A DNA stretch of 64,000 nucleotides from Paludisphaera soli (GTDB taxonomy: Bacteria; Planctomycetota; Planctomycetia; Isosphaerales; Isosphaeraceae): the NCBI RefSeq assembly GCF_011064595.1, contig NZ_JAALJI010000025.1:1-64000 (forward strand), written 5' to 3'. How positions within the stretch are numbered: position 1 is the stretch's first letter; the number at the start of each line of letters is the position of its first letter. Positions 1 to 64,000 of the stretch are shown here, piece by piece. A program made the translations under genes and the position numbers. A model generated the notes under the pieces. It saw only the letters and a program-made list of their open reading frames with translations. It had not been told where the DNA came from and ran no database searches.

Positions 1-157
1 TAGGCCCATGCGTCCCGCCGGCCTTCCGCCTCGGCCACTCTGGTTTCCAGCATGACTCGAGGAATCGGGGGCCGATCTTGGGTCCGCAGAGGTCAGGGCG
101 AGTCGGCCAGGCGATGGCACCGGCCTCGCTTTAGCCGACCAGAACGGGGCCTCCATC

Positions 158-3100
158 TCAGTCGATGATCGGCTGGCTCACCCGCAGATACGAGAACAGG
201 TCGCGGACCTGATCGTCGCTGAGGTCGTCGAGCAGTCCGGCGGGCATGATGGAGGTCTTCGAGGGCTCGAAGGCCTCGACGTCCTCGCGGGCGAACGTGC
301 GCTCCTCGCCTTCGGCCGTGCGGAGGACGATGACGCGGGGGTCCTCGTCGGCGCGCACGCCGGCCAGGACGCGGCCGTCGGTGGTGGCCAGGGTGTAGGC
401 GACGTACCCTTCGCGGACCTCGGCCGAGGGGTCGACGACGGCCAGCAGCATCGAATCGAGGTCGTCGCGGCGGTACGTCGTCAGCTCGGGGCCGACGTTC
501 CCTCCTTTGCCGAACAGCGTGTGGCAGCGCTCGCAGCGCTCCTGGAACACGGCCCGGCCCGCCTTGGGCGTCCCGCCGCCGGCGCGGGCGACGCCGGCCA
601 GCCGGGCGATCCGCTCCTTCGCGCCCGACGCCGATTCGGAAGGGGCCGGGCCGAACGCGCGGGCGGCCAGCTCGTCGACCTTCGGATCCTTCAGGTCGCG
701 GAACCGCGCGACGACCTCGCGCGGGACGGTGCGGGCGTCGACCCGGCCGTCGGCCGCCGCGGCGAGGAAGGTCGCCGCCCAGGGCCGGCGCGTGGCCAGC
801 AGGCTCCAGGCCGAGGCCAGCACGTCGTCGGGGAGCGTCGCGTACATCTTCAGGATTTCCTCGGCGATCGCCGGGTCGTCGTAGACCGCCAGCGCCGACA
901 GCGCCGCCGATCGCAGCGGATTGACGGCCGAATCGCGGGCGACGGCCAGGATGGCCTCCCGGCACGAATCGACGCGGACCTCGCCCAGCACGCGGAGGTA
1001 CTGGAGCTGCTTCTCGCGGTCGCCGCCTGGGTCGGCCAGGGTGCGGAGGGCCTCGGCGACGGCCTCGGGCTTCGCGCGGCGGAGGCCCAGGACGATCGAG
1101 GAGCCGCCGTGCTTCTCCAGCGAATCGGCCAGCGCGGGGGGGAGGCCCGCGGTCGAACGCCCGAGGTAAGCGGCCTCCAGCCCGGTCATCAGCCGGGCGA
1201 CGTGCTCCGGCCCCGGCGCGGCCTCCAGCAGCCGGACGCACGCGTCCAGGTCCTTGCGGCCCCCGGCGGCGGCGAACCGTCGCATCAGCCGTTCCTGAAT
1301 CGTCGAGACGGCGATCGGAGCCTCCCACGCGGCTCGGTCGCCGAAGAGCGCCAGGACCGCCTCCGGGTCGCTCCCCACCTTCGCCTCGATCGCCCACCAG
1401 ATCAGGAGCGGGAAGTGGGGATCGGACACGTCCTCGGCGCGATCCATCAACTTGCGCACGATCGCCAACGCGTCCCGAGCGGGGAGGCGCCTCGCGGACG
1501 AGGCGAGTTGGCTGCGGACCTCCACCCGAGGTTCGGCGCCGGCCATCGCCACCAGGGCCGAGGCGACCTCGGGCGCGACCTCGCCGTCGTCGCAGGCCAG
1601 CCGGACGGCCCAGGCGCGGACGAACGGGTCGTCGTGACGAAGGGCGGCCAGCGTGCTCGGATCGTCGAGCCCGCCGACGAGGTTCAACGCCCAGAGCGAT
1701 TCGAGCGCGGCCTGGCCGGTCGTCGTCTCCATCCGACGCCGAAGCCCCGGTGCGAGGCTCGCATCCTTGCGATCGCCGATCAGCCGCAGCGCCGTCTGGC
1801 GGACCCAGCGGTTGGGGTCGTCGAGCTTCCTGACCAACTCGGACGAAGTCATCCGACCCAGGTCCGGGAGCGAGCCGCCGGGCTTCGCGTCGGCCGGGCG
1901 GATGCGGTAGATCCGGCCGGTGTCCACGTCCACAAGCCCCTCGTTGTTGCGCTGGTGGTTGACGTAGGAGTCGTGCCAGTCGGCGACGTAGAGGAAGCCG
2001 TCCGGGCCGAGGGTGACGTCGACCGGCCGGAACCGCTCGTCCTTCGTCGCCATGGCGAACCCGACGTCGCGGGTCTTGAACGTCGAGCCTTCGGGCGAAA
2101 GCTCGCTCATGACCACATGATTGAGGATCGGCGCGACGCCGAACAGGAGCCCGCGGTACTTCTCCGGGAACCGGCCCCCTTCATAGATGGCGAAGTCGTG
2201 CGTGAACCGGGGGACGCGGCCGTGGGTCATGGCCGGGAAATACCCAAAGGCGTAGGGGTTGGAGAGCGGCCCGTGCTTGTCGAAGCCCTTCTGGAAATAG
2301 CCCCCCTGGACGTAGGCGAAACCTCGCGTGTCGCCGCCGTTATGGCCGGAGTAGATCCGTCCCCTGGCGTCGACCTCGACGCCGAACGCGTTGCCGCCCC
2401 CCTCGGCGAAGACCTCATAAAGCCGCCGCTCGGGGTGATACCGCCAGATCTGCTGGCCCAGCGAGCGAACCGGCTCGTCGTCACTCCCCGGGCGCGACAC
2501 CCGGCCCGTCACCGTGCTCCCCTGCGCCGCGTAGAGCCAACCGTCAGGGCCCCAGGTCAGGCTGTTGACGACCGAGTGGGTGTCCTCCAGGCCGAAGCCT
2601 TGCAGGTGCACCTCGGGATCGCCGTCGGGCGCGTCGTCGCCGTCGCGATCGGGGTAGAACAGGAGATAGGGCGGGTTCAGGATCCAAACCCCGCCGCGGC
2701 CGCGCGCCACGGCGGTCGCCAGGTTCAGGCCCTCGACGAAGGTCTTCTGGCGGTCGTACGTCCCGTCGCCGTCGACGTCCTCGTGGATGGTGATGCGATC
2801 GAGGCCGCGGACGTGGTTGGGCGGCGCGGTGGGGACCTTGTCGTACGCCACCCGCCAGACGCCGTCGCGGCTGAGCATCTTCAAGCCGGCGGGGTGGGGA
2901 TACTGGGCGTACTGCACGACCCACAGCCGTCCGCGCTCGTCGAAGGTCAGGTTCAGGGGTTGGCGGACGGCCGGCTCGGACATCACCAGATCGACGGCCA
3001 GGTCGTCGGGGACCTCGAACGACGTGCGAGGGGCGGCCTCGGCGCCGGGCGCGGGGCGGTCCAGCGCCCAGAAGACCGCGTTGCGGAGGAGGCGTCGGAA

Positions 3101-4591
3101 GGCGGGCGTCTCGAAGTCGCCGGGGTCGCCGAGCGACGTGTAGAAGACGCGCGAATTCCCCTTCAGGTTGATCCAGGCGACCGGCTCGGCGGGGTGGCCC
3201 TCGATCGCGCCGGTGAGCATGGGGATGGTCGTCGCCGCGAGCGGGCTCGACTTGTAGAGCGATCCGGGGCTGCGGAAGCCGGGCTCCACGCCATCGAGGA
3301 TCGCGTGCCCCTTCGCCTCGGGCGCGAGGCTGATGGTCGGCTCCACGCCGTTCGCGTGATGGCCCGTGTAGTGGCCGCCGAGCACGTCGGGGTCGAACGT
3401 CGTCCACTCGGCGTGGCCGGCGGGGGCCTTGCCCTTCGTGTCGAAGGCGTGGCTGGCCGTGCGGATGCCGACGACCGGCCTCCCCGACTCGACGTAGCCG
3501 CGGATGATCTTCATCTGAGCATCCGTCGGGGCCCGGCGGCGGGCGCTTACGAACAGGAGGTCGGCGTCGTCGAGCGCCTCGACGCCGGGGAAATCGTCCG
3601 GGGCCTTCGGGTCGGCGATGACGAACGTGCAGCGCACGCCGTTCGGCTCCAGCTCGGCCGCGGCGAACGTGGGGAGCGTCTCGGCGGTCTTGTACTCGTC
3701 GTCGCCGATCACGAACACGGCGCGAGGGCGGTCGTCGGGCCGGAACGCGAAGGCCGGTCGGCCGGTCAGGTCGGTCGAGACGATCGTCGGGCAGACGAAC
3801 TTCTCGATGTGCTCGACGATCCGGTTCGTCCCTTCGAAGTGGGAGACGTAGGGGGGCCGCCGCGAATTGTACATGGTGTCGGTCAGGTCGCGAACCAGCA
3901 CCACGTCCTTGCCGTTCTTCGCGAGGTTGCGGAGGCCGAACGGGCGACCGAGGACGCACATGTTCGTATGAACGCCCGTCAGCATGACGTGCTCGACGCC
4001 CCGGCTCGCCAGCAGGTTCCAGACCTCCTCGCCGGAGTCGCTGATGGCGTCCTCGTCGCGGATCTCGATCCGGGGATCCTGGGTCTTCCAGGCGTTGCGC
4101 TCGACGCAGCGGGGCCCGCAGTCGCAGCCGCCGTCGGACTGGTCGATGGGGTAGGCGCCGCGCTCCTCGGCCGGGATTTTGTAGCACCAGGCGCCGATGT
4201 CGGCCGGCAGGTCGTCCGCCTTCGGGGCGGCCTTCGCCCGCAGCCGGGCCGGATGGTCCTTGTAGGCGTCCATGCAGCCGCTGGGGGAGTGGACGATGAG
4301 GACGCCCTTGGCCCGAGCGTCGGCGACCACCTGATTCAGCACCGGCGCCAGTTCGCCGCAGCGTCGGGTCGCCCCTTTGCACCAGTGGTCGTCCCACATG
4401 TCGCAGACGATCAGCGCGGTCTTCGACGGGTCCCATGACGCCGTCGACGCGACGACCTCGAAGGCCGCCGGGTCGCTCGCGGCCGGCTTTCGAGACCGCT
4501 TGTGGACGCTCAGCGCGCCGTCGTCGTCGGCGATAGCCGCGCCGAGGGCCGTCGCCAGGATCGCGAGGCAGGCGAGGAGGTAGGGCCGCAT
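158..4591 (-). CDS. Isochorismatase-ThuA-PVC dehydrogenase-HEAT-cytochrome c multidomain protein
   Basis: Exported 1477-residue protein of a planctomycete-type architecture. Residues 1-21 form a signal peptide. In order follow an isochorismatase-like cysteine hydrolase domain (about 55-285, Asp64 in CDMWD and Cys212 in NMCVLGR), a ThuA-like domain (about 290-510), a PVC-type dehydrogenase beta-propeller (about 520-920), HEAT-like repeats (about 930-1330) and a cytochrome c domain with CxxCH at 1353-1357. The family is thought to oxidise sugars or related polyols in the periplasm and pass electrons to the haem; the substrate is not known here. The ATG at 4591 is chosen because it opens the signal peptide; the frame stays open 37 codons further upstream. 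It is the last of four leftward genes. Its first domain has a free-standing paralogue at 58459-59355. Domain identities are well supported; the role of the hydrolase domain is inference. Confidence 0.9.
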   Translation of the reverse strand: MRPYLLACLAILATALGAAIADDDGALSVHKRSRKPAASDPAAFEVVASTASWDPSKTALIVCDMWDDHWCKGATRRCGELAPVLNQVVADARAKGVLIVHSPSGCMDAYKDHPARLRAKAAPKADDLPADIGAWCYKIPAEERGAYPIDQSDGGCDCGPRCVERNAWKTQDPRIEIRDEDAISDSGEEVWNLLASRGVEHVMLTGVHTNMCVLGRPFGLRNLAKNGKDVVLVRDLTDTMYNSRRPPYVSHFEGTNRIVEHIEKFVCPTIVSTDLTGRPAFAFRPDDRPRAVFVIGDDEYKTAETLPTFAAAELEPNGVRCTFVIADPKAPDDFPGVEALDDADLLFVSARRRAPTDAQMKIIRGYVESGRPVVGIRTASHAFDTKGKAPAGHAEWTTFDPDVLGGHYTGHHANGVEPTISLAPEAKGHAILDGVEPGFRSPGSLYKSSPLAATTIPMLTGAIEGHPAEPVAWINLKGNSRVFYTSLGDPGDFETPAFRRLLRNAVFWALDRPAPGAEAAPRTSFEVPDDLAVDLVMSEPAVRQPLNLTFDERGRLWVVQYAQYPHPAGLKMLSRDGVWRVAYDKVPTAPPNHVRGLDRITIHEDVDGDGTYDRQKTFVEGLNLATAVARGRGGVWILNPPYLLFYPDRDGDDAPDGDPEVHLQGFGLEDTHSVVNSLTWGPDGWLYAAQGSTVTGRVSRPGSDDEPVRSLGQQIWRYHPERRLYEVFAEGGGNAFGVEVDARGRIYSGHNGGDTRGFAYVQGGYFQKGFDKHGPLSNPYAFGYFPAMTHGRVPRFTHDFAIYEGGRFPEKYRGLLFGVAPILNHVVMSELSPEGSTFKTRDVGFAMATKDERFRPVDVTLGPDGFLYVADWHDSYVNHQRNNEGLVDVDTGRIYRIRPADAKPGGSLPDLGRMTSSELVRKLDDPNRWVRQTALRLIGDRKDASLAPGLRRRMETTTGQAALESLWALNLVGGLDDPSTLAALRHDDPFVRAWAVRLACDDGEVAPEVASALVAMAGAEPRVEVRSQLASSARRLPARDALAIVRKLMDRAEDVSDPHFPLLIWWAIEAKVGSDPEAVLALFGDRAAWEAPIAVSTIQERLMRRFAAAGGRKDLDACVRLLEAAPGPEHVARLMTGLEAAYLGRSTAGLPPALADSLEKHGGSSIVLGLRRAKPEAVAEALRTLADPGGDREKQLQYLRVLGEVRVDSCREAILAVARDSAVNPLRSAALSALAVYDDPAIAEEILKMYATLPDDVLASAWSLLATRRPWAATFLAAAADGRVDARTVPREVVARFRDLKDPKVDELAARAFGPAPSESASGAKERIARLAGVARAGGGTPKAGRAVFQERCERCHTLFGKGGNVGPELTTYRRDDLDSMLLAVVDPSAEVREGYVAYTLATTDGRVLAGVRADEDPRVIVLRTAEGEERTFAREDVEAFEPSKTSIMPAGLLDDLSDDQVRDLFSYLRVSQPIID

Positions 4592-4739
4592 CGGGGAGGC
4601 CTCCGGTGGGATGTCGCGGTGGGGATTTCCGCGCGGATCGGGTTCCGCTCGGACCGGGCGGAGAGTCCCGAAGATTCTCCGCCCGTCCCAGGCCCGCGTC
4701 AACGATCCGCCCCCCGCCCGGCGGTCGAGCGCCGCGACG

Positions 4740-7313
4740 TCACTCCCAGCGGGTGGGGCTGAGGCGGAGTTGCTTCAGCGTCTCGATGCGTTCGGGCGAG
4801 CCGACGAAGGTCTGGTCGGGGAAGCGGTAGTATTTGCGGATTCCGCCGAGGATGCGCTGGTCGAGCATCGAGTTCACCGACATGCCGGCGAGGTACTGGA
4901 GGCGCAGGTTGCGGTCGGTGTTGATCTGGGCGCCTTCCATCCATTCCTTCAGCATCGGGGCCTGGCCGGCGTAGCGGGAGATCAGGTCGACGCCTTCCTC
5001 CAGGCCGTCCACGCGGCCCTGGCCGAAGCCGACCTCGCGGAGCGAGAGCTTCACCGGCGCGTGGTCCGGGCGGTCGAGCTTCGCCTGGAGTTCGTCGAGG
5101 TCCACGACGGTGGGTTCCACCTGGCCGTAGAGCACGGCGTCGTAGGTGATCCCCTCGCGGTCGTTGCTCCAGAGGATGCCGTTGGGGAAGACCTGGAAGA
5201 ATGTGGCGATGACGCTCCTGGCCGTCTCCACGTCGCTCTCGTACAGCGGGATCCAGAGGCTCACGCTGCCGCCCGGATTCAGGTGATCGCGGCACATCTG
5301 ATAATATTCCACCGTGTTGAGCGCGGCGCAGCCCTTGACCCAGGGGTCGATCGGGTCGGACGTGATGACGTCGAACTTCTCGCGGGTGGTGTTGAGGAAG
5401 TGGCGGCCGTCGTCGTAGACGACCTCGACCTCCTTGCCGTTGACCATGTGCGGGTTCTGGCGGGCGATGCCGTCGACGACGTGGTAGTTCTCCGCGCCGA
5501 ACATGGGGGCCACGACGGTCGGCACCAGGGGCTCGATGTCGCAGATGACGATCCGCTTCACGTCCGGGTGGAGCACGAACGACCCGGCGGTCACCCCCGC
5601 GCCGCACGCCACGACCAGGACCGATTCCGGCTTCTTGTGCAGGAGCGGCGGCAGGTGGCCGAGCATCCGCTGGAGTCGCATGTCGACAGCGCGGGTGGAG
5701 GCCTGCACCTTCCCCGCGCCGTGGAAGCTGCGCTCGCCGTCGGGCGAGGTGGTGACGGCGACCGAGACGTTCGCCCCCTCGCCGACGTAGGTGCAGAAGA
5801 TGTCGTGCTCGCCGCGCTCCTCGGGGACCTCGCTGACGATCCCCGGCGCGGCCTGCGAGAGCACGCTGGTGGTCTGCCGGCCGAACGCGACGACCTGCCA
5901 GGGCACCGGCGGCAACGCCCAGGCCGCCAGCCCGGCCCCGGCCGTCGCCAACGCCAGGCCCGCCGCCAGCCCCGGCCGAAGCGCCCCGCCGGTCGGACGC
6001 ACCAGCGGCGCCAGGACCACCAGTCCGGACGCCGCCGCCAGGCCGACGAGCACGCGCTCCGCGCCGGCCGTCCCGACGGCGGGGACCATCAGCAGGCTGA
6101 AGGCCAGCGCGCCGAGCAGGGCGCCGACCGTATTCGCCGCGTAGACCCGTCCCACCAGCCGGCCGGCGTCCTGCCCCGGCGAGGCCGCCGCCGCCAGCGC
6201 CAGGGGGAAGCTCGCCCCCCACAGGCAGGCCGGCGGCAGGACGGCCCACAGGCAGCGAGCCATGTCGAGCTGGAACATGTACCAGGGGCTCGGCGCCAGC
6301 TCTGGCATCACCGGCCAGTACGGCAACGACCCCGAGATCATGAACGCCGCCCAGGCGATCGCCGCCGCCAGCATCCACTGGCAGACCCCCAGCGCGACCC
6401 TCGCCGACGACGCCCGACGCGCCGCCACAGCCCCCGCGGCGCTGCCGATCCCCAGGCCGATCAGGAAGACCGCCAGGATCAGCGAGAACGTGTAGACCGT
6501 CGCCCCCAGCATCAAGGAGAGCAGGCGCGTCCAGGCCACCTCGGCCCCCAGCGCCGACGCCCCCGAAAGCCCGATCGCCAGGTAGACCGACCGCACGCCG
6601 ACGGCCGGGCCGGCCTCCTCTTCGACTTCGACCTCGGCCTCGTTCGCGCGCGTTGAGGAAGGCAGCGCCAGCGCGATCAAGGCCACGGCCGCGTTGAGGG
6701 CGACGGCGACGTAGGTGGCCGTCGCCGCGTCGTGCACGCGGAGCAGGTAGAAGCCGGCCAGCAGGCAGCCGAAGACGGCCCCGGCGAGGTTGCCGCCGTA
6801 GAAGAAGCCGAGCCAGGCCACCCCCTCAGGGTCCGACTTCACCCGCCGCGCCACGGCCGGCAGCGTCGCGCCCATCAAGAGCGTCGGCGGCAGCAGGCAG
6901 ATCCCGGCCACGACCCCGCGCAGCAGGACGTCGGGCGCGCCGTATCCGGTGTAGAGGAGATAGAGCCGCTCGACGTGCGGCAGGCCGAGCAGCACCAGCA
7001 GCCCCATCGCGCCGATGGCCAGCTCCAACGCCGCGTAGACCTTCAAGGGGTCGCGGCGGGGAGACACCAGGCGCGGCAGCAGCAGGCTCCCCGCGCCCAT
7101 GCCCCCCATGAACGTCCCCAGCAGGACGCCGAGCGAGACCGCCGTGGAGCCGATCACCAGCTGGAGCAGTTGGAGCCAGACGACCTCGTAAATCATCGCC
7201 GCGCAGCCGCTGGCGACGAACAGCAGGAGCATCGCGGGGAGGGACCGCCGGGACGACGACCCCGCGACGGCGGGATCGGGAGCGGGAGAGAGAGCGGTGG
7301 CCGTGAGCGACAT
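4740..7313 (-). CDS. Membrane-fused spermidine synthase-like methyltransferase-fold protein
   Basis: 857-residue protein. The first half has about 12 hydrophobic segments in an MFS-like arrangement, starting with the MIYEVVW motif typical of this fusion family. The second half is a Rossmann fold with a nucleotide-binding GAGVTAG loop, an acidic strand end (CDIEPL), a DGRHFL motif and TSDPIDPW at the place of the polyamine-synthase catalytic Asp. Aminopropyl transfer is inferred from family; many such fusions are uncharacterised. The start at 7313 (MSLTAT) precedes the first membrane segment; the frame is open for 567 more codons upstream only because of high GC. The next gene starts 148 bases downstream. 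A second member of the family lies at 12554-14773. Confidence 0.85.
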   Translation of the reverse strand: MSLTATALSPAPDPAVAGSSSRRSLPAMLLLFVASGCAAMIYEVVWLQLLQLVIGSTAVSLGVLLGTFMGGMGAGSLLLPRLVSPRRDPLKVYAALELAIGAMGLLVLLGLPHVERLYLLYTGYGAPDVLLRGVVAGICLLPPTLLMGATLPAVARRVKSDPEGVAWLGFFYGGNLAGAVFGCLLAGFYLLRVHDAATATYVAVALNAAVALIALALPSSTRANEAEVEVEEEAGPAVGVRSVYLAIGLSGASALGAEVAWTRLLSLMLGATVYTFSLILAVFLIGLGIGSAAGAVAARRASSARVALGVCQWMLAAAIAWAAFMISGSLPYWPVMPELAPSPWYMFQLDMARCLWAVLPPACLWGASFPLALAAAASPGQDAGRLVGRVYAANTVGALLGALAFSLLMVPAVGTAGAERVLVGLAAASGLVVLAPLVRPTGGALRPGLAAGLALATAGAGLAAWALPPVPWQVVAFGRQTTSVLSQAAPGIVSEVPEERGEHDIFCTYVGEGANVSVAVTTSPDGERSFHGAGKVQASTRAVDMRLQRMLGHLPPLLHKKPESVLVVACGAGVTAGSFVLHPDVKRIVICDIEPLVPTVVAPMFGAENYHVVDGIARQNPHMVNGKEVEVVYDDGRHFLNTTREKFDVITSDPIDPWVKGCAALNTVEYYQMCRDHLNPGGSVSLWIPLYESDVETARSVIATFFQVFPNGILWSNDREGITYDAVLYGQVEPTVVDLDELQAKLDRPDHAPVKLSLREVGFGQGRVDGLEEGVDLISRYAGQAPMLKEWMEGAQINTDRNLRLQYLAGMSVNSMLDQRILGGIRKYYRFPDQTFVGSPERIETLKQLRLSPTRWE

Positions 7314-7468
7314 CGCGCGGTCGACTCCGAAACGAGGGGGAGCGCCGCGAGTCGGTCCCGCCGGTGCACTCCGTTGACTGGGGACGAGTCGGGCCGGATT
7401 CCACTTCCGGCGGCCGGCGGCGAGGCGCGACGCGTCTCGCCGGCTTGACTTCACCTGGCCGGGTCGGG

Positions 7469-8932
7469 TCAGGCCAGCAGCTTGGTGCAGACCTGGCCTT
7501 CGTTGACGGTCGGCCGTTCGGGGCGGCCCTGGTGGCGGTAGATGAGCCGCGTGTGGTCGGCGCCCAGGCAGTGGAGGATCGTGGCGTGCAGGTCGTGGAC
7601 GTGCAGCCGGTCCTCGATCGCGTGCAGGCCGGCCTCGTCGGTCTTGCCCAGGGTGATCCCGGGCTTGATCCCGCCGCCGGCCATCCACATCGTGAAGCCG
7701 TTGGCGTTGTGGTCGCGGCCGTCCCCCTTCTCGGACATCGGCGTGCGGCCGAACTCGCCCCCCCAGACGACCAGGGTGGAATCCAGCAGCCCGCGCCGCT
7801 TGAGGTCCTTCAGCAGGCCGGCGACCGGCTTGTCGCTGGCCAGGCAGTTCTTGCCGTGGTTCCCCTCGATGTCCTGGTGGGCGTCCCACTTGGAGCCGGC
7901 GCCGCAGTAGAGCTGCACGAACCGCACCCCGCGCTCGACCAGTCGGCGGGCGAGAAGGCAGTTGCGGCCCATGCTCTCCGTGACCGGGTCGTCCACGCCG
8001 TAGAGGGCCAGCGTCTCGGCCGACTCCCGCGCCAGGTCGACGGCCTCGGGGGCCTCGGCCTGCATGCGAAAGGCCAGCTCGTAGCTCTTGATGCGGGCGT
8101 CCAGCTCGGTCTGGTCGGGGCGGGCGTCCTGGTGGCGGCGGTTCAGGCGTTCCAGGAGCCCGAGCTTCGCCCGCTGGCGGGCGTCGTCGATGGTCGAAGG
8201 GGGGCGGAGGTGGGCGATCGGCTCGTCGCCACTGTTGATCCGCGTCCCCTGGTAGAGCGCGGGCATGAAGCCGGTGCCCCAGTTGCGGGGGCCGCCGGCG
8301 ACGAGCGACTTGGGGTAGTCCTGCAGGACGACGTACCCGGGGAGGTCCTGATTCTCGGTCCCCAGGCCGTAGCTGACCCAGCTCCCCAGCGAGGGCCGGC
8401 CGCTGCGGGTGGACCCGGTGTTCATCTGGCAGACGCCGTTGACGTGGTTCAGGCCGTCGGCCCAGCACGACCGGATGATCGCCAGGTCGTCCACGCACTC
8501 GGCGGTGTGCGGCAGCCAGTCGCTGACCCACGCGCCGCTCTCGCCGTGGCGCTTCCACTTGCGCTTCGAGGGGAGGATCGGCGAGTAGAACTCGCCCATC
8601 GGCGTGATGACCGGCTTGAAGCTGGCGGGGATCGGCTTGCCGGCCAGCTCGTTCAGGAGCGGCTTGGGGTCGAACAGGTCCATCTGGCTCGGCCCCCCTT
8701 CCATGAACAGGAAGATGACGCTCTTGGCCTTCGGCTCGTGCGTCCAGGGGGCGCTCGCCGGCGCGCCGGGGATGGCGACGTTCGCCGCCGCCGCTCCCGC
8801 GTTCGACTCCCGCGCCAGCAGGTCCAGCAACGGCAGCGCGCCGAACCCCCCGGCGGCCTGGAGCAGCCAGTCCCGCCGCGAGAGGGGCGTCGTGCTGTGC
8901 GGGACGATCGGGCTCGGGTCGCGCGGGGTCAT
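7469..8932 (-). CDS. DUF1501 family exported protein
   Basis: 487 residues. A twin-arginine-like segment (SRRDWLLQAAGGFGALPLL, about 18-36) suggests Tat export. The body carries the DUF1501 hallmarks FLFMEGGPSQMDLFDPKP, VVWGGEFGRTP and GRDHN, related to the alkaline phosphatase/sulfatase fold. In planctomycetes these proteins are normally encoded directly after a PSD1 cytochrome protein, and that gene is upstream here (9336-11864, same strand). The actual reaction is not established for the family; hydrolysis of a phosphate or sulfate ester is only a fold-based guess. The pair is split by a 403-base spacer holding three repeat units. Confidence 0.9.
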   Translation of the reverse strand: MTPRDPSPIVPHSTTPLSRRDWLLQAAGGFGALPLLDLLARESNAGAAAANVAIPGAPASAPWTHEPKAKSVIFLFMEGGPSQMDLFDPKPLLNELAGKPIPASFKPVITPMGEFYSPILPSKRKWKRHGESGAWVSDWLPHTAECVDDLAIIRSCWADGLNHVNGVCQMNTGSTRSGRPSLGSWVSYGLGTENQDLPGYVVLQDYPKSLVAGGPRNWGTGFMPALYQGTRINSGDEPIAHLRPPSTIDDARQRAKLGLLERLNRRHQDARPDQTELDARIKSYELAFRMQAEAPEAVDLARESAETLALYGVDDPVTESMGRNCLLARRLVERGVRFVQLYCGAGSKWDAHQDIEGNHGKNCLASDKPVAGLLKDLKRRGLLDSTLVVWGGEFGRTPMSEKGDGRDHNANGFTMWMAGGGIKPGITLGKTDEAGLHAIEDRLHVHDLHATILHCLGADHTRLIYRHQGRPERPTVNEGQVCTKLLA

Positions 8933-8954
8933 GATGGTTCCGTCTCCAAAAATT

Positions 8955-9297
8955 CCTTCCCCCCTGGCGGGGGAAGGTGGCCCGAAGGGCCGGATGAGGG
9001 GGGGACGAGCACAAGCACCGCCGGAGAATCGACCAGGCCGGCCGTCGCGAATCGTCCTTCCCCCCTCGTGGGGGAAGGTGGCCGAAGGCCGGATGAGGGG
9101 GGTGCCTGGGAAAGCCGTCGCTCGCCCTCGTGCTCTTCCTCGATGTTCGGTCGCTTACCGTCCTTCTCCCCTGAAGTCAGACGCCCCGCCGGCGGATGGG
9201 GAGGCGGATCGAAGGGTCGTCGCGTCCTCGCGCCGTCCGCCTTGATGGTCCCCCTCATCCGGCCCTACGGGCCACCTTCCCCCACCAGGGGGGAAGG
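8955..9297. repeat. Composite palindromic repeat cluster (three modules)
   Basis: Three copies of one module fill the spacer between the PSD1 and DUF1501 genes: 8955-9003 and 9056-9101 in one orientation and 9251-9297 inverted. Each module is a hairpin of the form CCTTCCCCC-loop-GGGGGAAGG, then a short GGCC-loop-GGCC hairpin, then GGATGAGGGG. The spacer after the first module (ACGAGCAC, then GAGAATCG, then a GGCCGTCGC stretch) recurs, inverted, in the copies near 48.4 and 63.3 kb. No protein in any frame is convincing. REP/BIME-like behaviour is inferred from the form and the strictly intergenic placement. Confidence 0.85.
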
Positions 9298-9335
9298 GAA
9301 GAAACGCAAACCGTCGCCTCCTCGCTCACCAGGAT

Positions 9336-11864
9336 TCAATCCACATACAAAAACTCGCTGGAATTCAACAACACGTGGCAGAAGTCCGCGAGGGCCTCCG
9401 TCTTGTCGGCCCGCCCGAGGAACGCCAGGGCGTCGGCCAGTTCGTCGGCCTCGGGCTCGCGGCCGGCGGCCAGGCGGTAGGCCAGGGCGATCCGGTCCCG
9501 ATCGCGGGTCTCGCCGTCAACCGTGAGGCGGTCGAGGCGGGCGGCGAAGGCCTTCGCGCGGGCGAGGGCCCAGGGGCCGTTGATCATCTGGAGCGTCTGG
9601 GTGACGGTCGTGGTGGTGTTGCGCAGGCCCGTGCTGTTGAAGCCGTCGGGGGCGTCGAAGGCGTCGAGGATCGGGTCGCGGCGGTTGCGGACCACCTTGC
9701 AGTCAATCGACCGTCGGGGAGTCGCGGCGGCGTCGGCGGCCGGCCCGCCGCGCGTCGGGGCCAGCTCGCCCGAGGCGGCGAGCATCGCGTCGCGGACCTC
9801 CTCGGCCTCCAGCCGCATCACCGGACGCTTCCACAACAGGCGGTTCGCCGGGTCGACCAGCCGCGCGGCCTCGACCTCGCTCTCGGGCCGGAAGGCCGAC
9901 TGGCGGTAGGTCGTCGACGTCACCATCAGCCGATGCAAGGCCTTGAACCGGCGGCCGTCGGCCACGAACCGGCGCGCCAGCCAGTCCAGCAGCTCGGGGT
10001 GCGACGGGGCCTCGCCGAGCTTGCCGAAGTCGTTCGAGGTCGCCACCAGCCCCCGGCCGAAATGGTCCTGCCAGACCCGGTTCACCACCACCCGCGTCGA
10101 GAGCGGGTTGTCCGGGCGGTTCAGCCAGGCGGCCAGCGCCAGCCGCCTGCCGGTCGACCCCGGCGCGGCGGCGGGACGCTCGATGGCCGCCGGCGACGGG
10201 TCGAGGACCGACGGGAAGCCCGGCTGGACGACCGTCGGCGTCTTGCGGCCGCCGGGGATCGCGGTCGGCGGCGGTTCGGGCCCCACGTCCCGGACGCCCA
10301 GGGCGACCGGCAGCGGCGCGGGCTTGATCGCGTCGTGCTTCTTCAGCTCGGCGGTCAGCTCCTTCCAGCGCGGGCGGTCGTCCTTGGCGATCGTCGCCTC
10401 AGTCACCTTCGTCTGCTCCAGGGCAAGCTGGCGGTAGGCCAGGGCCTTGATCTGGACGTCGTAGGGGGACAGCTCGGAGTCGGGCTGGAACAGCATCGCC
10501 TGGAGGTCGGGCGTGAACTTGGAGACGATGTCGCGCTCCAGCTTGTCGCGGGCCGGCTTCTCCAGCTCGGCGAGCTTCGCGCGGACGTCGGCCGTGGCCC
10601 GCTCCCAGGCGGCGAGCTTCGCGTCGTGATCGGCCTTGAATTCGGCGGAGTAAAGCGGTGCCTCGTCGACCGGCAGGATGGGGGCGAAGAAGGCCTGGAG
10701 TCGGTAGTAATCCGCCTGGGCGATCGGGTCGAACTTGTGGTCGTGGCAGCGGGCGCAGCCGACGCTCAGGCCCAGGAACGCCTCGCCCGCCACGTCGGTG
10801 ATCTCGTTGAGGATGTCGGCCCACTGGCCCCGGACGTTCCGCTGGTTGGCCTCATAAGGGCCGAGCCGCAGGAACCCGGTGGCGATCGCGGCCTCAGGGT
10901 CGCCCGGCGCCAGCTCGTCGCCGGCGATCTGCTCGGCCAGGAAGCGGTCGTAGGGCTTGTCGGCGTCGAACGAGCGGACGACGTAGTCGCGGTAGCGCCA
11001 GGCCTCGGGGCGGTAGGCGTCGGCGTTGTGGCCGTCGGACTCGGCGTAGCGGACCACGTCCAGCCAGTGCCGGGCCCAGCGCTCGGCGTATCGCGGCGAG
11101 GCCAGCAGCCGGTCGACGAGCTTCTCATACGCGTCGGCCGCGTCGTCGGCGAGGAACGCGTCGACCTCCTCGGGGGTCGGCGGCAGACCGGTCAGGTCGA
11201 ACGTCAGGCGGCGGATGAGTGATCCCTTCGACGCCTCGGGCGCGGGGGTCAGCCCGGCTTCGAGCAGCCCTTTCAGGACGAAGGCGTCGATCGGGTTCCG
11301 CGCCCAGGATTCCCAGGGGGTGCCGTCGAGACCCGTCAGGTCGGGCGGGGCCACGTGCTTCAGGGGCTGGAACGACCAGAACGAGGCGTCGGCCTTCTCG
11401 ACCTTGGGGCGGGGGGCGTCGGCCTTCGCGGCGTCGGCACCGGCACCGGCCGGCCAGGGTGCGCCGGCCTCGACCCAGCGCGTCAGCGCGGCGATCTCGG
11501 CGGCCTCCAGCTTGCCCGAGGGGGGCATCTCCAGCCCTTCGTAGCGTACGGCCTCGACCAGCGGGCTCTCGTCGGGCTTGCCGGGCTCGACCACGGGGCC
11601 GGTCTCGCCGCCGTGCAGCAGGGCCTCGCGCGAGTCCAGCCGCAGGCCCCCCTTCTGCTTTTCGGAGCCGTGGCACGACTGGCACTTGGCGACCAGGAGC
11701 GGCCGGACTTCCTGCTCGAAGAACCGGACCCGATCGGCCTCGGCCCGGGGGTCGGCGGCGTCCCCCTCGCCCGCGCGCCCCGGCGGGGTCGAGATCGCGA
11801 CCATCAGGGCCGCGATCGCCCCCAGCCCCAGCCCACGCGTCAGCGTCCTCGGAACGGCACCCAT
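9336..11864 (-). CDS. PSD1 and planctomycete cytochrome C domain-containing protein
   Basis: 842-residue exported protein. The N-terminus (residues about 1-32) is a signal sequence. A planctomycete cytochrome C domain follows with CQSCHG near residue 60 and the usual MPPSGKL segment, then a DUF1549 domain (LTFDLTGLPPTPEEVDAFL, RYAERWARHWLDVVRYAESDG, CARCHDHKFDPI) and a C-terminal PSD1/DUF1553 domain (NRVWQDHFGRGLV, SDFG..GE.P.HPELLDWLA-type motifs). The start ATG at 11864 gives a signal peptide; an ATG 34 codons upstream gives an unlikely leader. It is the upstream partner of the DUF1501 gene. Such pairs are thought to act in periplasmic breakdown of complex carbohydrates, but the biochemistry is unknown. 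Confidence 0.9.
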   Translation of the reverse strand: MGAVPRTLTRGLGLGAIAALMVAISTPPGRAGEGDAADPRAEADRVRFFEQEVRPLLVAKCQSCHGSEKQKGGLRLDSREALLHGGETGPVVEPGKPDESPLVEAVRYEGLEMPPSGKLEAAEIAALTRWVEAGAPWPAGAGADAAKADAPRPKVEKADASFWSFQPLKHVAPPDLTGLDGTPWESWARNPIDAFVLKGLLEAGLTPAPEASKGSLIRRLTFDLTGLPPTPEEVDAFLADDAADAYEKLVDRLLASPRYAERWARHWLDVVRYAESDGHNADAYRPEAWRYRDYVVRSFDADKPYDRFLAEQIAGDELAPGDPEAAIATGFLRLGPYEANQRNVRGQWADILNEITDVAGEAFLGLSVGCARCHDHKFDPIAQADYYRLQAFFAPILPVDEAPLYSAEFKADHDAKLAAWERATADVRAKLAELEKPARDKLERDIVSKFTPDLQAMLFQPDSELSPYDVQIKALAYRQLALEQTKVTEATIAKDDRPRWKELTAELKKHDAIKPAPLPVALGVRDVGPEPPPTAIPGGRKTPTVVQPGFPSVLDPSPAAIERPAAAPGSTGRRLALAAWLNRPDNPLSTRVVVNRVWQDHFGRGLVATSNDFGKLGEAPSHPELLDWLARRFVADGRRFKALHRLMVTSTTYRQSAFRPESEVEAARLVDPANRLLWKRPVMRLEAEEVRDAMLAASGELAPTRGGPAADAAATPRRSIDCKVVRNRRDPILDAFDAPDGFNSTGLRNTTTTVTQTLQMINGPWALARAKAFAARLDRLTVDGETRDRDRIALAYRLAAGREPEADELADALAFLGRADKTEALADFCHVLLNSSEFLYVD

Positions 11865-12235
11865 GCGGCGAAAGCCCCCGGGGAGATTTCCGACGATCCC
11901 GGCGCCCGGAGGGAGAGGTCCGGCCGGTTTCGATGCGATGTCCAACACCTGTTCAATGGGGTCCATCCTAGCCCATGCCCGATCCCGAAGCTACTTCGAT
12001 CGTTCGCAAACCGAATCGTGACCGAATCCCGGAGAATCCGGCCGTCACCCAGGCTCGCGACCGTCACGTCCCCGTCCGCCGACGAAACCGCGCGAAATGT
12101 CGCATTGTGGGGGTAGGGGAGGCTCCGCGCTGGACGACCCTAGCGTCGACTGGACCGGCAAGCCTTCCCAGGATCCAGCGGCGAAGAAAACGACACTCCT
12201 CACTCAACGCCACCAGATCGCGAGGCGGGACCTTC

Positions 12236-12337
12236 GGGTGCCACGGGTTCTCCGAGCCCGTGGACCGGCCGGGGATCTCGGCGAAGGCTCGGGAGCGGCC
12301 CGACGCCGATCCACGGGTTCTCGAACCCGTGGCACCC
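12236..12337. repeat. 102-bp MITE-like element with two internal hairpins
   Basis: The element begins GGGTGCCACGGGTTCT and ends with the inverted complement of the same string. Each end forms its own palindrome: 12241-12263 (CCACGGG...CCCGTGG) and 12311-12332, a perfect 10-base stem CCACGGGTTC/GAACCCGTGG around two bases. The middle is GC-rich and unrelated. The terminal inverted repeats suggest a small non-autonomous mobile element or structured RNA module; no transposase gene is present in the window. Confidence 0.7.
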
Positions 12338-12410
12338 GAGTTCGGCCCTCTCCTAGAGATCCCGTGCCGTTGGTATTGAGGGAGGAGGGTCAAGAAAACC
12401 ACCACGAAGC

Positions 12411-12520
12411 GCGCCGAACGAACCCAATCTCCCAGCCGCACAATCCAACTCCAAAGCATTACCAAGATGAGACTTGCGTCCGACGGCCTCGTTCGCCGCG
12501 GCGCGCGAACGAACCCAATC
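12411..12520. repeat. Spaced direct repeat
   Basis: The string cgaacgaacccaatc appears at about 12414-12429 and again at about 12506-12520, roughly 90 bases apart, each preceded by a GCGC-rich run. The role is unknown; it may be a remnant of a dispersed repeat family. Confidence 0.45.
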
Positions 12521-12553
12521 GAAGCCGATCTCCGGCGGGGCGGTTTGTGGCCC

Positions 12554-14773
12554 TCATGGGGTTGGGGCCGAGCGGCGGCGGCCCAGGATCAGGTAGGAGG
12601 CGAGGTCGGAGTAGTCATCGGTCCAGGGGGAGGATCCGGCACGGATTCGGGAGGCCAGCCAGGGCTCCGGAGGAGGTTCGGTCCCGGGCTCGATCATCAC
12701 GGCCCAGATCGAGGGCTGCCAGCCGATCGCTCGGGCGTCAGGGGGGGCGTCCAGGTCGTACCGGACCCGGCAGGCGAGGCCGGCGTCGGCGGCCTGGCGG
12801 GCCATCAGGGGTTCCAGGTCCAGGTAGCGGTTGGTGATGTTGAAGGCCAGCAAGCCCCCCGGGGCCAGGCGGCTCCGGTACAGGGCGAGGGCCTCGCGGG
12901 AGAGCAGATGGACGGGCACGGCGTCGGAGCTGAAGGCGTCCAGCACGATCAGGGCGAAGCCCCCCTGCGCCCCGGCGGCCAGGCGGAGGCGGGCGTCCCC
13001 CTCGACGACCGACACCTCGGCCCCTCGGCGGCGGGCGTCGGCCAGGTAGGTGAAACAGGAGGGGTCCTCGGCGACCCGGGCCACGGCGGGGTCGATCTCG
13101 TAGAACGTCCAGTCCTGCCCCGGCCGGGCGTAGCAGGCCAGGGTCCCCGTGCCCAGGCCGACGACCGCCACCTTCGCCTCGGGACGGTCCAGGCCGAACG
13201 CGCCGGAATTCAGCAGCCCGCCGATCGGCCCCGACCGCGTGAAATAGGTCGAGGGCTCCTCGCGGAGAATCGGGTCCAGGCTCTGCTGGCCGTGCAGGGT
13301 GCTGCCGTGCATCAGGCGACGGGAACGACTCCCGGCGTCCTCCAGGACCCGGAGCGCCCCGAAGAAGTTCCGGCCTCGGCGGACGACCTCGCCCCCCCGG
13401 TCGGGCGCCAGGCCCCCGGCCAGCAGCACGGCGCCGATCGTCAGGGCGAACCGCAAGGGGCGGGCCCCGGCCTTCCAGACCGCCAGGACCCCCAGCCCCG
13501 TCGCCAGGACCAAAGCGATCGCGCCCAGGGCCGATTCCCCCAGGTCCAGCCGGGTCAGCAGCCCGCCCGTCCCCGCCACGACCGCCGGGATCGCCGCCTC
13601 GCGGGCCGGGCTCCGTCCCCGCTCGCCCCCCGGCCGCGCCGCGAACGCCAGGCAGGCGAGGAACAGGGCCAGGGGATACTCCACCATCCGGTCGAACAGC
13701 AGGGGGGCCAGGATCGCGCAAAACAGGCTCCCCAGGACCCCACCCAGGCCGATCGCCAGGTAGAACGCCGTCAGCCGACGGGCGTCCGGGCGCGACTCCG
13801 CCAGCCGATGGTGGGCGATCAGGGCCCCGACGAAGAACGTCGCCAGGTGCAGCGGGGCCCAGGCCAGGTGGACGAACCCCGCCCCCAGCACCAGCGCCAG
13901 GGCCGCCGCCAGCCAGGGGAAGGTCGGCCCCAGCGTCCTGGTCCAGCGCCCTCCCACGCCCGCGAACGCCAGGATGTAGGTGACCAGGTACACCCCCAGC
14001 GGGATCGTCCAGAGGAGCGGCATCGGGGCCAGGTCGGTCGTCAGGTGGGTCGTCAGGGCCAGGAGCCAGAGCGCGGGGAGCGCCGCCAGGGCCACCCAGC
14101 GGAGGAGGTCGCCGGCCGCGACGGGGGGGGCGCGACGTTCGACCGCCGGCCCGCCGGACCGCCAGGCGGTCGCGGCGCAGGCGAGCGTCAACGCCGACGA
14201 GGCCCCGAACCCGACCGCCCAGGCCCGCGTCTGCCAGGCCAGCGTCGACAGCGGCTCGATCAGGAGCGGGTACGCCGCCAGCGCCGCCAGGTTCCCGGCG
14301 CAGCTCGCGGCGTAGAGGGCGAACGGGTCGCGCGCGGGCCGGCCTTCGGCGTCGGCCGTCAGTGAGAACCAGCGCTGGAGCAGGGGGGAGGTCGCCGCGA
14401 TCAGCACCAGCGGCAGCCCGGCCGAGGCGGCCAGCCTGGCGAACAGCCAGAGCCCCGGCCCCGCGCCGGCGTCCGAGGTCGAAGGGCCCTCGACCGGGAG
14501 CCGGATCGGCAGGAAGGCGAGGGCCGCGACCGTGAGCAGCCCGTGCAGCGCGGCCTGGCCCCGGACGCCCAGCCGGGATGTGCTGGCGTGTGCGTAGGCG
14601 TAGCCGGCCAGGAGCGCGGCCTGGAAGAACAGCATGCACGCGTTCCAGACCCCCGGCGTCCCGCCGAAGGCCGGCAGCAGCATCTTGCCCACCATCGGCT
14701 GGACCGCGAACAGGAGCGCCGAGGCCCCCAGCACGGCAGCCCCGAACAGCCCGATCAAGCCCTTCGTCTTCAT
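12554..14773 (-). CDS. Membrane-fused spermidine synthase-like protein
   Basis: 739 residues. The N-terminus (FAVQPMVGKMLLPAFGG, then PGVWNACMLFFQ) is the signature of fused-MFS/spermidine synthase proteins, followed by about 11-12 membrane segments to about residue 440. The C-terminal Rossmann domain has VAVVGLGTGTLACYA, an FYEIDP strand end and LDAFSSDAVPVHLL at the catalytic region. It probably binds decarboxylated SAM or a similar cofactor at the membrane; the substrate is unknown. A GAGGGG ribosome-binding site lies just before the ATG. It is divergent from the ABC exporter, with 119 bases between starts. It is only distantly similar to the other fusion at 4740-7313. Confidence 0.88.
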   Translation of the reverse strand: MKTKGLIGLFGAAVLGASALLFAVQPMVGKMLLPAFGGTPGVWNACMLFFQAALLAGYAYAHASTSRLGVRGQAALHGLLTVAALAFLPIRLPVEGPSTSDAGAGPGLWLFARLAASAGLPLVLIAATSPLLQRWFSLTADAEGRPARDPFALYAASCAGNLAALAAYPLLIEPLSTLAWQTRAWAVGFGASSALTLACAATAWRSGGPAVERRAPPVAAGDLLRWVALAALPALWLLALTTHLTTDLAPMPLLWTIPLGVYLVTYILAFAGVGGRWTRTLGPTFPWLAAALALVLGAGFVHLAWAPLHLATFFVGALIAHHRLAESRPDARRLTAFYLAIGLGGVLGSLFCAILAPLLFDRMVEYPLALFLACLAFAARPGGERGRSPAREAAIPAVVAGTGGLLTRLDLGESALGAIALVLATGLGVLAVWKAGARPLRFALTIGAVLLAGGLAPDRGGEVVRRGRNFFGALRVLEDAGSRSRRLMHGSTLHGQQSLDPILREEPSTYFTRSGPIGGLLNSGAFGLDRPEAKVAVVGLGTGTLACYARPGQDWTFYEIDPAVARVAEDPSCFTYLADARRRGAEVSVVEGDARLRLAAGAQGGFALIVLDAFSSDAVPVHLLSREALALYRSRLAPGGLLAFNITNRYLDLEPLMARQAADAGLACRVRYDLDAPPDARAIGWQPSIWAVMIEPGTEPPPEPWLASRIRAGSSPWTDDYSDLASYLILGRRRSAPTP

Positions 14774-14892
14774 GACCCCTCGCCGTCGGCCGTCCGGTTC
14801 CTACAATAAGAGCGGAAGGGCCAGTATCGCCCCCGGACCCGCCCAGGATCAACGCGCCGCGGCGCCCCGACAGGATAAGGAAGCCACCGAAG

Positions 14893-16821
14893 TTGTCCCA
14901 CCACCACTGGCCCGGCAGCCGCCGGGGATTCCGGTCGTTCCTCCGCTCCCAGCGCGAGGCCCTGAGGCGCAAGCCCCAGGACGCCCCGCTCGACGACCGG
15001 AACCGCAATCACCCGGCCCTGCGGCACCGCTCGCTGGCCGAGCTTTATCGCGAGCTGTACGGGATCTTGAAGGGCCGCCGCGCCGCGATCGGACTGGCGC
15101 TCCTGATGCTCTCGTTCGCCACGGTGCTCAAGCTCGTGCCGCCGGCCGCCACCAAGGCCGCGATCGACTACGTCCTGCTGGGGAACCCGATCCCCGAGGC
15201 GATCGTCCGGTCGTCCCCCGTGACGATCCCGGAATCGCCCCGGGTCCGGCTGCAGCTGCTGGTCGCCGCCGTGGCGGCGGTGACGCTGCTGGCCACGGCC
15301 GCCAGCCTCTGGAGCCGCTGGATCGCCACCAAGACGACCAAGCGGGTCCAGATCGACGTCCGCCGCAAGGTCTACGACCACGCCATGCGGCTGCCGCTGC
15401 ACCGGGTCTACGCCCTGAAGTCGGGCGGGGCGTCGAGCCTCCTGCGCGAGGACGCGGGGGGGGTCGGCGAGCTGCTCTTCAGCATGATCTACAACCCCTG
15501 GCGCGCCGTGGTCCAGTTCATTGGCGGCCTGATCGTGCTGGCCTGGGTGGACTGGCGGCTCCTCTCCGGGGCCCTGGTCCTGCTGCCGGGGCTCTACCTG
15601 TCGGACCGCTTCTGGAACCGCCGGATCCGGCCGATCTACCGCGAGGTCCGCAAGAAGCGCCAGCAGATCGATTCCGAGGCCACCGAGGTCTTCGGCGGCA
15701 TGCGGGTCGTCCGGGCCTTCGGCCGCCAGAAGTCCGAGTCGACCCGGTTCATGATCGAGAACCACCTGATGGCCCGCCTGGAGCTGTTCGTCTGGTGGGT
15801 CTCGCGGGTGGTGGAGCTGGTCTGGGAGCTGCTGGTGCCGCTGGCTTCGGTGGGCCTGCTGTACTACGGCGGGACGCAGGTCCTGGCGGGCAAGCTCTCA
15901 CTGGGCGACATGATGATGTTCCTGGTCTACCTGACCATGCTGCTGGAGCCGATGGCCGTCCTGGCGACGAGCGTCACCCAGTTCCAGAACCAGCTCTCCG
16001 GCTTCGACCGGGTGCTCGACCTGCTGGCCGAGCCTCGCGAGATGGCCGACCGCCCCGGCACCCGCAAGGTCGAGAAGGCCCGCATCGAAGGCCGGATCAC
16101 CCTGCAGGACGTCTCGTTCGCCTACCCCAACTCCGACCGCCTGGTCCTCCGCGACGTGGACCTGGACGTGGAGCCGGGGGAGACGATCGCCCTGGTGGGC
16201 CGCAGCGGGTCGGGCAAGACCACGCTCTGCAACCTCGTCGCGCGGTTCTACGACCCCACCTCGGGTACCGTCCGGCTCGACGGCGTGCCGCTGCCGGAGT
16301 ACGACGTGGAGAGCTACCGCCGGCTGCTGGGCGTGGTCGAGCAGGACGTCTTCCTGTTCGACGGCTCCATCGCCGAGAACATCAGCTACGGCGACCGCTC
16401 CGCCTCGATGGCGAGGATCATCGAGGCCGCCGAGGCCGCCAACGCCGCCGAGTTCATCGAACGCCTCCCCGACGGCTACGACACCTTCATCGGCGAGCGC
16501 GGCGTCCGCCTCAGCGGCGGCCAGCGCCAGCGGCTCGCGATCGCCCGCGCCATCCTGGCCGACCCCCGGATCTTCATCCTGGACGAGGCCACCAGCAACC
16601 TCGACAGCGAGAGCGAACGCCTCATCCAGCAGAGCCTGGCGCGCCTGCTGAAGGGCCGGACCTCGTTCGTCATCGCCCACCGCCTCAGCACCATCAAGAG
16701 CGCCGACCGCATCCTCGTCCTGGAGGACGGCGTCGTCGTCGAGGCCGGAGCCCACGAGGACCTCATGGCCGCCGCCGGCCCCTACCGCGACATGGTCGAG
16801 CTGCAGAGCCTCGGCGGGTAG
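14893..16821 (+). CDS. ABC transporter, fused permease and ATP-binding protein (MsbA-like exporter)
   Basis: 642 residues, the usual length for a type I half-exporter. The first about 360 residues carry six membrane segments of the ABC transmembrane domain. The ATPase domain (about 395-635) has Walker A GRSGSGKTT, a Q-loop (VVEQDVFLF), the LSGGQ signature, Walker B IFILDEAT and the H-loop IAHRLS. It would work as a homodimer exporting lipid, glycolipid or drug. The likely start is TTG at 14893, with a GGATAAGGA-type site about ten bases upstream. The gene after it is convergent, so it is probably transcribed alone. Confidence 0.92.
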   Translation: MSHHHWPGSRRGFRSFLRSQREALRRKPQDAPLDDRNRNHPALRHRSLAELYRELYGILKGRRAAIGLALLMLSFATVLKLVPPAATKAAIDYVLLGNPIPEAIVRSSPVTIPESPRVRLQLLVAAVAAVTLLATAASLWSRWIATKTTKRVQIDVRRKVYDHAMRLPLHRVYALKSGGASSLLREDAGGVGELLFSMIYNPWRAVVQFIGGLIVLAWVDWRLLSGALVLLPGLYLSDRFWNRRIRPIYREVRKKRQQIDSEATEVFGGMRVVRAFGRQKSESTRFMIENHLMARLELFVWWVSRVVELVWELLVPLASVGLLYYGGTQVLAGKLSLGDMMMFLVYLTMLLEPMAVLATSVTQFQNQLSGFDRVLDLLAEPREMADRPGTRKVEKARIEGRITLQDVSFAYPNSDRLVLRDVDLDVEPGETIALVGRSGSGKTTLCNLVARFYDPTSGTVRLDGVPLPEYDVESYRRLLGVVEQDVFLFDGSIAENISYGDRSASMARIIEAAEAANAAEFIERLPDGYDTFIGERGVRLSGGQRQRLAIARAILADPRIFILDEATSNLDSESERLIQQSLARLLKGRTSFVIAHRLSTIKSADRILVLEDGVVVEAGAHEDLMAAAGPYRDMVELQSLGG

Positions 16822-16840
16822 CGGTGAGCCTGTCGGCGGT

Positions 16841-17251
16841 TCATCCTTCGGGCCGCCGGCTCGCCGGGGCCAGGATCGAGGCGGCCCAGAGTAGGCCGAA
16901 GAACCCCGCGCACGCCGCCAGGGCCCACGACGAAGCCTCCCGGAACTCCTCGCCGTGAATCCTCAGGTGCACGGCGAGGAGGCCGGCCGCCCCGGCCGCC
17001 AGCACGAGGCCGGCCGCGCGATCGGCCCGCCGCCCTCCCCGGAGGCGTGCGATCGCGAGCCGGCCCGCCTCGATCGCGAGCAGGAGCGACAGGCCGAGGG
17101 ATGCGACCCGGGAAAGCCCGCGGAATCTCCGATCGGGCCCGTCGAACAGCCAGGACGTCGCCGAGATCCAGGGCGCCGTCAGCAGGGCCGCGGCGACGAG
17201 GATGGTCGCAGCCCCGAGGCCCCGCCAGGCGCGCCGACTCGATGCCGACAT
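16841..17251 (-). CDS. Small four-helix membrane protein, function unknown
   Basis: 136 residues with four hydrophobic stretches (about 13-35, 48-67, 78-97, 107-127) separated by short Arg-rich loops, so probably an integral membrane protein. I do not recognise a family. Its ATG lies 9 bases after the stop of the MFS gene upstream, so the two are almost certainly cotranscribed; it may be an accessory to that transporter or a hitch-hiker. The gene ends 19 bases from the convergent ABC gene. Confidence 0.6.
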   Translation of the reverse strand: MSASSRRAWRGLGAATILVAAALLTAPWISATSWLFDGPDRRFRGLSRVASLGLSLLLAIEAGRLAIARLRGGRRADRAAGLVLAAGAAGLLAVHLRIHGEEFREASSWALAACAGFFGLLWAASILAPASRRPEG

Positions 17252-17260
17252 GGGCGGACC

Positions 17261-18592
17261 TCATGCGAAATCGGCCTCGACCTCGGGCTTGGGCTTGGGC
17301 TCGACCGCCCGTCGCGGGTCGATGAGCAGCCACAGGACCATCCCGACGAGGGCCACGCCGACGTAAATCCAGAAGCCGGGGTCCCACTGGGCTCGGCCGC
17401 TGCGGCCGGCGGCCTTCATGGAGTCGACGAACCAGCCCAGGAACGTGGGGGAGATGATCCCGCCGACGTTCCCGATCATGTTCATGAGTCCGAACAGCGC
17501 GCCGACGTGCCGGCCGCTGACCTGCGTGGCGGCCGCCCACCAGGCGGGGACCTGGACCTGCACGCCGAACAGCGCCAGGGCCACGAGCCAGGCCGAGAGC
17601 CTCGGCGAGTCGACCGAGAGGCTCCCCGCCAGCGCCCCGGCGGCGAGCGCCGCGCCCAGAACGGCCTGGAGCGTCCGCCCCCAGCGGCGGCCGGCGGGCC
17701 CGCGCGTCAGGCGGTCGGTCAGCCAGCCGCCCAGCAGGCAGCCCACGGCCCCCGCCCCCAGCACGAGGCTGGAGTACCACGCCGAATCCCCCGCCGAGAC
17801 CCCGCGCGCCTGCTGGAGGTACTTGGGATACCACGAGATCAAGAGGTTGTAGATCCCCGCCATCGTGACCATCGCCAGCCCCAGCAGCCAGACGTCGGGC
17901 GAGCGGAAGACGAGCGGCCAGGGGATCGGCGCGTGGGTCGTCGAGACGTCCTCGCCCTTCCGCCCCTCGGCGATCAGGCGACGCTCGGCCTCGTTCGCCG
18001 CCGGGTGCGAACCGGGATCGTCCCGGAACCACCAGTAAAAGGCCGCCGCCCAGGCCAGGCCGACCAGGCCGAAGGCCCAGAACGTCCCCCGCCAGCCGAG
18101 TTGGTCGATGAGCCGCTGGCTGACCACCGGCGCGAAGGTCCCGCCGAGCATCATCGAAGTCGCCACGATCCCCTGAGCCCGGCCCCGGTCGGCGTCGGAG
18201 AACCAGACCCGCAGCACCCTCGCCGAGTTGGGCAGGGCCCCGGCCTCGCCCGCCCCGAACAGGAAGCGCACCGCCAGCAGGGTCATCAAGCCGCCCGCCA
18301 CGCCCGTCAAGGCCGTGAAGACCGACCACCAGACCACGATCCGCGTCAGCACCCCGCGCGAGCCGTAGCGGTCGCCCCAGCGCCCCGTCGGGACTTCGAA
18401 CAGGACGTAAGACAGGCTGAAGGCCGAGAACACCCAGCCCATCCGCGTGTCCGAGATCCCCAGCTCCTCCTGCATCGCCGGCGCGGCCTGGCCGATGCAG
18501 ACCCGGTCCAGGTACAGCACGAACGTCATCGCCGCCAGGAACGCCAGCACGCCGAACCGTACGCGCGTCGGAGCCTCGTGGGTATCCATCAT
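17261..18592 (-). CDS. MFS transporter, anion:cation symporter type
   Basis: 443 residues, 12 predicted membrane segments. FVLYLDRVCIGQAAPAM, the loop GRWGDRYGSRGVLT and FGAGEAGALPNSARV are typical of the ACS branch (glucarate, galactonate and related organic acid uptake). The real substrate cannot be read from sequence. Two Met codons open the frame (18592 and 18589). It is first in a two-gene unit with the small membrane protein. The region upstream is occupied by a composite palindromic repeat. The sugar-acid role fits the nearby exported sugar-type oxidoreductase but is only inferred. Confidence 0.88.
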   Translation of the reverse strand: MMDTHEAPTRVRFGVLAFLAAMTFVLYLDRVCIGQAAPAMQEELGISDTRMGWVFSAFSLSYVLFEVPTGRWGDRYGSRGVLTRIVVWWSVFTALTGVAGGLMTLLAVRFLFGAGEAGALPNSARVLRVWFSDADRGRAQGIVATSMMLGGTFAPVVSQRLIDQLGWRGTFWAFGLVGLAWAAAFYWWFRDDPGSHPAANEAERRLIAEGRKGEDVSTTHAPIPWPLVFRSPDVWLLGLAMVTMAGIYNLLISWYPKYLQQARGVSAGDSAWYSSLVLGAGAVGCLLGGWLTDRLTRGPAGRRWGRTLQAVLGAALAAGALAGSLSVDSPRLSAWLVALALFGVQVQVPAWWAAATQVSGRHVGALFGLMNMIGNVGGIISPTFLGWFVDSMKAAGRSGRAQWDPGFWIYVGVALVGMVLWLLIDPRRAVEPKPKPEVEADFA

Positions 18593-18645
18593 CGGATCAG
18601 GGGCTCCTCATAATCTGTTTCATCGACGAACGTCCTCGCTCCACC

Positions 18646-18786
18646 CCTTCCCCCTGGTGGGGGGAGGTGGCCCGCAGGGCCGGATGAGGGGGACCATCAA
18701 GGCGGACGTGACGGGAGGGCGACGGTGTTCGTGCTCGTCTCCCCCTCATCCGGCCTTCGGCCACCTACCCCCACCAGGGGGGAAGG
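18646..18786. repeat. Composite palindromic repeat, complete head-to-head copy
   Basis: A well-formed copy. Hairpin CCTTCCCCC..GGGGG-type, GGCCC hairpin and GGATGAGGGGG face an inverted second module ending in CCCCCACCAGGGGGG. The spacer starts ACCATCAAGGCGGAC and contains GCGACGG, both shared with the copies at 48.3 and 63.3 kb. It sits between the MFS gene start and the 3' end of the oxidoreductase gene. Confidence 0.85.
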
Positions 18787-18833
18787 ACGATTGCGACGGC
18801 CCGCCTGGGTCTCCAACTTCGCTCAGGCCCGCC

Positions 18834-19862
18834 TCACTTGCCGCGCGAGGCCACCTCGGCGCGGGCCTTGGCGATGACGCTCTCGATGGTCACCGGGCGG
18901 CCTTCCTGGCGCTTGCTCTCGTCGGCGGCCTCCATGAAGGCGAAGATCTCCAGCGTCTCCTCCGGGGCGACGGGGGCCTGGCCGGTCCTGAAGAACTTGA
19001 CGATCTCGGCGACGAGCGGCGCGTAGCCGGCGTAGCCGCCGCTGGGGCCGATCCCCTTGGCGCCGAACACCGTCGCGCCGAAGTCGTGCGGGGCACCGGC
19101 GCGGATGCCGCGGAAGGTGCCGATCCGGCCGTCCTTCCAGACGCCGACGGCCACATCGGAGCCCTCGGTCGACGACCGGGCGACCGTGTCGCAGCCCACG
19201 CCCATGATCGTGTAAAGCCTCTCAACGCCGTGGATCCCGTACCAGAACAGGTCGGGGTGGTGCTCCTCCAGCTCGCACGGGCCGTAGGCGTCGCAGCCGG
19301 CCACCGCGCCCAGCTTGCCCGCCCGCATGGCGGCGATGCCGGGGCCGAACCGCAGCGCCGAGCTGGAGAAGACCGGCGTGCCCGTCTCCCGCGCCAGCTC
19401 GTAGATCGCGATCGCGTCGGCCAGGCTGCCGGCGACCGGCTTGTCGATGAACATCGGCTTGCGGGCCGCGAAGACCGGCCTCGCCTGCTCCAGGTGGGGC
19501 CGGCCGTCGACGCTCTCCAGCAGCACGACGTCGACCTTCTCCAGCAGGGCCTCGATCGAGTCGACGATCTCGACCCCGTAGGTCTCCTTCAGCGTCTTCG
19601 TGTACTCCGGCACGCGATTGATGCTGGAAGGCACGTCCGGGCTGCCGCCGGGATAGGCCGCGACGACGCTCACGCCGGCGACCTCGGGCGGCGCCTTGGG
19701 GTCGTTCAACAGCTTGGTGAAGGCGACGACGTGCGAGGTGTCGAGGCCGATGATCCCCGCCCGCAGCGGCTTCTCCGCCGGGGCTTCCTCCTGCGCGACG
19801 GTCGCCGACGCGGCGAGGAACGAGAGGCACAGCGCGACCGACGAGGCGATCCGAACGTTCAT
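18834..19862 (-). CDS. Exported Gfo/Idh/MocA family oxidoreductase
   Basis: 342 residues. A Sec signal peptide with an AQEEA cleavage region (about residue 23) precedes the Rossmann strand LRAGIIGLDTSHVVAF. The family motif EKP for cofactor and catalysis appears as FIDKPVAGS (about 140). Such proteins oxidise or reduce sugars and inositols with NAD(P), although exported versions in planctomycetes often lack proven activity. The N-terminal glycine motif GLDTSH differs from the usual GxGxxG, so cofactor binding may be altered. It stands 30 bases from the M48 gene upstream on the same strand and may be cotranscribed with it. Confidence 0.85.
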   Translation of the reverse strand: MNVRIASSVALCLSFLAASATVAQEEAPAEKPLRAGIIGLDTSHVVAFTKLLNDPKAPPEVAGVSVVAAYPGGSPDVPSSINRVPEYTKTLKETYGVEIVDSIEALLEKVDVVLLESVDGRPHLEQARPVFAARKPMFIDKPVAGSLADAIAIYELARETGTPVFSSSALRFGPGIAAMRAGKLGAVAGCDAYGPCELEEHHPDLFWYGIHGVERLYTIMGVGCDTVARSSTEGSDVAVGVWKDGRIGTFRGIRAGAPHDFGATVFGAKGIGPSGGYAGYAPLVAEIVKFFRTGQAPVAPEETLEIFAFMEAADESKRQEGRPVTIESVIAKARAEVASRGK

Positions 19863-19892
19863 GATGCTTCCTTTGGACCGAACCAGACGAAC

Positions 19893-22166
19893 TCATCCGA
19901 GGGCGCGATTATCCCCGGATTCGTCATCGAAGGCCAGCGCCGGGAGCCCCAGATGAGCCTCCACTCGCTCCACCACCGCCGAGAGCCGGCCCAGGCAGCG
20001 CACGTACACCGACACCAGCCGCTCGCTCGCGTGCTCGGCCGCCTGCAGCAAGGGGCCGACGTCGTCCTCGTCCGGCACGGCCGGCACGGCCATGTCGACG
20101 AGCGTCTTCCCCTGGCCGCCGCGGTCGAACGGGTACGGCGTCCCGCCGAGCGCCGCGCTCAGGCCGACGAGGCGGCCGTGCAGGTCCGAGGCGGCCTCGA
20201 AGATCGCCTTGCGGAGCTTCTCGTCGCTCTCGTTCCCCTGGTATTCGCCCAGGACCGAGAAGAGTACGGCTCGCGCCTGGAGGGCCTTGGCCAGCGCCCG
20301 CCAGGACGGGCCCGCGAGCGCGGAGGCGGCGGGGAGCAGGGCGACCACCTCGGCGCGGGCCGCCTCGCCCCCCTCGATCGCCCCGGCCACGTCGTCCCGG
20401 CCGAGCAGCCCGAGCGCCACGGCCATGCGGCGGGTGCACAGCCCGTCGAAGCGGTCGAGGGCCGGCGTCCGCTCGCGTCCGGCCGCCTCGGCGGCTTCGA
20501 GCGCCGACCGCGACGCGTCGAGCGTGGCGGCCTCGATGCCGAAGGCGGCCGGCCGGAGCCGATAGCCGGCGTTCATCAGCACGGCCGCCGCCTGGGCCTT
20601 CGCGCGGGCGGCGAAGCCCTCGCGGTCGGCCTCGGCGCGGGCATCGTGCTCGGCGCGGGTCGCGGCCTGCTCGGCGCGGATCCGCTCCAGCTCGGCCCTC
20701 GCCGCGTCGACGTCGTCGGGCGTCGGCGGCAGGGCCTCCGGGATCGGGATGGGGCGGTGGAAGACCATCGTGCCGGGATAGACCCGGTTGAAGGCCTGGT
20801 AGTCGGCCTGCCGGTCCTCGACCCCGCGCACGACCTCGCGGTAGGGGACGAGCCGGCCGGGCTCGACCGGCCCCCCCAGCAGGCCGCGGTAGTGCTCGGC
20901 CGTCGCCGCGCGGGAGACGGCCTCGAAGTCGCGGAAGAGGCCGGTCGCCGGCCCTTCCAGGTGGAACACGCCCGGGGCGTCCAGCCGCGAGGCGGCCGCG
21001 ATCCGGTCCTTGTCGGCGGGGTGGGTGTCGAAGACCCCCGTCTTCTCGGCCGCGAGCGACTCGTCCATCGCCCGCAGCGCCGCCGGCGGAATCTGGGGGA
21101 CGTTGGCCTCGATCAGCCGGGGCAGGTCGTCGGGGAGCTTGCCGTCCTTCCAGCTTTCGGAGACGTCGCTCATGGCGCCCCCCTCGGCCATCGCGGCGGC
21201 CCGGATCCTCCGCATGGTCGACGCCACGATCGGCGAGCCGGCCAGCATCGCCTGGCAGCGGTCGGCGTCGAACTCCATCTGCCGCGACATCGTGCAGCTC
21301 GCCGCGTGGCCCACCTGCATCAGGACCCACAGGACCCGCCGCGAGGCCCAGACCATCAGCCGGGCCAGGTTCACCAGCAGCATCGAGTAGAGGTTCCCCG
21401 CGGTCGCCCACTCGTTCAGGCTCTCGTCCCAGGCGTCCCGCTCGTAGACGACCCGGGCGAACCAGTGGTTGACCGAGTTGACCACGTACGTCAGCCCCAT
21501 GCCCGCCGACTGCGCGAAGTGGCCGAACTCGTGCGCCAGCACGCCCGCGAACTGGTCGGCCTCGGTCGCCGCGACCAGCGGCAGCCCGACCGTCAGGACC
21601 AGCCTCCTCCGCAGCAGCGAGACCAGGCCGTGCTCCGCCCCGGCCGACGCGTTCACCCGGCAGTCCACGTCGACCCGGACCGGCCGGGGCGAGCCCACCG
21701 CCTCGCAGACGCCGTCCACCAGCGCGAAGAGCGCCGGCTCCTCCTCCCGCGTGACCGACATCCCCGCCGCCGACCTCCCCCGGCGGGCGAACAGTGGCTT
21801 GGCCAGGAAGAGGACGACGATCCCCAGGACCAGCAGCGGGCCGAAGTAGGAGAGCGCCGCCGCCTTGCCGCGCATGGTCTGGAAGACGACGTGGTTGTGT
21901 GTGGCGTGCCAGTACATCGCGTAGCCGGCCGCCGTCACGATCCCCACGTAGATCAGCGGCAGGGCCACCATCACGCAGGCCACGATCAGCGCCCAGACCC
22001 GGTACGAGGCCGGCAATTTCTTGGGGGGGATCGCCCCCCGGAACGCGGCGCGGACCTCCTCGGGGGTGAAGACGCGGCCGGCGTCGGTCACGCCCGCCTC
22101 GGGGGAGGACGCCGCGGTCGCGACGCCCCCGTGGAATTCCGGACGATCAGGCTCCGTCTCGCTCAT
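19893..22166 (-). CDS. M48 family membrane metallopeptidase
   Basis: 757 residues. After a Pro-rich cytosolic N-terminus come two membrane segments (about 59-82 and 105-125). The zinc site HEFGH is at 212-216 and the third ligand lies in EFDAD at 298-301, as in Ste24/HtpX-like peptidases. Another hydrophobic stretch follows around 255-285. The long C-terminal part (about 330-757) is mostly helical and carries repeated Ala/Glu-rich segments with no recognised domain, making this much longer than HtpX (about 290). It probably degrades or processes membrane proteins. It is divergent from the M61 peptidase gene, with 272 bases between starts. Confidence 0.88.
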   Translation of the reverse strand: MSETEPDRPEFHGGVATAASSPEAGVTDAGRVFTPEEVRAAFRGAIPPKKLPASYRVWALIVACVMVALPLIYVGIVTAAGYAMYWHATHNHVVFQTMRGKAAALSYFGPLLVLGIVVLFLAKPLFARRGRSAAGMSVTREEEPALFALVDGVCEAVGSPRPVRVDVDCRVNASAGAEHGLVSLLRRRLVLTVGLPLVAATEADQFAGVLAHEFGHFAQSAGMGLTYVVNSVNHWFARVVYERDAWDESLNEWATAGNLYSMLLVNLARLMVWASRRVLWVLMQVGHAASCTMSRQMEFDADRCQAMLAGSPIVASTMRRIRAAAMAEGGAMSDVSESWKDGKLPDDLPRLIEANVPQIPPAALRAMDESLAAEKTGVFDTHPADKDRIAAASRLDAPGVFHLEGPATGLFRDFEAVSRAATAEHYRGLLGGPVEPGRLVPYREVVRGVEDRQADYQAFNRVYPGTMVFHRPIPIPEALPPTPDDVDAARAELERIRAEQAATRAEHDARAEADREGFAARAKAQAAAVLMNAGYRLRPAAFGIEAATLDASRSALEAAEAAGRERTPALDRFDGLCTRRMAVALGLLGRDDVAGAIEGGEAARAEVVALLPAASALAGPSWRALAKALQARAVLFSVLGEYQGNESDEKLRKAIFEAASDLHGRLVGLSAALGGTPYPFDRGGQGKTLVDMAVPAVPDEDDVGPLLQAAEHASERLVSVYVRCLGRLSAVVERVEAHLGLPALAFDDESGDNRALG

Positions 22167-22438
22167 CGCAGGTCCGCCCCCTCGGCCCGGGGCGCCCGCG
22201 CCGTCGCCTCCCCGACGCCGTCGCGACGCACCGCGACGACAGATTACCGGGCCGGAGCGGTCGACTCAATGATGGATTCGGCCATGTTCTTACGATCATC
22301 CCCATTCGGGCCGGCAGCCGCGAGGCGTTACGCCGCAAAATCGGCCGCCCCGTTCTCAACCCGGCGGGGATTCTCCTACGATGAAGCGTCCCCGCGCGCC
22401 AGGGCGCGGGCCTCGACGCCTCATGCACGGAGCGGTTC

Positions 22439-25414
22439 ATGTCCTTGAGCGTTTCTCTCTCCCTCGGATCGGCCCGGCGATGGGCCACGGCGATGCTGCT
22501 GGCGGCGGTCTCGGCCTGGTCTCCGGCCGCCGCGCGGGCCGGCGAGCCGTCGATGACGGCCGAGGTCGACCTGCGCGACCTGCCGAAACGGATCGTCCAC
22601 GCGACGCTCGACGTGCCCTGCACGCCGGGCGCCGAGCTGGCCCTCTGGCATCCCAAGTGGATCCCCGGCACGCACGCCCCCTGCGGCGCCAACGAGGCCG
22701 TCGCCGGCCTGCGGATCACCACCCCCGACGGCGCGGTCGTCCCCTGGCGCCGCGACGACCTGGAACTCTACCGGATCATCTGCCAGGTCCCCGAGGGCGC
22801 CTCCCGGGTCCGCGTCGCGCTCGACACGATCTGCAACGAGGCCACCGTCGAGGCCAGCGGCCACCTGACCTTCGGCAACGACAAGGTCGGCGTCGTCAAC
22901 TGGTCCACCTGCATCCTCTACCCCGAAGGCGCGACCGCCGCCGAGACCATCGTCGCCCTCTCGGCCCGGCTCCCGGAGGGCTGGAAGCACGCCACGGCCC
23001 TGAAGGCGAAATCGAACGAGGGCGGTCTGGTCCGCTTCGAGCCCGTCTCGCTCGTCGAACTGATCGACTCCCCCCTGATCGGCGGGACGCACCTCAAGAC
23101 GACGAAGCTCGACGTCGGGCCGTACCCCCCGGCGTTCTTCCACGTCACGTCCGAGAACCCCGAGGCGCTGGAGCTGTCGCCGGAAACCATCGGCAAGTAC
23201 TCCCGCGTGGTCCGCGAGGCCGGGGCCCTGTTCGGCTCGTTCCACTATGACGACTTCCAGTTCCTGACCACCCTGAGCGACGAGCTGGGCTACCTGGGCC
23301 TGGAGCACCTGGCGTCGAGCATCAACGGCGTCAAGGAGCGCGACCTGATCGACGACGCCCGGCGCGTGGGATGGGTGGCGAACCTGCTCCCGCACGAGTA
23401 CGTCCACTCCTGGTGCGGCAAGTACCGCCTCCCCGCCGGCATGGCGACGCAGAGCTACCACCAGCCGATGGCCACGCGGCTCCTCTGGGTCTACGAGGGG
23501 CTGACCGAGTACCTGGGCGAGGTCCTCATGGTCCGCTCGGGGCTGGTGAGCCCGGACGACTACAAGAAGACGCTCACGGCCCAGATCGAGGGGCTCATGT
23601 TCCAGGCCGGCCGGCGCTGGCGTCCGCTCGACGACACGGCCGCCGCCACGTCGTTCCTCCGCGCCCCGAGCCCCAACTGGAACGTCCTCCGCCGCAGCCA
23701 GGACTACTACCTGGAGGGGGCCCTGATCTGGATGGAGATCGACGCCATGATCCGCGAGAAGACCGCCGGCGCGAGGTCGCTCGACGACTTCTGCAAGGCG
23801 TTCCTCGGCGGCCCGACGAAGCCCGAGAAGGTCGACCCGTACACCTTCGAGGACGTCGTCGCGGCCCTGAACGGCGTGGCCGAGCACGACTGGAAGACGT
23901 TCCTGGAAGACCGCGTGACGAAGCCGCTGGAATCGCTGCCGCTGGACTTCGCGGCCAGGCTGGGCTATCGCCTGGAGTTCGGCGCGGGGCCGCAGGCGAC
24001 CTCGCGCGGGCGTCGCGGCGGCGGGGGCGGGGCGTCGGCCCGGCACTCGCTCGGGCTGACGTTCGGCGACGACGGCACGATCGTCGACGTCGCCATCGAC
24101 TCGCTCGCCGAGAAGGCGGGACTCGTCAAGGGCCGGAAGGTCGTCGCGATCAACGACCGCCTCTTCAGCCCCGACGCCCTGCGCGACGCCCTGACCGAGA
24201 GCGTCGAACGCGGCAAAGTGGAGCTGCTGCTGACCGAAGGCGGCCGCCTCAAGCCCCTCTCGCTGGCCTACCGCGACGGCGTCAAGAACCTGGCCCTCGT
24301 CCGCGACGAGTCGAAGCCGGACCTCCTCGGCGAGATCCTCAAGCCCCGCGACAGGACCGCCGAGGCCAAGCCCGAGGCGACGGCCGGCGAAGTCAAGGCC
24401 GCCCCCGCGCCCGGCCCGGAGCATCCGAAGGGCTACGTCGCCTACCGCGCGCCCGGGCCGATCGTCGTCGACGGCAAGCTCGACGACGAGGCCTGGAAGG
24501 ACGCCCCCTGGACCGACCTCTTCGTCGACATCGAGGGGGACCGCAAGCCGGCCCCTCGGTTCGCGACCCGCGCCAGGATGCTCTGGGACGACGAGTTCTT
24601 CTACATCGCCGCGAAGCTCGACGAGCCCCACGTCTGGGGGACCCTGACCGACCACGACGCGGTCATCTTCCACGACAACGACTTCGAGGTCTTCCTCGAC
24701 CCCGACGGCGACAACCACGAGTATTACGAGTTCGAGATCAACGCCCTGAACACCGGCTGGGACCTGTTCCTCCCCAAGCCCTATCGCGACGGCGGCCCGG
24801 CCGACAACTCGTGGGAGATCCCCGGCCTGAAGACCGGCGTGGCGGTGCAGGGGACCCTCAACGCGCCGGCCGACGCCGACGAGTCGTGGACCGTGGAGCT
24901 GGCCTTCCCTTGGAAGGTCCTGGCCGAGCACGCCAACCGCCCCGCGCCCCCGGCCGACGGCGACCAGTGGCGCGTGAACTTCTCGCGCGTCGAGTGGCTC
25001 CACGAGGTCGTCGACGGCCAGTACAGGAAGGTCCCCAAGACGCCCGAGGCCAACTGGGTCTGGTCGCCGCAGGGGGTGGTCGACATGCACCGGCCCGAGA
25101 CCTGGGGCTACGTCCAGTTCGCGAAGTCCGAGCCCGGCGGCGAGCCCGTCGCCTTCCGCCCCGACCCGGCCGAGCCCGTCCGCCGGCGGCTGATGCAGGT
25201 CTACCACGCCCAGAACGCCTACAAGCGGAACAACGGCGCCTGGTCCGACCGCCTCGACCCGCTGGACCTCCCCGCGTCTCCCGCCGGCGTCCCCGCCGCG
25301 ACGCTGACCCGCACCGACGACGGCTACGAGGCCGCGATCGCGTTCACCCCCGAGGATGGCGAACCTCAGACCTGGACCGTGCGTCAGGACTCGCGACTCC
25401 GACGCAAGCCATAA
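22439..25414 (+). CDS. M61 aminopeptidase-PDZ-CBM9-like fusion protein
   Basis: 991-residue exported protein. The signal peptide ends near AARAGEP (about 33). An M61 N-terminal beta domain leads to the zinc motif HEYVHSW at 319-325 with the downstream glutamate in YEGLTEYLGE, then a helical region. A PDZ domain follows (about 535-620, SLAEKAGLVKGRKVVAINDR). After an Ala/Pro/Lys linker comes a CBM9-like sugar-binding domain (about 670-900: VVDGKLDDEAWKDAPW, NDFEVFLDPDGDNHEYYEFE, WTVELAFPWKVL). The M61-PDZ core is standard glycyl aminopeptidase architecture; the CBM9-like tail is unusual and suggests the peptidase is tethered to carbohydrate. A hairpin follows the stop. Confidence 0.9.
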   Translation: MSLSVSLSLGSARRWATAMLLAAVSAWSPAAARAGEPSMTAEVDLRDLPKRIVHATLDVPCTPGAELALWHPKWIPGTHAPCGANEAVAGLRITTPDGAVVPWRRDDLELYRIICQVPEGASRVRVALDTICNEATVEASGHLTFGNDKVGVVNWSTCILYPEGATAAETIVALSARLPEGWKHATALKAKSNEGGLVRFEPVSLVELIDSPLIGGTHLKTTKLDVGPYPPAFFHVTSENPEALELSPETIGKYSRVVREAGALFGSFHYDDFQFLTTLSDELGYLGLEHLASSINGVKERDLIDDARRVGWVANLLPHEYVHSWCGKYRLPAGMATQSYHQPMATRLLWVYEGLTEYLGEVLMVRSGLVSPDDYKKTLTAQIEGLMFQAGRRWRPLDDTAAATSFLRAPSPNWNVLRRSQDYYLEGALIWMEIDAMIREKTAGARSLDDFCKAFLGGPTKPEKVDPYTFEDVVAALNGVAEHDWKTFLEDRVTKPLESLPLDFAARLGYRLEFGAGPQATSRGRRGGGGGASARHSLGLTFGDDGTIVDVAIDSLAEKAGLVKGRKVVAINDRLFSPDALRDALTESVERGKVELLLTEGGRLKPLSLAYRDGVKNLALVRDESKPDLLGEILKPRDRTAEAKPEATAGEVKAAPAPGPEHPKGYVAYRAPGPIVVDGKLDDEAWKDAPWTDLFVDIEGDRKPAPRFATRARMLWDDEFFYIAAKLDEPHVWGTLTDHDAVIFHDNDFEVFLDPDGDNHEYYEFEINALNTGWDLFLPKPYRDGGPADNSWEIPGLKTGVAVQGTLNAPADADESWTVELAFPWKVLAEHANRPAPPADGDQWRVNFSRVEWLHEVVDGQYRKVPKTPEANWVWSPQGVVDMHRPETWGYVQFAKSEPGGEPVAFRPDPAEPVRRRLMQVYHAQNAYKRNNGAWSDRLDPLDLPASPAGVPAATLTRTDDGYEAAIAFTPEDGEPQTWTVRQDSRLRRKP

Positions 25415-25427
25415 ATCCGGCGCCCTC

Positions 25428-25474
25428 GCCCCGGTCGCCCGCCTCCCGGCCTTGCCGATCGGGCGTTCCGGGGC
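25428..25474 (+). terminator. Hairpin after the M61 gene, probable terminator
   Basis: GCCCCGG-T-CGCCCG at 25428-25441 pairs with CGGGCG-TT-CCGGGGC at 25460-25474, 13 base pairs with small bulges, starting 14 bases after the M61 stop. It is followed by a weak T-containing stretch (tatgtctccttt). It may instead be a leader structure for the small gene starting at 25515. Confidence 0.5.
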
Positions 25475-25514
25475 TATGTCTCCTTTACAGCACAGGCTAA
25501 AAGGAGGGTCGACG

Positions 25515-25730
25515 ATGATCGAACGAGGCCGCGCCTATCGCCGTCAACAGTGGCAGAGGGCCAAGGCCCGGGCCGTCCGGCTCGTCCGGCTGCTCGGCCT
25601 CTCCCTGGATCCCCCTCGCGTGGCTCTCGCCTACGCGGTCGACCGCAAGCCCTGCTCCTGCTGGATGTGCGGCAACCCCCGCCGCCACCTCGGCGAGCGC
25701 ACCCGCCAGGAGCGGCGATTCGACGACTGA
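25515..25730 (+). CDS. Conserved 71-residue Cys-rich microprotein
   Basis: A short basic protein (MIERGRAYRRQQWQRAKARA start) ending in KPCSCWMCGNPRRHLGERTRQERR. The C-S-C-W-M-C-G-N-P-R-R core followed by GERTRQE matches a small protein I recall seeing annotated as hypothetical in many bacteria; that recollection should be tested by search. The three cysteines look like half a zinc ribbon. A near-perfect Shine-Dalgarno AAGGAGGG at 25501-25508 stands 6 bases before the ATG, much better than most genes in this window, which supports both start and reality. Nucleic-acid or ribosome association is a guess from charge. Confidence 0.75.
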   Translation: MIERGRAYRRQQWQRAKARAVRLVRLLGLSLDPPRVALAYAVDRKPCSCWMCGNPRRHLGERTRQERRFDD

Positions 25731-25869
25731 GTCGGTCGCGAGCGAATGTGTCGGCCTCGACGGACGGACCGAGGCGGTCGGTCGCGGGTTCGCCTGCGAT
25801 CCCCGTAGACACGCCGCTCCTTGGGGCCGGCTGCGGATCACGCGGGGGCAGTCCGCCCGATCGTCGAGG

Positions 25870-26592
25870 CTACGATTCCAGCCCGGCTCGCATCCCGAAG
25901 GTCAGGCGATCGTCGTGGTGATGCAGGGTCCACTCCTCGGAGATCGGCCACGCGATTAGATGAGGCGTCGCGTAGTTGAGATCGTCCCAGTAGTCGCAGA
26001 CCGTCGCCCAATCCGTGAGGACGACGCCCTCCCGGCCGAAGTGGACGATCACCGCCTCTTCCTCGGCCGGGGGCAAGCCCCGCAGCCAGCCCTTGGCCGC
26101 CTCCGACCGATCGTCGCCTGGATCGTCGCACCTCGCGATCTGCGAGAACAGGTCGCTGCGCAGGTGAAGCGCGTGGAAGAACGCCAGGGCCCGGTCGTGC
26201 AGCGGGATCGCGCGCGATTCGGCCAGGGGGCGGATCCTCGACAATCGCTCCGGCGGGATCACGTTCCACCTCGGATCGGTCCACATCCAGGCCCAGGGGA
26301 ACTCGCTCATCGGCCGGAAGTCGGAATCGTCAAGCTCCCTCGTCAACACGGCGGTCGGGGTGTGCGATGCGACATGACGCCGTTCCAGGCCGGCCGCCAA
26401 GATGGCTGCCTCCTCAGCCGCGGCCAACGCATCAAGCTCGACCGCCTCGCGAAAAGGCATCGCGTAGACCGACCGCAGGAGTCGGATGCGGGCTATCGCG
26501 TCGAGCCCTTCACGCCGGGCCTCCCGGGAGACGGCCTGCGGCGAGGCACCTCCGGCTCGCATCGACTCGTACCTTCCGAAATCGTCGGCCAT
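25870..26592 (-). CDS. Hypothetical protein
   Basis: 240 residues, no signal peptide or membrane segment. The N-terminal third is Ala/Glu/Arg-rich helix; the C-terminal two thirds contain many aromatic residues (FPWAWMWTDPRWN, CDYWDDLNY, EEWTLHHHDD), giving the look of a compact globular cytosolic protein. I do not recognise a family. Its composition and coding bias fit the genome, and no other frame there is better, so I consider it real. It stands alone, convergent with the 71-residue gene. Confidence 0.6.
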   Translation of the reverse strand: MADDFGRYESMRAGGASPQAVSREARREGLDAIARIRLLRSVYAMPFREAVELDALAAAEEAAILAAGLERRHVASHTPTAVLTRELDDSDFRPMSEFPWAWMWTDPRWNVIPPERLSRIRPLAESRAIPLHDRALAFFHALHLRSDLFSQIARCDDPGDDRSEAAKGWLRGLPPAEEEAVIVHFGREGVVLTDWATVCDYWDDLNYATPHLIAWPISEEWTLHHHDDRLTFGMRAGLES

Positions 26593-26656
26593 GAGAATTG
26601 CTACCCTGGTCCGGAGGGCTCGACCTCAGAGGGGCTGCCAAGTTCACGGCTCTCGA

Positions 26657-27838
26657 TCAGAGGGTCAGCCGCAGCAGCACCCCCTGGCCCGGGGCGAGCC
26701 AGATGTCCTCGCCGCCGTAAGGTTGCAGGGCGCCGTCGTAGGGCGAGACGCGCTCCACCTTCGAAGGCGGGGTGCGGAATTTCGGCTGGCACGGGGTCGA
26801 TGCGGTGAAGCTCTTGTCCACGATCAGGACGTAGCGCGTGCCGTCCTCGTGGGTGAAGTCGCCGACGAGCATCGGGCCCTCGATCGACTCGACCAGGGAA
26901 GCTTCGTCGGGTGCCTTCGCGCCGGCCGGAACCTCGCCGAAGTGGTAGACGGAATCGGAGCGCAGCTTCAGGAGCGTCGGGGCCAGGCGGGCGACCTGGA
27001 GGTTGACGTTCCGGAGCATCCCCCAGGTCGGCGTCTCGTTCCCGAACTGGTCGATCGGGCCCATCCGAAAGTTGCCGATGGGCGGGCTGAAGTAGGTGAA
27101 GTAGGCGATCCCGCGCGCCCCGTAGGCCAGCGAGGTGTAGACCTGGAAGCGGATGTCCGCCGGGGTCGACTCGCGATAATGGAAGTGGGCCGTGGTCAGC
27201 ACGATGTTCCAGAACGGGATCTGGTGCTCCAGCCCGGCCCGACGCATGGACTCCAGGTTGGCGAAGTAGCCTGCTCGCAGCCCGCCGCCGTCGAACAGGG
27301 CGTAGTGGTCGTAGCTCAGGATCGGCGGGCGGCAGGCCTCGACGAACGCCTTCAGGTGCGACTCGTAGTCCGGCGTCCCGAGTTGCTCCGGGTCGGCGTA
27401 GTTGGGGAGGAGGTTGATGTACGGCCAGGCGCCGGGGTGGAGTTCCCGGATCGCGTCCGCCACCACCGCCAGCCCCGGAAAAACCGCCGCCGAGGGCTCG
27501 TCGCGGAGCAGGTAGCCGAAGACCGCCGGGTGCTCCCTCACCTCCTTCACCAGCGACTCGACCCTCGGCCGCGCGACGGCCGGGTCGACCTTCGACCAGT
27601 CGTAGCCGGCCGTCCGGGCGTCGCTGACGATCGCCTTCAAGCCGGCGTCCCGACAGGCGTCCAGCGCCGCCGGCTCGACGAACCCGGCCACCGTGATCCC
27701 GCACTCGCTCATCCGCTTCAGCACCGCCGGGTCGTTCGGCGAGTGCCCCCAGGCCATCAGGGGGAAGAACGCGTCCTCGGCGTAGGAGGGATTCCACGTC
27801 GTCAGCAAGGCCGCCGCCAGCACGATTCGCCAGGCCAT
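26657..27838 (-). CDS. Exported glycoside hydrolase-like TIM-barrel protein
   Basis: 393 residues. The start at 27838 (MAWRIVLAAALLTTW) gives a signal peptide cut near SYAED; an ATG 5 codons upstream is also possible. The order of segments FPLMAWGHSPND, GYLLRDEPSA, YINLLPNYADPEQLG, LSYDHYALF, FWNIVL and YGARGIAYFTYF is that of a clan-A glycosidase-type barrel, with Glu in RDEPSA a candidate catalytic residue. A small C-terminal beta domain follows (about 320-393). The family and substrate cannot be named; a polysaccharide-related role fits the other exported proteins here. Confidence 0.7.
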   Translation of the reverse strand: MAWRIVLAAALLTTWNPSYAEDAFFPLMAWGHSPNDPAVLKRMSECGITVAGFVEPAALDACRDAGLKAIVSDARTAGYDWSKVDPAVARPRVESLVKEVREHPAVFGYLLRDEPSAAVFPGLAVVADAIRELHPGAWPYINLLPNYADPEQLGTPDYESHLKAFVEACRPPILSYDHYALFDGGGLRAGYFANLESMRRAGLEHQIPFWNIVLTTAHFHYRESTPADIRFQVYTSLAYGARGIAYFTYFSPPIGNFRMGPIDQFGNETPTWGMLRNVNLQVARLAPTLLKLRSDSVYHFGEVPAGAKAPDEASLVESIEGPMLVGDFTHEDGTRYVLIVDKSFTASTPCQPKFRTPPSKVERVSPYDGALQPYGGEDIWLAPGQGVLLRLTL

Positions 27839-28019
27839 GTCCCAGTCTCCCACCGACCGTCATCGCGTCGCAACCGGGCCGATCGTACAACGATCCGGCC
27901 GTCGAATCACGGGGCGTGCGGCGGCGGGCCCACGAAAGGCCTTGCCGATTTCCCCGCCCGCATAGAATACGACGCGGCCTGCGAGCGTCGCGGCCGGTTC
28001 GGGGCTTCGGAGTCAGGGG

Positions 28020-29492
28020 ATGTTTGACGCGGCGATCGTCGGCGGGGGGATCGCCGGGGTGGCAACGGCGGCTCGGTTGCAGCGGCGGGGGCTCTCGACG
28101 GTCGTGCTGGAGGCCCACGGCCAGCCCGGCGGGTGCGCGGGGTTCTACCGCCGGAAGGGGTTCTCGTTCGACGTCGGCGCCACGACGCTCGTCGACTTCG
28201 GCCCCGGAGGCGTGGGGGGCGAGCTGCTGGAGGAGATCGGCGCGCCGCCGCTGGAGCGCGAGGAACTGCAGGGATACGTCGCCTGGATGCCCGACCGCGT
28301 GGTCACGCTGGACCGCGACCCGGCGGCCTGGGCCGTCGAGCGCGCCCGGGCGTTCGGCGACACCCCGGCGCACCGCGAGTTCTGGGCGTTGCTGGACCAC
28401 CTGGCGTCGGCCTTCTGGCAGGCGAGCCGTCGCGGCGTGAGGCTCCCCATCCGGGGCCCGGCCGACGCGATCCAGGCCGTGCGGTCGCTGGGGCTGCGGA
28501 ACCTCGGCCTGGCCCGCTACCTGAACTGGACGCTGGCCGACGCCCTCAAACGGGCCGGGCTGGAGGACGACAAGCCGCTGACGGCGATCCTCGGCATGCT
28601 GATCGAGAACGCCGTCCACAGCACGGTGAAGGACGCCCCGCTGGTGAACGCCGCCCTCGGCGTGACCATCTGGGGCGCCGGCCAGAGCCGGGCGAAGGGG
28701 GGCATGCGCGGGTTCTGGCAGGGGCTCGCGGCGCGGTATCGGGAGCTAGGCGGCGAGCTGCGCGTCGGCCGCGCGGTCGAGCGCGTCGAGGGGCGGGAGG
28801 GGGCTTTCCGTGTCGTCACCCGCAAGGAGACGGTCGAGGCCGCGCGGGTCGTCCTGGCCGTCCCGATCCCGGCCGCGGCGAGGATCGGCCCGCCGGGCCT
28901 GGCTGAGGCCGTTGCACCCTATCGCAGGCGCGACGACGAGGCGGTGGGCGGGGCGGTGGTCGCCTACCTGGGCGTTCCGGAGTCCGAGGTCGCCGGCCAG
29001 GTCTTCCAGCATCACCTGGTCCTGGAGGACTACGACAAGCCCCTGGGCGACGGCAACAACATGTTCATCTCCGTCTCCGGCGCGGGGGACCTGGCGAGCG
29101 CCCCGGAAGGCTGTCGCACGGTCGTGATCTCCACCCACTGCGAGCTGGCGCCGTGGGAGGGGCTCTCGCCCGAGGCGTACGAGGCGAAGAAGGACGCGGC
29201 CGGCGAGCGGCTGATCGGCCTGGCCCGCCGCGTCTATCCCGACCTGACGCGCGACGCCCTGGTCCGCGAGTTCGCCACGCCCCGGACCTACGAACGCTTC
29301 ACGCGGCGTCCCCGGGGGGCCGTCGGCGGCGCGAAGCTGAGCCTGGCCAACGCCAACCAGAAGGCCGTGCCCCACGACGTGGGCGTCCGCGGAGTCTGGC
29401 TCGCCGGCGACGGCACCTGGCCCGGCCTCGGCACCGTCGCCTGCTGCCTCGGCAGCCGCATCATCGCCGACGACGTGACCGGCCGGCGGTGA
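28020..29492 (+). CDS. Carotenoid desaturase/isomerase-like FAD-dependent oxidoreductase
   Basis: 490 residues. The dinucleotide-binding motif AIVGGGIAGVATAARL (6-21) and the acid at the end of the second strand (VVLEAHGQPGG) are followed by the FDVGATTLVDF segment of CrtI-type flavoproteins. The C-terminal FAD-binding segment is VWLAGDGTWPGLGTVACCLGSRIIADD. Closest by eye to CrtD (C-3',4' desaturase)/CrtISO-type proteins acting on carotenoid or a related isoprenoid. No other carotenoid genes are nearby, so the substrate is uncertain. It is monocistronic and convergent with the gene at 29704-31476. Confidence 0.82.
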   Translation: MFDAAIVGGGIAGVATAARLQRRGLSTVVLEAHGQPGGCAGFYRRKGFSFDVGATTLVDFGPGGVGGELLEEIGAPPLEREELQGYVAWMPDRVVTLDRDPAAWAVERARAFGDTPAHREFWALLDHLASAFWQASRRGVRLPIRGPADAIQAVRSLGLRNLGLARYLNWTLADALKRAGLEDDKPLTAILGMLIENAVHSTVKDAPLVNAALGVTIWGAGQSRAKGGMRGFWQGLAARYRELGGELRVGRAVERVEGREGAFRVVTRKETVEAARVVLAVPIPAAARIGPPGLAEAVAPYRRRDDEAVGGAVVAYLGVPESEVAGQVFQHHLVLEDYDKPLGDGNNMFISVSGAGDLASAPEGCRTVVISTHCELAPWEGLSPEAYEAKKDAAGERLIGLARRVYPDLTRDALVREFATPRTYERFTRRPRGAVGGAKLSLANANQKAVPHDVGVRGVWLAGDGTWPGLGTVACCLGSRIIADDVTGRR

Positions 29493-29703
29493 GAGTCGCG
29501 GCGATCTCAAGATCAATCGCGGTCCACTCGCTTGCTCGTCTCGTCTCCTCTCATCGCCCCGTCCCGTGCGGGGTCGAGCGAGAAAGACGGAACGCATATC
29601 AGCTCCGCCTCCCAGGACTCGTCGCGAATTCGCTCGAACGGCCGGTGAACAGCCGCTGGGGGAACGGAACCTCGTCGGAAGCCACTGCCGCCGCTGCACT
29701 CGT

Positions 29704-31476
29704 CTACGAGGATGTTCCGGTTCCTGGCGACCCCGAACGAGAGTGAAGTGCGTACTTGGCGGCCGCGCGAGGAGCGATGTAGGTGACCGTCATCGGATCG
29801 ACGAGCGCCTGGATCACCGGTTGGGTCAGGCTCGGCCCCGGTTGGCTGTAGACGACGCCCGGCGTCGGGTCGTTCCCCGGGCCGCCAGGGTTGTAGAACG
29901 GGGAATAAGCCCCGGACGCGGGGATCTGCACGGCCTTGATCGTGGCGATGGCCGCCTCGTCGCCGGAGAGGACGATGTCGATCTGGTTGTCGTGGTCCTC
30001 GACGTAGGAGTCGTCGTAACTGGCTTGAACCGGCCCCAGGTCCGCCAGGCCCACCACCGTGATCGTGCCGCTCGGCAGCTGGTAGGGGACGCCCGTCTGG
30101 GTGAGCCATCGGACCTCGCCGTCGGCGTCGACGGTCTCGATCCGGAAGAATCGCGAGAAGTCCGTCGGGTAGACCGATCGCACCCCATCCGGCGAGAAGC
30201 CGCCGCTCGTGAAGACTCGCAGCCGGTACTGCGCGGCCGAGCCGTAGAGCGAGACGCCGTCGTTGGGGAGGGAGCCGGAGAAGGCTGCGGGAGCCGATTC
30301 ACCGGCGGTCGACATGACGCTCAGCTTCGCCCCGACCAGCTTCGGCCCCGATCCCGGGTTGTAGGCGGTCATCGGCGTGCTGCCGTCTCCATACGCGAGC
30401 CCCGCCGCCGAGACCACGACGCCCCCCGGCCCGACCAGCTTCAGCGGATCGTGTGATCGCGCGACTTCCAGCTTCACGGGATAGATCGCGCCCGGCCGCC
30501 CGGGGGCGATTCGGTTGCCGAAATAGCCCAGGATCACGACCGTACTGCGCTCGTTGTACTCGAAGTTCGGCGTGATCGAGGCCGCCAGCGGCGTGACCAC
30601 CTGGCCGGTGTTGAGCACCACGCGGAAGTCGTCGCCCGAGACCGAACTCGGGAGTACGGGCCAACTGAACTCGATCGGGAAGCCATCGGTGTACTTCACC
30701 GGGTAGCCGTAATTCGTCGCGATGCCGCTCACCGCGGCGTCCGACGTGTAGGCTCGCAAGGAGGCGGCGCCGGCGGACGAACTGCTCAGGGTCTCCCACG
30801 ACCCGCCGGCCCTGCGCGCCAGCGCCTGGCCGTATGTGGAGCTGACGCCCAGCCCGGGGACGCCCAGGATGTTCGTGAACCCGAGCGATGCGCCGAGGAT
30901 GCTCGGCGTATCGCCATAGTAGTCGGCGTTGATGAGGACGTCTTGCTGAAGGGACCTGTACAACGGATTGGTCGGGCCGGCGGGCTGAGGCGACTTCGAT
31001 CCGGGGGGATTCAGGCTCAGCACCACGCGATTCAAGACCTGGGGGCGGGCGCCTTGGACGAGGATCCGCCCGGACAGCCGATCGATCTCGGCCTGGGAGG
31101 GGAATTGGTCGAGCGTCGCCGCAGCCAACGTCACATAGCCGACAGGGTCCCCCTTGGCGGTCCTGTTGTAGAAGGCGGGCGTGGCGACGATGGCGGGCAC
31201 GAGCGCATTCTGGCCCGACCTGGCTTCGATGCGGAGGAGTCGGTTCTGCTCGGCGAGGCTCGGCGACTCGCTCACAAGCGTCTCATAGGTCCGGATCACG
31301 GCCTCCCGCGCCTGCGAGCCGACGCCCGGCAAGGCCAAGGGCGAAGGCGACGCGCAAAGCATCAGCCGCCCTTCGAGGACCTCCATCTCCGCCCGACGCC
31401 GCGTGAGGGCGACGGGACGCGTTCGCCCGCGAGTTCGTTCGTCCCGGATCGACGACGGACCGAAAAATGCTCTCAT
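29704..31476 (-). CDS. Exported surface protein with LEGRLML planctomycete signal
   Basis: 590 residues. The N-terminus has an Arg-rich stretch and then MEVLEGRLMLCAS (about 31-43), a variant of the LEPRxLL export signal of planctomycete surface proteins. Residues about 55-165 resemble the helical DUF4214 unit (YETLV..., LVPAIVATPAFYN, RLSGRILV). The rest is beta-rich and Gly/Ser/Pro-rich with no recognised enzyme domain. Probably an extracellular or outer-surface adhesin-type protein. A 12-base inverted repeat lies just upstream of the start (31496-31573). Confidence 0.72.
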   Translation of the reverse strand: MRAFFGPSSIRDERTRGRTRPVALTRRRAEMEVLEGRLMLCASPSPLALPGVGSQAREAVIRTYETLVSESPSLAEQNRLLRIEARSGQNALVPAIVATPAFYNRTAKGDPVGYVTLAAATLDQFPSQAEIDRLSGRILVQGARPQVLNRVVLSLNPPGSKSPQPAGPTNPLYRSLQQDVLINADYYGDTPSILGASLGFTNILGVPGLGVSSTYGQALARRAGGSWETLSSSSAGAASLRAYTSDAAVSGIATNYGYPVKYTDGFPIEFSWPVLPSSVSGDDFRVVLNTGQVVTPLAASITPNFEYNERSTVVILGYFGNRIAPGRPGAIYPVKLEVARSHDPLKLVGPGGVVVSAAGLAYGDGSTPMTAYNPGSGPKLVGAKLSVMSTAGESAPAAFSGSLPNDGVSLYGSAAQYRLRVFTSGGFSPDGVRSVYPTDFSRFFRIETVDADGEVRWLTQTGVPYQLPSGTITVVGLADLGPVQASYDDSYVEDHDNQIDIVLSGDEAAIATIKAVQIPASGAYSPFYNPGGPGNDPTPGVVYSQPGPSLTQPVIQALVDPMTVTYIAPRAAAKYALHSRSGSPGTGTSS

Positions 31477-31495
31477 CGACGTCTATCGCTCAACA

Positions 31496-31573
31496 CGAGA
31501 TGGATGGGCCATGCCAACGCCAAAAATCCAACCCATCTATCCATAGGCGGGCCCGATTGAGCCATCCATCTCG
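31496..31573. repeat. Inverted repeat upstream of the surface-protein gene
   Basis: CGAGATGGATGG at 31496-31507 is exactly complementary to CCATCCATCTCG at 31562-31573, with 54 bases between that contain further ccatc/atcca strings. It starts 20 bases upstream of the ATG at 31476, so it could form a leader or operator structure. Confidence 0.5.
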
Positions 31574-31669
31574 CGGGGGAGGTTGGCCCGTAGGACAATC
31601 CTGTTCGGCACGATTTGCCGGGCGCTTGACGCAACGGCCGGTCGCCGTCCGAAGCTCTTGCCGAATAGT

Positions 31670-31800
31670 TTGCCCGGAAGGTCGGATGACGGGGGGATGC
31701 ACGGAGGGTTCCGGCTTCGCGAACATGGCGAGAACCCGACATCGATCGCCCCCTCATCCGGCCGCTTGGCGGCCAGCTTCCCCCCGAAAGGAGGGGAAGG
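31670..31800. repeat. Degenerate composite palindromic repeat
   Basis: Recognisable by GGTCGGATGACGGGGGG near the left end and by CCCCCTCATCCGGCC, a GGCC hairpin and an imperfect CTTCCCCCCGAAAGGAGGGGAAGG hairpin at the right end. The spacer differs from the better copies, so this looks like an old copy. Confidence 0.6.
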
Positions 31801-32027
31801 CTCGCTTCGGCTGGTCACCGACCTTCTGAGACGGTCTCCAAGTTACCTGGGATATGCCGAGAGCCTCGACCACGGCGTCTTCGACGCCTCCGTCTGGCTG
31901 TAACCATAGAGCGCAGAATCGTCCTGGCAACTCGCTACGAAGCGGGACGAGGCTAGGTAAAGGAAGCCGGTACTTGGTTACCGGTGCGAAACGGGGCTCT
32001 CGTTCTTGATGAACCGCCGATCCGGCC

Positions 32028-32683
32028 TCACGGACTTCCGGCCGCCTCCTCGCTCTGACACCGCCAGGACAGCTCGTTCGGATCGGGCAGCCCGCCGATG
32101 GCTTCCCATACCGCCTCCGGTGACCGCCTCGTCTCGATACCCCGTCTCTGGAACCAGCGACGGATCGAGGCGACCGCCTCCGTGTCGTTGGCGGACTGGA
32201 CGAAGTGGTCCTGCAACGTGGTGGCGGTGCACTGGAACTGCCCGTCGTTGTCCAGGACGACGATCGGCGATTCCTCGACCGCCCCCCCCTCGCGCCGCAG
32301 CCAATAGCCGACTAGGCCCCCGTCGGCCTCGCGCCCGATGAACGCGATCTGGCGGGACATCCGCTCGTACGCCCGGGCGACGGCGGCGCTGCCGCAGAAC
32401 TCCGCGCCAAACCCAGGCCCCGTCCAGGCGCACCGGGTCGATCGGCCGCGCCTGATTCACGAACATGCTCGAGGTCGTCAGCACGCGGTGATAGGGTTCG
32501 CTACGGGACCGGGGTGATAGCGCCAGGACCGCTTGCGGCGCAATGGAAACGTCCTTGCGACTGCCTCGGACGAGCTGAGATCGAAACAGCCCTCGGTGAG
32601 ATGGAATCGGACGCTCGGCAGCTTCTCAAGAAAGGGTCGGCTTCCGCCAACTTCTCATCGACAAGACCAAATGAGCGTCCCAT
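32028..32683 (-). pseudogene. Frameshifted remnant of a cytosolic protein gene
   Basis: No single frame spans this stretch, but protein-like segments follow one another across frames. From ATG 32683 the frame reads MGRSFGLVDEKLAEADPFL; it then continues in a second frame as EKLPSVRFHLTEGCFDLSS, in a third as SEPYHRVLTTSSMFVNQARP, and back in the second frame as GFGAEFCGSAAVARAYERMS, ending in a clean 110-residue stretch (MSRQIAFIGREADGG onwards, 32360-32028). The last part resembles SMI1/KNR4-like (SUKH) proteins in layout, which is tentative. At least three shifts are needed. Either a decayed gene or two fused remnants; only the 110-residue part may still be translated. Confidence 0.4.
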
Positions 32684-32746
32684 TCCCTCCAATCTTCCGG
32701 TCGCCACGCGTGACGCGACCACAGATTGCGGACGGCGTCGACCGGC

Positions 32747-34084
32747 TCAGAGCCCCTCGACTTCCCAGCCGCTGCGATACTTCTTGCGGACCAGCGCCGT
32801 GGCCTCGGGGGAATTGACGACCTTGAGGGACGGGGCGTCCCATTCGAGGGTCGTCTGGGGGAACCGGGTGGCGAGGCAGCCCAGGAGCACCATCTCGGTC
32901 AGCGGCCCGGCGTAGGCGAAGGGGGCCGAGGCCTGGCCCTCGCCGCGGCAGGCGTCGAGAAACTGGACGTAGTGGTCCGCGCCCTGGACCTCGGGGAGCT
33001 TGGTCTCCTTGAACTTGTCCTCGGGCAGCAGCACCGGGGCGTCGATGTAGGGGGAGTAAAGGACCCCTTCGGAGCCGATGTAGATCGAGCCCTGGCCCGC
33101 CATCTCGCGGCCGCCAAGCAGCGCCTTGATCTCGTCGGAGGGGCGGTGGGCGCCGTTGTACCAGTGGAGCGAAAGCTCCTCGGCGGTGTGGGGGGTGGCG
33201 GGGAAGACGTAGTGGACGCGGTTGTCCAGGCCCCAGCTGTCGGCGCCGGGGGTGTCGCCGTCGGAGCGGACGGACTTCGGCGCGGTCAGAGCGAGGGCCT
33301 CATACACCGGGTCGAGGATGTGGCAGCCCATGTCGCCGAAGGTGCCGGTGCCGAAGTCGAGCCGCTTGCGCCAGTTGCCGGGGTGATAGTAGCCGTCGAG
33401 GAACGGCCGCTCGGCGGCCACGCCCAGCCAGCCGTCCCAGCTCAGGCCGGCCGGAACGGGGTCGGTGCGGTCCGGGCGGGGGTTGCGATCGCCCCAATCC
33501 TTGCCGCTCCAGCTGTGGACCTCCTTCACCTTGCCGATGGCCCCCGACTTGATCGTGGCGACGACCTGGCGATGGACCGGGTGCGAGTGGATCTGGATGC
33601 CCATCTGGGTGACCAGCTTGGTCTCGCGCGCCGCGGCCTCGGTGAGCCGGCGGGCCTCATGAATCGTCTGGGTCAGGGGCTTCTGGCCATAGACGTGCAG
33701 CCCGCGCTGGAGGGCGCTCATGGCGATCGGGGCGTGCATGTGGTCGGGGGTGGAGACGTTGACGGAGTCCAGCCCCTTCTCCTTGTCCAGCAGCTCGCGC
33801 CAGTCCTGGTAGACCGTCACGTCCGGGAACAGGCTCTTGATCTCGCCCGTGCGCGAGAGGTCGACGTCGGCCACGGCGACCAGCTTGAAGTGCGGGCTGG
33901 CGGCCAGGCTGCGGACGTCGGCCAGGGCCATGCCCGAGGCGCCGAAGCTGGCGTGGCGGAGCGTCTCGCTGGGGGCGGCGAGGGCGTGCTTGCGGAAGAC
34001 GCCCGGCGCGGCGAGGGCGGCGGCGCCGGCGGCGAGGCCCCGGAGGGCGGAGCGGCGGGTGATCTGGTGGGCGGGGGCGGGCAT
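32747..34084 (-). CDS. Tat-exported Gfo/Idh/MocA family oxidoreductase
   Basis: 445 residues. The N-terminus ITRRSALRGLAAGAAALAAP is a twin-arginine signal. The oxidoreductase body has VAVADVDLSRTGEIK, VNVSTPDHMHAPIAMSAL, the catalytic-type motif YGQKPLTQTIHEAR (Lys in the EKP position with Gln replacing Glu) and the substrate-domain strand FGTGTFGDMGCHILDP. The start ATG at 34084 is chosen because it opens the Tat signal; the frame extends 137 codons upstream without protein features. Likely a periplasmic sugar or glycoside oxidoreductase carrying its cofactor through the Tat system. It lies 95 bases downstream of the AraC gene, same strand. Confidence 0.9.
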   Translation of the reverse strand: MPAPAHQITRRSALRGLAAGAAALAAPGVFRKHALAAPSETLRHASFGASGMALADVRSLAASPHFKLVAVADVDLSRTGEIKSLFPDVTVYQDWRELLDKEKGLDSVNVSTPDHMHAPIAMSALQRGLHVYGQKPLTQTIHEARRLTEAAARETKLVTQMGIQIHSHPVHRQVVATIKSGAIGKVKEVHSWSGKDWGDRNPRPDRTDPVPAGLSWDGWLGVAAERPFLDGYYHPGNWRKRLDFGTGTFGDMGCHILDPVYEALALTAPKSVRSDGDTPGADSWGLDNRVHYVFPATPHTAEELSLHWYNGAHRPSDEIKALLGGREMAGQGSIYIGSEGVLYSPYIDAPVLLPEDKFKETKLPEVQGADHYVQFLDACRGEGQASAPFAYAGPLTEMVLLGCLATRFPQTTLEWDAPSLKVVNSPEATALVRKKYRSGWEVEGL

Positions 34085-34179
34085 GAACACATCTCCGTGC
34101 GTTGGAACGGGAAGGCGGGATGGAGCCATCCTAAGGGCCGCCGCCCTCCCGTGCAACTCGGCAGGGGCGGCCCGCCCGA

Positions 34180-35073
34180 TCAGGCGCCGGCGGGGGAGGG
34201 GGCCGCCCGCAGCCGGGCGAGGTCGCGAGCGGGGGGCTCGCCGAAGGCCCGCCGGTACTCGCGGCTGAACTGCGAGGGGCTCTCGTAGCCCACGCGGTAG
34301 GCGGCCTCCGCCGCGTCGAGGCCGCCCACCAGCATCAGCCGCCGCGCCTCCTGCAGCCGCAGCCGCTTCTGGTACTGGAGCGGGCTCATCGCCGTCACGG
34401 CCTTGAAGTGCTGGTGCAGCGTCGAAGGGCTCATGCGCGCGGCCTTCGCCACGTCCTCGATGCGGAAGGGCTCGGCGTAGCGGCGGCGGATCCACTCGAT
34501 CGCCCGCGCGACCCGCTGCGACAGCCCCCCCTCGGCGGCGATCCGACGCAGCCGCCCACCTTGCTCGCCGGTGAGCAGCCGATAGGCGATCTCCCGCAGC
34601 ACCAGCGGGGCCAGCGCGGGGACGTCCCGGGGCGTCTCCAGCAGGCCGACCAGGCGCGAGACGGCGTCGAGCAGGGGCGGGTCGAGCGTGCTCACCGTCA
34701 GCCCGCGGCCCGGCGGCTCGGCGTCGATCGCGACCGGCGCGTCGGCCATCAGCTCGCCGACCTGCCCCAGATCCAGGTCGATCTTCGCCGCCAGGTAGGG
34801 CTCCTCCGAGGAGGCCGTCGTGACCTGTCCCACGACCGGCAGGCCGACCGAGACCAGCAGGAAGTGCGAGGGGTCGTAGACGTAGGCCTCCTCCCCCAGC
34901 AGCACACGCTTGCTCCCCTGGGCCACGACGCAGAGCGCCGGCTCATACACGCAGTCGCACGGTTCGCTCGCCATCGACGAGCGATACAGCGTGACCGGCC
35001 CGATCGCCGTCGGGTGCACGCCGTCCGTCGCGGCGATCCGGCCGATCAAGGCCGCCAGTTCGTTCGCGGGCAT
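34180..35073 (-). CDS. AraC family transcriptional regulator
   Basis: 297 residues. An AraC N-terminal sensing domain of the AraC_N type (about 10-170, CVVAQGSKRVLLGEEAYVYDP, FLLVSVGLPVVGQV) precedes a C-terminal two-helix-turn-helix DNA-binding domain (about 195-290: PFRIEDVAKAARMSPSTLHQHFK and YRVGYESPSQFSREYRRAFG). The start at 35073 has a strong GGAGGGGAG site just upstream; the frame continues 74 codons further without sense. It is divergent from an SDR dehydrogenase gene, an arrangement common for this regulator subtype, which suggests that it controls that gene. Candidate operator repeats lie between them. Confidence 0.92.
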   Translation of the reverse strand: MPANELAALIGRIAATDGVHPTAIGPVTLYRSSMASEPCDCVYEPALCVVAQGSKRVLLGEEAYVYDPSHFLLVSVGLPVVGQVTTASSEEPYLAAKIDLDLGQVGELMADAPVAIDAEPPGRGLTVSTLDPPLLDAVSRLVGLLETPRDVPALAPLVLREIAYRLLTGEQGGRLRRIAAEGGLSQRVARAIEWIRRRYAEPFRIEDVAKAARMSPSTLHQHFKAVTAMSPLQYQKRLRLQEARRLMLVGGLDAAEAAYRVGYESPSQFSREYRRAFGEPPARDLARLRAAPSPAGA

Positions 35074-35165
35074 CTCCCCTCCGCTCCTCTCGCTCAAGTC
35101 CGACAGGCCGTGGTCCCCGGACAAGTCTAGGGACGCCGCCCCGGCGCGGCTACGGCGAAGCCGGA

Positions 35166-35204
35166 AACCGCCGGAGGATCGGGCAAGAACCGCCGAGGAT
35201 CGGG
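35166..35204. promoter_or_regulatory. Paired direct repeats, candidate AraC operator
   Basis: AACCGCCGGAGGATCGGG (35166-35183) is followed by AACCGCCGAGGATCGGG (35188-35204), starts 22 bases apart, roughly two helical turns, the spacing used by AraC dimers. A weaker match (CGGAGGATCCGGCAA, about 35280-35294) overlaps the SDR ribosome-binding site. They lie in the divergent spacer between regulator and SDR. Function is inferred. Confidence 0.5.
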
Positions 35205-35294
35205 TTACCGATGCGGCGGGCGTCCCGCCTAGAATCCCCCCGGGATGCGGGGAGGCCTCGCATCGGTCGCACGCCCGTCTCGGAGGATCCGGCA

Positions 35295-36044
35295 ATGTCC
35301 GACTGGAATGAGAAGGTCGAGGAGAAGGTCGTCGTCGTCACCGGGGCCAGCAGCGGCATCGGCGAGGCCGTCGCCCGGACGCTCGCGAAGGAAGGGGCCC
35401 GCGTCGTCCTGGCCGCGCGCCGGGTCGACCGCCTGGAGAAGATCGTCGCCGAGATCCGCGAGGCCGGCGGCCAGGCCCTGGCGCACGCGGTCGACGTGAC
35501 GAAACCCGAGGACTTCCAGGCGCTCGTCGACGCGACGGTCGCGCACTTCGGCGGCGTCGACGTCCTGGTCAACAACGCCGGCGTGATGCCGCTCTCGCCG
35601 CTCGCGGCCGGCAAGGTCGACGAGTGGCGGCAGATGGTCTCGGTCAACGTGATGGGGGTGCTGCACGGGATCTCGGCCGTCTACCCCCGGTTTCGAGAGC
35701 AGGGCCGGGGTCACCTCGTCAACGTGTCGTCGGTGGCCGGCCACGTCGTCTTCCCCGGCGCGACGGTCTACTGCGCGACCAAGTTCGCCGTCCGGGCGAT
35801 CTCCGAGGGCTTCCGCCAGGAGTCCGGGCCGAACATCCGCAGCACCATCATCTGCCCCGGCGCCGTGGAGAGCGAGCTGGCGTCCCACATCACCGACGCC
35901 GGCCTCCGCGAGACGATCAGGTCGTTCGAGTCGATCGCCATCCCGGCCGAGTCGATCGCCCAGGCGGTCCTGTACGCGATCCGCCAGCCGGCGACCGTCG
36001 ACGTCAACGAGATCATCGTCCGGCCGACGGCGCAAACGCTCTGA
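35295..36044 (+). CDS. SDR family NAD(P)-dependent oxidoreductase
   Basis: 249 residues, the usual classical SDR length. The cofactor motif TGASSGIGEAVA (about 15-26), the NNAG motif (LVNNAGVMPL), the catalytic Ser in VNVSSVAGH and the YxxxK pair in YCATKFA are all present. Acts in the cytosol on an alcohol, ketone or aldehyde. An Arg pair after the second beta strand (AARRVDR) suggests NADP preference. The start ATG at 35295 follows a GGAGGATC site. It is probably controlled by the divergent AraC regulator. A GC-rich hairpin follows the stop. Confidence 0.93.
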   Translation: MSDWNEKVEEKVVVVTGASSGIGEAVARTLAKEGARVVLAARRVDRLEKIVAEIREAGGQALAHAVDVTKPEDFQALVDATVAHFGGVDVLVNNAGVMPLSPLAAGKVDEWRQMVSVNVMGVLHGISAVYPRFREQGRGHLVNVSSVAGHVVFPGATVYCATKFAVRAISEGFRQESGPNIRSTIICPGAVESELASHITDAGLRETIRSFESIAIPAESIAQAVLYAIRQPATVDVNEIIVRPTAQTL

Positions 36045-36054
36045 ACCGACGCCG

Positions 36055-36080
36055 GCCCCGGGGCCCCCCCCGGGGCCGCG
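36055..36080. terminator. Bidirectional GC hairpin between convergent genes
   Basis: CGGCCCCGGGG (36055-36065) pairs perfectly with CCCCGGGGCCG (36070-36080) around a four-base loop. It lies between the stop of the SDR gene and the stop of the DUF1559 gene, so it can serve both strands. There is no T tract, so termination is inferred from placement and stability. Confidence 0.6.
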
Positions 36081-36093
36081 CGCCGGGTCGCGG

Positions 36094-37182
36094 TCAGTAC
36101 GAGTCCGAGCTGATGACCTCGCCGCCGGCGCGGGTGCCGATCGCCCACCAGACGGGCATCGACACCGAGGTCTTGATGAACCTCACGCTGCCGTCGCCCA
36201 TCGCCGCGTTGACGCCGCCGGAATGGAAGCTCGACGCGTTGACGTAGTCGGCGTGGCGGGCCTGCGGGCAGCAGTTGTTGCGGCAGGCGCCCCACCGGAC
36301 GGAGCCGCCGCCATTGGGCGGGACGACCGTGTTGAACATCGTGTAGCCCATCGCGCCGGTGGACCACCGGAAGCCCGCCCCCTGGGTGCCGCCGCCGTCG
36401 GTCTGGTACTTGAGCGTGCAGGCCTGGATGTCGGCCATCACGGCGGGGAGGCCGACCCTGTTGACGTCGATCTGGTAGACGGCCGTCAGGTTGCCCGCCC
36501 CGCCGGTTCCCTTGCCGGGCCGCTTCGAGTAGTTGCCGTCGCTGTCGTCGGCGATGCACTCGGAGAAGGCGATCGTGTTCGACGTGCCGTCGGTCACGTC
36601 CTGCACCCCGTACGAGCGCTGGTACGCGAACAGGCCGGAGCTGACCTGGGCGTTGGTCGCGTTCGGCGTCGCCTCCGGGTAGCCGATCGTCGAGGTCCCC
36701 ATGCTCGCCGCGTAGCTGTTGTTGGCCCCGAACGACTCGCCGGTCGTCTGCTTGCCGGCGTTGCCGTCCGAGGGGCAGAGGAACGCGTTGATCTTCGTGT
36801 ACGTCGCCGTCGAATTGGCGAGGAACCCGTAGTTGTTCGCCCACTCCGGCGCGAAGCTGAAGTTGCAGGCCGAGTAGATCGTCCCCCCCTCGATGTAGCC
36901 CAGCAACAGGGCCTGGGCGCTCCAGTTGTTCCACATCGGCAGGTCGTTGGGGTTCGTCGTGTAAGGGTTCAGGCTCGCCCCCAGCGGGAACGAGTTGAGC
37001 GCCGAGTGGTAGTTGTGCATCGCCAGCCCGATCTGCTTCAGGTTGTTCAGGCACTGGGCGCGGCGGGCCGCCTCGCGCGCCGACTGCACGGCGGGCAGTA
37101 AGAGGGCGATGAGGACGGCGATGATCGCGATCACCACCAGAAGCTCGATCAGCGTGAAGCCTCTCTTGGTCGCATGTCGCAA
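36094..37182 (-). CDS. DUF1559 family prepilin-like protein
   Basis: 362 residues. The type IV prepilin/pseudopilin N-terminus [24 protein letters not shown] has the cleavage Gly followed by Phe and Glu at +5, and continues directly into [27 protein letters not shown], the DUF1559 hallmark. The C-terminal [21 protein letters not shown] is also typical. These proteins are hugely expanded in planctomycetes and are probably exported by a type II secretion-like or pilus-like system; individual roles are unknown. The small lipoprotein gene lies 85 bases upstream on the same strand. Confidence 0.93.
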
Positions 37183-37267
37183 GGGAATCCTCCTCGGGAA
37201 AGGGGCGAAGGACGGATCGGGACGTTCGGCGAGGCCGGTTCGAGGCGCTCCGGGCGCGTCGCCCGGC

Positions 37268-37471
37268 TCACCGCTTCTTCTTGGCCTCCATCTGCGACTT
37301 CATGAAGTTCTCCATCTGGTCGTTCGACTTCTTGAGCGCGGGGTCGACGCCGGCGGGCGCGTCGCCGCTTGGCGGCACCTCGCCGCAGCCGGGGCCGAGC
37401 GTGACGAGCAGGCCGAGGGTCCCTAGCAAGAGGGGGACTCGGCACGGGATCGGCCGGGATCCATGACGCAT
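37268..37471 (-). CDS. Small lipoprotein paired with DUF1559 gene
   Basis: 67 residues: a signal peptide ending in the lipobox LVTLGPGC, a short Pro/Ala linker, then a charged helix ([17 protein letters not shown]). Tiny lipoproteins of this type often lie beside DUF1559 genes in planctomycetes. The ATG at 37471 is chosen because it opens the lipoprotein signal; the longer frame upstream has no features. Probably the first gene of a two-gene unit. Function unknown; a pilotin-like or anchoring role is only a guess. Confidence 0.75.
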
Positions 37472-37894
37472 GGGTGTCAGCTCCAATAGGTCGACTGGGC
37501 GTGAGGGGCGATGCGGTCCGCCGAACGGCGTTACGGTTCCACGCGGGCGGACGCATCCGAGGCCGCCACTGATCGCCGTATCTCGCATATGTAGGCTCGA
37601 TTCATACCCGACCCCTCGACGGATATCCAGCGCGAAGATTCGGATTCGTGAAAACCTACCCGCATTCTCGTGCGACTCTTCGTCGCGTTCGAGAGCCGTG
37701 CCTCGGCGAAGGAGGGGGGCGTGGTTCACGACTTCCCCCTCGCGGTTCATCCGAGTGCGAGGGATGATTCTCGAGGAGCAACATGGGTGACCGTTGACAC
37801 GCCGGCATGGCCGCCGCACAATCTCCGCTTGCATCACAGCGATCCAATTGTGAACCCTCGCTTCGTTAGCACATATGACTTAACGCGGGAGATC
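37472..37894. other. Divergent intergenic region
   Basis: 423 bases between the lipoprotein start and the PEP-CTERM gene start. It is noticeably richer in A and T than the flanking genes, especially 37580-37680 and 37820-37900, as expected for two divergent promoters. I cannot assign exact boxes. No credible gene is seen. Confidence 0.5.
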
Positions 37895-38593
37895 GTGATA
37901 ACGCGTGATCAAGGAAGGATCGTCCGGGGGGCTCTGGCGACTCTCGCGATGCTCGTCCCGGCTTTCACGGCCCAGGCGGGGCTCGTGACGGTCGGATTCA
38001 CCGGGACGGTCACGTCGATCCCCGACCCGACCGGCGTCTTCGCCGGCGCGGCGGTCGGCGATACGTTCACGGGCACGGTGGTCTACGACACCACCGCCGC
38101 CATCGGCACCCCGGGCTCCAACCCGGCGCAGTACCTGGACACGGGCGCGTCCACCCCGCCGTTCGCCTCGCCGCTGGGGATCTCCTTCACGCTCAACGGC
38201 GTGACCATCGACGCCCGCTACACCGGGGGCATGCTGGCGACGATCCAGAACGACCTGGCGTCGAACCCGGCGTACCCGGACGCCTTCCTCGCCCAGGCGT
38301 CGGCGGCGAGCCCGGGGGCCGGCGCCTTGAATCCGACGATCGATCTCATCCTGGTCGACAGCACGGGCACCGCCCTCGGCTCGACCGACCTGCCGACCAG
38401 CCTCGACGCATCCTGGTTCACCGACGGCCAGCTCCGCTTCTCCAACAACACGGTGGGGAACGTCTTCGACATCTTCACCGGGACGATCGACACGACGGCC
38501 GTCGCCGTCCCAGAGCCGTCGAGCCTCGCCCTGCTGGGCCTCGGCGGCCTCGCCGCGCTCGGCCTGGCCCGGCGTCGCCGCCTCGCCGCCTGA
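37895..38593 (+). CDS. PEP-CTERM sorting domain protein
   Basis: 232 residues from a GTG start. A signal peptide (LATLAMLVPAFTAQAG) leads into a beta-rich domain (FTGTVTSIPDPTGVFAGAAVGDTFTGTVVYD) and a classical C-terminal sorting signal: VPEPSSLALLGLGGLAALGLARRRR. PEP-CTERM proteins are processed by exosortase and end up in the extracellular matrix. No ATG fits: the frame opens at 37670, but the leader before the signal peptide is not protein-like, and GTG 37895 has a GGGAG a few bases upstream. No exosortase gene is in the window. Confidence 0.75.
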   Translation: MITRDQGRIVRGALATLAMLVPAFTAQAGLVTVGFTGTVTSIPDPTGVFAGAAVGDTFTGTVVYDTTAAIGTPGSNPAQYLDTGASTPPFASPLGISFTLNGVTIDARYTGGMLATIQNDLASNPAYPDAFLAQASAASPGAGALNPTIDLILVDSTGTALGSTDLPTSLDASWFTDGQLRFSNNTVGNVFDIFTGTIDTTAVAVPEPSSLALLGLGGLAALGLARRRRLAA

Positions 38594-38657
38594 ACCCCGG
38601 CCGACTTCCCCCCCCGGCGCCGCCGCGATACGATCGGCGCCCGGGGAGGGCACGGCT

Positions 38658-40313
38658 ATGAACGACGAGACCGGCGAGATCCCGCAGCACCACAACCAGC
38701 TCCGCCGCTGGGCCGCCGAGCACAGTGCGGATCGCGTGGAGTACGAGGCGTTCCGCAGCCTGGCGGAGGCGAGGAAACGCCCCGATGCGGCGGCGATCCT
38801 GGATACGTCCTGGGACAGTACGCTGGCGGTGTTCCCCGTCTCGCGGATCGTCGCGGACGAGGCGACGCTCGACCTCCTGCTGGCCGACCTGGAAGCCGTG
38901 GTCCACGAGTTGGACGACGAGGTGTCGAAAACCTCGGCCGCACCTTCTCACGGCCGCGTCTTCTACGAGACGATGGCTGCGGTGAGGGCGACCCACTGGG
39001 ACGTCGGGGACCACCTCTGGCTCGACGACGAGCTGTTCGCGGTCGACCTGGCGAAAGCCGTCGAGGACGTCCTCCGGGGCGTCTCCCCTCGGATCGACGC
39101 GGGAACGCTGGACCGCATCCCGCTGATGCGGGAATGGTGGCCGGCCGTCGAACGCGGGGACGTGGACGCCGTCCGCGACCTGCTCGATCGGGGCGTCCGC
39201 CCCGACGCCGGGGACCGGGCCCGTTTCACCGCCCTGGCGAGGTCGACGAGGGACGGCGACCTGGCGATGATGCAACTCCTGCTCGATCGCGGGGCGGACC
39301 CGAACGCCCCCGGTTGGCAGACACGTACGCCGACGACCGCCGCGGCGTCCCGGGCGGCGGACTGTGCGGGGGAGCATGCACCCGATCCCCGGCCTCTGGA
39401 GATGCTCCTGGCGGCCGGCGGCCGGCTCGGCATGCGTGAGGCCGTGATCCTCGGGGACGTGGACCTGGCTCGGAAGCTCCTCGACGAGGATCCCTCGATC
39501 GACCTCTCCGGCGACGCCCGCTACATCTCCGATATGACCTTCCTCAAGGTCGCCGCCATGCACGGGCACCCCGACATGGCCCGCTATTTGCTCGACGCGG
39601 GCGCGGACCTCGAAGCGTGTGAGCCCGAGTTCGACTTCGGGTGGACGGCCCTGTCGGTCGCGGCGCTCGAAGGGCGGGCGGACGTGGTCGCCCTTCTGCT
39701 GGACCGGGGTGCCGCGATCGACTACGAGGACCTGACCGGGCGAACGCCGCTGGCGCTCGCCGCCGAGCACGGGCGCGACGAGGTCGTCCGCCTGCTGTTG
39801 GACCGTGGCGCCGCGCTCGACCACGAAGTCCTGCCCGGCTGCACGCCGCTGGCGCTAGCCGCCGAGCACGGGCGCGCGGAAGTCGTCCGCCTGCTGATCG
39901 ACCGGGGGGCCCGCCGGGGCCTGCTGGATTCCATCGTCCTGGGCGATGCGGCCGCCGTGGCCGGTTTCCTGGATTCGCATGAGCATGCGCCGGAACAAGA
40001 GCTTGAACTGCTGGACCTGGCCGTCCGGACGGCGAACCTGGACATCCTCCGCATGGTCCTGGAGTCCCTGCCCAGACGGAGGCGAGGGCTGGAGCCGAGC
40101 CCCCTGGCCGGCAGCCTCCTCTTCGAGGCCGTGAGTTCGGGCCGACTGGAGGTCGTCAAGCTCCTGATCGACCATGGCTCCGATCCGTTCCAGCCCCGCT
40201 ACGACGGCCTGCTCCCGGTCGACCTGGCCGAGCGCGAAGGCCACGCCTGCATCGCCGAGTTCCTGCACGCCAGGCGCGTAGAGGCGGACGAACGTCTGCG
40301 GTGGGACTACTGA
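38658..40313 (+). CDS. Ankyrin-repeat protein
   Basis: 551 residues with no signal peptide. An N-terminal helical part (1-160) of unknown type is followed by ankyrin repeats from about 165 to 540, clearest at LMMQLLLDRGADPN-like, LAAEHGRDEVVRLLLDRGAA and LAAEHGRAEVVRLLIDRGA, the last two nearly identical at DNA level (about 39750-39910). The repeats are interrupted by non-repeat spacers. It probably binds a partner protein in the cytosol; no enzymatic motif. The start at 38658 follows GGGGAGGGCACGGCT. Confidence 0.85.
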   Translation: MNDETGEIPQHHNQLRRWAAEHSADRVEYEAFRSLAEARKRPDAAAILDTSWDSTLAVFPVSRIVADEATLDLLLADLEAVVHELDDEVSKTSAAPSHGRVFYETMAAVRATHWDVGDHLWLDDELFAVDLAKAVEDVLRGVSPRIDAGTLDRIPLMREWWPAVERGDVDAVRDLLDRGVRPDAGDRARFTALARSTRDGDLAMMQLLLDRGADPNAPGWQTRTPTTAAASRAADCAGEHAPDPRPLEMLLAAGGRLGMREAVILGDVDLARKLLDEDPSIDLSGDARYISDMTFLKVAAMHGHPDMARYLLDAGADLEACEPEFDFGWTALSVAALEGRADVVALLLDRGAAIDYEDLTGRTPLALAAEHGRDEVVRLLLDRGAALDHEVLPGCTPLALAAEHGRAEVVRLLIDRGARRGLLDSIVLGDAAAVAGFLDSHEHAPEQELELLDLAVRTANLDILRMVLESLPRRRRGLEPSPLAGSLLFEAVSSGRLEVVKLLIDHGSDPFQPRYDGLLPVDLAEREGHACIAEFLHARRVEADERLRWDY

Positions 40314-40323
40314 AAAGGCCGTC

Positions 40324-40460
40324 CCTTCCCCCGGCGGGGCAAGGCGCCGCGCGGCAGCGTAGGGGAGGGGCGCCCCCGAAAGTCGTCGCCTTCTTGCATG
40401 TCCGCCTTGAGGGTCCCCCTCGTCGGGCCTTCGGCCGCCTTCTCCCAACGGGCGGGGGAG
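40324..40460. repeat. Composite palindromic repeat, partly degenerate copy
   Basis: The right half is well preserved (TCCGCCTTGAGGGTCCCCCTCGTCGGGCC, GGCC hairpin, TTCTCCC..GGGGGAGG). The left half keeps CCTTCCCCCGGCGGGGCAAGG but then diverges. It fills the spacer between the ankyrin gene and the acetylesterase gene. Confidence 0.7.
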
Positions 40461-40598
40461 GGGGGGCGGCTGCGGCCCGGCGGCGTCTTCAAACCGGGCC
40501 CGGCGCGTCGTATAGTGCAGGCCTTGGGCCGGGGCGGCGTGGCTCCCGGCGTCATCGAGGGATTCCATCGCATGTCGATGCGAGGAGAGGGCGGCGCG

Positions 40599-42140
40599 AT
40601 GCTTCGAATGGGGAAACTCCGGGCGGCGGCGGGACTGGCCGCGGCGCTGGCGGCGCTCGGGACGGCCCGGGCGGACGTCAAGATGCCGGCGATCTTCGGC
40701 GACCACATGGTCCTCCAGCGCGACCTGAAGCTCAACGTCTGGGGCTGGGCCGAGCCGGGCGAGGACGTGACGGTCAAGTTCCACGGCCAGGAGAAGGCCG
40801 CCAAGGCGGGCGACGACGGCAAGTGGAAGGTCGTGCTGGACCCGGTCGGGGCCGGCGGGCCGTTCGAGATGGTGGTCTCGGGCAAGAACTCGATCACGTT
40901 CAACGACGTGCTCGTCGGCGAGGTCTGGATCTGCTCGGGACAGTCGAACATGCAGTGGTCGCTGGCGAACTCGTTCGACGGCGACCTGGAGATCGCCGCC
41001 GCGAAGAACCCGAACATCCGGCTGATCTCGGTGCCGCAGGTCGGCACGCAGGAGCCGCAGAACGATTTCAAGGGGGAGTGGAAGGTCTGCTCGCCCGAGG
41101 CCGTGGCGCCGTTCTCCGGGGTCGGCTACTTCTTCGGCAAGCAGTTGCAGGAGACGCTGGGTGTCCCCGTCGGCCTGATCAACGACGCCTGGGGCGGCTC
41201 GGCCTGCGAGGCCTGGGTCCCGCGCGAGAAGCTCGCCGCCGACGCCAGGTACGCGGACCTGCTCGCCTCGTGGAAGGAGCGCGAGGACGGCTACGAGGCC
41301 GCCAAGAAGGCCTACGAGGACGCCAAGGAGACGGCCAAGGCCGAGGGCAAGCCCGGCCCCCGTCCGAACGAGGACCCCGCGGCCCAGATGCGCGGGAACT
41401 ACCGCCCCGGCAACATCTTCAACGGCGTCCTGCTGCCCACGATCGGCTACGGCATCAAGGGGGTGATCTGGTACCAGGGCGAGTCCAACGCCGGCCGCGC
41501 GTACCAGTACCGCGACCTCTTCCCGCTGATGATCCAGACCTGGCGCGAGCTGTGGGGCCAGGGCGACTTCTCGTTCTACTGGGTCCAGCTCGCCGACTTC
41601 ATGGCCGAAAAGCCCGAGCCGGGCGACAGCGCCTGGGCCGAGCTGCGCGAGGCCCAGACCCAGACCATGAAGCGCCTGCCCAACACCGGCGAGGCCGTCA
41701 TCATCGACATCGGCGAGGTCAAGGACATCCACCCGAAGAACAAGGCGGACGTCGGCAAGCGGCTGGCCCGGTGGGCCCTGGCCCGCGACTACGGCGTGAG
41801 CGTCCCCTACCAGAGCCCGACCTACAAGGCGATGGAGAAGCACGACGGCAAGGTCGTGCTGACGTTCGACCACGTCGCCGGCGGCTTCCGGCCGTTCGAC
41901 GTGCCCGAGCTGAGCGGCTTCGCGATCGCCGGCGCGGATAAGAAGTTCGTCTGGGCGAAGGCCAAGGTCGTCGGCCCGGACAAGGTCGAGGTCTGGTCCG
42001 ACGAGGTCCCCCAGCCCGAGGCCGTCCGCTACGCCTGGGCCGACAACCCGGTCTGCAACCTCTACAGCGCCGCCGGCCTCCCCGCCACCCCGTTCCGCAC
42101 CGACGACTGGCCGGGCGTGACCGAGAAGAACACCCGCTGA
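40599..42140 (+). CDS. Sialate O-acetylesterase family protein
   Basis: 513 residues, exported. The signal peptide ends near GTARADV (about 25). Typical features are FGDHMVLQRDLKLNVWGWAEPGE, the SGNH nucleophile in CSGQSNMQW (Ser116), GLINDAWGGSACEAWVP and IKGVIWYQGESNA. It probably removes O-acetyl groups from sugars or polysaccharides outside the cytosol. The ATG at 40599 follows GAGGAGAGG and opens the signal peptide; the frame is open 67 codons further through the repeat. Stands alone. Confidence 0.92.
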   Translation: MLRMGKLRAAAGLAAALAALGTARADVKMPAIFGDHMVLQRDLKLNVWGWAEPGEDVTVKFHGQEKAAKAGDDGKWKVVLDPVGAGGPFEMVVSGKNSITFNDVLVGEVWICSGQSNMQWSLANSFDGDLEIAAAKNPNIRLISVPQVGTQEPQNDFKGEWKVCSPEAVAPFSGVGYFFGKQLQETLGVPVGLINDAWGGSACEAWVPREKLAADARYADLLASWKEREDGYEAAKKAYEDAKETAKAEGKPGPRPNEDPAAQMRGNYRPGNIFNGVLLPTIGYGIKGVIWYQGESNAGRAYQYRDLFPLMIQTWRELWGQGDFSFYWVQLADFMAEKPEPGDSAWAELREAQTQTMKRLPNTGEAVIIDIGEVKDIHPKNKADVGKRLARWALARDYGVSVPYQSPTYKAMEKHDGKVVLTFDHVAGGFRPFDVPELSGFAIAGADKKFVWAKAKVVGPDKVEVWSDEVPQPEAVRYAWADNPVCNLYSAAGLPATPFRTDDWPGVTEKNTR

Positions 42141-42236
42141 GATCGGCGCCCGAGTTGCGGCGTCGATCCCCTCGACGCCGCGACCCGCCCGACTCCCGGG
42201 CGGCGCCGGCGCGCCGCCTCGGGGGACTTCCCTCCC

Positions 42237-42932
42237 ATGCCGACCGCCAGCGACCCGAAGGCCCTGGCCGGAACCGAGCCCTGGGACGCCGACGAGGCGT
42301 TCCGGCGGCTTCGGGAGGCGGTGCGAGAGTACCCCAAGGCGGCGGTCTTCGACCTCCGCGACCGAGGGTTCGACAGCCCCTTCCAGGTGCTGGTCGCCAG
42401 CCTGATCTCGGCCCGAACCCGCGACGAGACGACGCTCGCCGTCGGCCTCCGTTTGTTCCCGATCGCGCCGACCCCCGAGGCGACGCTGGCGCTGGGAGAG
42501 GCCCGGCTGGCCGAGTTGATCCGCCCGGCGACGTTCCCCGAGCCCAAGGCGCGCGACATCCTGGAGATCTCCCGACGGATCGTGGAGGAGCAGGGGGGCC
42601 AGGTCCCGGCCACCATCGAGGGGCTGACGGCGTACCGCGGGGTGGGGCCGAAGATCGCCGCGCTGACGCTGGCCGTGGCCTTCGGCACGCCGATCGTGCC
42701 GGTGGACGTCCACGTCCATCGCATCGCCAACCGCTGGGGCCTGGTCGCGACCCGGACCCCCGAGGCGACTCAGGCGGCGCTGGAGGCGGCCCTGCCGGAG
42801 CGCTACTGGATCGAGGCCAACGAGCGGCTCGTCCCGTTCGGCAAGTTCGTCTGCACGGGGGTCGCCCCCCGGTGCTCGACGTGCCGGCTCCTGTCGATGT
42901 GCCGACGGGTCGGGGTGACGGCGAGCCGATAG
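42237..42932 (+). CDS. nth: Endonuclease III
   Basis: 231 residues, close to the family length. The helix-hairpin-helix YRGVGPKIAAL carries the expected Lys, the catalytic Asp lies in VPVDVHVHRIANR, and the C-terminal iron-sulfur motif has the canonical spacing C-X6-C-X2-C-X5-C (CTGVAPRCSTCRLLSMC). It removes oxidised pyrimidines from DNA and nicks abasic sites. The substrate-binding segment reads LISARTRDETT instead of the usual LLSAQATD, a divergence from the Escherichia coli type. It follows the acetylesterase gene by 96 bases on the same strand and ends 11 bases from a convergent gene. Confidence 0.92.
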   Translation: MPTASDPKALAGTEPWDADEAFRRLREAVREYPKAAVFDLRDRGFDSPFQVLVASLISARTRDETTLAVGLRLFPIAPTPEATLALGEARLAELIRPATFPEPKARDILEISRRIVEEQGGQVPATIEGLTAYRGVGPKIAALTLAVAFGTPIVPVDVHVHRIANRWGLVATRTPEATQAALEAALPERYWIEANERLVPFGKFVCTGVAPRCSTCRLLSMCRRVGVTASR

Positions 42933-42943
42933 CCCCGGTCGGA

Positions 42944-45748
42944 TCAGTCGGGCGCGACGACGCCGCCGCGCGACCGCCACCACTGCTTGAGGCGTTCGAG
43001 GCGGAGGTAGTTGCGCTCGCGGCCGGACTGGGTCGCGGCGTCGAAGCGGTCCATGTTGCGCTCGATCTGGTCGTACTCGACGGGGTCGATGTACCAGTTG
43101 AGGGTCTCGACGTTCTGGGCCGCCTGACCGACCTGAATGGTGTCGCAGGTGAAGACGACGGTGCGGAAGAACTCGTCGTCGCCGGTCAGGCGTTTGAAGA
43201 CGTCGTGCAGGACCGCCAGGTTCTCGTCGTTGCGGAAGAACATGGACGATTCGCGGGCCATGGCGACCCCCTGTGCCGGGATCGCCACCGAGCGCGCGCC
43301 GTCGTGGATCAGGGTGAGGAACTGGGGGACGAGGCCGACGCCCCAGGCCACCCAGTCGTACAGGCCGACGGTCGTCTCAGCCGCGGGCTTGGCCGGGGCG
43401 TAGACCTCCTGGTCCAGGATCTTCAGCCGCTTCTCGTTCCGGAACGCGCGGATCTGGACGACGAGGACGCCCCCCGTGTTGCGGCGGAGCCAGTCCTTGT
43501 GGCTGTTGATCCAGGCCGAGCCCAGGTTCACGCCGTAGTTGTCGTAGTAGCCGGCGTCCACGACGTGGCGCGCCGGGAACGTGGGGAGGGTGACGACCGA
43601 GGTGATGAACGGGAACGTGGCGCTCATCCGCACGGCCGAGGCCAGGCGGAGGTGCTCCAGGGCCTGATGCTCGGCGAACAGCTTGGAGAACTCCATCGAC
43701 GAGAACGAGCTGAGGGCGGGGTATTCCAGGTCGTAGTCGTCGACCTCGTCCACCGTCTTGAGGCGGCCGTCCTTCTTGGGCTTGGTCGCCATGTAGCGCT
43801 TGACGAGGGCTTCGCGGCTCTCGTCGAGCAGGACGCCGTTGAGGTGGACGGTCAGGTCGGCCAGCGGGAGGTTGCCGATCAGGACCCGGCGGCCGTCCTC
43901 CACGAGCATGGGCGAGAAGACGATCGAGGGGATCATCCCGGCCCGCTCCTTCTCCGCCAGGTCGCCGAACGTCCGCGCCAGCTCGGGCGCGTACCGGAGC
44001 CAGACGTCCTCCAGCTTGTCGCCCCGGTTGTAGACCGGGAACGGGATGAGGGCGTTGGGGAGGAAGTCGCGGAAGGCGATCTGCCAGGCGATGGGGCCGA
44101 GGAAGTCCGGGTGGTCGCCGCCGCCGGGCATGACCTGATCGTCCGGGCTCTCGGCGTGCAGCGCCACGTAGCGCGCCGCGCCGAGCATGCCGCCGGAGGC
44201 GCCGGTGATCAGCCGGGCGTGGCGGTGGAAGCCGGGGAACGTCTCGTCGAGCCGGCGGAGCACGGCCTGGGTCCAGACCCCCGCGCGGAGCGCGCCGCCG
44301 CTGGTCGTCACCACCACGACGATCGGCTTGCCCCGCCCCCCCGCGCCCGGCCCGGCGGAGTCGGAGCCCCCCCAGCGCATGCCGGCCAGCCAGCGGTCCA
44401 GCAGCTTCTGGCGAGCCGCGAAGTCCGCCGCGACGTCGGCCAGCGCCCGGGACTTCTGGAACTTCGTCAGGTCCACCACCTTGCCGTACGATTCCGGCTT
44501 GGACTGGCTGAGGCTCAGGTGGTATCGATACTGCTCCCGCAACGGCGGGTAGAGGTCGGGCGAGCCGGGGGTCACGCCGGCCAGGTCGCGGACCTCCACG
44601 TCGTAGTCCAGCATCCCCGACGCGGCCACCAGGGTCACGATCGAGACCGCGGCGATCACCCGCGACTTGCGGTGCTGCCGCACCCCCAGCCAGACCACGA
44701 ACGTCGTCAGCACCCCCAGCAGGATGCAGAGCGAGAACGCGGGGGGGAAGATCCGCTGCGTGGTCCCGGGGAAGATCCAGGCCACCAGGTACAGGATCCC
44801 GACGATGATCAGCATGTTCTTGGCGTTGCCCTCCGGGTCCAGCCGGTCCGAGTCCAGCCGCCAGAGCTGGGCGAAGTCGATCCGTCGGTGGATCAGCTGC
44901 CGCCGCAGCTCGTTGAGCCGGGTCGGGATCCGGGTGACGACCACCACCAGGGCCGTCGCCACGCCCGCCGCCAGGCCCAGCAGCCAGGGCTTCGCCACGA
45001 TCTCCTGCACGGCGCCGGCGCGGATCGTGGGGAGGACCGCCGGCAGCGCCAGCACCGTGATGATCGGCGAGGCCGCGAAGAAGACGAACCAGCCCATCTG
45101 CTCGCTGGCCGAGGGCTCCGTCGGGACGAACCGGTCGAGCACCGGCGGCAGGAAGTGCCGAATCGTCGGCGCCAGGCTGTCCCAGGCCCGATGCTCCGGG
45201 TCCTCGCGATGGGCCTCGTAGTCGCTGACGAACAGCAGGTACAGCATCCAGAACATGAACAGGGTCACGCCCAGGGCGGCCGTGAACTGGTCGCTGGGCT
45301 CGGGGCTCCAGAAGAGCCCCGGCATCCCCATGCCCGAGAGCCCGCCGTAGACCAGCCAGAGCAGGAGCGCCACCCCCAGCAGCAGGATGTGGTTCGCCAG
45401 CCCCGTGTGGACGAGCCGCCAGAGGATCGGGTACAGCCGCCACGTCGAGACCGCCGTCAGGCCCAGCACCAGCGTCAGGATCGTCCACTGCGAGTCCAGG
45501 AAGATCCGCGCCACCGTCGGCAGGTTGGAATCGGCCCCGCTCGCGCCCCCGCGCGCCACGCTCAGGAGCTTCTGCGGGTCCACCTTCGTCCGGGGGCCCC
45601 CCCCGGAGCCCTCCGCGGCGAACGACAGGCAGTACGCCAGGTAGAACGGCGCGAGGGCCATGATGATCCAGGCCAGGCCCGCCATGCGCAAGCCCCAGCC
45701 GTCCCCGCGCCACGGGCGCTCCTGCGTCGTCGATGCGGCGTCCGCCAT
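42944..45748 (-). CDS. Integral-membrane patatin-like phospholipase
   Basis: 934 residues. About ten hydrophobic segments occupy residues 20-385. The C-terminal half is a patatin-type hydrolase: VVVVTTSGGALRAGVWTQAV as the oxyanion-side motif, the GxSxG nucleophile in TGASGGMLGA (Ser518) and the second catalytic residue in VDAGYYDNYG (Asp731, DAG in place of DGG). It probably cleaves acyl chains of membrane lipids. Such a large membrane portion is unusual for patatins. It is monocistronic and convergent with nth. Confidence 0.85.
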   Translation of the reverse strand: MADAASTTQERPWRGDGWGLRMAGLAWIIMALAPFYLAYCLSFAAEGSGGGPRTKVDPQKLLSVARGGASGADSNLPTVARIFLDSQWTILTLVLGLTAVSTWRLYPILWRLVHTGLANHILLLGVALLLWLVYGGLSGMGMPGLFWSPEPSDQFTAALGVTLFMFWMLYLLFVSDYEAHREDPEHRAWDSLAPTIRHFLPPVLDRFVPTEPSASEQMGWFVFFAASPIITVLALPAVLPTIRAGAVQEIVAKPWLLGLAAGVATALVVVVTRIPTRLNELRRQLIHRRIDFAQLWRLDSDRLDPEGNAKNMLIIVGILYLVAWIFPGTTQRIFPPAFSLCILLGVLTTFVVWLGVRQHRKSRVIAAVSIVTLVAASGMLDYDVEVRDLAGVTPGSPDLYPPLREQYRYHLSLSQSKPESYGKVVDLTKFQKSRALADVAADFAARQKLLDRWLAGMRWGGSDSAGPGAGGRGKPIVVVVTTSGGALRAGVWTQAVLRRLDETFPGFHRHARLITGASGGMLGAARYVALHAESPDDQVMPGGGDHPDFLGPIAWQIAFRDFLPNALIPFPVYNRGDKLEDVWLRYAPELARTFGDLAEKERAGMIPSIVFSPMLVEDGRRVLIGNLPLADLTVHLNGVLLDESREALVKRYMATKPKKDGRLKTVDEVDDYDLEYPALSSFSSMEFSKLFAEHQALEHLRLASAVRMSATFPFITSVVTLPTFPARHVVDAGYYDNYGVNLGSAWINSHKDWLRRNTGGVLVVQIRAFRNEKRLKILDQEVYAPAKPAAETTVGLYDWVAWGVGLVPQFLTLIHDGARSVAIPAQGVAMARESSMFFRNDENLAVLHDVFKRLTGDDEFFRTVVFTCDTIQVGQAAQNVETLNWYIDPVEYDQIERNMDRFDAATQSGRERNYLRLERLKQWWRSRGGVVAPD

Positions 45749-46066
45749 GCTCCGGCCGTCCTTAACTTCAAGCGTTCCCGCGACGTCGGCGTCCCTGCCG
45801 AGTTCGTGTTCGAATGGACCCCCACAATGCGTCAGGAGCCCGGGGAAATCAAGAGCGATCGATCGGACGCGGACCGGGGCCGGAGCGGGCCCCGACGCCC
45901 CGGACTCGGCCTGCGGGACGCCCCCGGACGCCGAGAAACGCCCATCCCGCCCGGCGGAGCCTCCGGGCTCCCCGGAGGTCGTTTCGCCGCACGGCGGGGC
46001 AGCGGAACGACCCGGGCCGCTTTCGCGGGCCGATCCGCCTCCTCGCTCGTCGGATCGGACGCGAGG
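45749..46066. other. Gene-free spacer
   Basis: 318 bases upstream of the patatin gene and downstream of the DKNYY lipoprotein gene. High GC with some short GGAGCC/GGCTCC self-complementary strings near 45955-45985. No supported gene or repeat was seen. Confidence 0.4.
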
Positions 46067-46714
46067 TCACGGGACGCGGCGCGATCGCTTCGGCCCGTCG
46101 AAGATCCAGACGCCGTCGGTCGCGGCCCCGGAGCAAGTCGCGGCGATGCGGTAGCGGTCGTCCCCCCCCTTCGCCTCATACTCCACCCGACGCCCCGAGA
46201 ATTCCTCGCCGAGCCGAAGCACGAGGTCGTCCGTCGAATCGAAGTAGGACGTCCCGAAGGGGTCGCCCTCCTGGAGGACCCGGAAGTCCGCCGGCCGTTC
46301 GACGTTCATGCGGAGGCTGCCGCAGTAGACGTTCTTCGCGTCGCGGCCGTAGGGGAAGCCGAGGACGCGGAACGTATCCCGGTCGGCGTCGACGACGATC
46401 GAATCGCGGTAGTAGACGTGGTTCCTATCTCGGGCGTAGTTGCAGCCCGGCAGGAACTCGAAGCTGCCGCCGTCGAAGCCTTCGAGGACGAGGCCGCTGC
46501 GGTAGACGTGGTTCTTGTCGCGAGCGTATTTCGGGTCTTCCAGGACGCGGAACGTCGCCACGTCGGCGTCGACCTTCCGCACCTCACGCCCCACGGACTC
46601 GTTGAGGATGACGTACGACCACTCCCCGCCGCTTTTCGTGTAACCGGTGCCGCATCCGGACGACGCGGCGCACGCCAGGGCCAAGGTGGACCAGACGGAA
46701 AGCCTGAGTGGCAT
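46067..46714 (-). CDS. DKNYY-family lipoprotein
   Basis: 215 residues. A lipoprotein signal ends in CAASSGC (about 17-23). The body has three related units: YARDKNHVYRSGLVLEG, YARDRNHVYYRDSIVVD and YGRDAKNVYCGSLRMN, each preceded by a TFRVL- or FEFL-type strand, which fits DKNYY repeats. The role of these is unknown; the protein is probably anchored in a membrane. The start ATG at 46714 is taken for its lipobox and AGGA site. It stands alone, divergent from the nucleotidyltransferase gene. Confidence 0.8.
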   Translation of the reverse strand: MPLRLSVWSTLALACAASSGCGTGYTKSGGEWSYVILNESVGREVRKVDADVATFRVLEDPKYARDKNHVYRSGLVLEGFDGGSFEFLPGCNYARDRNHVYYRDSIVVDADRDTFRVLGFPYGRDAKNVYCGSLRMNVERPADFRVLQEGDPFGTSYFDSTDDLVLRLGEEFSGRRVEYEAKGGDDRYRIAATCSGAATDGVWIFDGPKRSRRVP

Positions 46715-47145
46715 GGCGGATCCTCGCCCTCTCGCGATCGGCGTCGTGTGACTGCTGCGAAACCCGTCTCGCTGCATCGTGGGCCCCACGCTCACGACGG
46801 CTCCCGCCGTCCCCGGCCCGGCGGCGTGGAGGACGGCCCGCCCCGCGGCCGCCGAGCACGCGGGCCAGGTCCCTCTCAAGGATTCTGGGTCATCGACGCG
46901 GCGTTGCCGCGGGAAATCGAGCCGATTCGGGACGTGGGCCTCGTCTCGAAGCCGTCGGGAGCCCCGGACCGCCTTCTTTGGAGCTCGCGACTTGACCGGG
47001 AGGGGGCGCCGGGCCTATGATCCCTCCGGTTTTCCCGACTCCTTTCCCGAGCCGCGCCGCGTCCGACGGTCGATCCGACCGCGGCGACGCGACTCTCCAT
47101 GCCCGGCGTCGCCTCGATGGGCCTGAATCGACGCACCTTCCCCCC
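46715..47145. other. Divergent intergenic region
   Basis: 431 bases between the starts of the DKNYY lipoprotein (minus) and the nucleotidyltransferase-HD gene (plus). Open frames extend from both genes into it but lose protein character. No repeats or clear promoter boxes were recognised. Confidence 0.4.
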
Positions 47146-48255
47146 ATGGCCGACGAACGCCTCCGGCGGCAGATCGCCTTCCTCGCCGCCCAGCTGATGT
47201 ACAATCGGACCGAGTCCGAGTATTTCACCGCCAAGCGCAAGGCCGCCAAGCAGCTCGGGGTCGAGCATCGATTCCGGCCCGGCGACCTCCCCTCCAACTC
47301 CGAGATCCGCGACCAGATCCAGGCCATGGCCCGGATGCACGAGGGGCCCAAGCGGCTCGACAACCTCCGCGCCATGAGGCTGGAGGCCCTCCGCATGATG
47401 CGCAAGCTCGCGCGGTTCCGGCCCCGGCTGATCGGCAGCGTCTGGACGGGCCACGTCCGCCAGGGCTCCGACATCGACCTGCACGTCTTCTCCGACTCGC
47501 TCGCCCTGGTGACCGACGTCCTCGACGAGCACGGCCTGGCGTACGAGGTCCAGCACAAGCGGATCGTCAAGTTCGGCGAGGAGCGGGTCTTCACCCACGT
47601 CCACGTCGACGACCGCCACCCCTTCGAGCTGACCCTCTACCCCGAGGACAAGCTCTCGTACGTCTTCAAAAGCTCCATCACCGGCAAGGCCATCGAGCGC
47701 GCCTCGATCGCCGAGCTGGAGGCGTTCCTGAAGGCCGAGGACCCGGAGATCGACCTGGACTTCGAGGTCGAGCGCGTCGAGGACCACGTCGACCGCTTCG
47801 AGCTGTACCGGCTCCTGCTCCGCCCGCTGGAGTCGGTGAAGCAGAACCCCAAATACCACCCGGAGGGGGACGCGCTGTACCACAGCCTCCAGGTCTTCGA
47901 GCTGGCCCGCGACGACCGAGCCTACGACGAGGAGTTCCTCCTCGCCGCGCTGCTGCACGACGTCGGCAAGGCGATCGACCCGTCGGACCACGTCGGCGCC
48001 GGGCTCCAGGCGCTCGAAGGGACGATCACCCCCCGCACCGAGACCCTGATCGCCCTGCACATGGACGCCCTCGCCTATCGCCAGGGGACCCTCGGCGCCC
48101 GCGCCCGGCTGCGGCTGGAGCAGTCCGAGGAGTTCGAGGACCTGATGCTCCTCCGCGAGCTGGACACCCGCGGCCGCCAGCCCGGCGCGATCGTCTGCGA
48201 GCTGGACGAGGCCCTGGACTTCCTCCGCGATCTCGCCGAGGAGAACGAGGGCTGA
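47146..48255 (+). CDS. Nucleotidyltransferase and HD domain protein
   Basis: 369 residues. After a helical N-terminus (1-90) comes a polymerase-beta-type nucleotidyltransferase core, IGSVWTGHVRQGSDIDLHVF (about 96-115), with the GS motif and DxD metal residues. A C-terminal HD phosphohydrolase domain carries HSLQVFELA and LLHDVGKAID (about 246-275). The combination resembles tRNA nucleotidyltransferase- or UTase-like enzymes but lacks the RNA-binding parts of CCA enzymes, so the substrate is unclear. The ATG at 47146 gives MADERLRRQ; the frame is open 43 codons upstream. Confidence 0.82.
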   Translation: MADERLRRQIAFLAAQLMYNRTESEYFTAKRKAAKQLGVEHRFRPGDLPSNSEIRDQIQAMARMHEGPKRLDNLRAMRLEALRMMRKLARFRPRLIGSVWTGHVRQGSDIDLHVFSDSLALVTDVLDEHGLAYEVQHKRIVKFGEERVFTHVHVDDRHPFELTLYPEDKLSYVFKSSITGKAIERASIAELEAFLKAEDPEIDLDFEVERVEDHVDRFELYRLLLRPLESVKQNPKYHPEGDALYHSLQVFELARDDRAYDEEFLLAALLHDVGKAIDPSDHVGAGLQALEGTITPRTETLIALHMDALAYRQGTLGARARLRLEQSEEFEDLMLLRELDTRGRQPGAIVCELDEALDFLRDLAEENEG

Positions 48256-48270
48256 GCGTCGCGTGTCTTC

Positions 48271-48404
48271 CCTTCCCCCCTGGTGGGGGAAGGTGCCCCG
48301 TAGGGGCGGATGAGGGGGACCGTCAAGGCGGACTTCGCAGGGGAGCGACGGCTCTTCCCCCCCCCATCCGGCCTTCGGCCACCTTCTCCCACGAGGGGAG
48401 AAGG
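48271..48404. repeat. Composite palindromic repeat, complete copy
   Basis: Left module CCTTCCCCCCTGGTGGGGGAAGG, spacer GGATGAGGGGGACCGTCAAGGCGGAC, then an inverted right module with CCATCCGGCC, a GGCC hairpin and a CTTCTCCC..GGGAGAAG hairpin. The flank acgattcgcgacggccggc (from 48405) matches, inverted, the inner spacer of the cluster near 9.03 kb. A further half module lies at about 48453-48482. Confidence 0.85.
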
Positions 48405-48486
48405 ACGATTCGCGACGGCCGGCTCGATCTCTCCGACCGCGCCCGTGCTGGTCTTCCCCCTACATCCGGCCCTACAGGCTCTCGGA

Positions 48487-49596
48487 TCAGACCCGGATGA
48501 CCGCCGGGAGCTTGTCGAGGCTCAACCGGCGGTTGGCGGCGACCTTCTGGGCGAGGTCGGGGGGGAGGTTCCCGCGAGCCAGCAGGCGGTCGGCGACGGC
48601 GACGGCCTCGGCGTGGCCGTCTGTGTAGTAGAGCGAGACGCCGTATTCCAGCTCCAGCAGGTAGTCGTAGACCGTCCGCCAGACGAACAGCCGGCGGGGG
48701 TCGGGACGCGGGACGTCCAGGGCGCGTCGGAAGAACATCCGGGCCGTGTGGAACTCCCGCGCGGCCTGGTAGTGCATGCCGATCTTGTACAGCGGCTCGG
48801 CGCGATCGGGCGAGCGTTCGAACGCGGTCAGGTAGGCGGCCAGCACCTCGGGCCAGGCGTCGCCGCGGCGCTCCTTCAGGACGGCGATCTGGAAGAGCGA
48901 GCACCAGACCTCCTCGGCCCAGCCCCCCATCGTCAGCCGTCGCGAGTAGTTGCGGATGGCCAGGTCCAGGTCGCCGGCGTCGCGGTAGCTCTGGGCCAGG
49001 TAGAAGACGTTGCGGGCGTCGTCGGGGTCTTCCAGCAGCGCCCTCTCCAGCAGGAGGGCGTCGCGGCGGTAGGTCAGCGGGTCGTGCGCGCGGGCGCCGT
49101 CGTGGGTGACGACCGTGCGGAGGCCGGGGAGGAAGTCCGAGGTCCGCGCCTCGGGGCAGGTCAGGTACTCGTGCAGCACCCCCTTGTACCGCCAGGGGAG
49201 GGCCGAGCGGACGACCTGCTTGCGGTGATAGCAGGTGGACCCGTAGTGGACCGACACGTCGTACGAGTCGGCCCCGAGCCTCGGCCGGGCGAAGCCGTCG
49301 TCGAACGCCAGGGTCTCGTCGGCGTCGATCGTGAAGGTGTACGCGGCGCGGTCGCGGGCCGCGTCGAGGACCTCGTTGCGGTTGTGGGAGAAGTCCACCC
49401 ACGGGCGTTGCAGGAGCGTCCCCGGCAGGTCGCCGAGCGTCTCGCGGATCAGCTCCTGGGTGCCGTCGGTCGAGCCGGTGTCGGCGATCACCCAGGTGTC
49501 GATGAAGGGGCGGACCGACTCCAGGCAGCGCCGGATCACCGGGGCCTCGTCCTTCACGATCATGCCGAGGCAGATGGTCGAATCCTGGGCGTTCAT
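48487..49596 (-). CDS. Glycosyltransferase family 2 with TPR-like C-terminus
   Basis: 369 residues. The GT-A fold begins CLGMIVKDEAPVIRRCLESV and contains ADTGSTDGTQELI and the DxD-like FTIDADETL (about 90). After about 180 the protein is helical with TPR-like repeats (ALLEDPDDARNVFYLAQSYRDAGDLDLAIRNY and following). It probably transfers a sugar in cell-surface glycan synthesis. No signal peptide. The start at 49596 has an AGGAG site; the longer frame upstream is not credible. It is divergent from the collagen-like gene. Confidence 0.88.
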   Translation of the reverse strand: MNAQDSTICLGMIVKDEAPVIRRCLESVRPFIDTWVIADTGSTDGTQELIRETLGDLPGTLLQRPWVDFSHNRNEVLDAARDRAAYTFTIDADETLAFDDGFARPRLGADSYDVSVHYGSTCYHRKQVVRSALPWRYKGVLHEYLTCPEARTSDFLPGLRTVVTHDGARAHDPLTYRRDALLLERALLEDPDDARNVFYLAQSYRDAGDLDLAIRNYSRRLTMGGWAEEVWCSLFQIAVLKERRGDAWPEVLAAYLTAFERSPDRAEPLYKIGMHYQAAREFHTARMFFRRALDVPRPDPRRLFVWRTVYDYLLELEYGVSLYYTDGHAEAVAVADRLLARGNLPPDLAQKVAANRRLSLDKLPAVIRV

Positions 49597-49847
49597 CGCC
49601 GTCTCCTGTCGAGCCTCCGAGAGATCGCCACGCCGCGAGTCCGCCTCGCGGACCCTCACGATCGCACGTCCGAGGAAGACCATACGACGCGGCGGGGCCG
49701 ATCGAGGACAAGCTACGCCCGATTCGTCCAACGAGGGTGCTTCATGAAGAAAACAAAATTCAGCCGCCCGGGTCCGACCGGCGGATTTTTCGTTCTAAGG
49801 TTTACACCAGTTGATCCGGCCGCATCGTCGGCGTGCCACCTTCATGA

Positions 49848-51344
<1,497 letters not shown>

Positions 51345-51426
51345 CGGTCGGCCGCGGGATCATCGGCGGGCGGGCGGTCCGGTCGCGAGTGCGGCCGGGG
51401 CGCCCGCCTCGTCGCGCCGGGGGGGC

Positions 51427-51651
51427 TCAGCCCCCCGACGAGGCCTTCGGCAGGGCGAGGGCCGGCGACGGCCCGCGAGGCTCGGGCCCCAGGCTGGAGC
51501 GCAGGCAGCCGATCTCCACCCGGAGCCGCCGGACGGCCCGGAGGCATCTCGGGCAGGCGTCGACGTGGGATCGCACGACCGGGGAGGCGTGGTCGCCGGC
51601 GGCGAAGGCCAGGAGATCGGTGTTCTCAGGGCAGGCGATCGTCCGGGTCAT
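51427..51651 (-). CDS. Zinc-finger anti-sigma factor candidate
   Basis: 74 residues with HVDACPRCL (about 29-37), the H-X3-C-X2-C zinc-binding motif of anti-sigma zf-HC2 domains, and no membrane segment. The start codon lies inside the end of the ECF sigma gene (26-base overlap), so the two are translationally coupled. It would bind and hold the sigma factor in the cytosol. It is short compared with membrane anti-sigma proteins, but the ASD alone has this size. The C-terminal Pro/Ser-rich tail has no features. Confidence 0.75.
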   Translation of the reverse strand: MTRTIACPENTDLLAFAAGDHASPVVRSHVDACPRCLRAVRRLRVEIGCLRSSLGPEPRGPSPALALPKASSGG

Positions 51652-52243
51652 GTTTGAGGTCCTCGTCGTAGCGACGGCAGAGGTCCTTGACCGCCTTGAG
51701 GACCCGCCACGAGTTCACGTACACGGCGTTCGCAGTCAGGCCCAGTTCGGCGGCCACTTCGCCGCCGGGGCGCCCCTGGATCACCGAGAACTCGAAGCAG
51801 TTCCACACCCGCTCCGAGCTCCGCCGCTTCACCTTGTCGAAGGCGAACCGGAGGATCTGGCGGCGGTGGTCCTGCTCGAACTCCCGGCGCTGCTCCGCCT
51901 CCTCGTCCGAGGTGATCTCCAGCACACGCCTCGCCCAGCCGTCGCGAGCCTTGCGCTGCGAGTGCTCCCGGCGAACCCGGTCGATCAGCGCGTTGCGGGC
52001 CACGGTGAAGAGCCAGGTCCGGAACCGCGTCTGGGAGCGGTCGTAGGTCTGGATCTTCTTCAGCAGCTTGAGGAAGACGTCCTGCACGAGGTCGTTCGCG
52101 TCCCCCTCGGAGAGCCCCTGCTTGCGGAAGAACCCCATCAGCATGGGCTTGTAGATGAGGTAGAACTCCCGCCAGCGGTCCGGGTCCCGGTCCCGCACCC
52201 CCTCGATGATCGAGAATCTGGTCGGCGTGTCGGTACTGGCCAT
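51626..52243 (-). CDS. ECF-type RNA polymerase sigma factor
   Basis: 205 residues. The region 2 core LVQDVFLKLLKKIQTYD, FRTWLFTVARNALIDRVRR is followed by a linker and region 4 (VIQGRPGGEVAAELGLTANAVYVNSWRVLKAV), typical of planctomycete ECF families. The start at 52243 (MASTDTPTRFSIIEG) is standard; the longer frame is not credible. It forms an operon with the overlapping anti-sigma candidate. The convergent neighbour is the collagen-like gene. Targets are unknown; no autoregulatory motif was identified in the upstream spacer. Confidence 0.92.
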   Translation of the reverse strand: MASTDTPTRFSIIEGVRDRDPDRWREFYLIYKPMLMGFFRKQGLSEGDANDLVQDVFLKLLKKIQTYDRSQTRFRTWLFTVARNALIDRVRREHSQRKARDGWARRVLEITSDEEAEQRREFEQDHRRQILRFAFDKVKRRSSERVWNCFEFSVIQGRPGGEVAAELGLTANAVYVNSWRVLKAVKDLCRRYDEDLKHDPDDRLP

Positions 52244-52537
52244 GATGTGAGTCCGGCTGTAACAGGGGAATGTTCCGACGTTTCCCATTGGCCCCACGTT
52301 CCGTTCCAGCCGACAAGATACCAACAACCATTGGGTGCGGCACGAAAAAATCCGGGAATGTTCTCCACCGCGTTCGCAACCTTGAGCCGCCCCGCACACC
52401 GGCCAACCCCGGATACGCCGACCTCGCCTCGACCTTACACCGCGGGGTCGGAATCCCTCGATTACGCCGGTAGAATGGGACGCCGGCCCGATGGGGCCGC
52501 GCGACGGGGCGGGGTGGCGAGGGGCCGGAGGCCGAGC

Positions 52538-53011
52538 ATGGCGATCGACGCGTTGATCCAGCGCAAGGTGATGGGGCGGTTCGCGACCGGGGTGACGGTG
52601 GTGACCACCGGCGGCTCGATGGGCCTGCACGGGCTGACGGCCAACGCGGTGACCTCGCTCTCGCTCGACCCGCCCCTGATCCTCGTCGCCGTGGACAGGC
52701 GGTCGCAGACCCTGGAATTCATCAAGGCCAACCGCTGCTTCGCCGTCAACATCCTCCGGCTCGATCAGGAGGAGATCTCCCAGAGGTTCGCCCGGCCCGG
52801 GCCCAAGGACTTCCTCGGCCTCGACCTGACCACCGACGCCACCGACGCCCCGATCATCGCCGGCTGCCTCGCCTACGTCGACTGCCGGCTCCACGACGTC
52901 CTCCCCGGCGGCGACCACGAGATCTTCGTCGGCGAGGTCGTCGGCGGCGCGGCGCACGATGGCGAGCCGCTGCTTTACTTCGCCGGCGGCTATCGAAGGC
53001 TGGGCGGCTGA
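52538..53011 (+). CDS. Flavin reductase family protein
   Basis: 157 residues with the FMN-binding split-barrel pattern: VMGRFATGVTVVTTGG near the N-terminus, GLTANAVTSLSLDPPLILVAVDR, FAVNILRLDQEEISQRFA and a C-terminal GGDHEIFVGEVV. It reduces free FMN with NAD(P)H, usually for a partner monooxygenase, but none is encoded here. The start ATG at 52538 follows GGCCGGAGG. The downstream MFS gene begins one base after its stop, so the two are cotranscribed. Confidence 0.9.
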   Translation: MAIDALIQRKVMGRFATGVTVVTTGGSMGLHGLTANAVTSLSLDPPLILVAVDRRSQTLEFIKANRCFAVNILRLDQEEISQRFARPGPKDFLGLDLTTDATDAPIIAGCLAYVDCRLHDVLPGGDHEIFVGEVVGGAAHDGEPLLYFAGGYRRLGG

Positions 53012-53012
53012 C

Positions 53013-54473
53013 GTGGCCGCGACGACGACGCCCCCCGAACAGCCCGAGGCGTCGCCCCGAGGGCTCGGCTTCTCCCGGTCCCACTGGTGGATCCTGGCGG
53101 CCGCCGCGCTCGGCTGGATGTTCGACGCCATGGATCAACGCCTGTTCATCCTGGCCCGGACCCCGGCCCTCCGCGACCTCGCCCCCGGGACCGACCCGGC
53201 CGACCTGCCGACGCTCGCCGGCTGGGCCACGGCCCTGTTCATCGCCGGCTGGGCCACCGGCGGACTGGCCTTCGGCCTGGTGGGCGACCGCTTCGGCCGG
53301 GTGCGGACGATGGGGCTGACGATCCTGATGTACTCCGTGTTCACCGGGCTCTCGGGCCTGGCGCGGAGCTGGCCGGAGTTCGCGGCCTACCGCTTCCTCT
53401 GCGGCATGGGCATCGGCGGCGAGTACGCCGCGGGCGTCGCCCTGGTGGCCGAGGCCATGCCCGCCCGCTCCCGCGCCTTCGCGCTGGGGCTCGTCCAGGC
53501 GGCCTCCTCGGTCGGCGCCATGATCGGCTCGGGCCTGAGCGTGCTGATCGGCCCCCAGTCGCGCGTCGGCGGCTACGCGGGATGGCGGGTCCTCTTCTTC
53601 TTCGGCGTGATCCCCAGCGTCTTGCTCGTCCTGCTGCGATTCCGGGTCCCCGAGCCCGACCGCTGGCTCCGCGCCCGCGACGAGGCCCTTCAGAACCCCG
53701 AGCCCGGCCGCAAGCTGGGCGACGTCCGCGCGATCTTCGCCGACCCCGTCCTGCGCCGTCGCACCCTCATCGGCATGACCCTGGGCATGGTCGGCCAGGT
53801 CGGCCTCTGGAGCATCGGCCTTTATACGCCGGAACTCGTCCGCGACGCCCTCTTCCTGGAGCGCCGCGCCGCCGTCGCGGCGGAGCTGGCGGGGAGGGGA
53901 GGGGCCGCCTCGGCGGCGACGGCCGGCGGCCTCGACGCCCTGGCCCGCGAGTCGGCCGCGAGCACCGGGGCCGACCCCGCCGCGCTCGTCGCCCGATGGA
54001 AGGCCGAGGCCGACGGCTACGTCGGCTGGGGGACGCTCCTGCAAGACGTCGGCTCGCTCTTCGGCGCCCCCTTCTGCACCTGGATCGCCGTCCGTTACGG
54101 CCGAAGGCGCGCGTTCGCGACGGCCTACGCCATGGCGATGGCCTCGGTCTGGCTGGTCTTCGGCGGCATGTCGCAGGGCCGCGACGTCTACTGGATGCTG
54201 CCGCTGCTGGGCTTCTGCACCTGCGGGATCTTCGGCGTCATCGTCCTGTATCTCCCCGAGCTTTACCCGACCCGCCTGCGGACGACCGGCATGGGCTTCT
54301 GCTACAACATGGCCCGCTACCTGACCGCCGGGGCCCCGGTCCTGCTGGGGAGGCTGGCGATCGGCGCCGGCGGATACTCCCGCGCGGCGATCCTCATGTC
54401 GTTCATCTACGTCTTCGGCCTGGTCGTCGTCCCGTTCGCCGCCGAGACCCGAGGCCGGCCCTTGCCCGATTGA
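53013..54473 (+). CDS. MFS transporter, sugar/aromatic-acid type
   Basis: 486 residues from GTG at 53013, which follows the flavin reductase stop by one base. The first membrane helix reads WWILAAAALGWMFDAMDQRLF, and the loop GDRFGRVRTMG and YRFLCGMGIGGEYAAGVALV fit the AAHS/SP branch of MFS. The central loop (about 260-330) is extended and Ala-rich. The substrate is unknown; aromatic acids fit a partner flavin reductase but that is only inference. A start at 52959 would overlap the reductase gene. Confidence 0.85.
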   Translation: MAATTTPPEQPEASPRGLGFSRSHWWILAAAALGWMFDAMDQRLFILARTPALRDLAPGTDPADLPTLAGWATALFIAGWATGGLAFGLVGDRFGRVRTMGLTILMYSVFTGLSGLARSWPEFAAYRFLCGMGIGGEYAAGVALVAEAMPARSRAFALGLVQAASSVGAMIGSGLSVLIGPQSRVGGYAGWRVLFFFGVIPSVLLVLLRFRVPEPDRWLRARDEALQNPEPGRKLGDVRAIFADPVLRRRTLIGMTLGMVGQVGLWSIGLYTPELVRDALFLERRAAVAAELAGRGGAASAATAGGLDALARESAASTGADPAALVARWKAEADGYVGWGTLLQDVGSLFGAPFCTWIAVRYGRRRAFATAYAMAMASVWLVFGGMSQGRDVYWMLPLLGFCTCGIFGVIVLYLPELYPTRLRTTGMGFCYNMARYLTAGAPVLLGRLAIGAGGYSRAAILMSFIYVFGLVVVPFAAETRGRPLPD

Positions 54474-54504
54474 TCCGAGCCGACCGAACCGAGGAGACTC
54501 GCCC

Positions 54505-56958
54505 ATGATCCGCCCGCTCCCGGCGTCGCTCCTGTTCCTGATCGCGACCGTCGCCGTCTCGGCCGCCGAGCCCCTCGTCATTCGCGAGGGCCTGGTCCTC
54601 CCCGGCGGCCGTCGCGGCCGTCGCGAGGCGATCCCCGCCGACCCGATCGTCGCGCGGATCGTCGCCGGGACGTGGGCCTTACCGAAGGCCGGCGAGGCGG
54701 CGGACCTCGGCGACGGCCGCGAGCGCAAATGGGAGCCGATCCAGGCCGGCGACGGCGGCTTCCGCGCGGCGCCGGGCTCGTACCTCGTCGTCGACGCCGC
54801 CTCGCCCGAGGACCGGACGGCGATCCTCGAGGCCACGGGCCACGGCGCGGCCTACGTGGGCGACGAGCCCCGCGCGGGCGACGTCTACGCCAACGGCTAC
54901 GTCCGCCTCCCGATCCGGCTCCGCAAGGGGTCGAACCCGATCCTGTTCCTCGGCGGCCGGGGGCGACCGATCCCGGTCAGGCTGGCCGAGCCGAAGGCCG
55001 CCGCCGAGCTGAACGCGGGCGACGTCACCGCGCCCGACCTGATCGAAGGGCAGGGGGCCGAGGCCGACGCGGCCCTGATCGTCCTCAACACGACCGACGC
55101 GCCCGCCGAGGGCCTGGCCGTCCTCGCCCGCGTGGACGGCGGCGCGGAGGTCCGCACGCCCGTCCCGACCTTGCCGCCGCTCGCCACCCGCAAGGCCCGG
55201 TTCGCGATCCGCGCCGAGGCGAAAGTCGGCTCGGATGACCGTCCGCTGGAGGTCCGGCTCGTCGACGCCCGGGGGACGACGCTCGACGTAGCGACGATCC
55301 CGCTGCGGAACCGACGCCCCGACCAGGAGCGCAAGGTCACGTTCGTCAGCGACATCGACGGCTCCGTGCAGTATTACGGCCTCGTCCCGGCCGCTCCCGA
55401 CCCCTCGGGCGCCCGCCCCGGGATCGTCCTCTCGCTCCACGGCGCGTCGGTCGAGGCGATCGGCCAGGCGGCGGCGTATCGGCCCAAGGCGGGGCTGGCC
55501 GTCGTCGCCCCCACCAACCGCCGGCCCTACGGCTTCGACTGGGAAGACTGGGGCCGCAAGGACGCGATCGAGGTGCTGGAGAAGGCCTCCGCGACGCTCG
55601 GCGTCGACCCCGCGCGGACCTACCTGACGGGCCACTCGATGGGAGGCCATGGCACCTGGCACCTGGGCGTGACCTTCCCCGACCGCTTCGCCGCCGTCGC
55701 CCCCAGCGCCGGATGGGTCAGCATGTTCAGCTACGCCGGCGCCGCGCGCGCCGAGGCGCCCGACCTGGTGGACTAGCTGATCGCCCGCGCGGTCAACCCG
55801 AGCGACACCCTCGCCCTGGTCCGCAACCTGGAAGGGCGGGGCGTCTACGTCCTGCACGGCGACGCCGACGACAACGTGCCGGTCGCCCAGGCCCGCACCA
55901 TGCGCGAGCAGCTCGCGACGTTTCACCCCGACTTCGCCTACTACGAGCGCCCTGGGGCGGGCCACTGGTGGGGGAACGAGTGCGTCGACTGGCCCCCCCT
56001 GTTCGCCTTCCTGCGCGAACATGCGACGAAGCCCCTCGACCAACTCCGCCGCGTCGACTTCGTCACGATGAGCCCCGCCGTCTCCGCCCGCTCGGACTGG
56101 GCGACGATCGAGGCCCAGACGCAGGCCATGAAGCCGACCGCGATCCACCTGGCCTTCGACCCGGAGAAGCGCCGGTTCGAAGGCGCGACCGAGAACGTCG
56201 CCCGCCTGACCCTGGACGTCGCGGCGGCGGCCCCCGGCGCGTCGGGCCCGTTCGAGGTCGCGCTCGACGGCCAGGCGGTGGCCGGCGCGACCCCCGACGG
56301 CGGCCGGCTGCGGCTCGCGCGATCGAAGGACGGCGCCTGGTCGATCCAGGACGCGCCGTCGCCGCTGGCGCACAAGGGGCCGCACCGCGCCGGGCCGTTC
56401 AAGGAGGCGTTCCACCATCGGTTCCTGCTCGTGTACGGCACGGCCGGGACGCCCGAGGAGAACGCCTGGTCGCTGGCGCGCGCCCGCTTCGACGCCGAGA
56501 CCTTCTGGTATCGCGGCAACGGCTCGGTCGACGTGATCGCCGACGTCGCGTTCCTCGACCCGGCTCGGGCCGACGAATTCCGCGACCGGAGCGTGATCCT
56601 CTACGGCCACGCCGAGAGCCACGCCGCCTGGGGCCCGCTCCTCGGCGACGGGCCCGTGCGGGTCGGCCGAGGCGTCGCGCGGATCGGCGACCGCGAGGTC
56701 GCGGGCGACGACCTCGCCTGCCTGTTCGTCCGCCCTCGCCCCGGCAGCGACGTCGCCTCCGTCGGCGTCGTCGCGGGCACCGGCATGAAGGGCCTCCGCC
56801 TCACCGCCACGCTCCCGTACTTCGTCTCCGGCACCGGGTTCCCCGACCTGACCCTCCTCCGCGCCGGCGACGCCGACCGCCCCCCCCGCGCCGTGGCCGC
56901 CGGCTATTTCGGCGAGGACTGGGGCCTCGAATCCGGCGAGTTCGCCCGCCGCGACTGA
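54505..56958 (+). pseudogene. Prolyl oligopeptidase family gene broken by an in-frame TAG
   Basis: The reading frame is continuous from ATG 54505 to 56958 except for one TAG at 55774-55776 (codon 424). Before it come a signal peptide (LIATVAVSAAEPL), a beta domain and the nucleophile GHSMGGHGTWH (Ser378). After it, in the same frame, come LIARAVNPSDTL, HGDADDNVP with the likely catalytic Asp and GAGHWWG with the His, then a C-terminal beta domain. So the stop separates Ser from Asp and His, and neither half can hold a full triad. The bases on both sides look intact and codon use is normal. The cause may be a recent nonsense mutation or a base-call error; readthrough is less likely. Confidence 0.85.
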
Positions 56959-57232
56959 GCCCGGACTCTCCCTCACCTCGAGCCGACGCGTCGCCCCCCT
57001 TAGAGGGTCGCAGACGTGCACCTTTCGCGCCGCGAGCGAACCCCTGCGAAACGACCGCAAACCGCTCGCGCACCGAAACTTAGATCCATAAAAGGATCTT
57101 AATGCGCATACGGAATGCTAGTTATTACGGGAATTTCGGTCATTTTCGTCGAAACCCCTTTTCTTGTCGCGACCGACCCGTATAGTTCCACCGTCTGAGT
57201 CATCCCGCAGGACACCTATTAGAGGCAACGTT

Positions 57233-57715
57233 ATGAACAAGTTCTTCGCATCGGTCGCCCTCCTCGCCCTGGCTACCCCGGCGTTCGCCGCCGAGAAGGA
57301 CATCGTCGATACGGCGGTCGGTGCCGGCAGTTTCAAGACGCTCGTCGCCGCCGTCAAAGCGGCCGGGCTCGTCGAGACCCTCAAGGGCGACGGCCCGTTC
57401 ACGGTCCTGGCCCCCACCGACGAGGCGTTCGCCAAGCTGCCCGAGGGGACCGTCGAGTCCCTGCTGAAGCCCGAGAACAAGGACAAGCTGATCGCGGTCC
57501 TGACCTACCACGTCATCCCCTCGAAGGCCATGGCCGCCGACGTGGTGAAGCTCGACGGCAAGTCCGTCAAGAGCGTCCAGGGCGGGGCCGTCAAGGTCTC
57601 GGTCGACGGCAAGACCGTCATGATCAACGACGCCAAGGTCATCAAGGCCGACATCGCCTGCAGCAACGGCGTCATCCACGTCATCGACACCGTCATCCTG
57701 CCGCCCAAGGAGTGA
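57233..57715 (+). CDS. Single-domain fasciclin (FAS1) protein
   Basis: 160 residues. The signal peptide ends at PAFAAEK (about 20), and one complete FAS1 domain follows: [55 protein letters not shown] and [16 protein letters not shown]1 proteins are secreted or surface cell-adhesion modules. The start ATG at 57233 has a weak AGAGG site; a TATAGT string about 50 bases upstream may be part of a promoter. Two hairpins follow the stop. Confidence 0.93.
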
Positions 57716-57721
57716 CCTCTC

Positions 57722-57810
57722 GCCCGGCCGATCGCCGGGCCGGCACACCTTGAGTACTCCCCACGACGCCCGCTTCGGCCCTCCTCCGGCCGGAGCGGGC
57801 GTTTCTCGTT
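57722..57810 (+). terminator. Terminator after the fasciclin gene
   Basis: A first hairpin GCCCGGC/GCCGGGC (57722-57740) follows the stop. A second, stronger one (GCCCGCT 57768-57774 with AGCGGGC 57794-57800, inner GGCC/GGCC) is followed by GTTTCTCGTT, a usual intrinsic-terminator tail in a high-GC genome. Confidence 0.7.
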
Positions 57811-57899
57811 CCAGGACCGCCTCAGGCCTTGAACCCGCCCGCAATCACGCCCACAATCGCGGCCGCTTCGTCTCGATCCCCCCGTCAAGGAGACCCGCC

Positions 57900-58373
57900 G
57901 TGGCCGCCGATCGTCAACTCGACCAGTATCTGAAGAGCGTCATCGATCCGATGCTGAAGGAGGATGGGGACAAGGTCCTGCTCCTCTCGTGCATCGACCT
58001 GCGCTTCCCGAACCGGATCATCGACACGATGGACGGCCTCGGATATCGCGGCAAGTATTACCACCTGGCGATGGCCGGGGCCTCGCACGCGGCCAGGCAC
58101 AACGCGGAGTGGACCGCGACGTTCGAGCAGCATCTCGATTTCGCGGTCGCCGAAGGCCATGTGAAGGGCGTGATCATCCTCGACCACATGGACTGCAAGG
58201 CCTACGAGCTTTACGAGAACGTGCCGCCGAACAGCGAGGAAGAGCGCCTCAGGCACATCGAGGTGGCTTCGTCCGTCGCGATCGCCGTCGTGGAGCGGCA
58301 CCCGACGCTGGCGGGCTACGTCCACGCCTACCTGATGCCCAAGGAATTGACCGAGGAGATCGCCCACGCCTGA
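57900..58373 (+). CDS. Small beta-carbonic-anhydrase-like protein
   Basis: 157 residues from GTG at 57900, which follows a good AAGGAG site (the frame is open 50 codons upstream through the terminator). The zinc ligands and dyad of beta-carbonic anhydrases are present as CIDLRF (Cys31, Asp33, Arg35) and HMDC (His96, Cys99). It is shorter than most beta enzymes (about 200 or more residues), and CIDLRF and HMDCKAY differ from the common CSDSR and HTDCG. CO2 hydration is likely but not certain; it may belong to a divergent subgroup. Confidence 0.8.
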   Translation: MAADRQLDQYLKSVIDPMLKEDGDKVLLLSCIDLRFPNRIIDTMDGLGYRGKYYHLAMAGASHAARHNAEWTATFEQHLDFAVAEGHVKGVIILDHMDCKAYELYENVPPNSEEERLRHIEVASSVAIAVVERHPTLAGYVHAYLMPKELTEEIAHA

Positions 58374-58458
58374 CGGCGCGGATCCCCCTTTCGCCCCCGC
58401 GTCGGCCCGGCGATCATGGGCGGAGACCCGTTCCGCCCCCTCCGTCCAGGACCGACCG

Positions 58459-59355
58459 ATGATGAACCGGCCCCCCTCGCGACCCATCCTCCGGCGTCTC
58501 GTCCCGGCGATCCTGCTCGCGTGCCTGCCGATCGCGGCCCTCGCCGAGGACGAGCCGTTCACGCTCCACCTCCGATCGCGAAGCGTGGTCGACGGCCGGC
58601 TCGCGACGGTCGAGAACGTCGAGGCCTGGGAGCCGAAGAAGACGGCGATCATCGTCTGCGACATGTGGGACCGGCACTGGTGCAAGTCGGCCGAGCGCCG
58701 CGTGGGCGAGATGGCCGGGGCGCTGGACGCGACCCTGAAGGCGGCCCGCGACCGCGGCGCGTTCATCATCCACGCCCCGAGCACCTGCACCGCCTTCTAC
58801 GAGGGGACGCCCCAGCGCGAGCGCGCCAAGAAGGCCCCTTACGCGCCGACCCCCAGGCCCCTCGTCACGACCCCGCGCTGGGGCACGGCCTGGTACTGGA
58901 CCGACGCGAAGCGCGAGGGGGTCCTGCCGATCGACGATTCCGACATGGGCTGCGACTGCGCCGGCGAGAAGTGTGAGATCACCGCCCCCTGGACCCGGCA
59001 GGCGGCCGCCATCGCGATCGCCGACGCCGACGCGATCACCGACGACGGCCAGGAGACCTGGAACCTCCTCGCCGAGCGGGGGATCGACCGCGTGATCCTC
59101 TGCGGCGTCCACCTCAACATGTGCGTCCTGGGCCGTCCGTTCGCGATCCGCCAGTTGACCGCCCTCGGCAAGCGCGTCGCCCTGATGCGCGACCTGACCG
59201 ACACCATGTACAACCCCGACCGCCCCCCCGGCGTCTCCCACTTCGCCGGCACCGACCTGATGATCGAACACGTCGAACGCTACTGGTGCCCCACCTTCAC
59301 CAGCACCGACCTCGCCGGCGCCCCCGCCTTCCGATTCCCTGCGGCCCCCCGCTGA
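58459..59355 (+). CDS. Exported isochorismatase-like cysteine hydrolase
   Basis: 298 residues with a signal peptide ending near AALAEDE (about 30). The fold has IIVCDMWDRHWCK (Asp68) and HLNMCVLGRPF (Cys222) at the place of the isochorismatase-type Asp and Cys. A CxC-x4-C cluster (GCDCAGEKC) is shared, with minor changes, by the first domain of the 1477-residue protein at 158-4591, and the two align closely along their whole length (LRDLTDTMYN, HIEKF/HVERYWCPT). It probably hydrolyses an amide or imide. The gene stands alone. Confidence 0.88.
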   Translation: MMNRPPSRPILRRLVPAILLACLPIAALAEDEPFTLHLRSRSVVDGRLATVENVEAWEPKKTAIIVCDMWDRHWCKSAERRVGEMAGALDATLKAARDRGAFIIHAPSTCTAFYEGTPQRERAKKAPYAPTPRPLVTTPRWGTAWYWTDAKREGVLPIDDSDMGCDCAGEKCEITAPWTRQAAAIAIADADAITDDGQETWNLLAERGIDRVILCGVHLNMCVLGRPFAIRQLTALGKRVALMRDLTDTMYNPDRPPGVSHFAGTDLMIEHVERYWCPTFTSTDLAGAPAFRFPAAPR

Positions 59356-59529
59356 TCGCAAGGCTCGCGCCCCTTCGACCCTTGCTGATCCTGCACGGCG
59401 CACACGCCCCGATCTGACGCCCCGGAGCCCTCGCCCGCCGCGGATCGGATCGGACCGTGGCGGGCGGGGCCGCGACGGCTTATGATCGCAGGCCGACGCC
59501 ACCCGCCCCGCCAGAGAGGGATCCGATCC

Positions 59530-60645
59530 ATGTTCGCCCCTGCGTTCCTGCCCGCCGCGTTGACGCTCGCCGCGATCGCGATCGCCCCGGCCGACGAACC
59601 CGACGCCCCTCCGGCGCGGATCGAGACGATCGTCGGCACCGGCGAGGCCGGGTTCTCGGGCGACGGCGGGCCGGCCCACCGCGCGCGGCTGGACCAGCCG
59701 TTCGACGTGGCGTACGACCGCGCGGGGAACCTCTACCTCTCGGACACGGGGAACCACCGCATCCGGCGGGTGGACGCCGCGACGAACGTCATCACCACCG
59801 TGGCCGGCGACGGCGGCAAGGGGTTCTCGGGCGACGGCGGGCCGGCGACCTCGGCGCGGCTGGACGAGCCGTACGGGATGGCCGTCGACGACGAGGGCTC
59901 GATCTACTTCGCCGACCGGCTCAACCGCCGCGTGCGAAAGGTCGACGGCCGCAACGGGATCATCACCACGGTCGCCGGCGACGGGAGCGAGGCGACCTCG
60001 GGCGACGGCGGGCCGGCCGCGAAGGCCGGGCTCGTCGAGCCCAACGACGTGGCCCTGGACGGCCGTGGCCGGCTCTTCATCGCCGACGTCGCCGGCCATC
60101 GGGTGCGCGTGGTCGACCTCGCCAGCGGTCGGATCGCCACGTTCGCCGGCGACGGCCGCGGCCGCCGCGCTGGGGACGGCGGCCGCGCCGTCGACGCCTC
60201 GTTCTTCGGCCCTCGCGCCGTCGAGGCGCTCGCCGACGGCACGCTCCTGATCCTCGAACGCAACGGCCACTCGCTCCGCGCCGTCGGCCCCGGTGGGATC
60301 GTCTCCACGCTCGCCGGCGGCGCGAAGGGCTACAAGGGAGACGGCGGCCCGGCGCGCGACGCGGCGTTCGACGGCCCCAAGGAGATGGACGCCGGCCCGG
60401 ACGGCGGCCTGCTGATCGTCGACACCGAGAACCACGCGATCCGCCGGATCGACGCGGCCTCGGGCGTCGTGATAACCGTCGCCGGCCGGGGCGCGAAGGG
60501 GGGCGGCGGCGACGGCGGGCCGGCGACCGCCGCCGGGCTCGACCGCCCCCACGGCGTCGCCTTCGCCCCCGACGGCCGCGCGTTCGTCATCGGCGACACC
60601 AACAACCATCGCATCCGCCGCGTCGTCCCCGCCTCGCCTCGCTGA
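59530..60645 (+). CDS. Exported NHL-repeat beta-propeller protein
   Basis: 371 residues. After a signal peptide come about six NHL-type blades, each with a (S/K)GDGGPA string followed by LYLSDTGNHRIRRVD-like segments. The DNA repeats are visible in the gggcgacggcgggccgg strings (59661, 59829, 60001, 60510). A propeller without enzyme motifs, probably a binding or scaffold protein. The start ATG at 59530 opens the signal peptide. Convergent with the vWA gene, with stop codons 5 bases apart. Confidence 0.85.
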   Translation: MFAPAFLPAALTLAAIAIAPADEPDAPPARIETIVGTGEAGFSGDGGPAHRARLDQPFDVAYDRAGNLYLSDTGNHRIRRVDAATNVITTVAGDGGKGFSGDGGPATSARLDEPYGMAVDDEGSIYFADRLNRRVRKVDGRNGIITTVAGDGSEATSGDGGPAAKAGLVEPNDVALDGRGRLFIADVAGHRVRVVDLASGRIATFAGDGRGRRAGDGGRAVDASFFGPRAVEALADGTLLILERNGHSLRAVGPGGIVSTLAGGAKGYKGDGGPARDAAFDGPKEMDAGPDGGLLIVDTENHAIRRIDAASGVVITVAGRGAKGGGGDGGPATAAGLDRPHGVAFAPDGRAFVIGDTNNHRIRRVVPASPR

Positions 60646-60650
60646 TCGGC

Positions 60651-62285
60651 TCAGGGTCGGGGCGATCGCCCGGCCATTTCGCGGGCCGCCTGAACCAGGC
60701 CGATGAACTCCTTGCGACGTCCCGACGGATCGTCCGCCAGGCCGGCCTCGGCCAGTTCGACGACGCCGCCGAAGGACGAGTCCCCCTTGTGCGGCGAGTC
60801 GCGCAGGAGCATGCCGAACGAGGCGACGGCCGCGGCGAACCGGAACTCGCCCGAGGCCTCCGAGGCCCCCCGACCCTCGTCGATGAAGCCTTGCTCGATG
60901 AGCTTGCTCACGTCCCCCTCGGGCGCCTTGAAGCGGATCTTGACCGTCAGGCTCTCGGGCGAATCGGCCGGCCCGGGCTCGACTTCGGCCTTGGCCGGCT
61001 TCGCGTACTTGAGGGGCCCGGCCTCGGCCTCGTCCGCGAGGGCCCCGGGGGGGACGATCTCGTAGAGCGCGGTCACGGCGTGCCCCGCGCCGATCTCGCC
61101 GGCGTCCTTGGCGTCGTCGGCGAAGTCGGCGGCGGCCAGCACGCGGTTCTCGTAGCCGATCAGGCGGTACGCGCCGACCCGGGCCGGGTTGAACTCGACC
61201 TGGATCTTGACGTCCTTGGCGATGGTCACCAGCGTCCCGCTCATCTGCTCGACGAGCACCTTCCTGGCCTCCTGGAGCGAGTCGATGTAGGCGTAGTTGC
61301 CGTCGCCGAGGTCGGCGAGCTGCTCCATCGTCGCGTCCTTGAGATTCCCCTCGCCGAATCCCAGGACGCTGAGGAAGACCTTGCTGCGGGCCTTCTCGCG
61401 GATCAGCTTCGCCAGGTCCTCGCGGGCGGTGACGCCGACGTTGAAGTCGCCGTCGGTGCAGAGGATCACGCGGTTCGTCCCCCCTTCGATGAAGTGGCCG
61501 ACCGCCTGCTCGTAGGCCAGCTCGATCCCCGCGCCCGCGTTGGTGGACCCGCCGGCGGCGAGGCCGTCGAGGGCCGACAGGATCGCCTCCTTCCGGTCGC
61601 ACGGGGTCGACGGCAGCGCGAGCCCCTCGGCCCCGGCGTAGACGACGATCGCGACCCGGTCGTTCTCGCCGAGCTGATCGACCATCAGCTGGAGGGCCGC
61701 TTTCAGGAGCGGCAGCTTGTTCGGCTCGTTCATCGAGCCCGAGACGTCCAGCAGGAAGACGAGGTTGGCGATGGGTCGCTTCTCCCTTTGGATTTCCTTC
61801 CCCTTCAGTCCGATCCGGGCGAGGCGGTGGCCGGCGTCCCAGGGGCAGCCGGCGATCTCGACGGACGCCGCGAACGCGTTGTCGCCGGTCGGCGGCGGGT
61901 AGGCATAGGGGAAGTAGTTGATCATCTCCTCGACCCGCACCGCGTCCTTCGGCGGCAGCATCCTCTTGGTCAGGAAGCGACGGACGTTGGCGTACGAGGC
62001 GGTGTCCACGTCGATCGAGAACGTCGAGAGCGGCTCGCGGTCGGCCCGGAGGAAGCCGTTCTCGACAATCCGGTCGTAGCTCTCGCCGGCGACGCCTTCC
62101 GGTTCGCTCGGGACGCTCTCCGGCACGGACGCGGCCTTGGGCGCCGCGGCGGGGGGCGCCGTGATCGCGACCTCCGATTTCACCCCCTCTTTCTCCCCAC
62201 ACCCCACGAGCCCGGCGGCCAGGAAGAGCGCCGCGCCTCCCAATCGGCGCGCGCGACGACCCAGCTTGTTGTCAGGATGCACCAT
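60651..62285 (-). CDS. vWA domain lipoprotein, YfbK-like
   Basis: 544 residues. The lipoprotein signal ends at LAAGLVGC (about 22-29). An N-terminal conserved part ([31 protein letters not shown]) precedes the von Willebrand factor A domain, with the MIDAS motif DVSGSMN (about 180) and [11 protein letters not shown] and [10 protein letters not shown]-terminal DUF3520-like domain ends in [13 protein letters not shown]. Probably anchored in a membrane and metal-dependent in protein binding. A 68-base hairpin lies upstream (62444-62511). Confidence 0.9.
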
Positions 62286-62615
62286 GATCGAAACTCCCCG
62301 AATGGGCGACGAGCGTCGGGTCCGGGTCGCGCGTCACGTCAGGAACGCGAGATCAACGAGATGAGATGATGGCTGGACCCATCCTGCTCTACGACGAATG
62401 ACGGGGGGAGGTCGGGCGCGTCGCGAAAATCCCGGGCGGGGCGATGGTCTCGCTGCCAGGCTGCGCCGCGGATCGTCCGCGGAGCCTCGCCGGGGCGGCG
62501 AGCGAGACCATGATCAGGAGTCGGGCAAAAAGATCATGAGGGAACTCGCTCGTCCTGCGTAGAGGCGAGCGTCCCTGTGTGGGCGGCCCGAGGCGTGGGC
62601 CAGCTGGAGAAGCCG
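62286..62615. other. Gene-free spacer with large hairpin
   Basis: 330 bases between the vWA gene start and the 131-residue gene. It contains the hairpin at 62444-62511. No coding potential was recognised. Confidence 0.5.
62444..62511. repeat. Nested hairpin
   Basis: ATGGTCTCGCT (62444-62454) pairs exactly with AGCGAGACCAT (62501-62511). Inside, CCGCGGA (62466-62472) pairs with TCCGCGG (62476-62482) around TCG, next to GGCT/AGCC. No T tract follows in the direction of the upstream gene, so this is not a standard terminator. Confidence 0.7.
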
Positions 62616-63011
62616 CTAGCTGGCAGGGTCCTTGTATGCTGGGTCAGCCGTCAAGGAGGCGGCCAGATCTGGGCCCACCATGCCTTGAATCTCCGTCATG
62701 AGCGAGGAATGGTCTGGAAACAAGCAAGCCCCGACTAGCCACACGGATCTCAAGGAAGGGAGCTGATGCATAACGGCCTTGATGCCGTCGTCCCAGGTGA
62801 ACGGCCCGTCCTCCTCCGCCCGACCTTCATCCGCAAGGACCACCAGCCGAAGGATGGCGAGAGCCAGGTTCAAGAAACCATCCCGCGTAGCCATCAGGGA
62901 CGATTCGTCCGGGCAACCCTCATCGACGATGGCGAACTTCGCCCCCGTTGTGGCCACCTGCCGTTCAATCAGGTGGATGGCCTCCGTGATGTCGGATGAT
63001 CTCGGCTCCAT
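62616..63011 (-). CDS. Hypothetical protein
   Basis: 131 residues, no signal peptide. Helical N-terminus (DITEAIHLIERQVATTGAKF), then FLNLALAILRLVVLADEG and a WDDGIKAVMHQLPSLRSVWLVGACLFPD segment, indicating a soluble alpha/beta protein. I do not recognise a family. GC content is a little lower than in neighbouring genes, which may point to more recent acquisition. It stands alone. Confidence 0.55.
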   Translation of the reverse strand: MEPRSSDITEAIHLIERQVATTGAKFAIVDEGCPDESSLMATRDGFLNLALAILRLVVLADEGRAEEDGPFTWDDGIKAVMHQLPSLRSVWLVGACLFPDHSSLMTEIQGMVGPDLAASLTADPAYKDPAS

Positions 63012-63460
63012 GCTATGCCTCCGCTCGTTGCTCCGGCCAAACGCTCCCCGGGACCTAACTGCTTCGCCGCCCCATCAGGTTTCCATGGCTTCGGCGGCGG
63101 CCCGAGTCCGCCGCATCCTCTGGTCATTGAGGGACTGAAGCAGGCCGAACTTGCGACGGACGCATCAAACGAAATCAAATTTCGACATAAGCTAAGTACA
63201 ACGAGAAAAAACCTGCCAGCTTATTCTCGCCCACCCCTAAGATCACTTCCGCCCTGGTGGGGAGAGGGCCGAAGGCCGGATGAGGCGGACCGTCAAGGCG
63301 GACGACGCGAGGATGCGACGGCGTTCCGGGCCGACCGATTCTCCCGCGGCGCTCGTGCTCGTCCTCCCCCTCATCCGGCCCTCCGGGCCACCTTCCCCCG
63401 CGAGGGGGGAAGGGAAATCGCCGAGGGCCGGGGAGGGGTTTCGCGACGGGCGGCCTCTCC
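63012..63460. other. Gene-free spacer
   Basis: 449 bases. 63012-63246 is less GC-rich than the surroundings with an A/T-rich part near 63165-63215 but no supported gene. 63247-63412 is a composite palindromic repeat. Confidence 0.5.
63247..63412. repeat. Composite palindromic repeat, complete copy
   Basis: Left module with CCCTGGTGGGG, GGCC hairpin and GGATGAGGCGG, spacer ACCGTCAAGGCGGAC and GCGACGG, then GATTCTCCCGCGGCGCTCGT (the inverse of the spacer near 9.01 kb), CCCCCTCATCCGGCC, a GGCC hairpin and CCTTCCCCCGCGAGGGGGGAAGG. Confidence 0.85.
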
Positions 63461-64000
63461 TCAGTTCGAGTGGCCGTGGCCGGCGGCGGCGGCCTCGTAG
63501 TGCTTCTTGAGCAGGTCGTCGCCGAAGTCGTTGGTGAAGTCGCGCCAGACGCTGTGGACGTGATTGGCGTTGCCCTGGGTGTTGTCGTACTCGATCAGGA
63601 ACGTGGGGCCCTGGATGCGGTAGTAGTGGGGCTCGCCGCGCTCCAGGCCGCCGGCCCAGGCGAAGCCGACCTTGTCGACGCCCGCCTTGAGGATCTTGCC
63701 CAGGTCGGACCCGGCCAGCTCGGGGCGGAGGCGTTCCGCGTACACGACGATGATCGAGTTCAGGAGCTCTTTCTGCTCGTCGTTCAGCTCGGGGGTCATG
63801 ATCCCCGCCGGCGAAAGCGGCTCGGCCTTGCGCGCGGCCATCGACAGGATGTCCTTCGGGGCCTCCGCCTGGACGATCGCCTTCTTCTTCTGGGCCTCGT
63901 CCAGCGACTTGACGAGCTTCCGCGCCAGGTCCTCCTCCTCGGCGAGGATCCGCAGCCCCTGGCGGGGGCCCGAGCGGACCTCGGCCGGGTTGGTGCCCAT
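63461..64000 (-). CDS. DUF3500 family protein, 3' part only
   Basis: 179 residues to the window edge; the 5' part lies beyond 64000. Motifs RPELAGSDLGKILKAG, FAWAGGLERGEPHYYRIQGP and NHVHSVWRDFTNDFGDDLL are characteristic of the C-terminal half of DUF3500 proteins. The Met at 64000 is almost certainly internal (MGTNPAEVRSGP). Function unknown for the family; members are often exported in planctomycetes. His-rich end (AAGHGHSN). Confidence 0.85.
   Translation of the reverse strand: MGTNPAEVRSGPRQGLRILAEEEDLARKLVKSLDEAQKKKAIVQAEAPKDILSMAARKAEPLSPAGIMTPELNDEQKELLNSIIVVYAERLRPELAGSDLGKILKAGVDKVGFAWAGGLERGEPHYYRIQGPTFLIEYDNTQGNANHVHSVWRDFTNDFGDDLLKKHYEAAAAGHGHSN

Follow-up and report, generated by a model that had tools for sequence, protein, structure and literature searches.

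An in-frame TAG between the putative catalytic residues of an alpha/beta-hydrolase gene of Paludisphaera soli, probably a recent nonsense mutation

Results

An interrupted hydrolase gene downstream of an MFS transporter

The window, a stretch of 64,000 nucleotides, is part of contig C116 of the Paludisphaera soli genome, a 7.97 Mb draft in 197 contigs with a completeness of 99.97%. Its plus strand contains an interrupted alpha/beta-hydrolase gene of the Peptidase_S9/Esterase type (54505..56958), whose N-terminus looks by eye like a signal peptide. The frame begins with an ATG at 54505 and comprises 818 triplets, including the terminal TGA (56956-56958) and a sole internal stop, a TAG at triplet 424 (55774..55776, plus strand) that lies outside any homopolymer. 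A Shine-Dalgarno-like GAGGAG, also recognized by eye, stands just 5' of the start codon (54491..54496, plus strand). The 5' open piece (54505..55776, plus strand) encodes 423 amino acids that include a beta-rich N-terminal region, the putative nucleophile Ser378 and the beginning of the hydrolase fold. The 3' piece continues in the same frame (55777..56958, plus strand) and carries Asp455, His487 and the C-terminal region; the open reading frame listed for this remainder begins at GTG 55876. Because each piece aligns end to end with single uninterrupted orthologues, both originate from a single gene. Reading the plus strand from 54505 to 56958 thus bore out an earlier note on this DNA, which had claimed that one TAG splits an otherwise open frame and does so between Ser378 and the Asp and His.

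Upstream lies an intact MFS transporter gene (52959..54473, plus strand) that is found in all five congeners, and downstream a gene for a fasciclin-domain protein (57233-57715). A scan of 54300-57400 on both strands for promoters and terminators returned no site of either kind.

The catalytic domain is shared by esterases and S9 peptidases

In alignments with the window protein, Ser378, Asp455 and His487 were invariant in all 90 homologue sequences (89 distinct). This conservation, together with the motifs that we take to mark such residues (G-x-S-x-G; HG..D..VP; GAGHWW), suggests that the three form the catalytic triad. The 5' piece scored above the Pfam cut-offs for both Esterase and Peptidase_S9 (25.1 bits against 22.6 for the latter), and the 3' piece reached 19.3 bits for Peptidase_S9, under the cut-off of 22.6. 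In two intact congener proteins, Peptidase_S9 (PF00326) matches of 47.4 and 44.9 bits, against the same 22.6, span the site of codon 424. NCBIfam matches of the PHA/PHB depolymerase-type esterases were all under their cut-offs.

We further predicted a model of the read-through window protein from 36 homologues (mean pLDDT 89.4). Codon 424 falls there inside a short helix (421-427) in a variable segment between core strands. Strands 446-452 and 477-482 lie behind the stop, with the Asp and the His shortly after them. Fold matches of this model centred on the hydrolase domain (about 271-508), and those listed mainly cover about 127-508 and 271-508. The top match was the esterase domain of LC-Est1 (PDB 3wyd; Z 23.5, rmsd 2.3 over 184 residues, 30% identity), with which the S9 peptidases, at Z 23.0 and less, count as tied. 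In the Foldseek ranking, the esterase 3doh came first, followed by acylaminoacyl peptidases, and phmmer matched the 5' piece to the LC-Est1 domain with an E value of 9.5e-14.

The window protein thus resembles LC-Est1 and the thermostable esterase 3doh in its catalytic alpha/beta-hydrolase domain; unlike them, it is a far longer protein, and large regions at its N- and C-terminus are left out of the alignment. With the prolyl oligopeptidase family, its intact congener orthologues have the Peptidase_S9 catalytic-domain profile in common, above cut-off. True POP, DPP and AAP enzymes carry an N-terminal beta-propeller plus an S9 hydrolase domain. The structural matches listed for the window protein lie mainly in the hydrolase domain and give no positive evidence of a beta-propeller; no propeller match was among the rows listed in whole-model searches, which are dominated by the hydrolase domain and barely cover the N- and C-terminal regions, so that such a blank does not speak for the absence of a propeller. 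The label 'prolyl-oligopeptidase' in the earlier note is a loose one: the protein matches both Peptidase_S9 and Esterase of Pfam, and in the fold comparison S9 peptidases are tied with an esterase.

The orthologue is whole in three congeners and has no internal stop among homologues

An uninterrupted orthologue in the same gene order was found in three of the five congeners (G002, G001 and G005, with 79%, 76% and 72% identity); that of G002 lies at C1:2612865-2615291. The shared order consists of glycosyltransferase-like, collagen-like and sigma-factor-like genes, as judged by eye, followed by the flavin reductase, MFS and hydrolase genes. A fasciclin gene 3' of the hydrolase was present only in the G002 stretch, and the G005 contig ends behind the hydrolase. 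The collagen-like protein of the window (49872-51344) has long Gly-Ala-Thr repeats, and its tblastn matches in three congeners reach no further than the initial 174 to 299 residues.

G003 and G004, the remaining two congeners, have the flavin reductase, the MFS transporter and the sigma-like gene, and the stretches of 14,001 and 16,001 bases that were fetched from them contained neither half of the hydrolase. The best genome-wide matches in these two genomes were distant, at 29% and 40% identity, the 40% being over a short stretch. As two of the five congeners have the neighbours and neither half, the genus can do without the gene. Since the gene also occurs in further genera of the family, in G018 likewise beside the flavin reductase, it would most simply have been lost in G003 and G004.

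A search of 59 genomes, including that of P. soli itself, gave a match in 58. Eleven long places of clear orthology, including that of the window itself, stood apart with E values of 1.4e-178 or better, and no internal stop was seen in the ten others. A contig scan confirmed at least 536 relatives. The best 80 of these 536, whose named records are largely from Planctomycetota, Verrucomicrobiota and Armatimonadota, made up the 90 homologue sequences together with 10 others. Among these sequences, L125 (a Planctomycetota MAG) and L008, which comes from G007 and thus from the same family as the window, are one and the same gene; L103 and L108, which are both counted in the 90, are 97% identical. 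None of the 90 had an in-frame stop. Position 424 is variable among them, being Ala in 21, Glu in 17, Lys in 16, Arg in 11, Gln in 9, Asp in 5, Thr in 4, Ser, Val and Leu in 2 each and Gly in 1.

A stop that occurs in none of these sequences, the three congeners included, argues against programmed or leaky UAG readthrough, by which some full-length enzyme would be made and the gene would be functional. It also argues against a two-chain enzyme, whose halves would be translated separately and then assemble, since the split is seen in none of the homologues.

Decoding machinery and possible restart sites

The genome encodes RF1 (432.9 bits against a cut-off of 423.25). ARAGORN, which covered all 55 tRNA matches of the genome, assigned a CUA anticodon to none of them and left one match without assignment. 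Two matches to the PylS domain reached about 25 bits, far below the cut-off of 178; as a control, 13 of 14 other genomes also gave some match, with one over the cut-off. In two of the 24 window genes compared (see below), a TAG immediately beyond the aligned end serves as the stop codon in place of the TGA of the orthologue, which indicates that TAG works as a terminator here. A change of genetic code was rejected on the presence of RF1, the tRNA set and these TAG terminators, and the same observations, together with the low PylS scores, weigh against readthrough of codon 424.

Two observations were made in the course of the tRNA survey. A 37-bit tRNA-like match near tRNA-Pro(GGG), at G000:C165:68105-68177 (L063 50-123, minus strand), cannot be assigned by ARAGORN, which gives its anticodon as two letters; it is perhaps a decayed or unusual copy of tRNA-Pro. 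At G000:C149:8884-9240 (L070), on a contig just 11,989 bases long, three tRNA genes for Ser, Ser and Tyr stand in a tight row, and two of them score low (44.6 and 40.7 bits); this is possibly a mobile element.

No ATG, GTG or TTG occurs in frame between the TAG and the Asp455 codon, where CTG codons are the only candidate starts; the first of the three after the TAG is a GTG at codon 458, beyond Asp455. Reinitiation was judged unlikely on this ground, with CTG left as the possible start. The same arrangement stands against the two-chain enzyme, for which a restart behind Asp455 would come too late. That both halves look constrained on the window lineage (see below) would suit two chains, as would the predicted position of codon 424 in a variable segment, on a short model helix between core strands. 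With the split in none of the homologues examined, we nevertheless regard a two-chain enzyme as exceedingly improbable.

The frame behind the TAG shows no decay

We then considered whether the reading frame bears signs of relaxed constraint. At positions with at least 95% agreement among the other sequences, the window protein departs at none of 140, compared with 0 or 1 of 140 in the three congeners and up to 10 of 142 in more distant relatives. Branch omega values were estimated from a four-species codon model, in which the long branches make the figures rough. For the whole gene, omega was 0.105 on the window lineage versus 0.075 elsewhere (p 0.11). The 5' half gave 0.131 versus 0.085 (p 0.11) and the 3' half 0.080 versus a background of 0.064 (LRT 0.43, p 0.51). 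The intact MFS neighbour, used as a control, had a similar slight excess (0.088 versus 0.066). By profile likelihood, the upper 95% limit of omega for the 3' half is about 0.15, which leaves room for no more than roughly 9% of the branch to have evolved neutrally.

By these measures, constraint still appears to act on the frame behind the TAG. This lack of decay points to a young stop, a false one or a harmless one, and the omega figures do not tell which. The intact conserved positions and a 3' omega at about background are both expected of a gene that is read through and functional, and to that extent they count against a nonsense mutation. However, a recent mutation accounts for the lack of decay equally well, and the stop is not conserved in orthologues, no dedicated decoder was found and RF1 is not missing. 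We thus consider readthrough of any kind to be highly improbable. Even more doubtful is its specific form in which near-cognate decoding of UAG, without a dedicated tRNA, is frequent enough to keep the full-length hydrolase under selection.

Other genes of the window

We also compared other genes of the window with stretches fetched from G001 and G002. Twenty-five ORF rows were picked by hand as long real genes; two of the rows are the halves of one gene, so that they represent 24 genes, all with an orthologue in those stretches. The rows left out were judged to be overlapping ORFs in other frames, duplicates from the second congener and upstream extensions, and eleven or so of them contain stops. 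For some genes, among them the collagen-like one and that at the window end, no more than about a third of the reference is aligned. In the aligned parts, the hydrolase gene was the only one interrupted, the other 23 having no internal stop or frame break.

This comparison bears on two readings. One of them is an error of sequence or assembly, or a minority variant in the consensus, in which case the gene of the living strain would be uninterrupted and the deposited base wrong. That the other 23 genes are unbroken where aligned, and that the TAG is outside any homopolymer, speaks against such an error. A sole interrupted gene among the 24, in a window that is not visibly rich in pseudogenes, is also a point against a nonsense mutation.

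Two further candidates for broken genes were examined and rejected. A seemingly broken second copy at G000:C1:669429-671021 is a paralogue, and the TGA that had been flagged is its own terminal stop. A gene at window positions 12554-14773 that had appeared broken is one open frame here and in four of the five congeners, the break being in G002. Its product has a membrane-like N-terminal part and a spermidine-synthase-like C-terminal part, as judged by eye. In G002, at about C1:2594860 (L187 about 8850-8870), a frame change that splits the gene into two pieces lies beside a G run; either G002 has a true frameshift there or its sequence contains a homopolymer error.

Discussion

Our results point to a very recent, single nonsense mutation in a dispensable hydrolase gene, a reading that we consider likely. 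The in-frame stop removes a large part of a conserved protein (triplet 424 of 818), of which uninterrupted orthologues stand at the same locus in three of five congeners. By this reading, one nonsense substitution would very recently have inactivated a vertically inherited and dispensable gene of this strain. RF1 would terminate translation at codon 424 and yield a product of 423 residues that keeps the nucleophile and has lost the last two strands of the core sheet, the Asp and the His. Such a product should be inactive, to judge from the predicted model, because it lacks these two core strands and the catalytic Asp and His; production of a useful chain from the 3' piece is not to be expected. 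We infer both that the stop is present in the DNA of the living cell and that termination takes place there.

The earlier note had placed a nonsense mutation or a base-call error first and had held readthrough and a two-chain enzyme to be less likely. Both parts of this ranking are supported, the former by a stop that is in none of the homologues examined, at a variable position and without decay downstream, and the latter by finding RF1, no CUA tRNA, and no ATG, GTG or TTG before the Asp codon. The comparison with relatives that it had suggested was run, and the stop was absent from the 90 homologue sequences and the gene whole in three of five congeners.

Deciding between a nonsense mutation and an error is less straightforward, as one genome of the species was examined and one wrong base in the consensus would account for all of our observations just as well. 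A lone substitution that comes with no further damage, and with the constraint on the 3' half not relaxed, fits an error perfectly, and the assembly is a draft of 197 contigs. Where a consensus is well covered, however, substitution errors are much rarer than strain-specific nonsense mutations. An error of this kind is thus the less likely explanation of the TAG, though by no means a negligible one.

A recent nonsense mutation would be in keeping with what is described for other prokaryotes. In the accessible text of a study of five Salmonella genomes, 346 of 378 pseudogenes carry a single inactivating mutation, which is a premature stop in 131 of these, and most pseudogenes are strain-specific with little or no acceleration (PMC2916853). 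The gene in the window shares with these single-mutation pseudogenes, as far as that text describes them, one premature stop, its occurrence in one genome, the lack of acceleration and an intact syntenic orthologue. It differs from them in its host, which we infer to be a free-living planctomycete represented by one genome of the species. Pseudogenes amount to between 1 and 5% of the genome according to the accessible portion of a survey that covered 64 prokaryotes (PMC522871). One interrupted gene per 24 compared is in keeping with this base rate, 24 being a small sample. The accessible part of an Isosphaeraceae genome paper (PMC5352709) does not mention the hydrolase gene.

The annotation of this assembly should flag the gene as disrupted and should not list its two ORFs as separate enzymes. 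Were the TAG an error, it would be a small warning about the assembly; were near-cognate readthrough true, the stop would be a new, lineage-private regulatory element. As a recent nonsense mutation, it looks like an ordinary event of a known kind and no new decoding trick. Its significance beyond annotation would then be small, as one case in which a gene that is also missing from two sister species has recently been lost.
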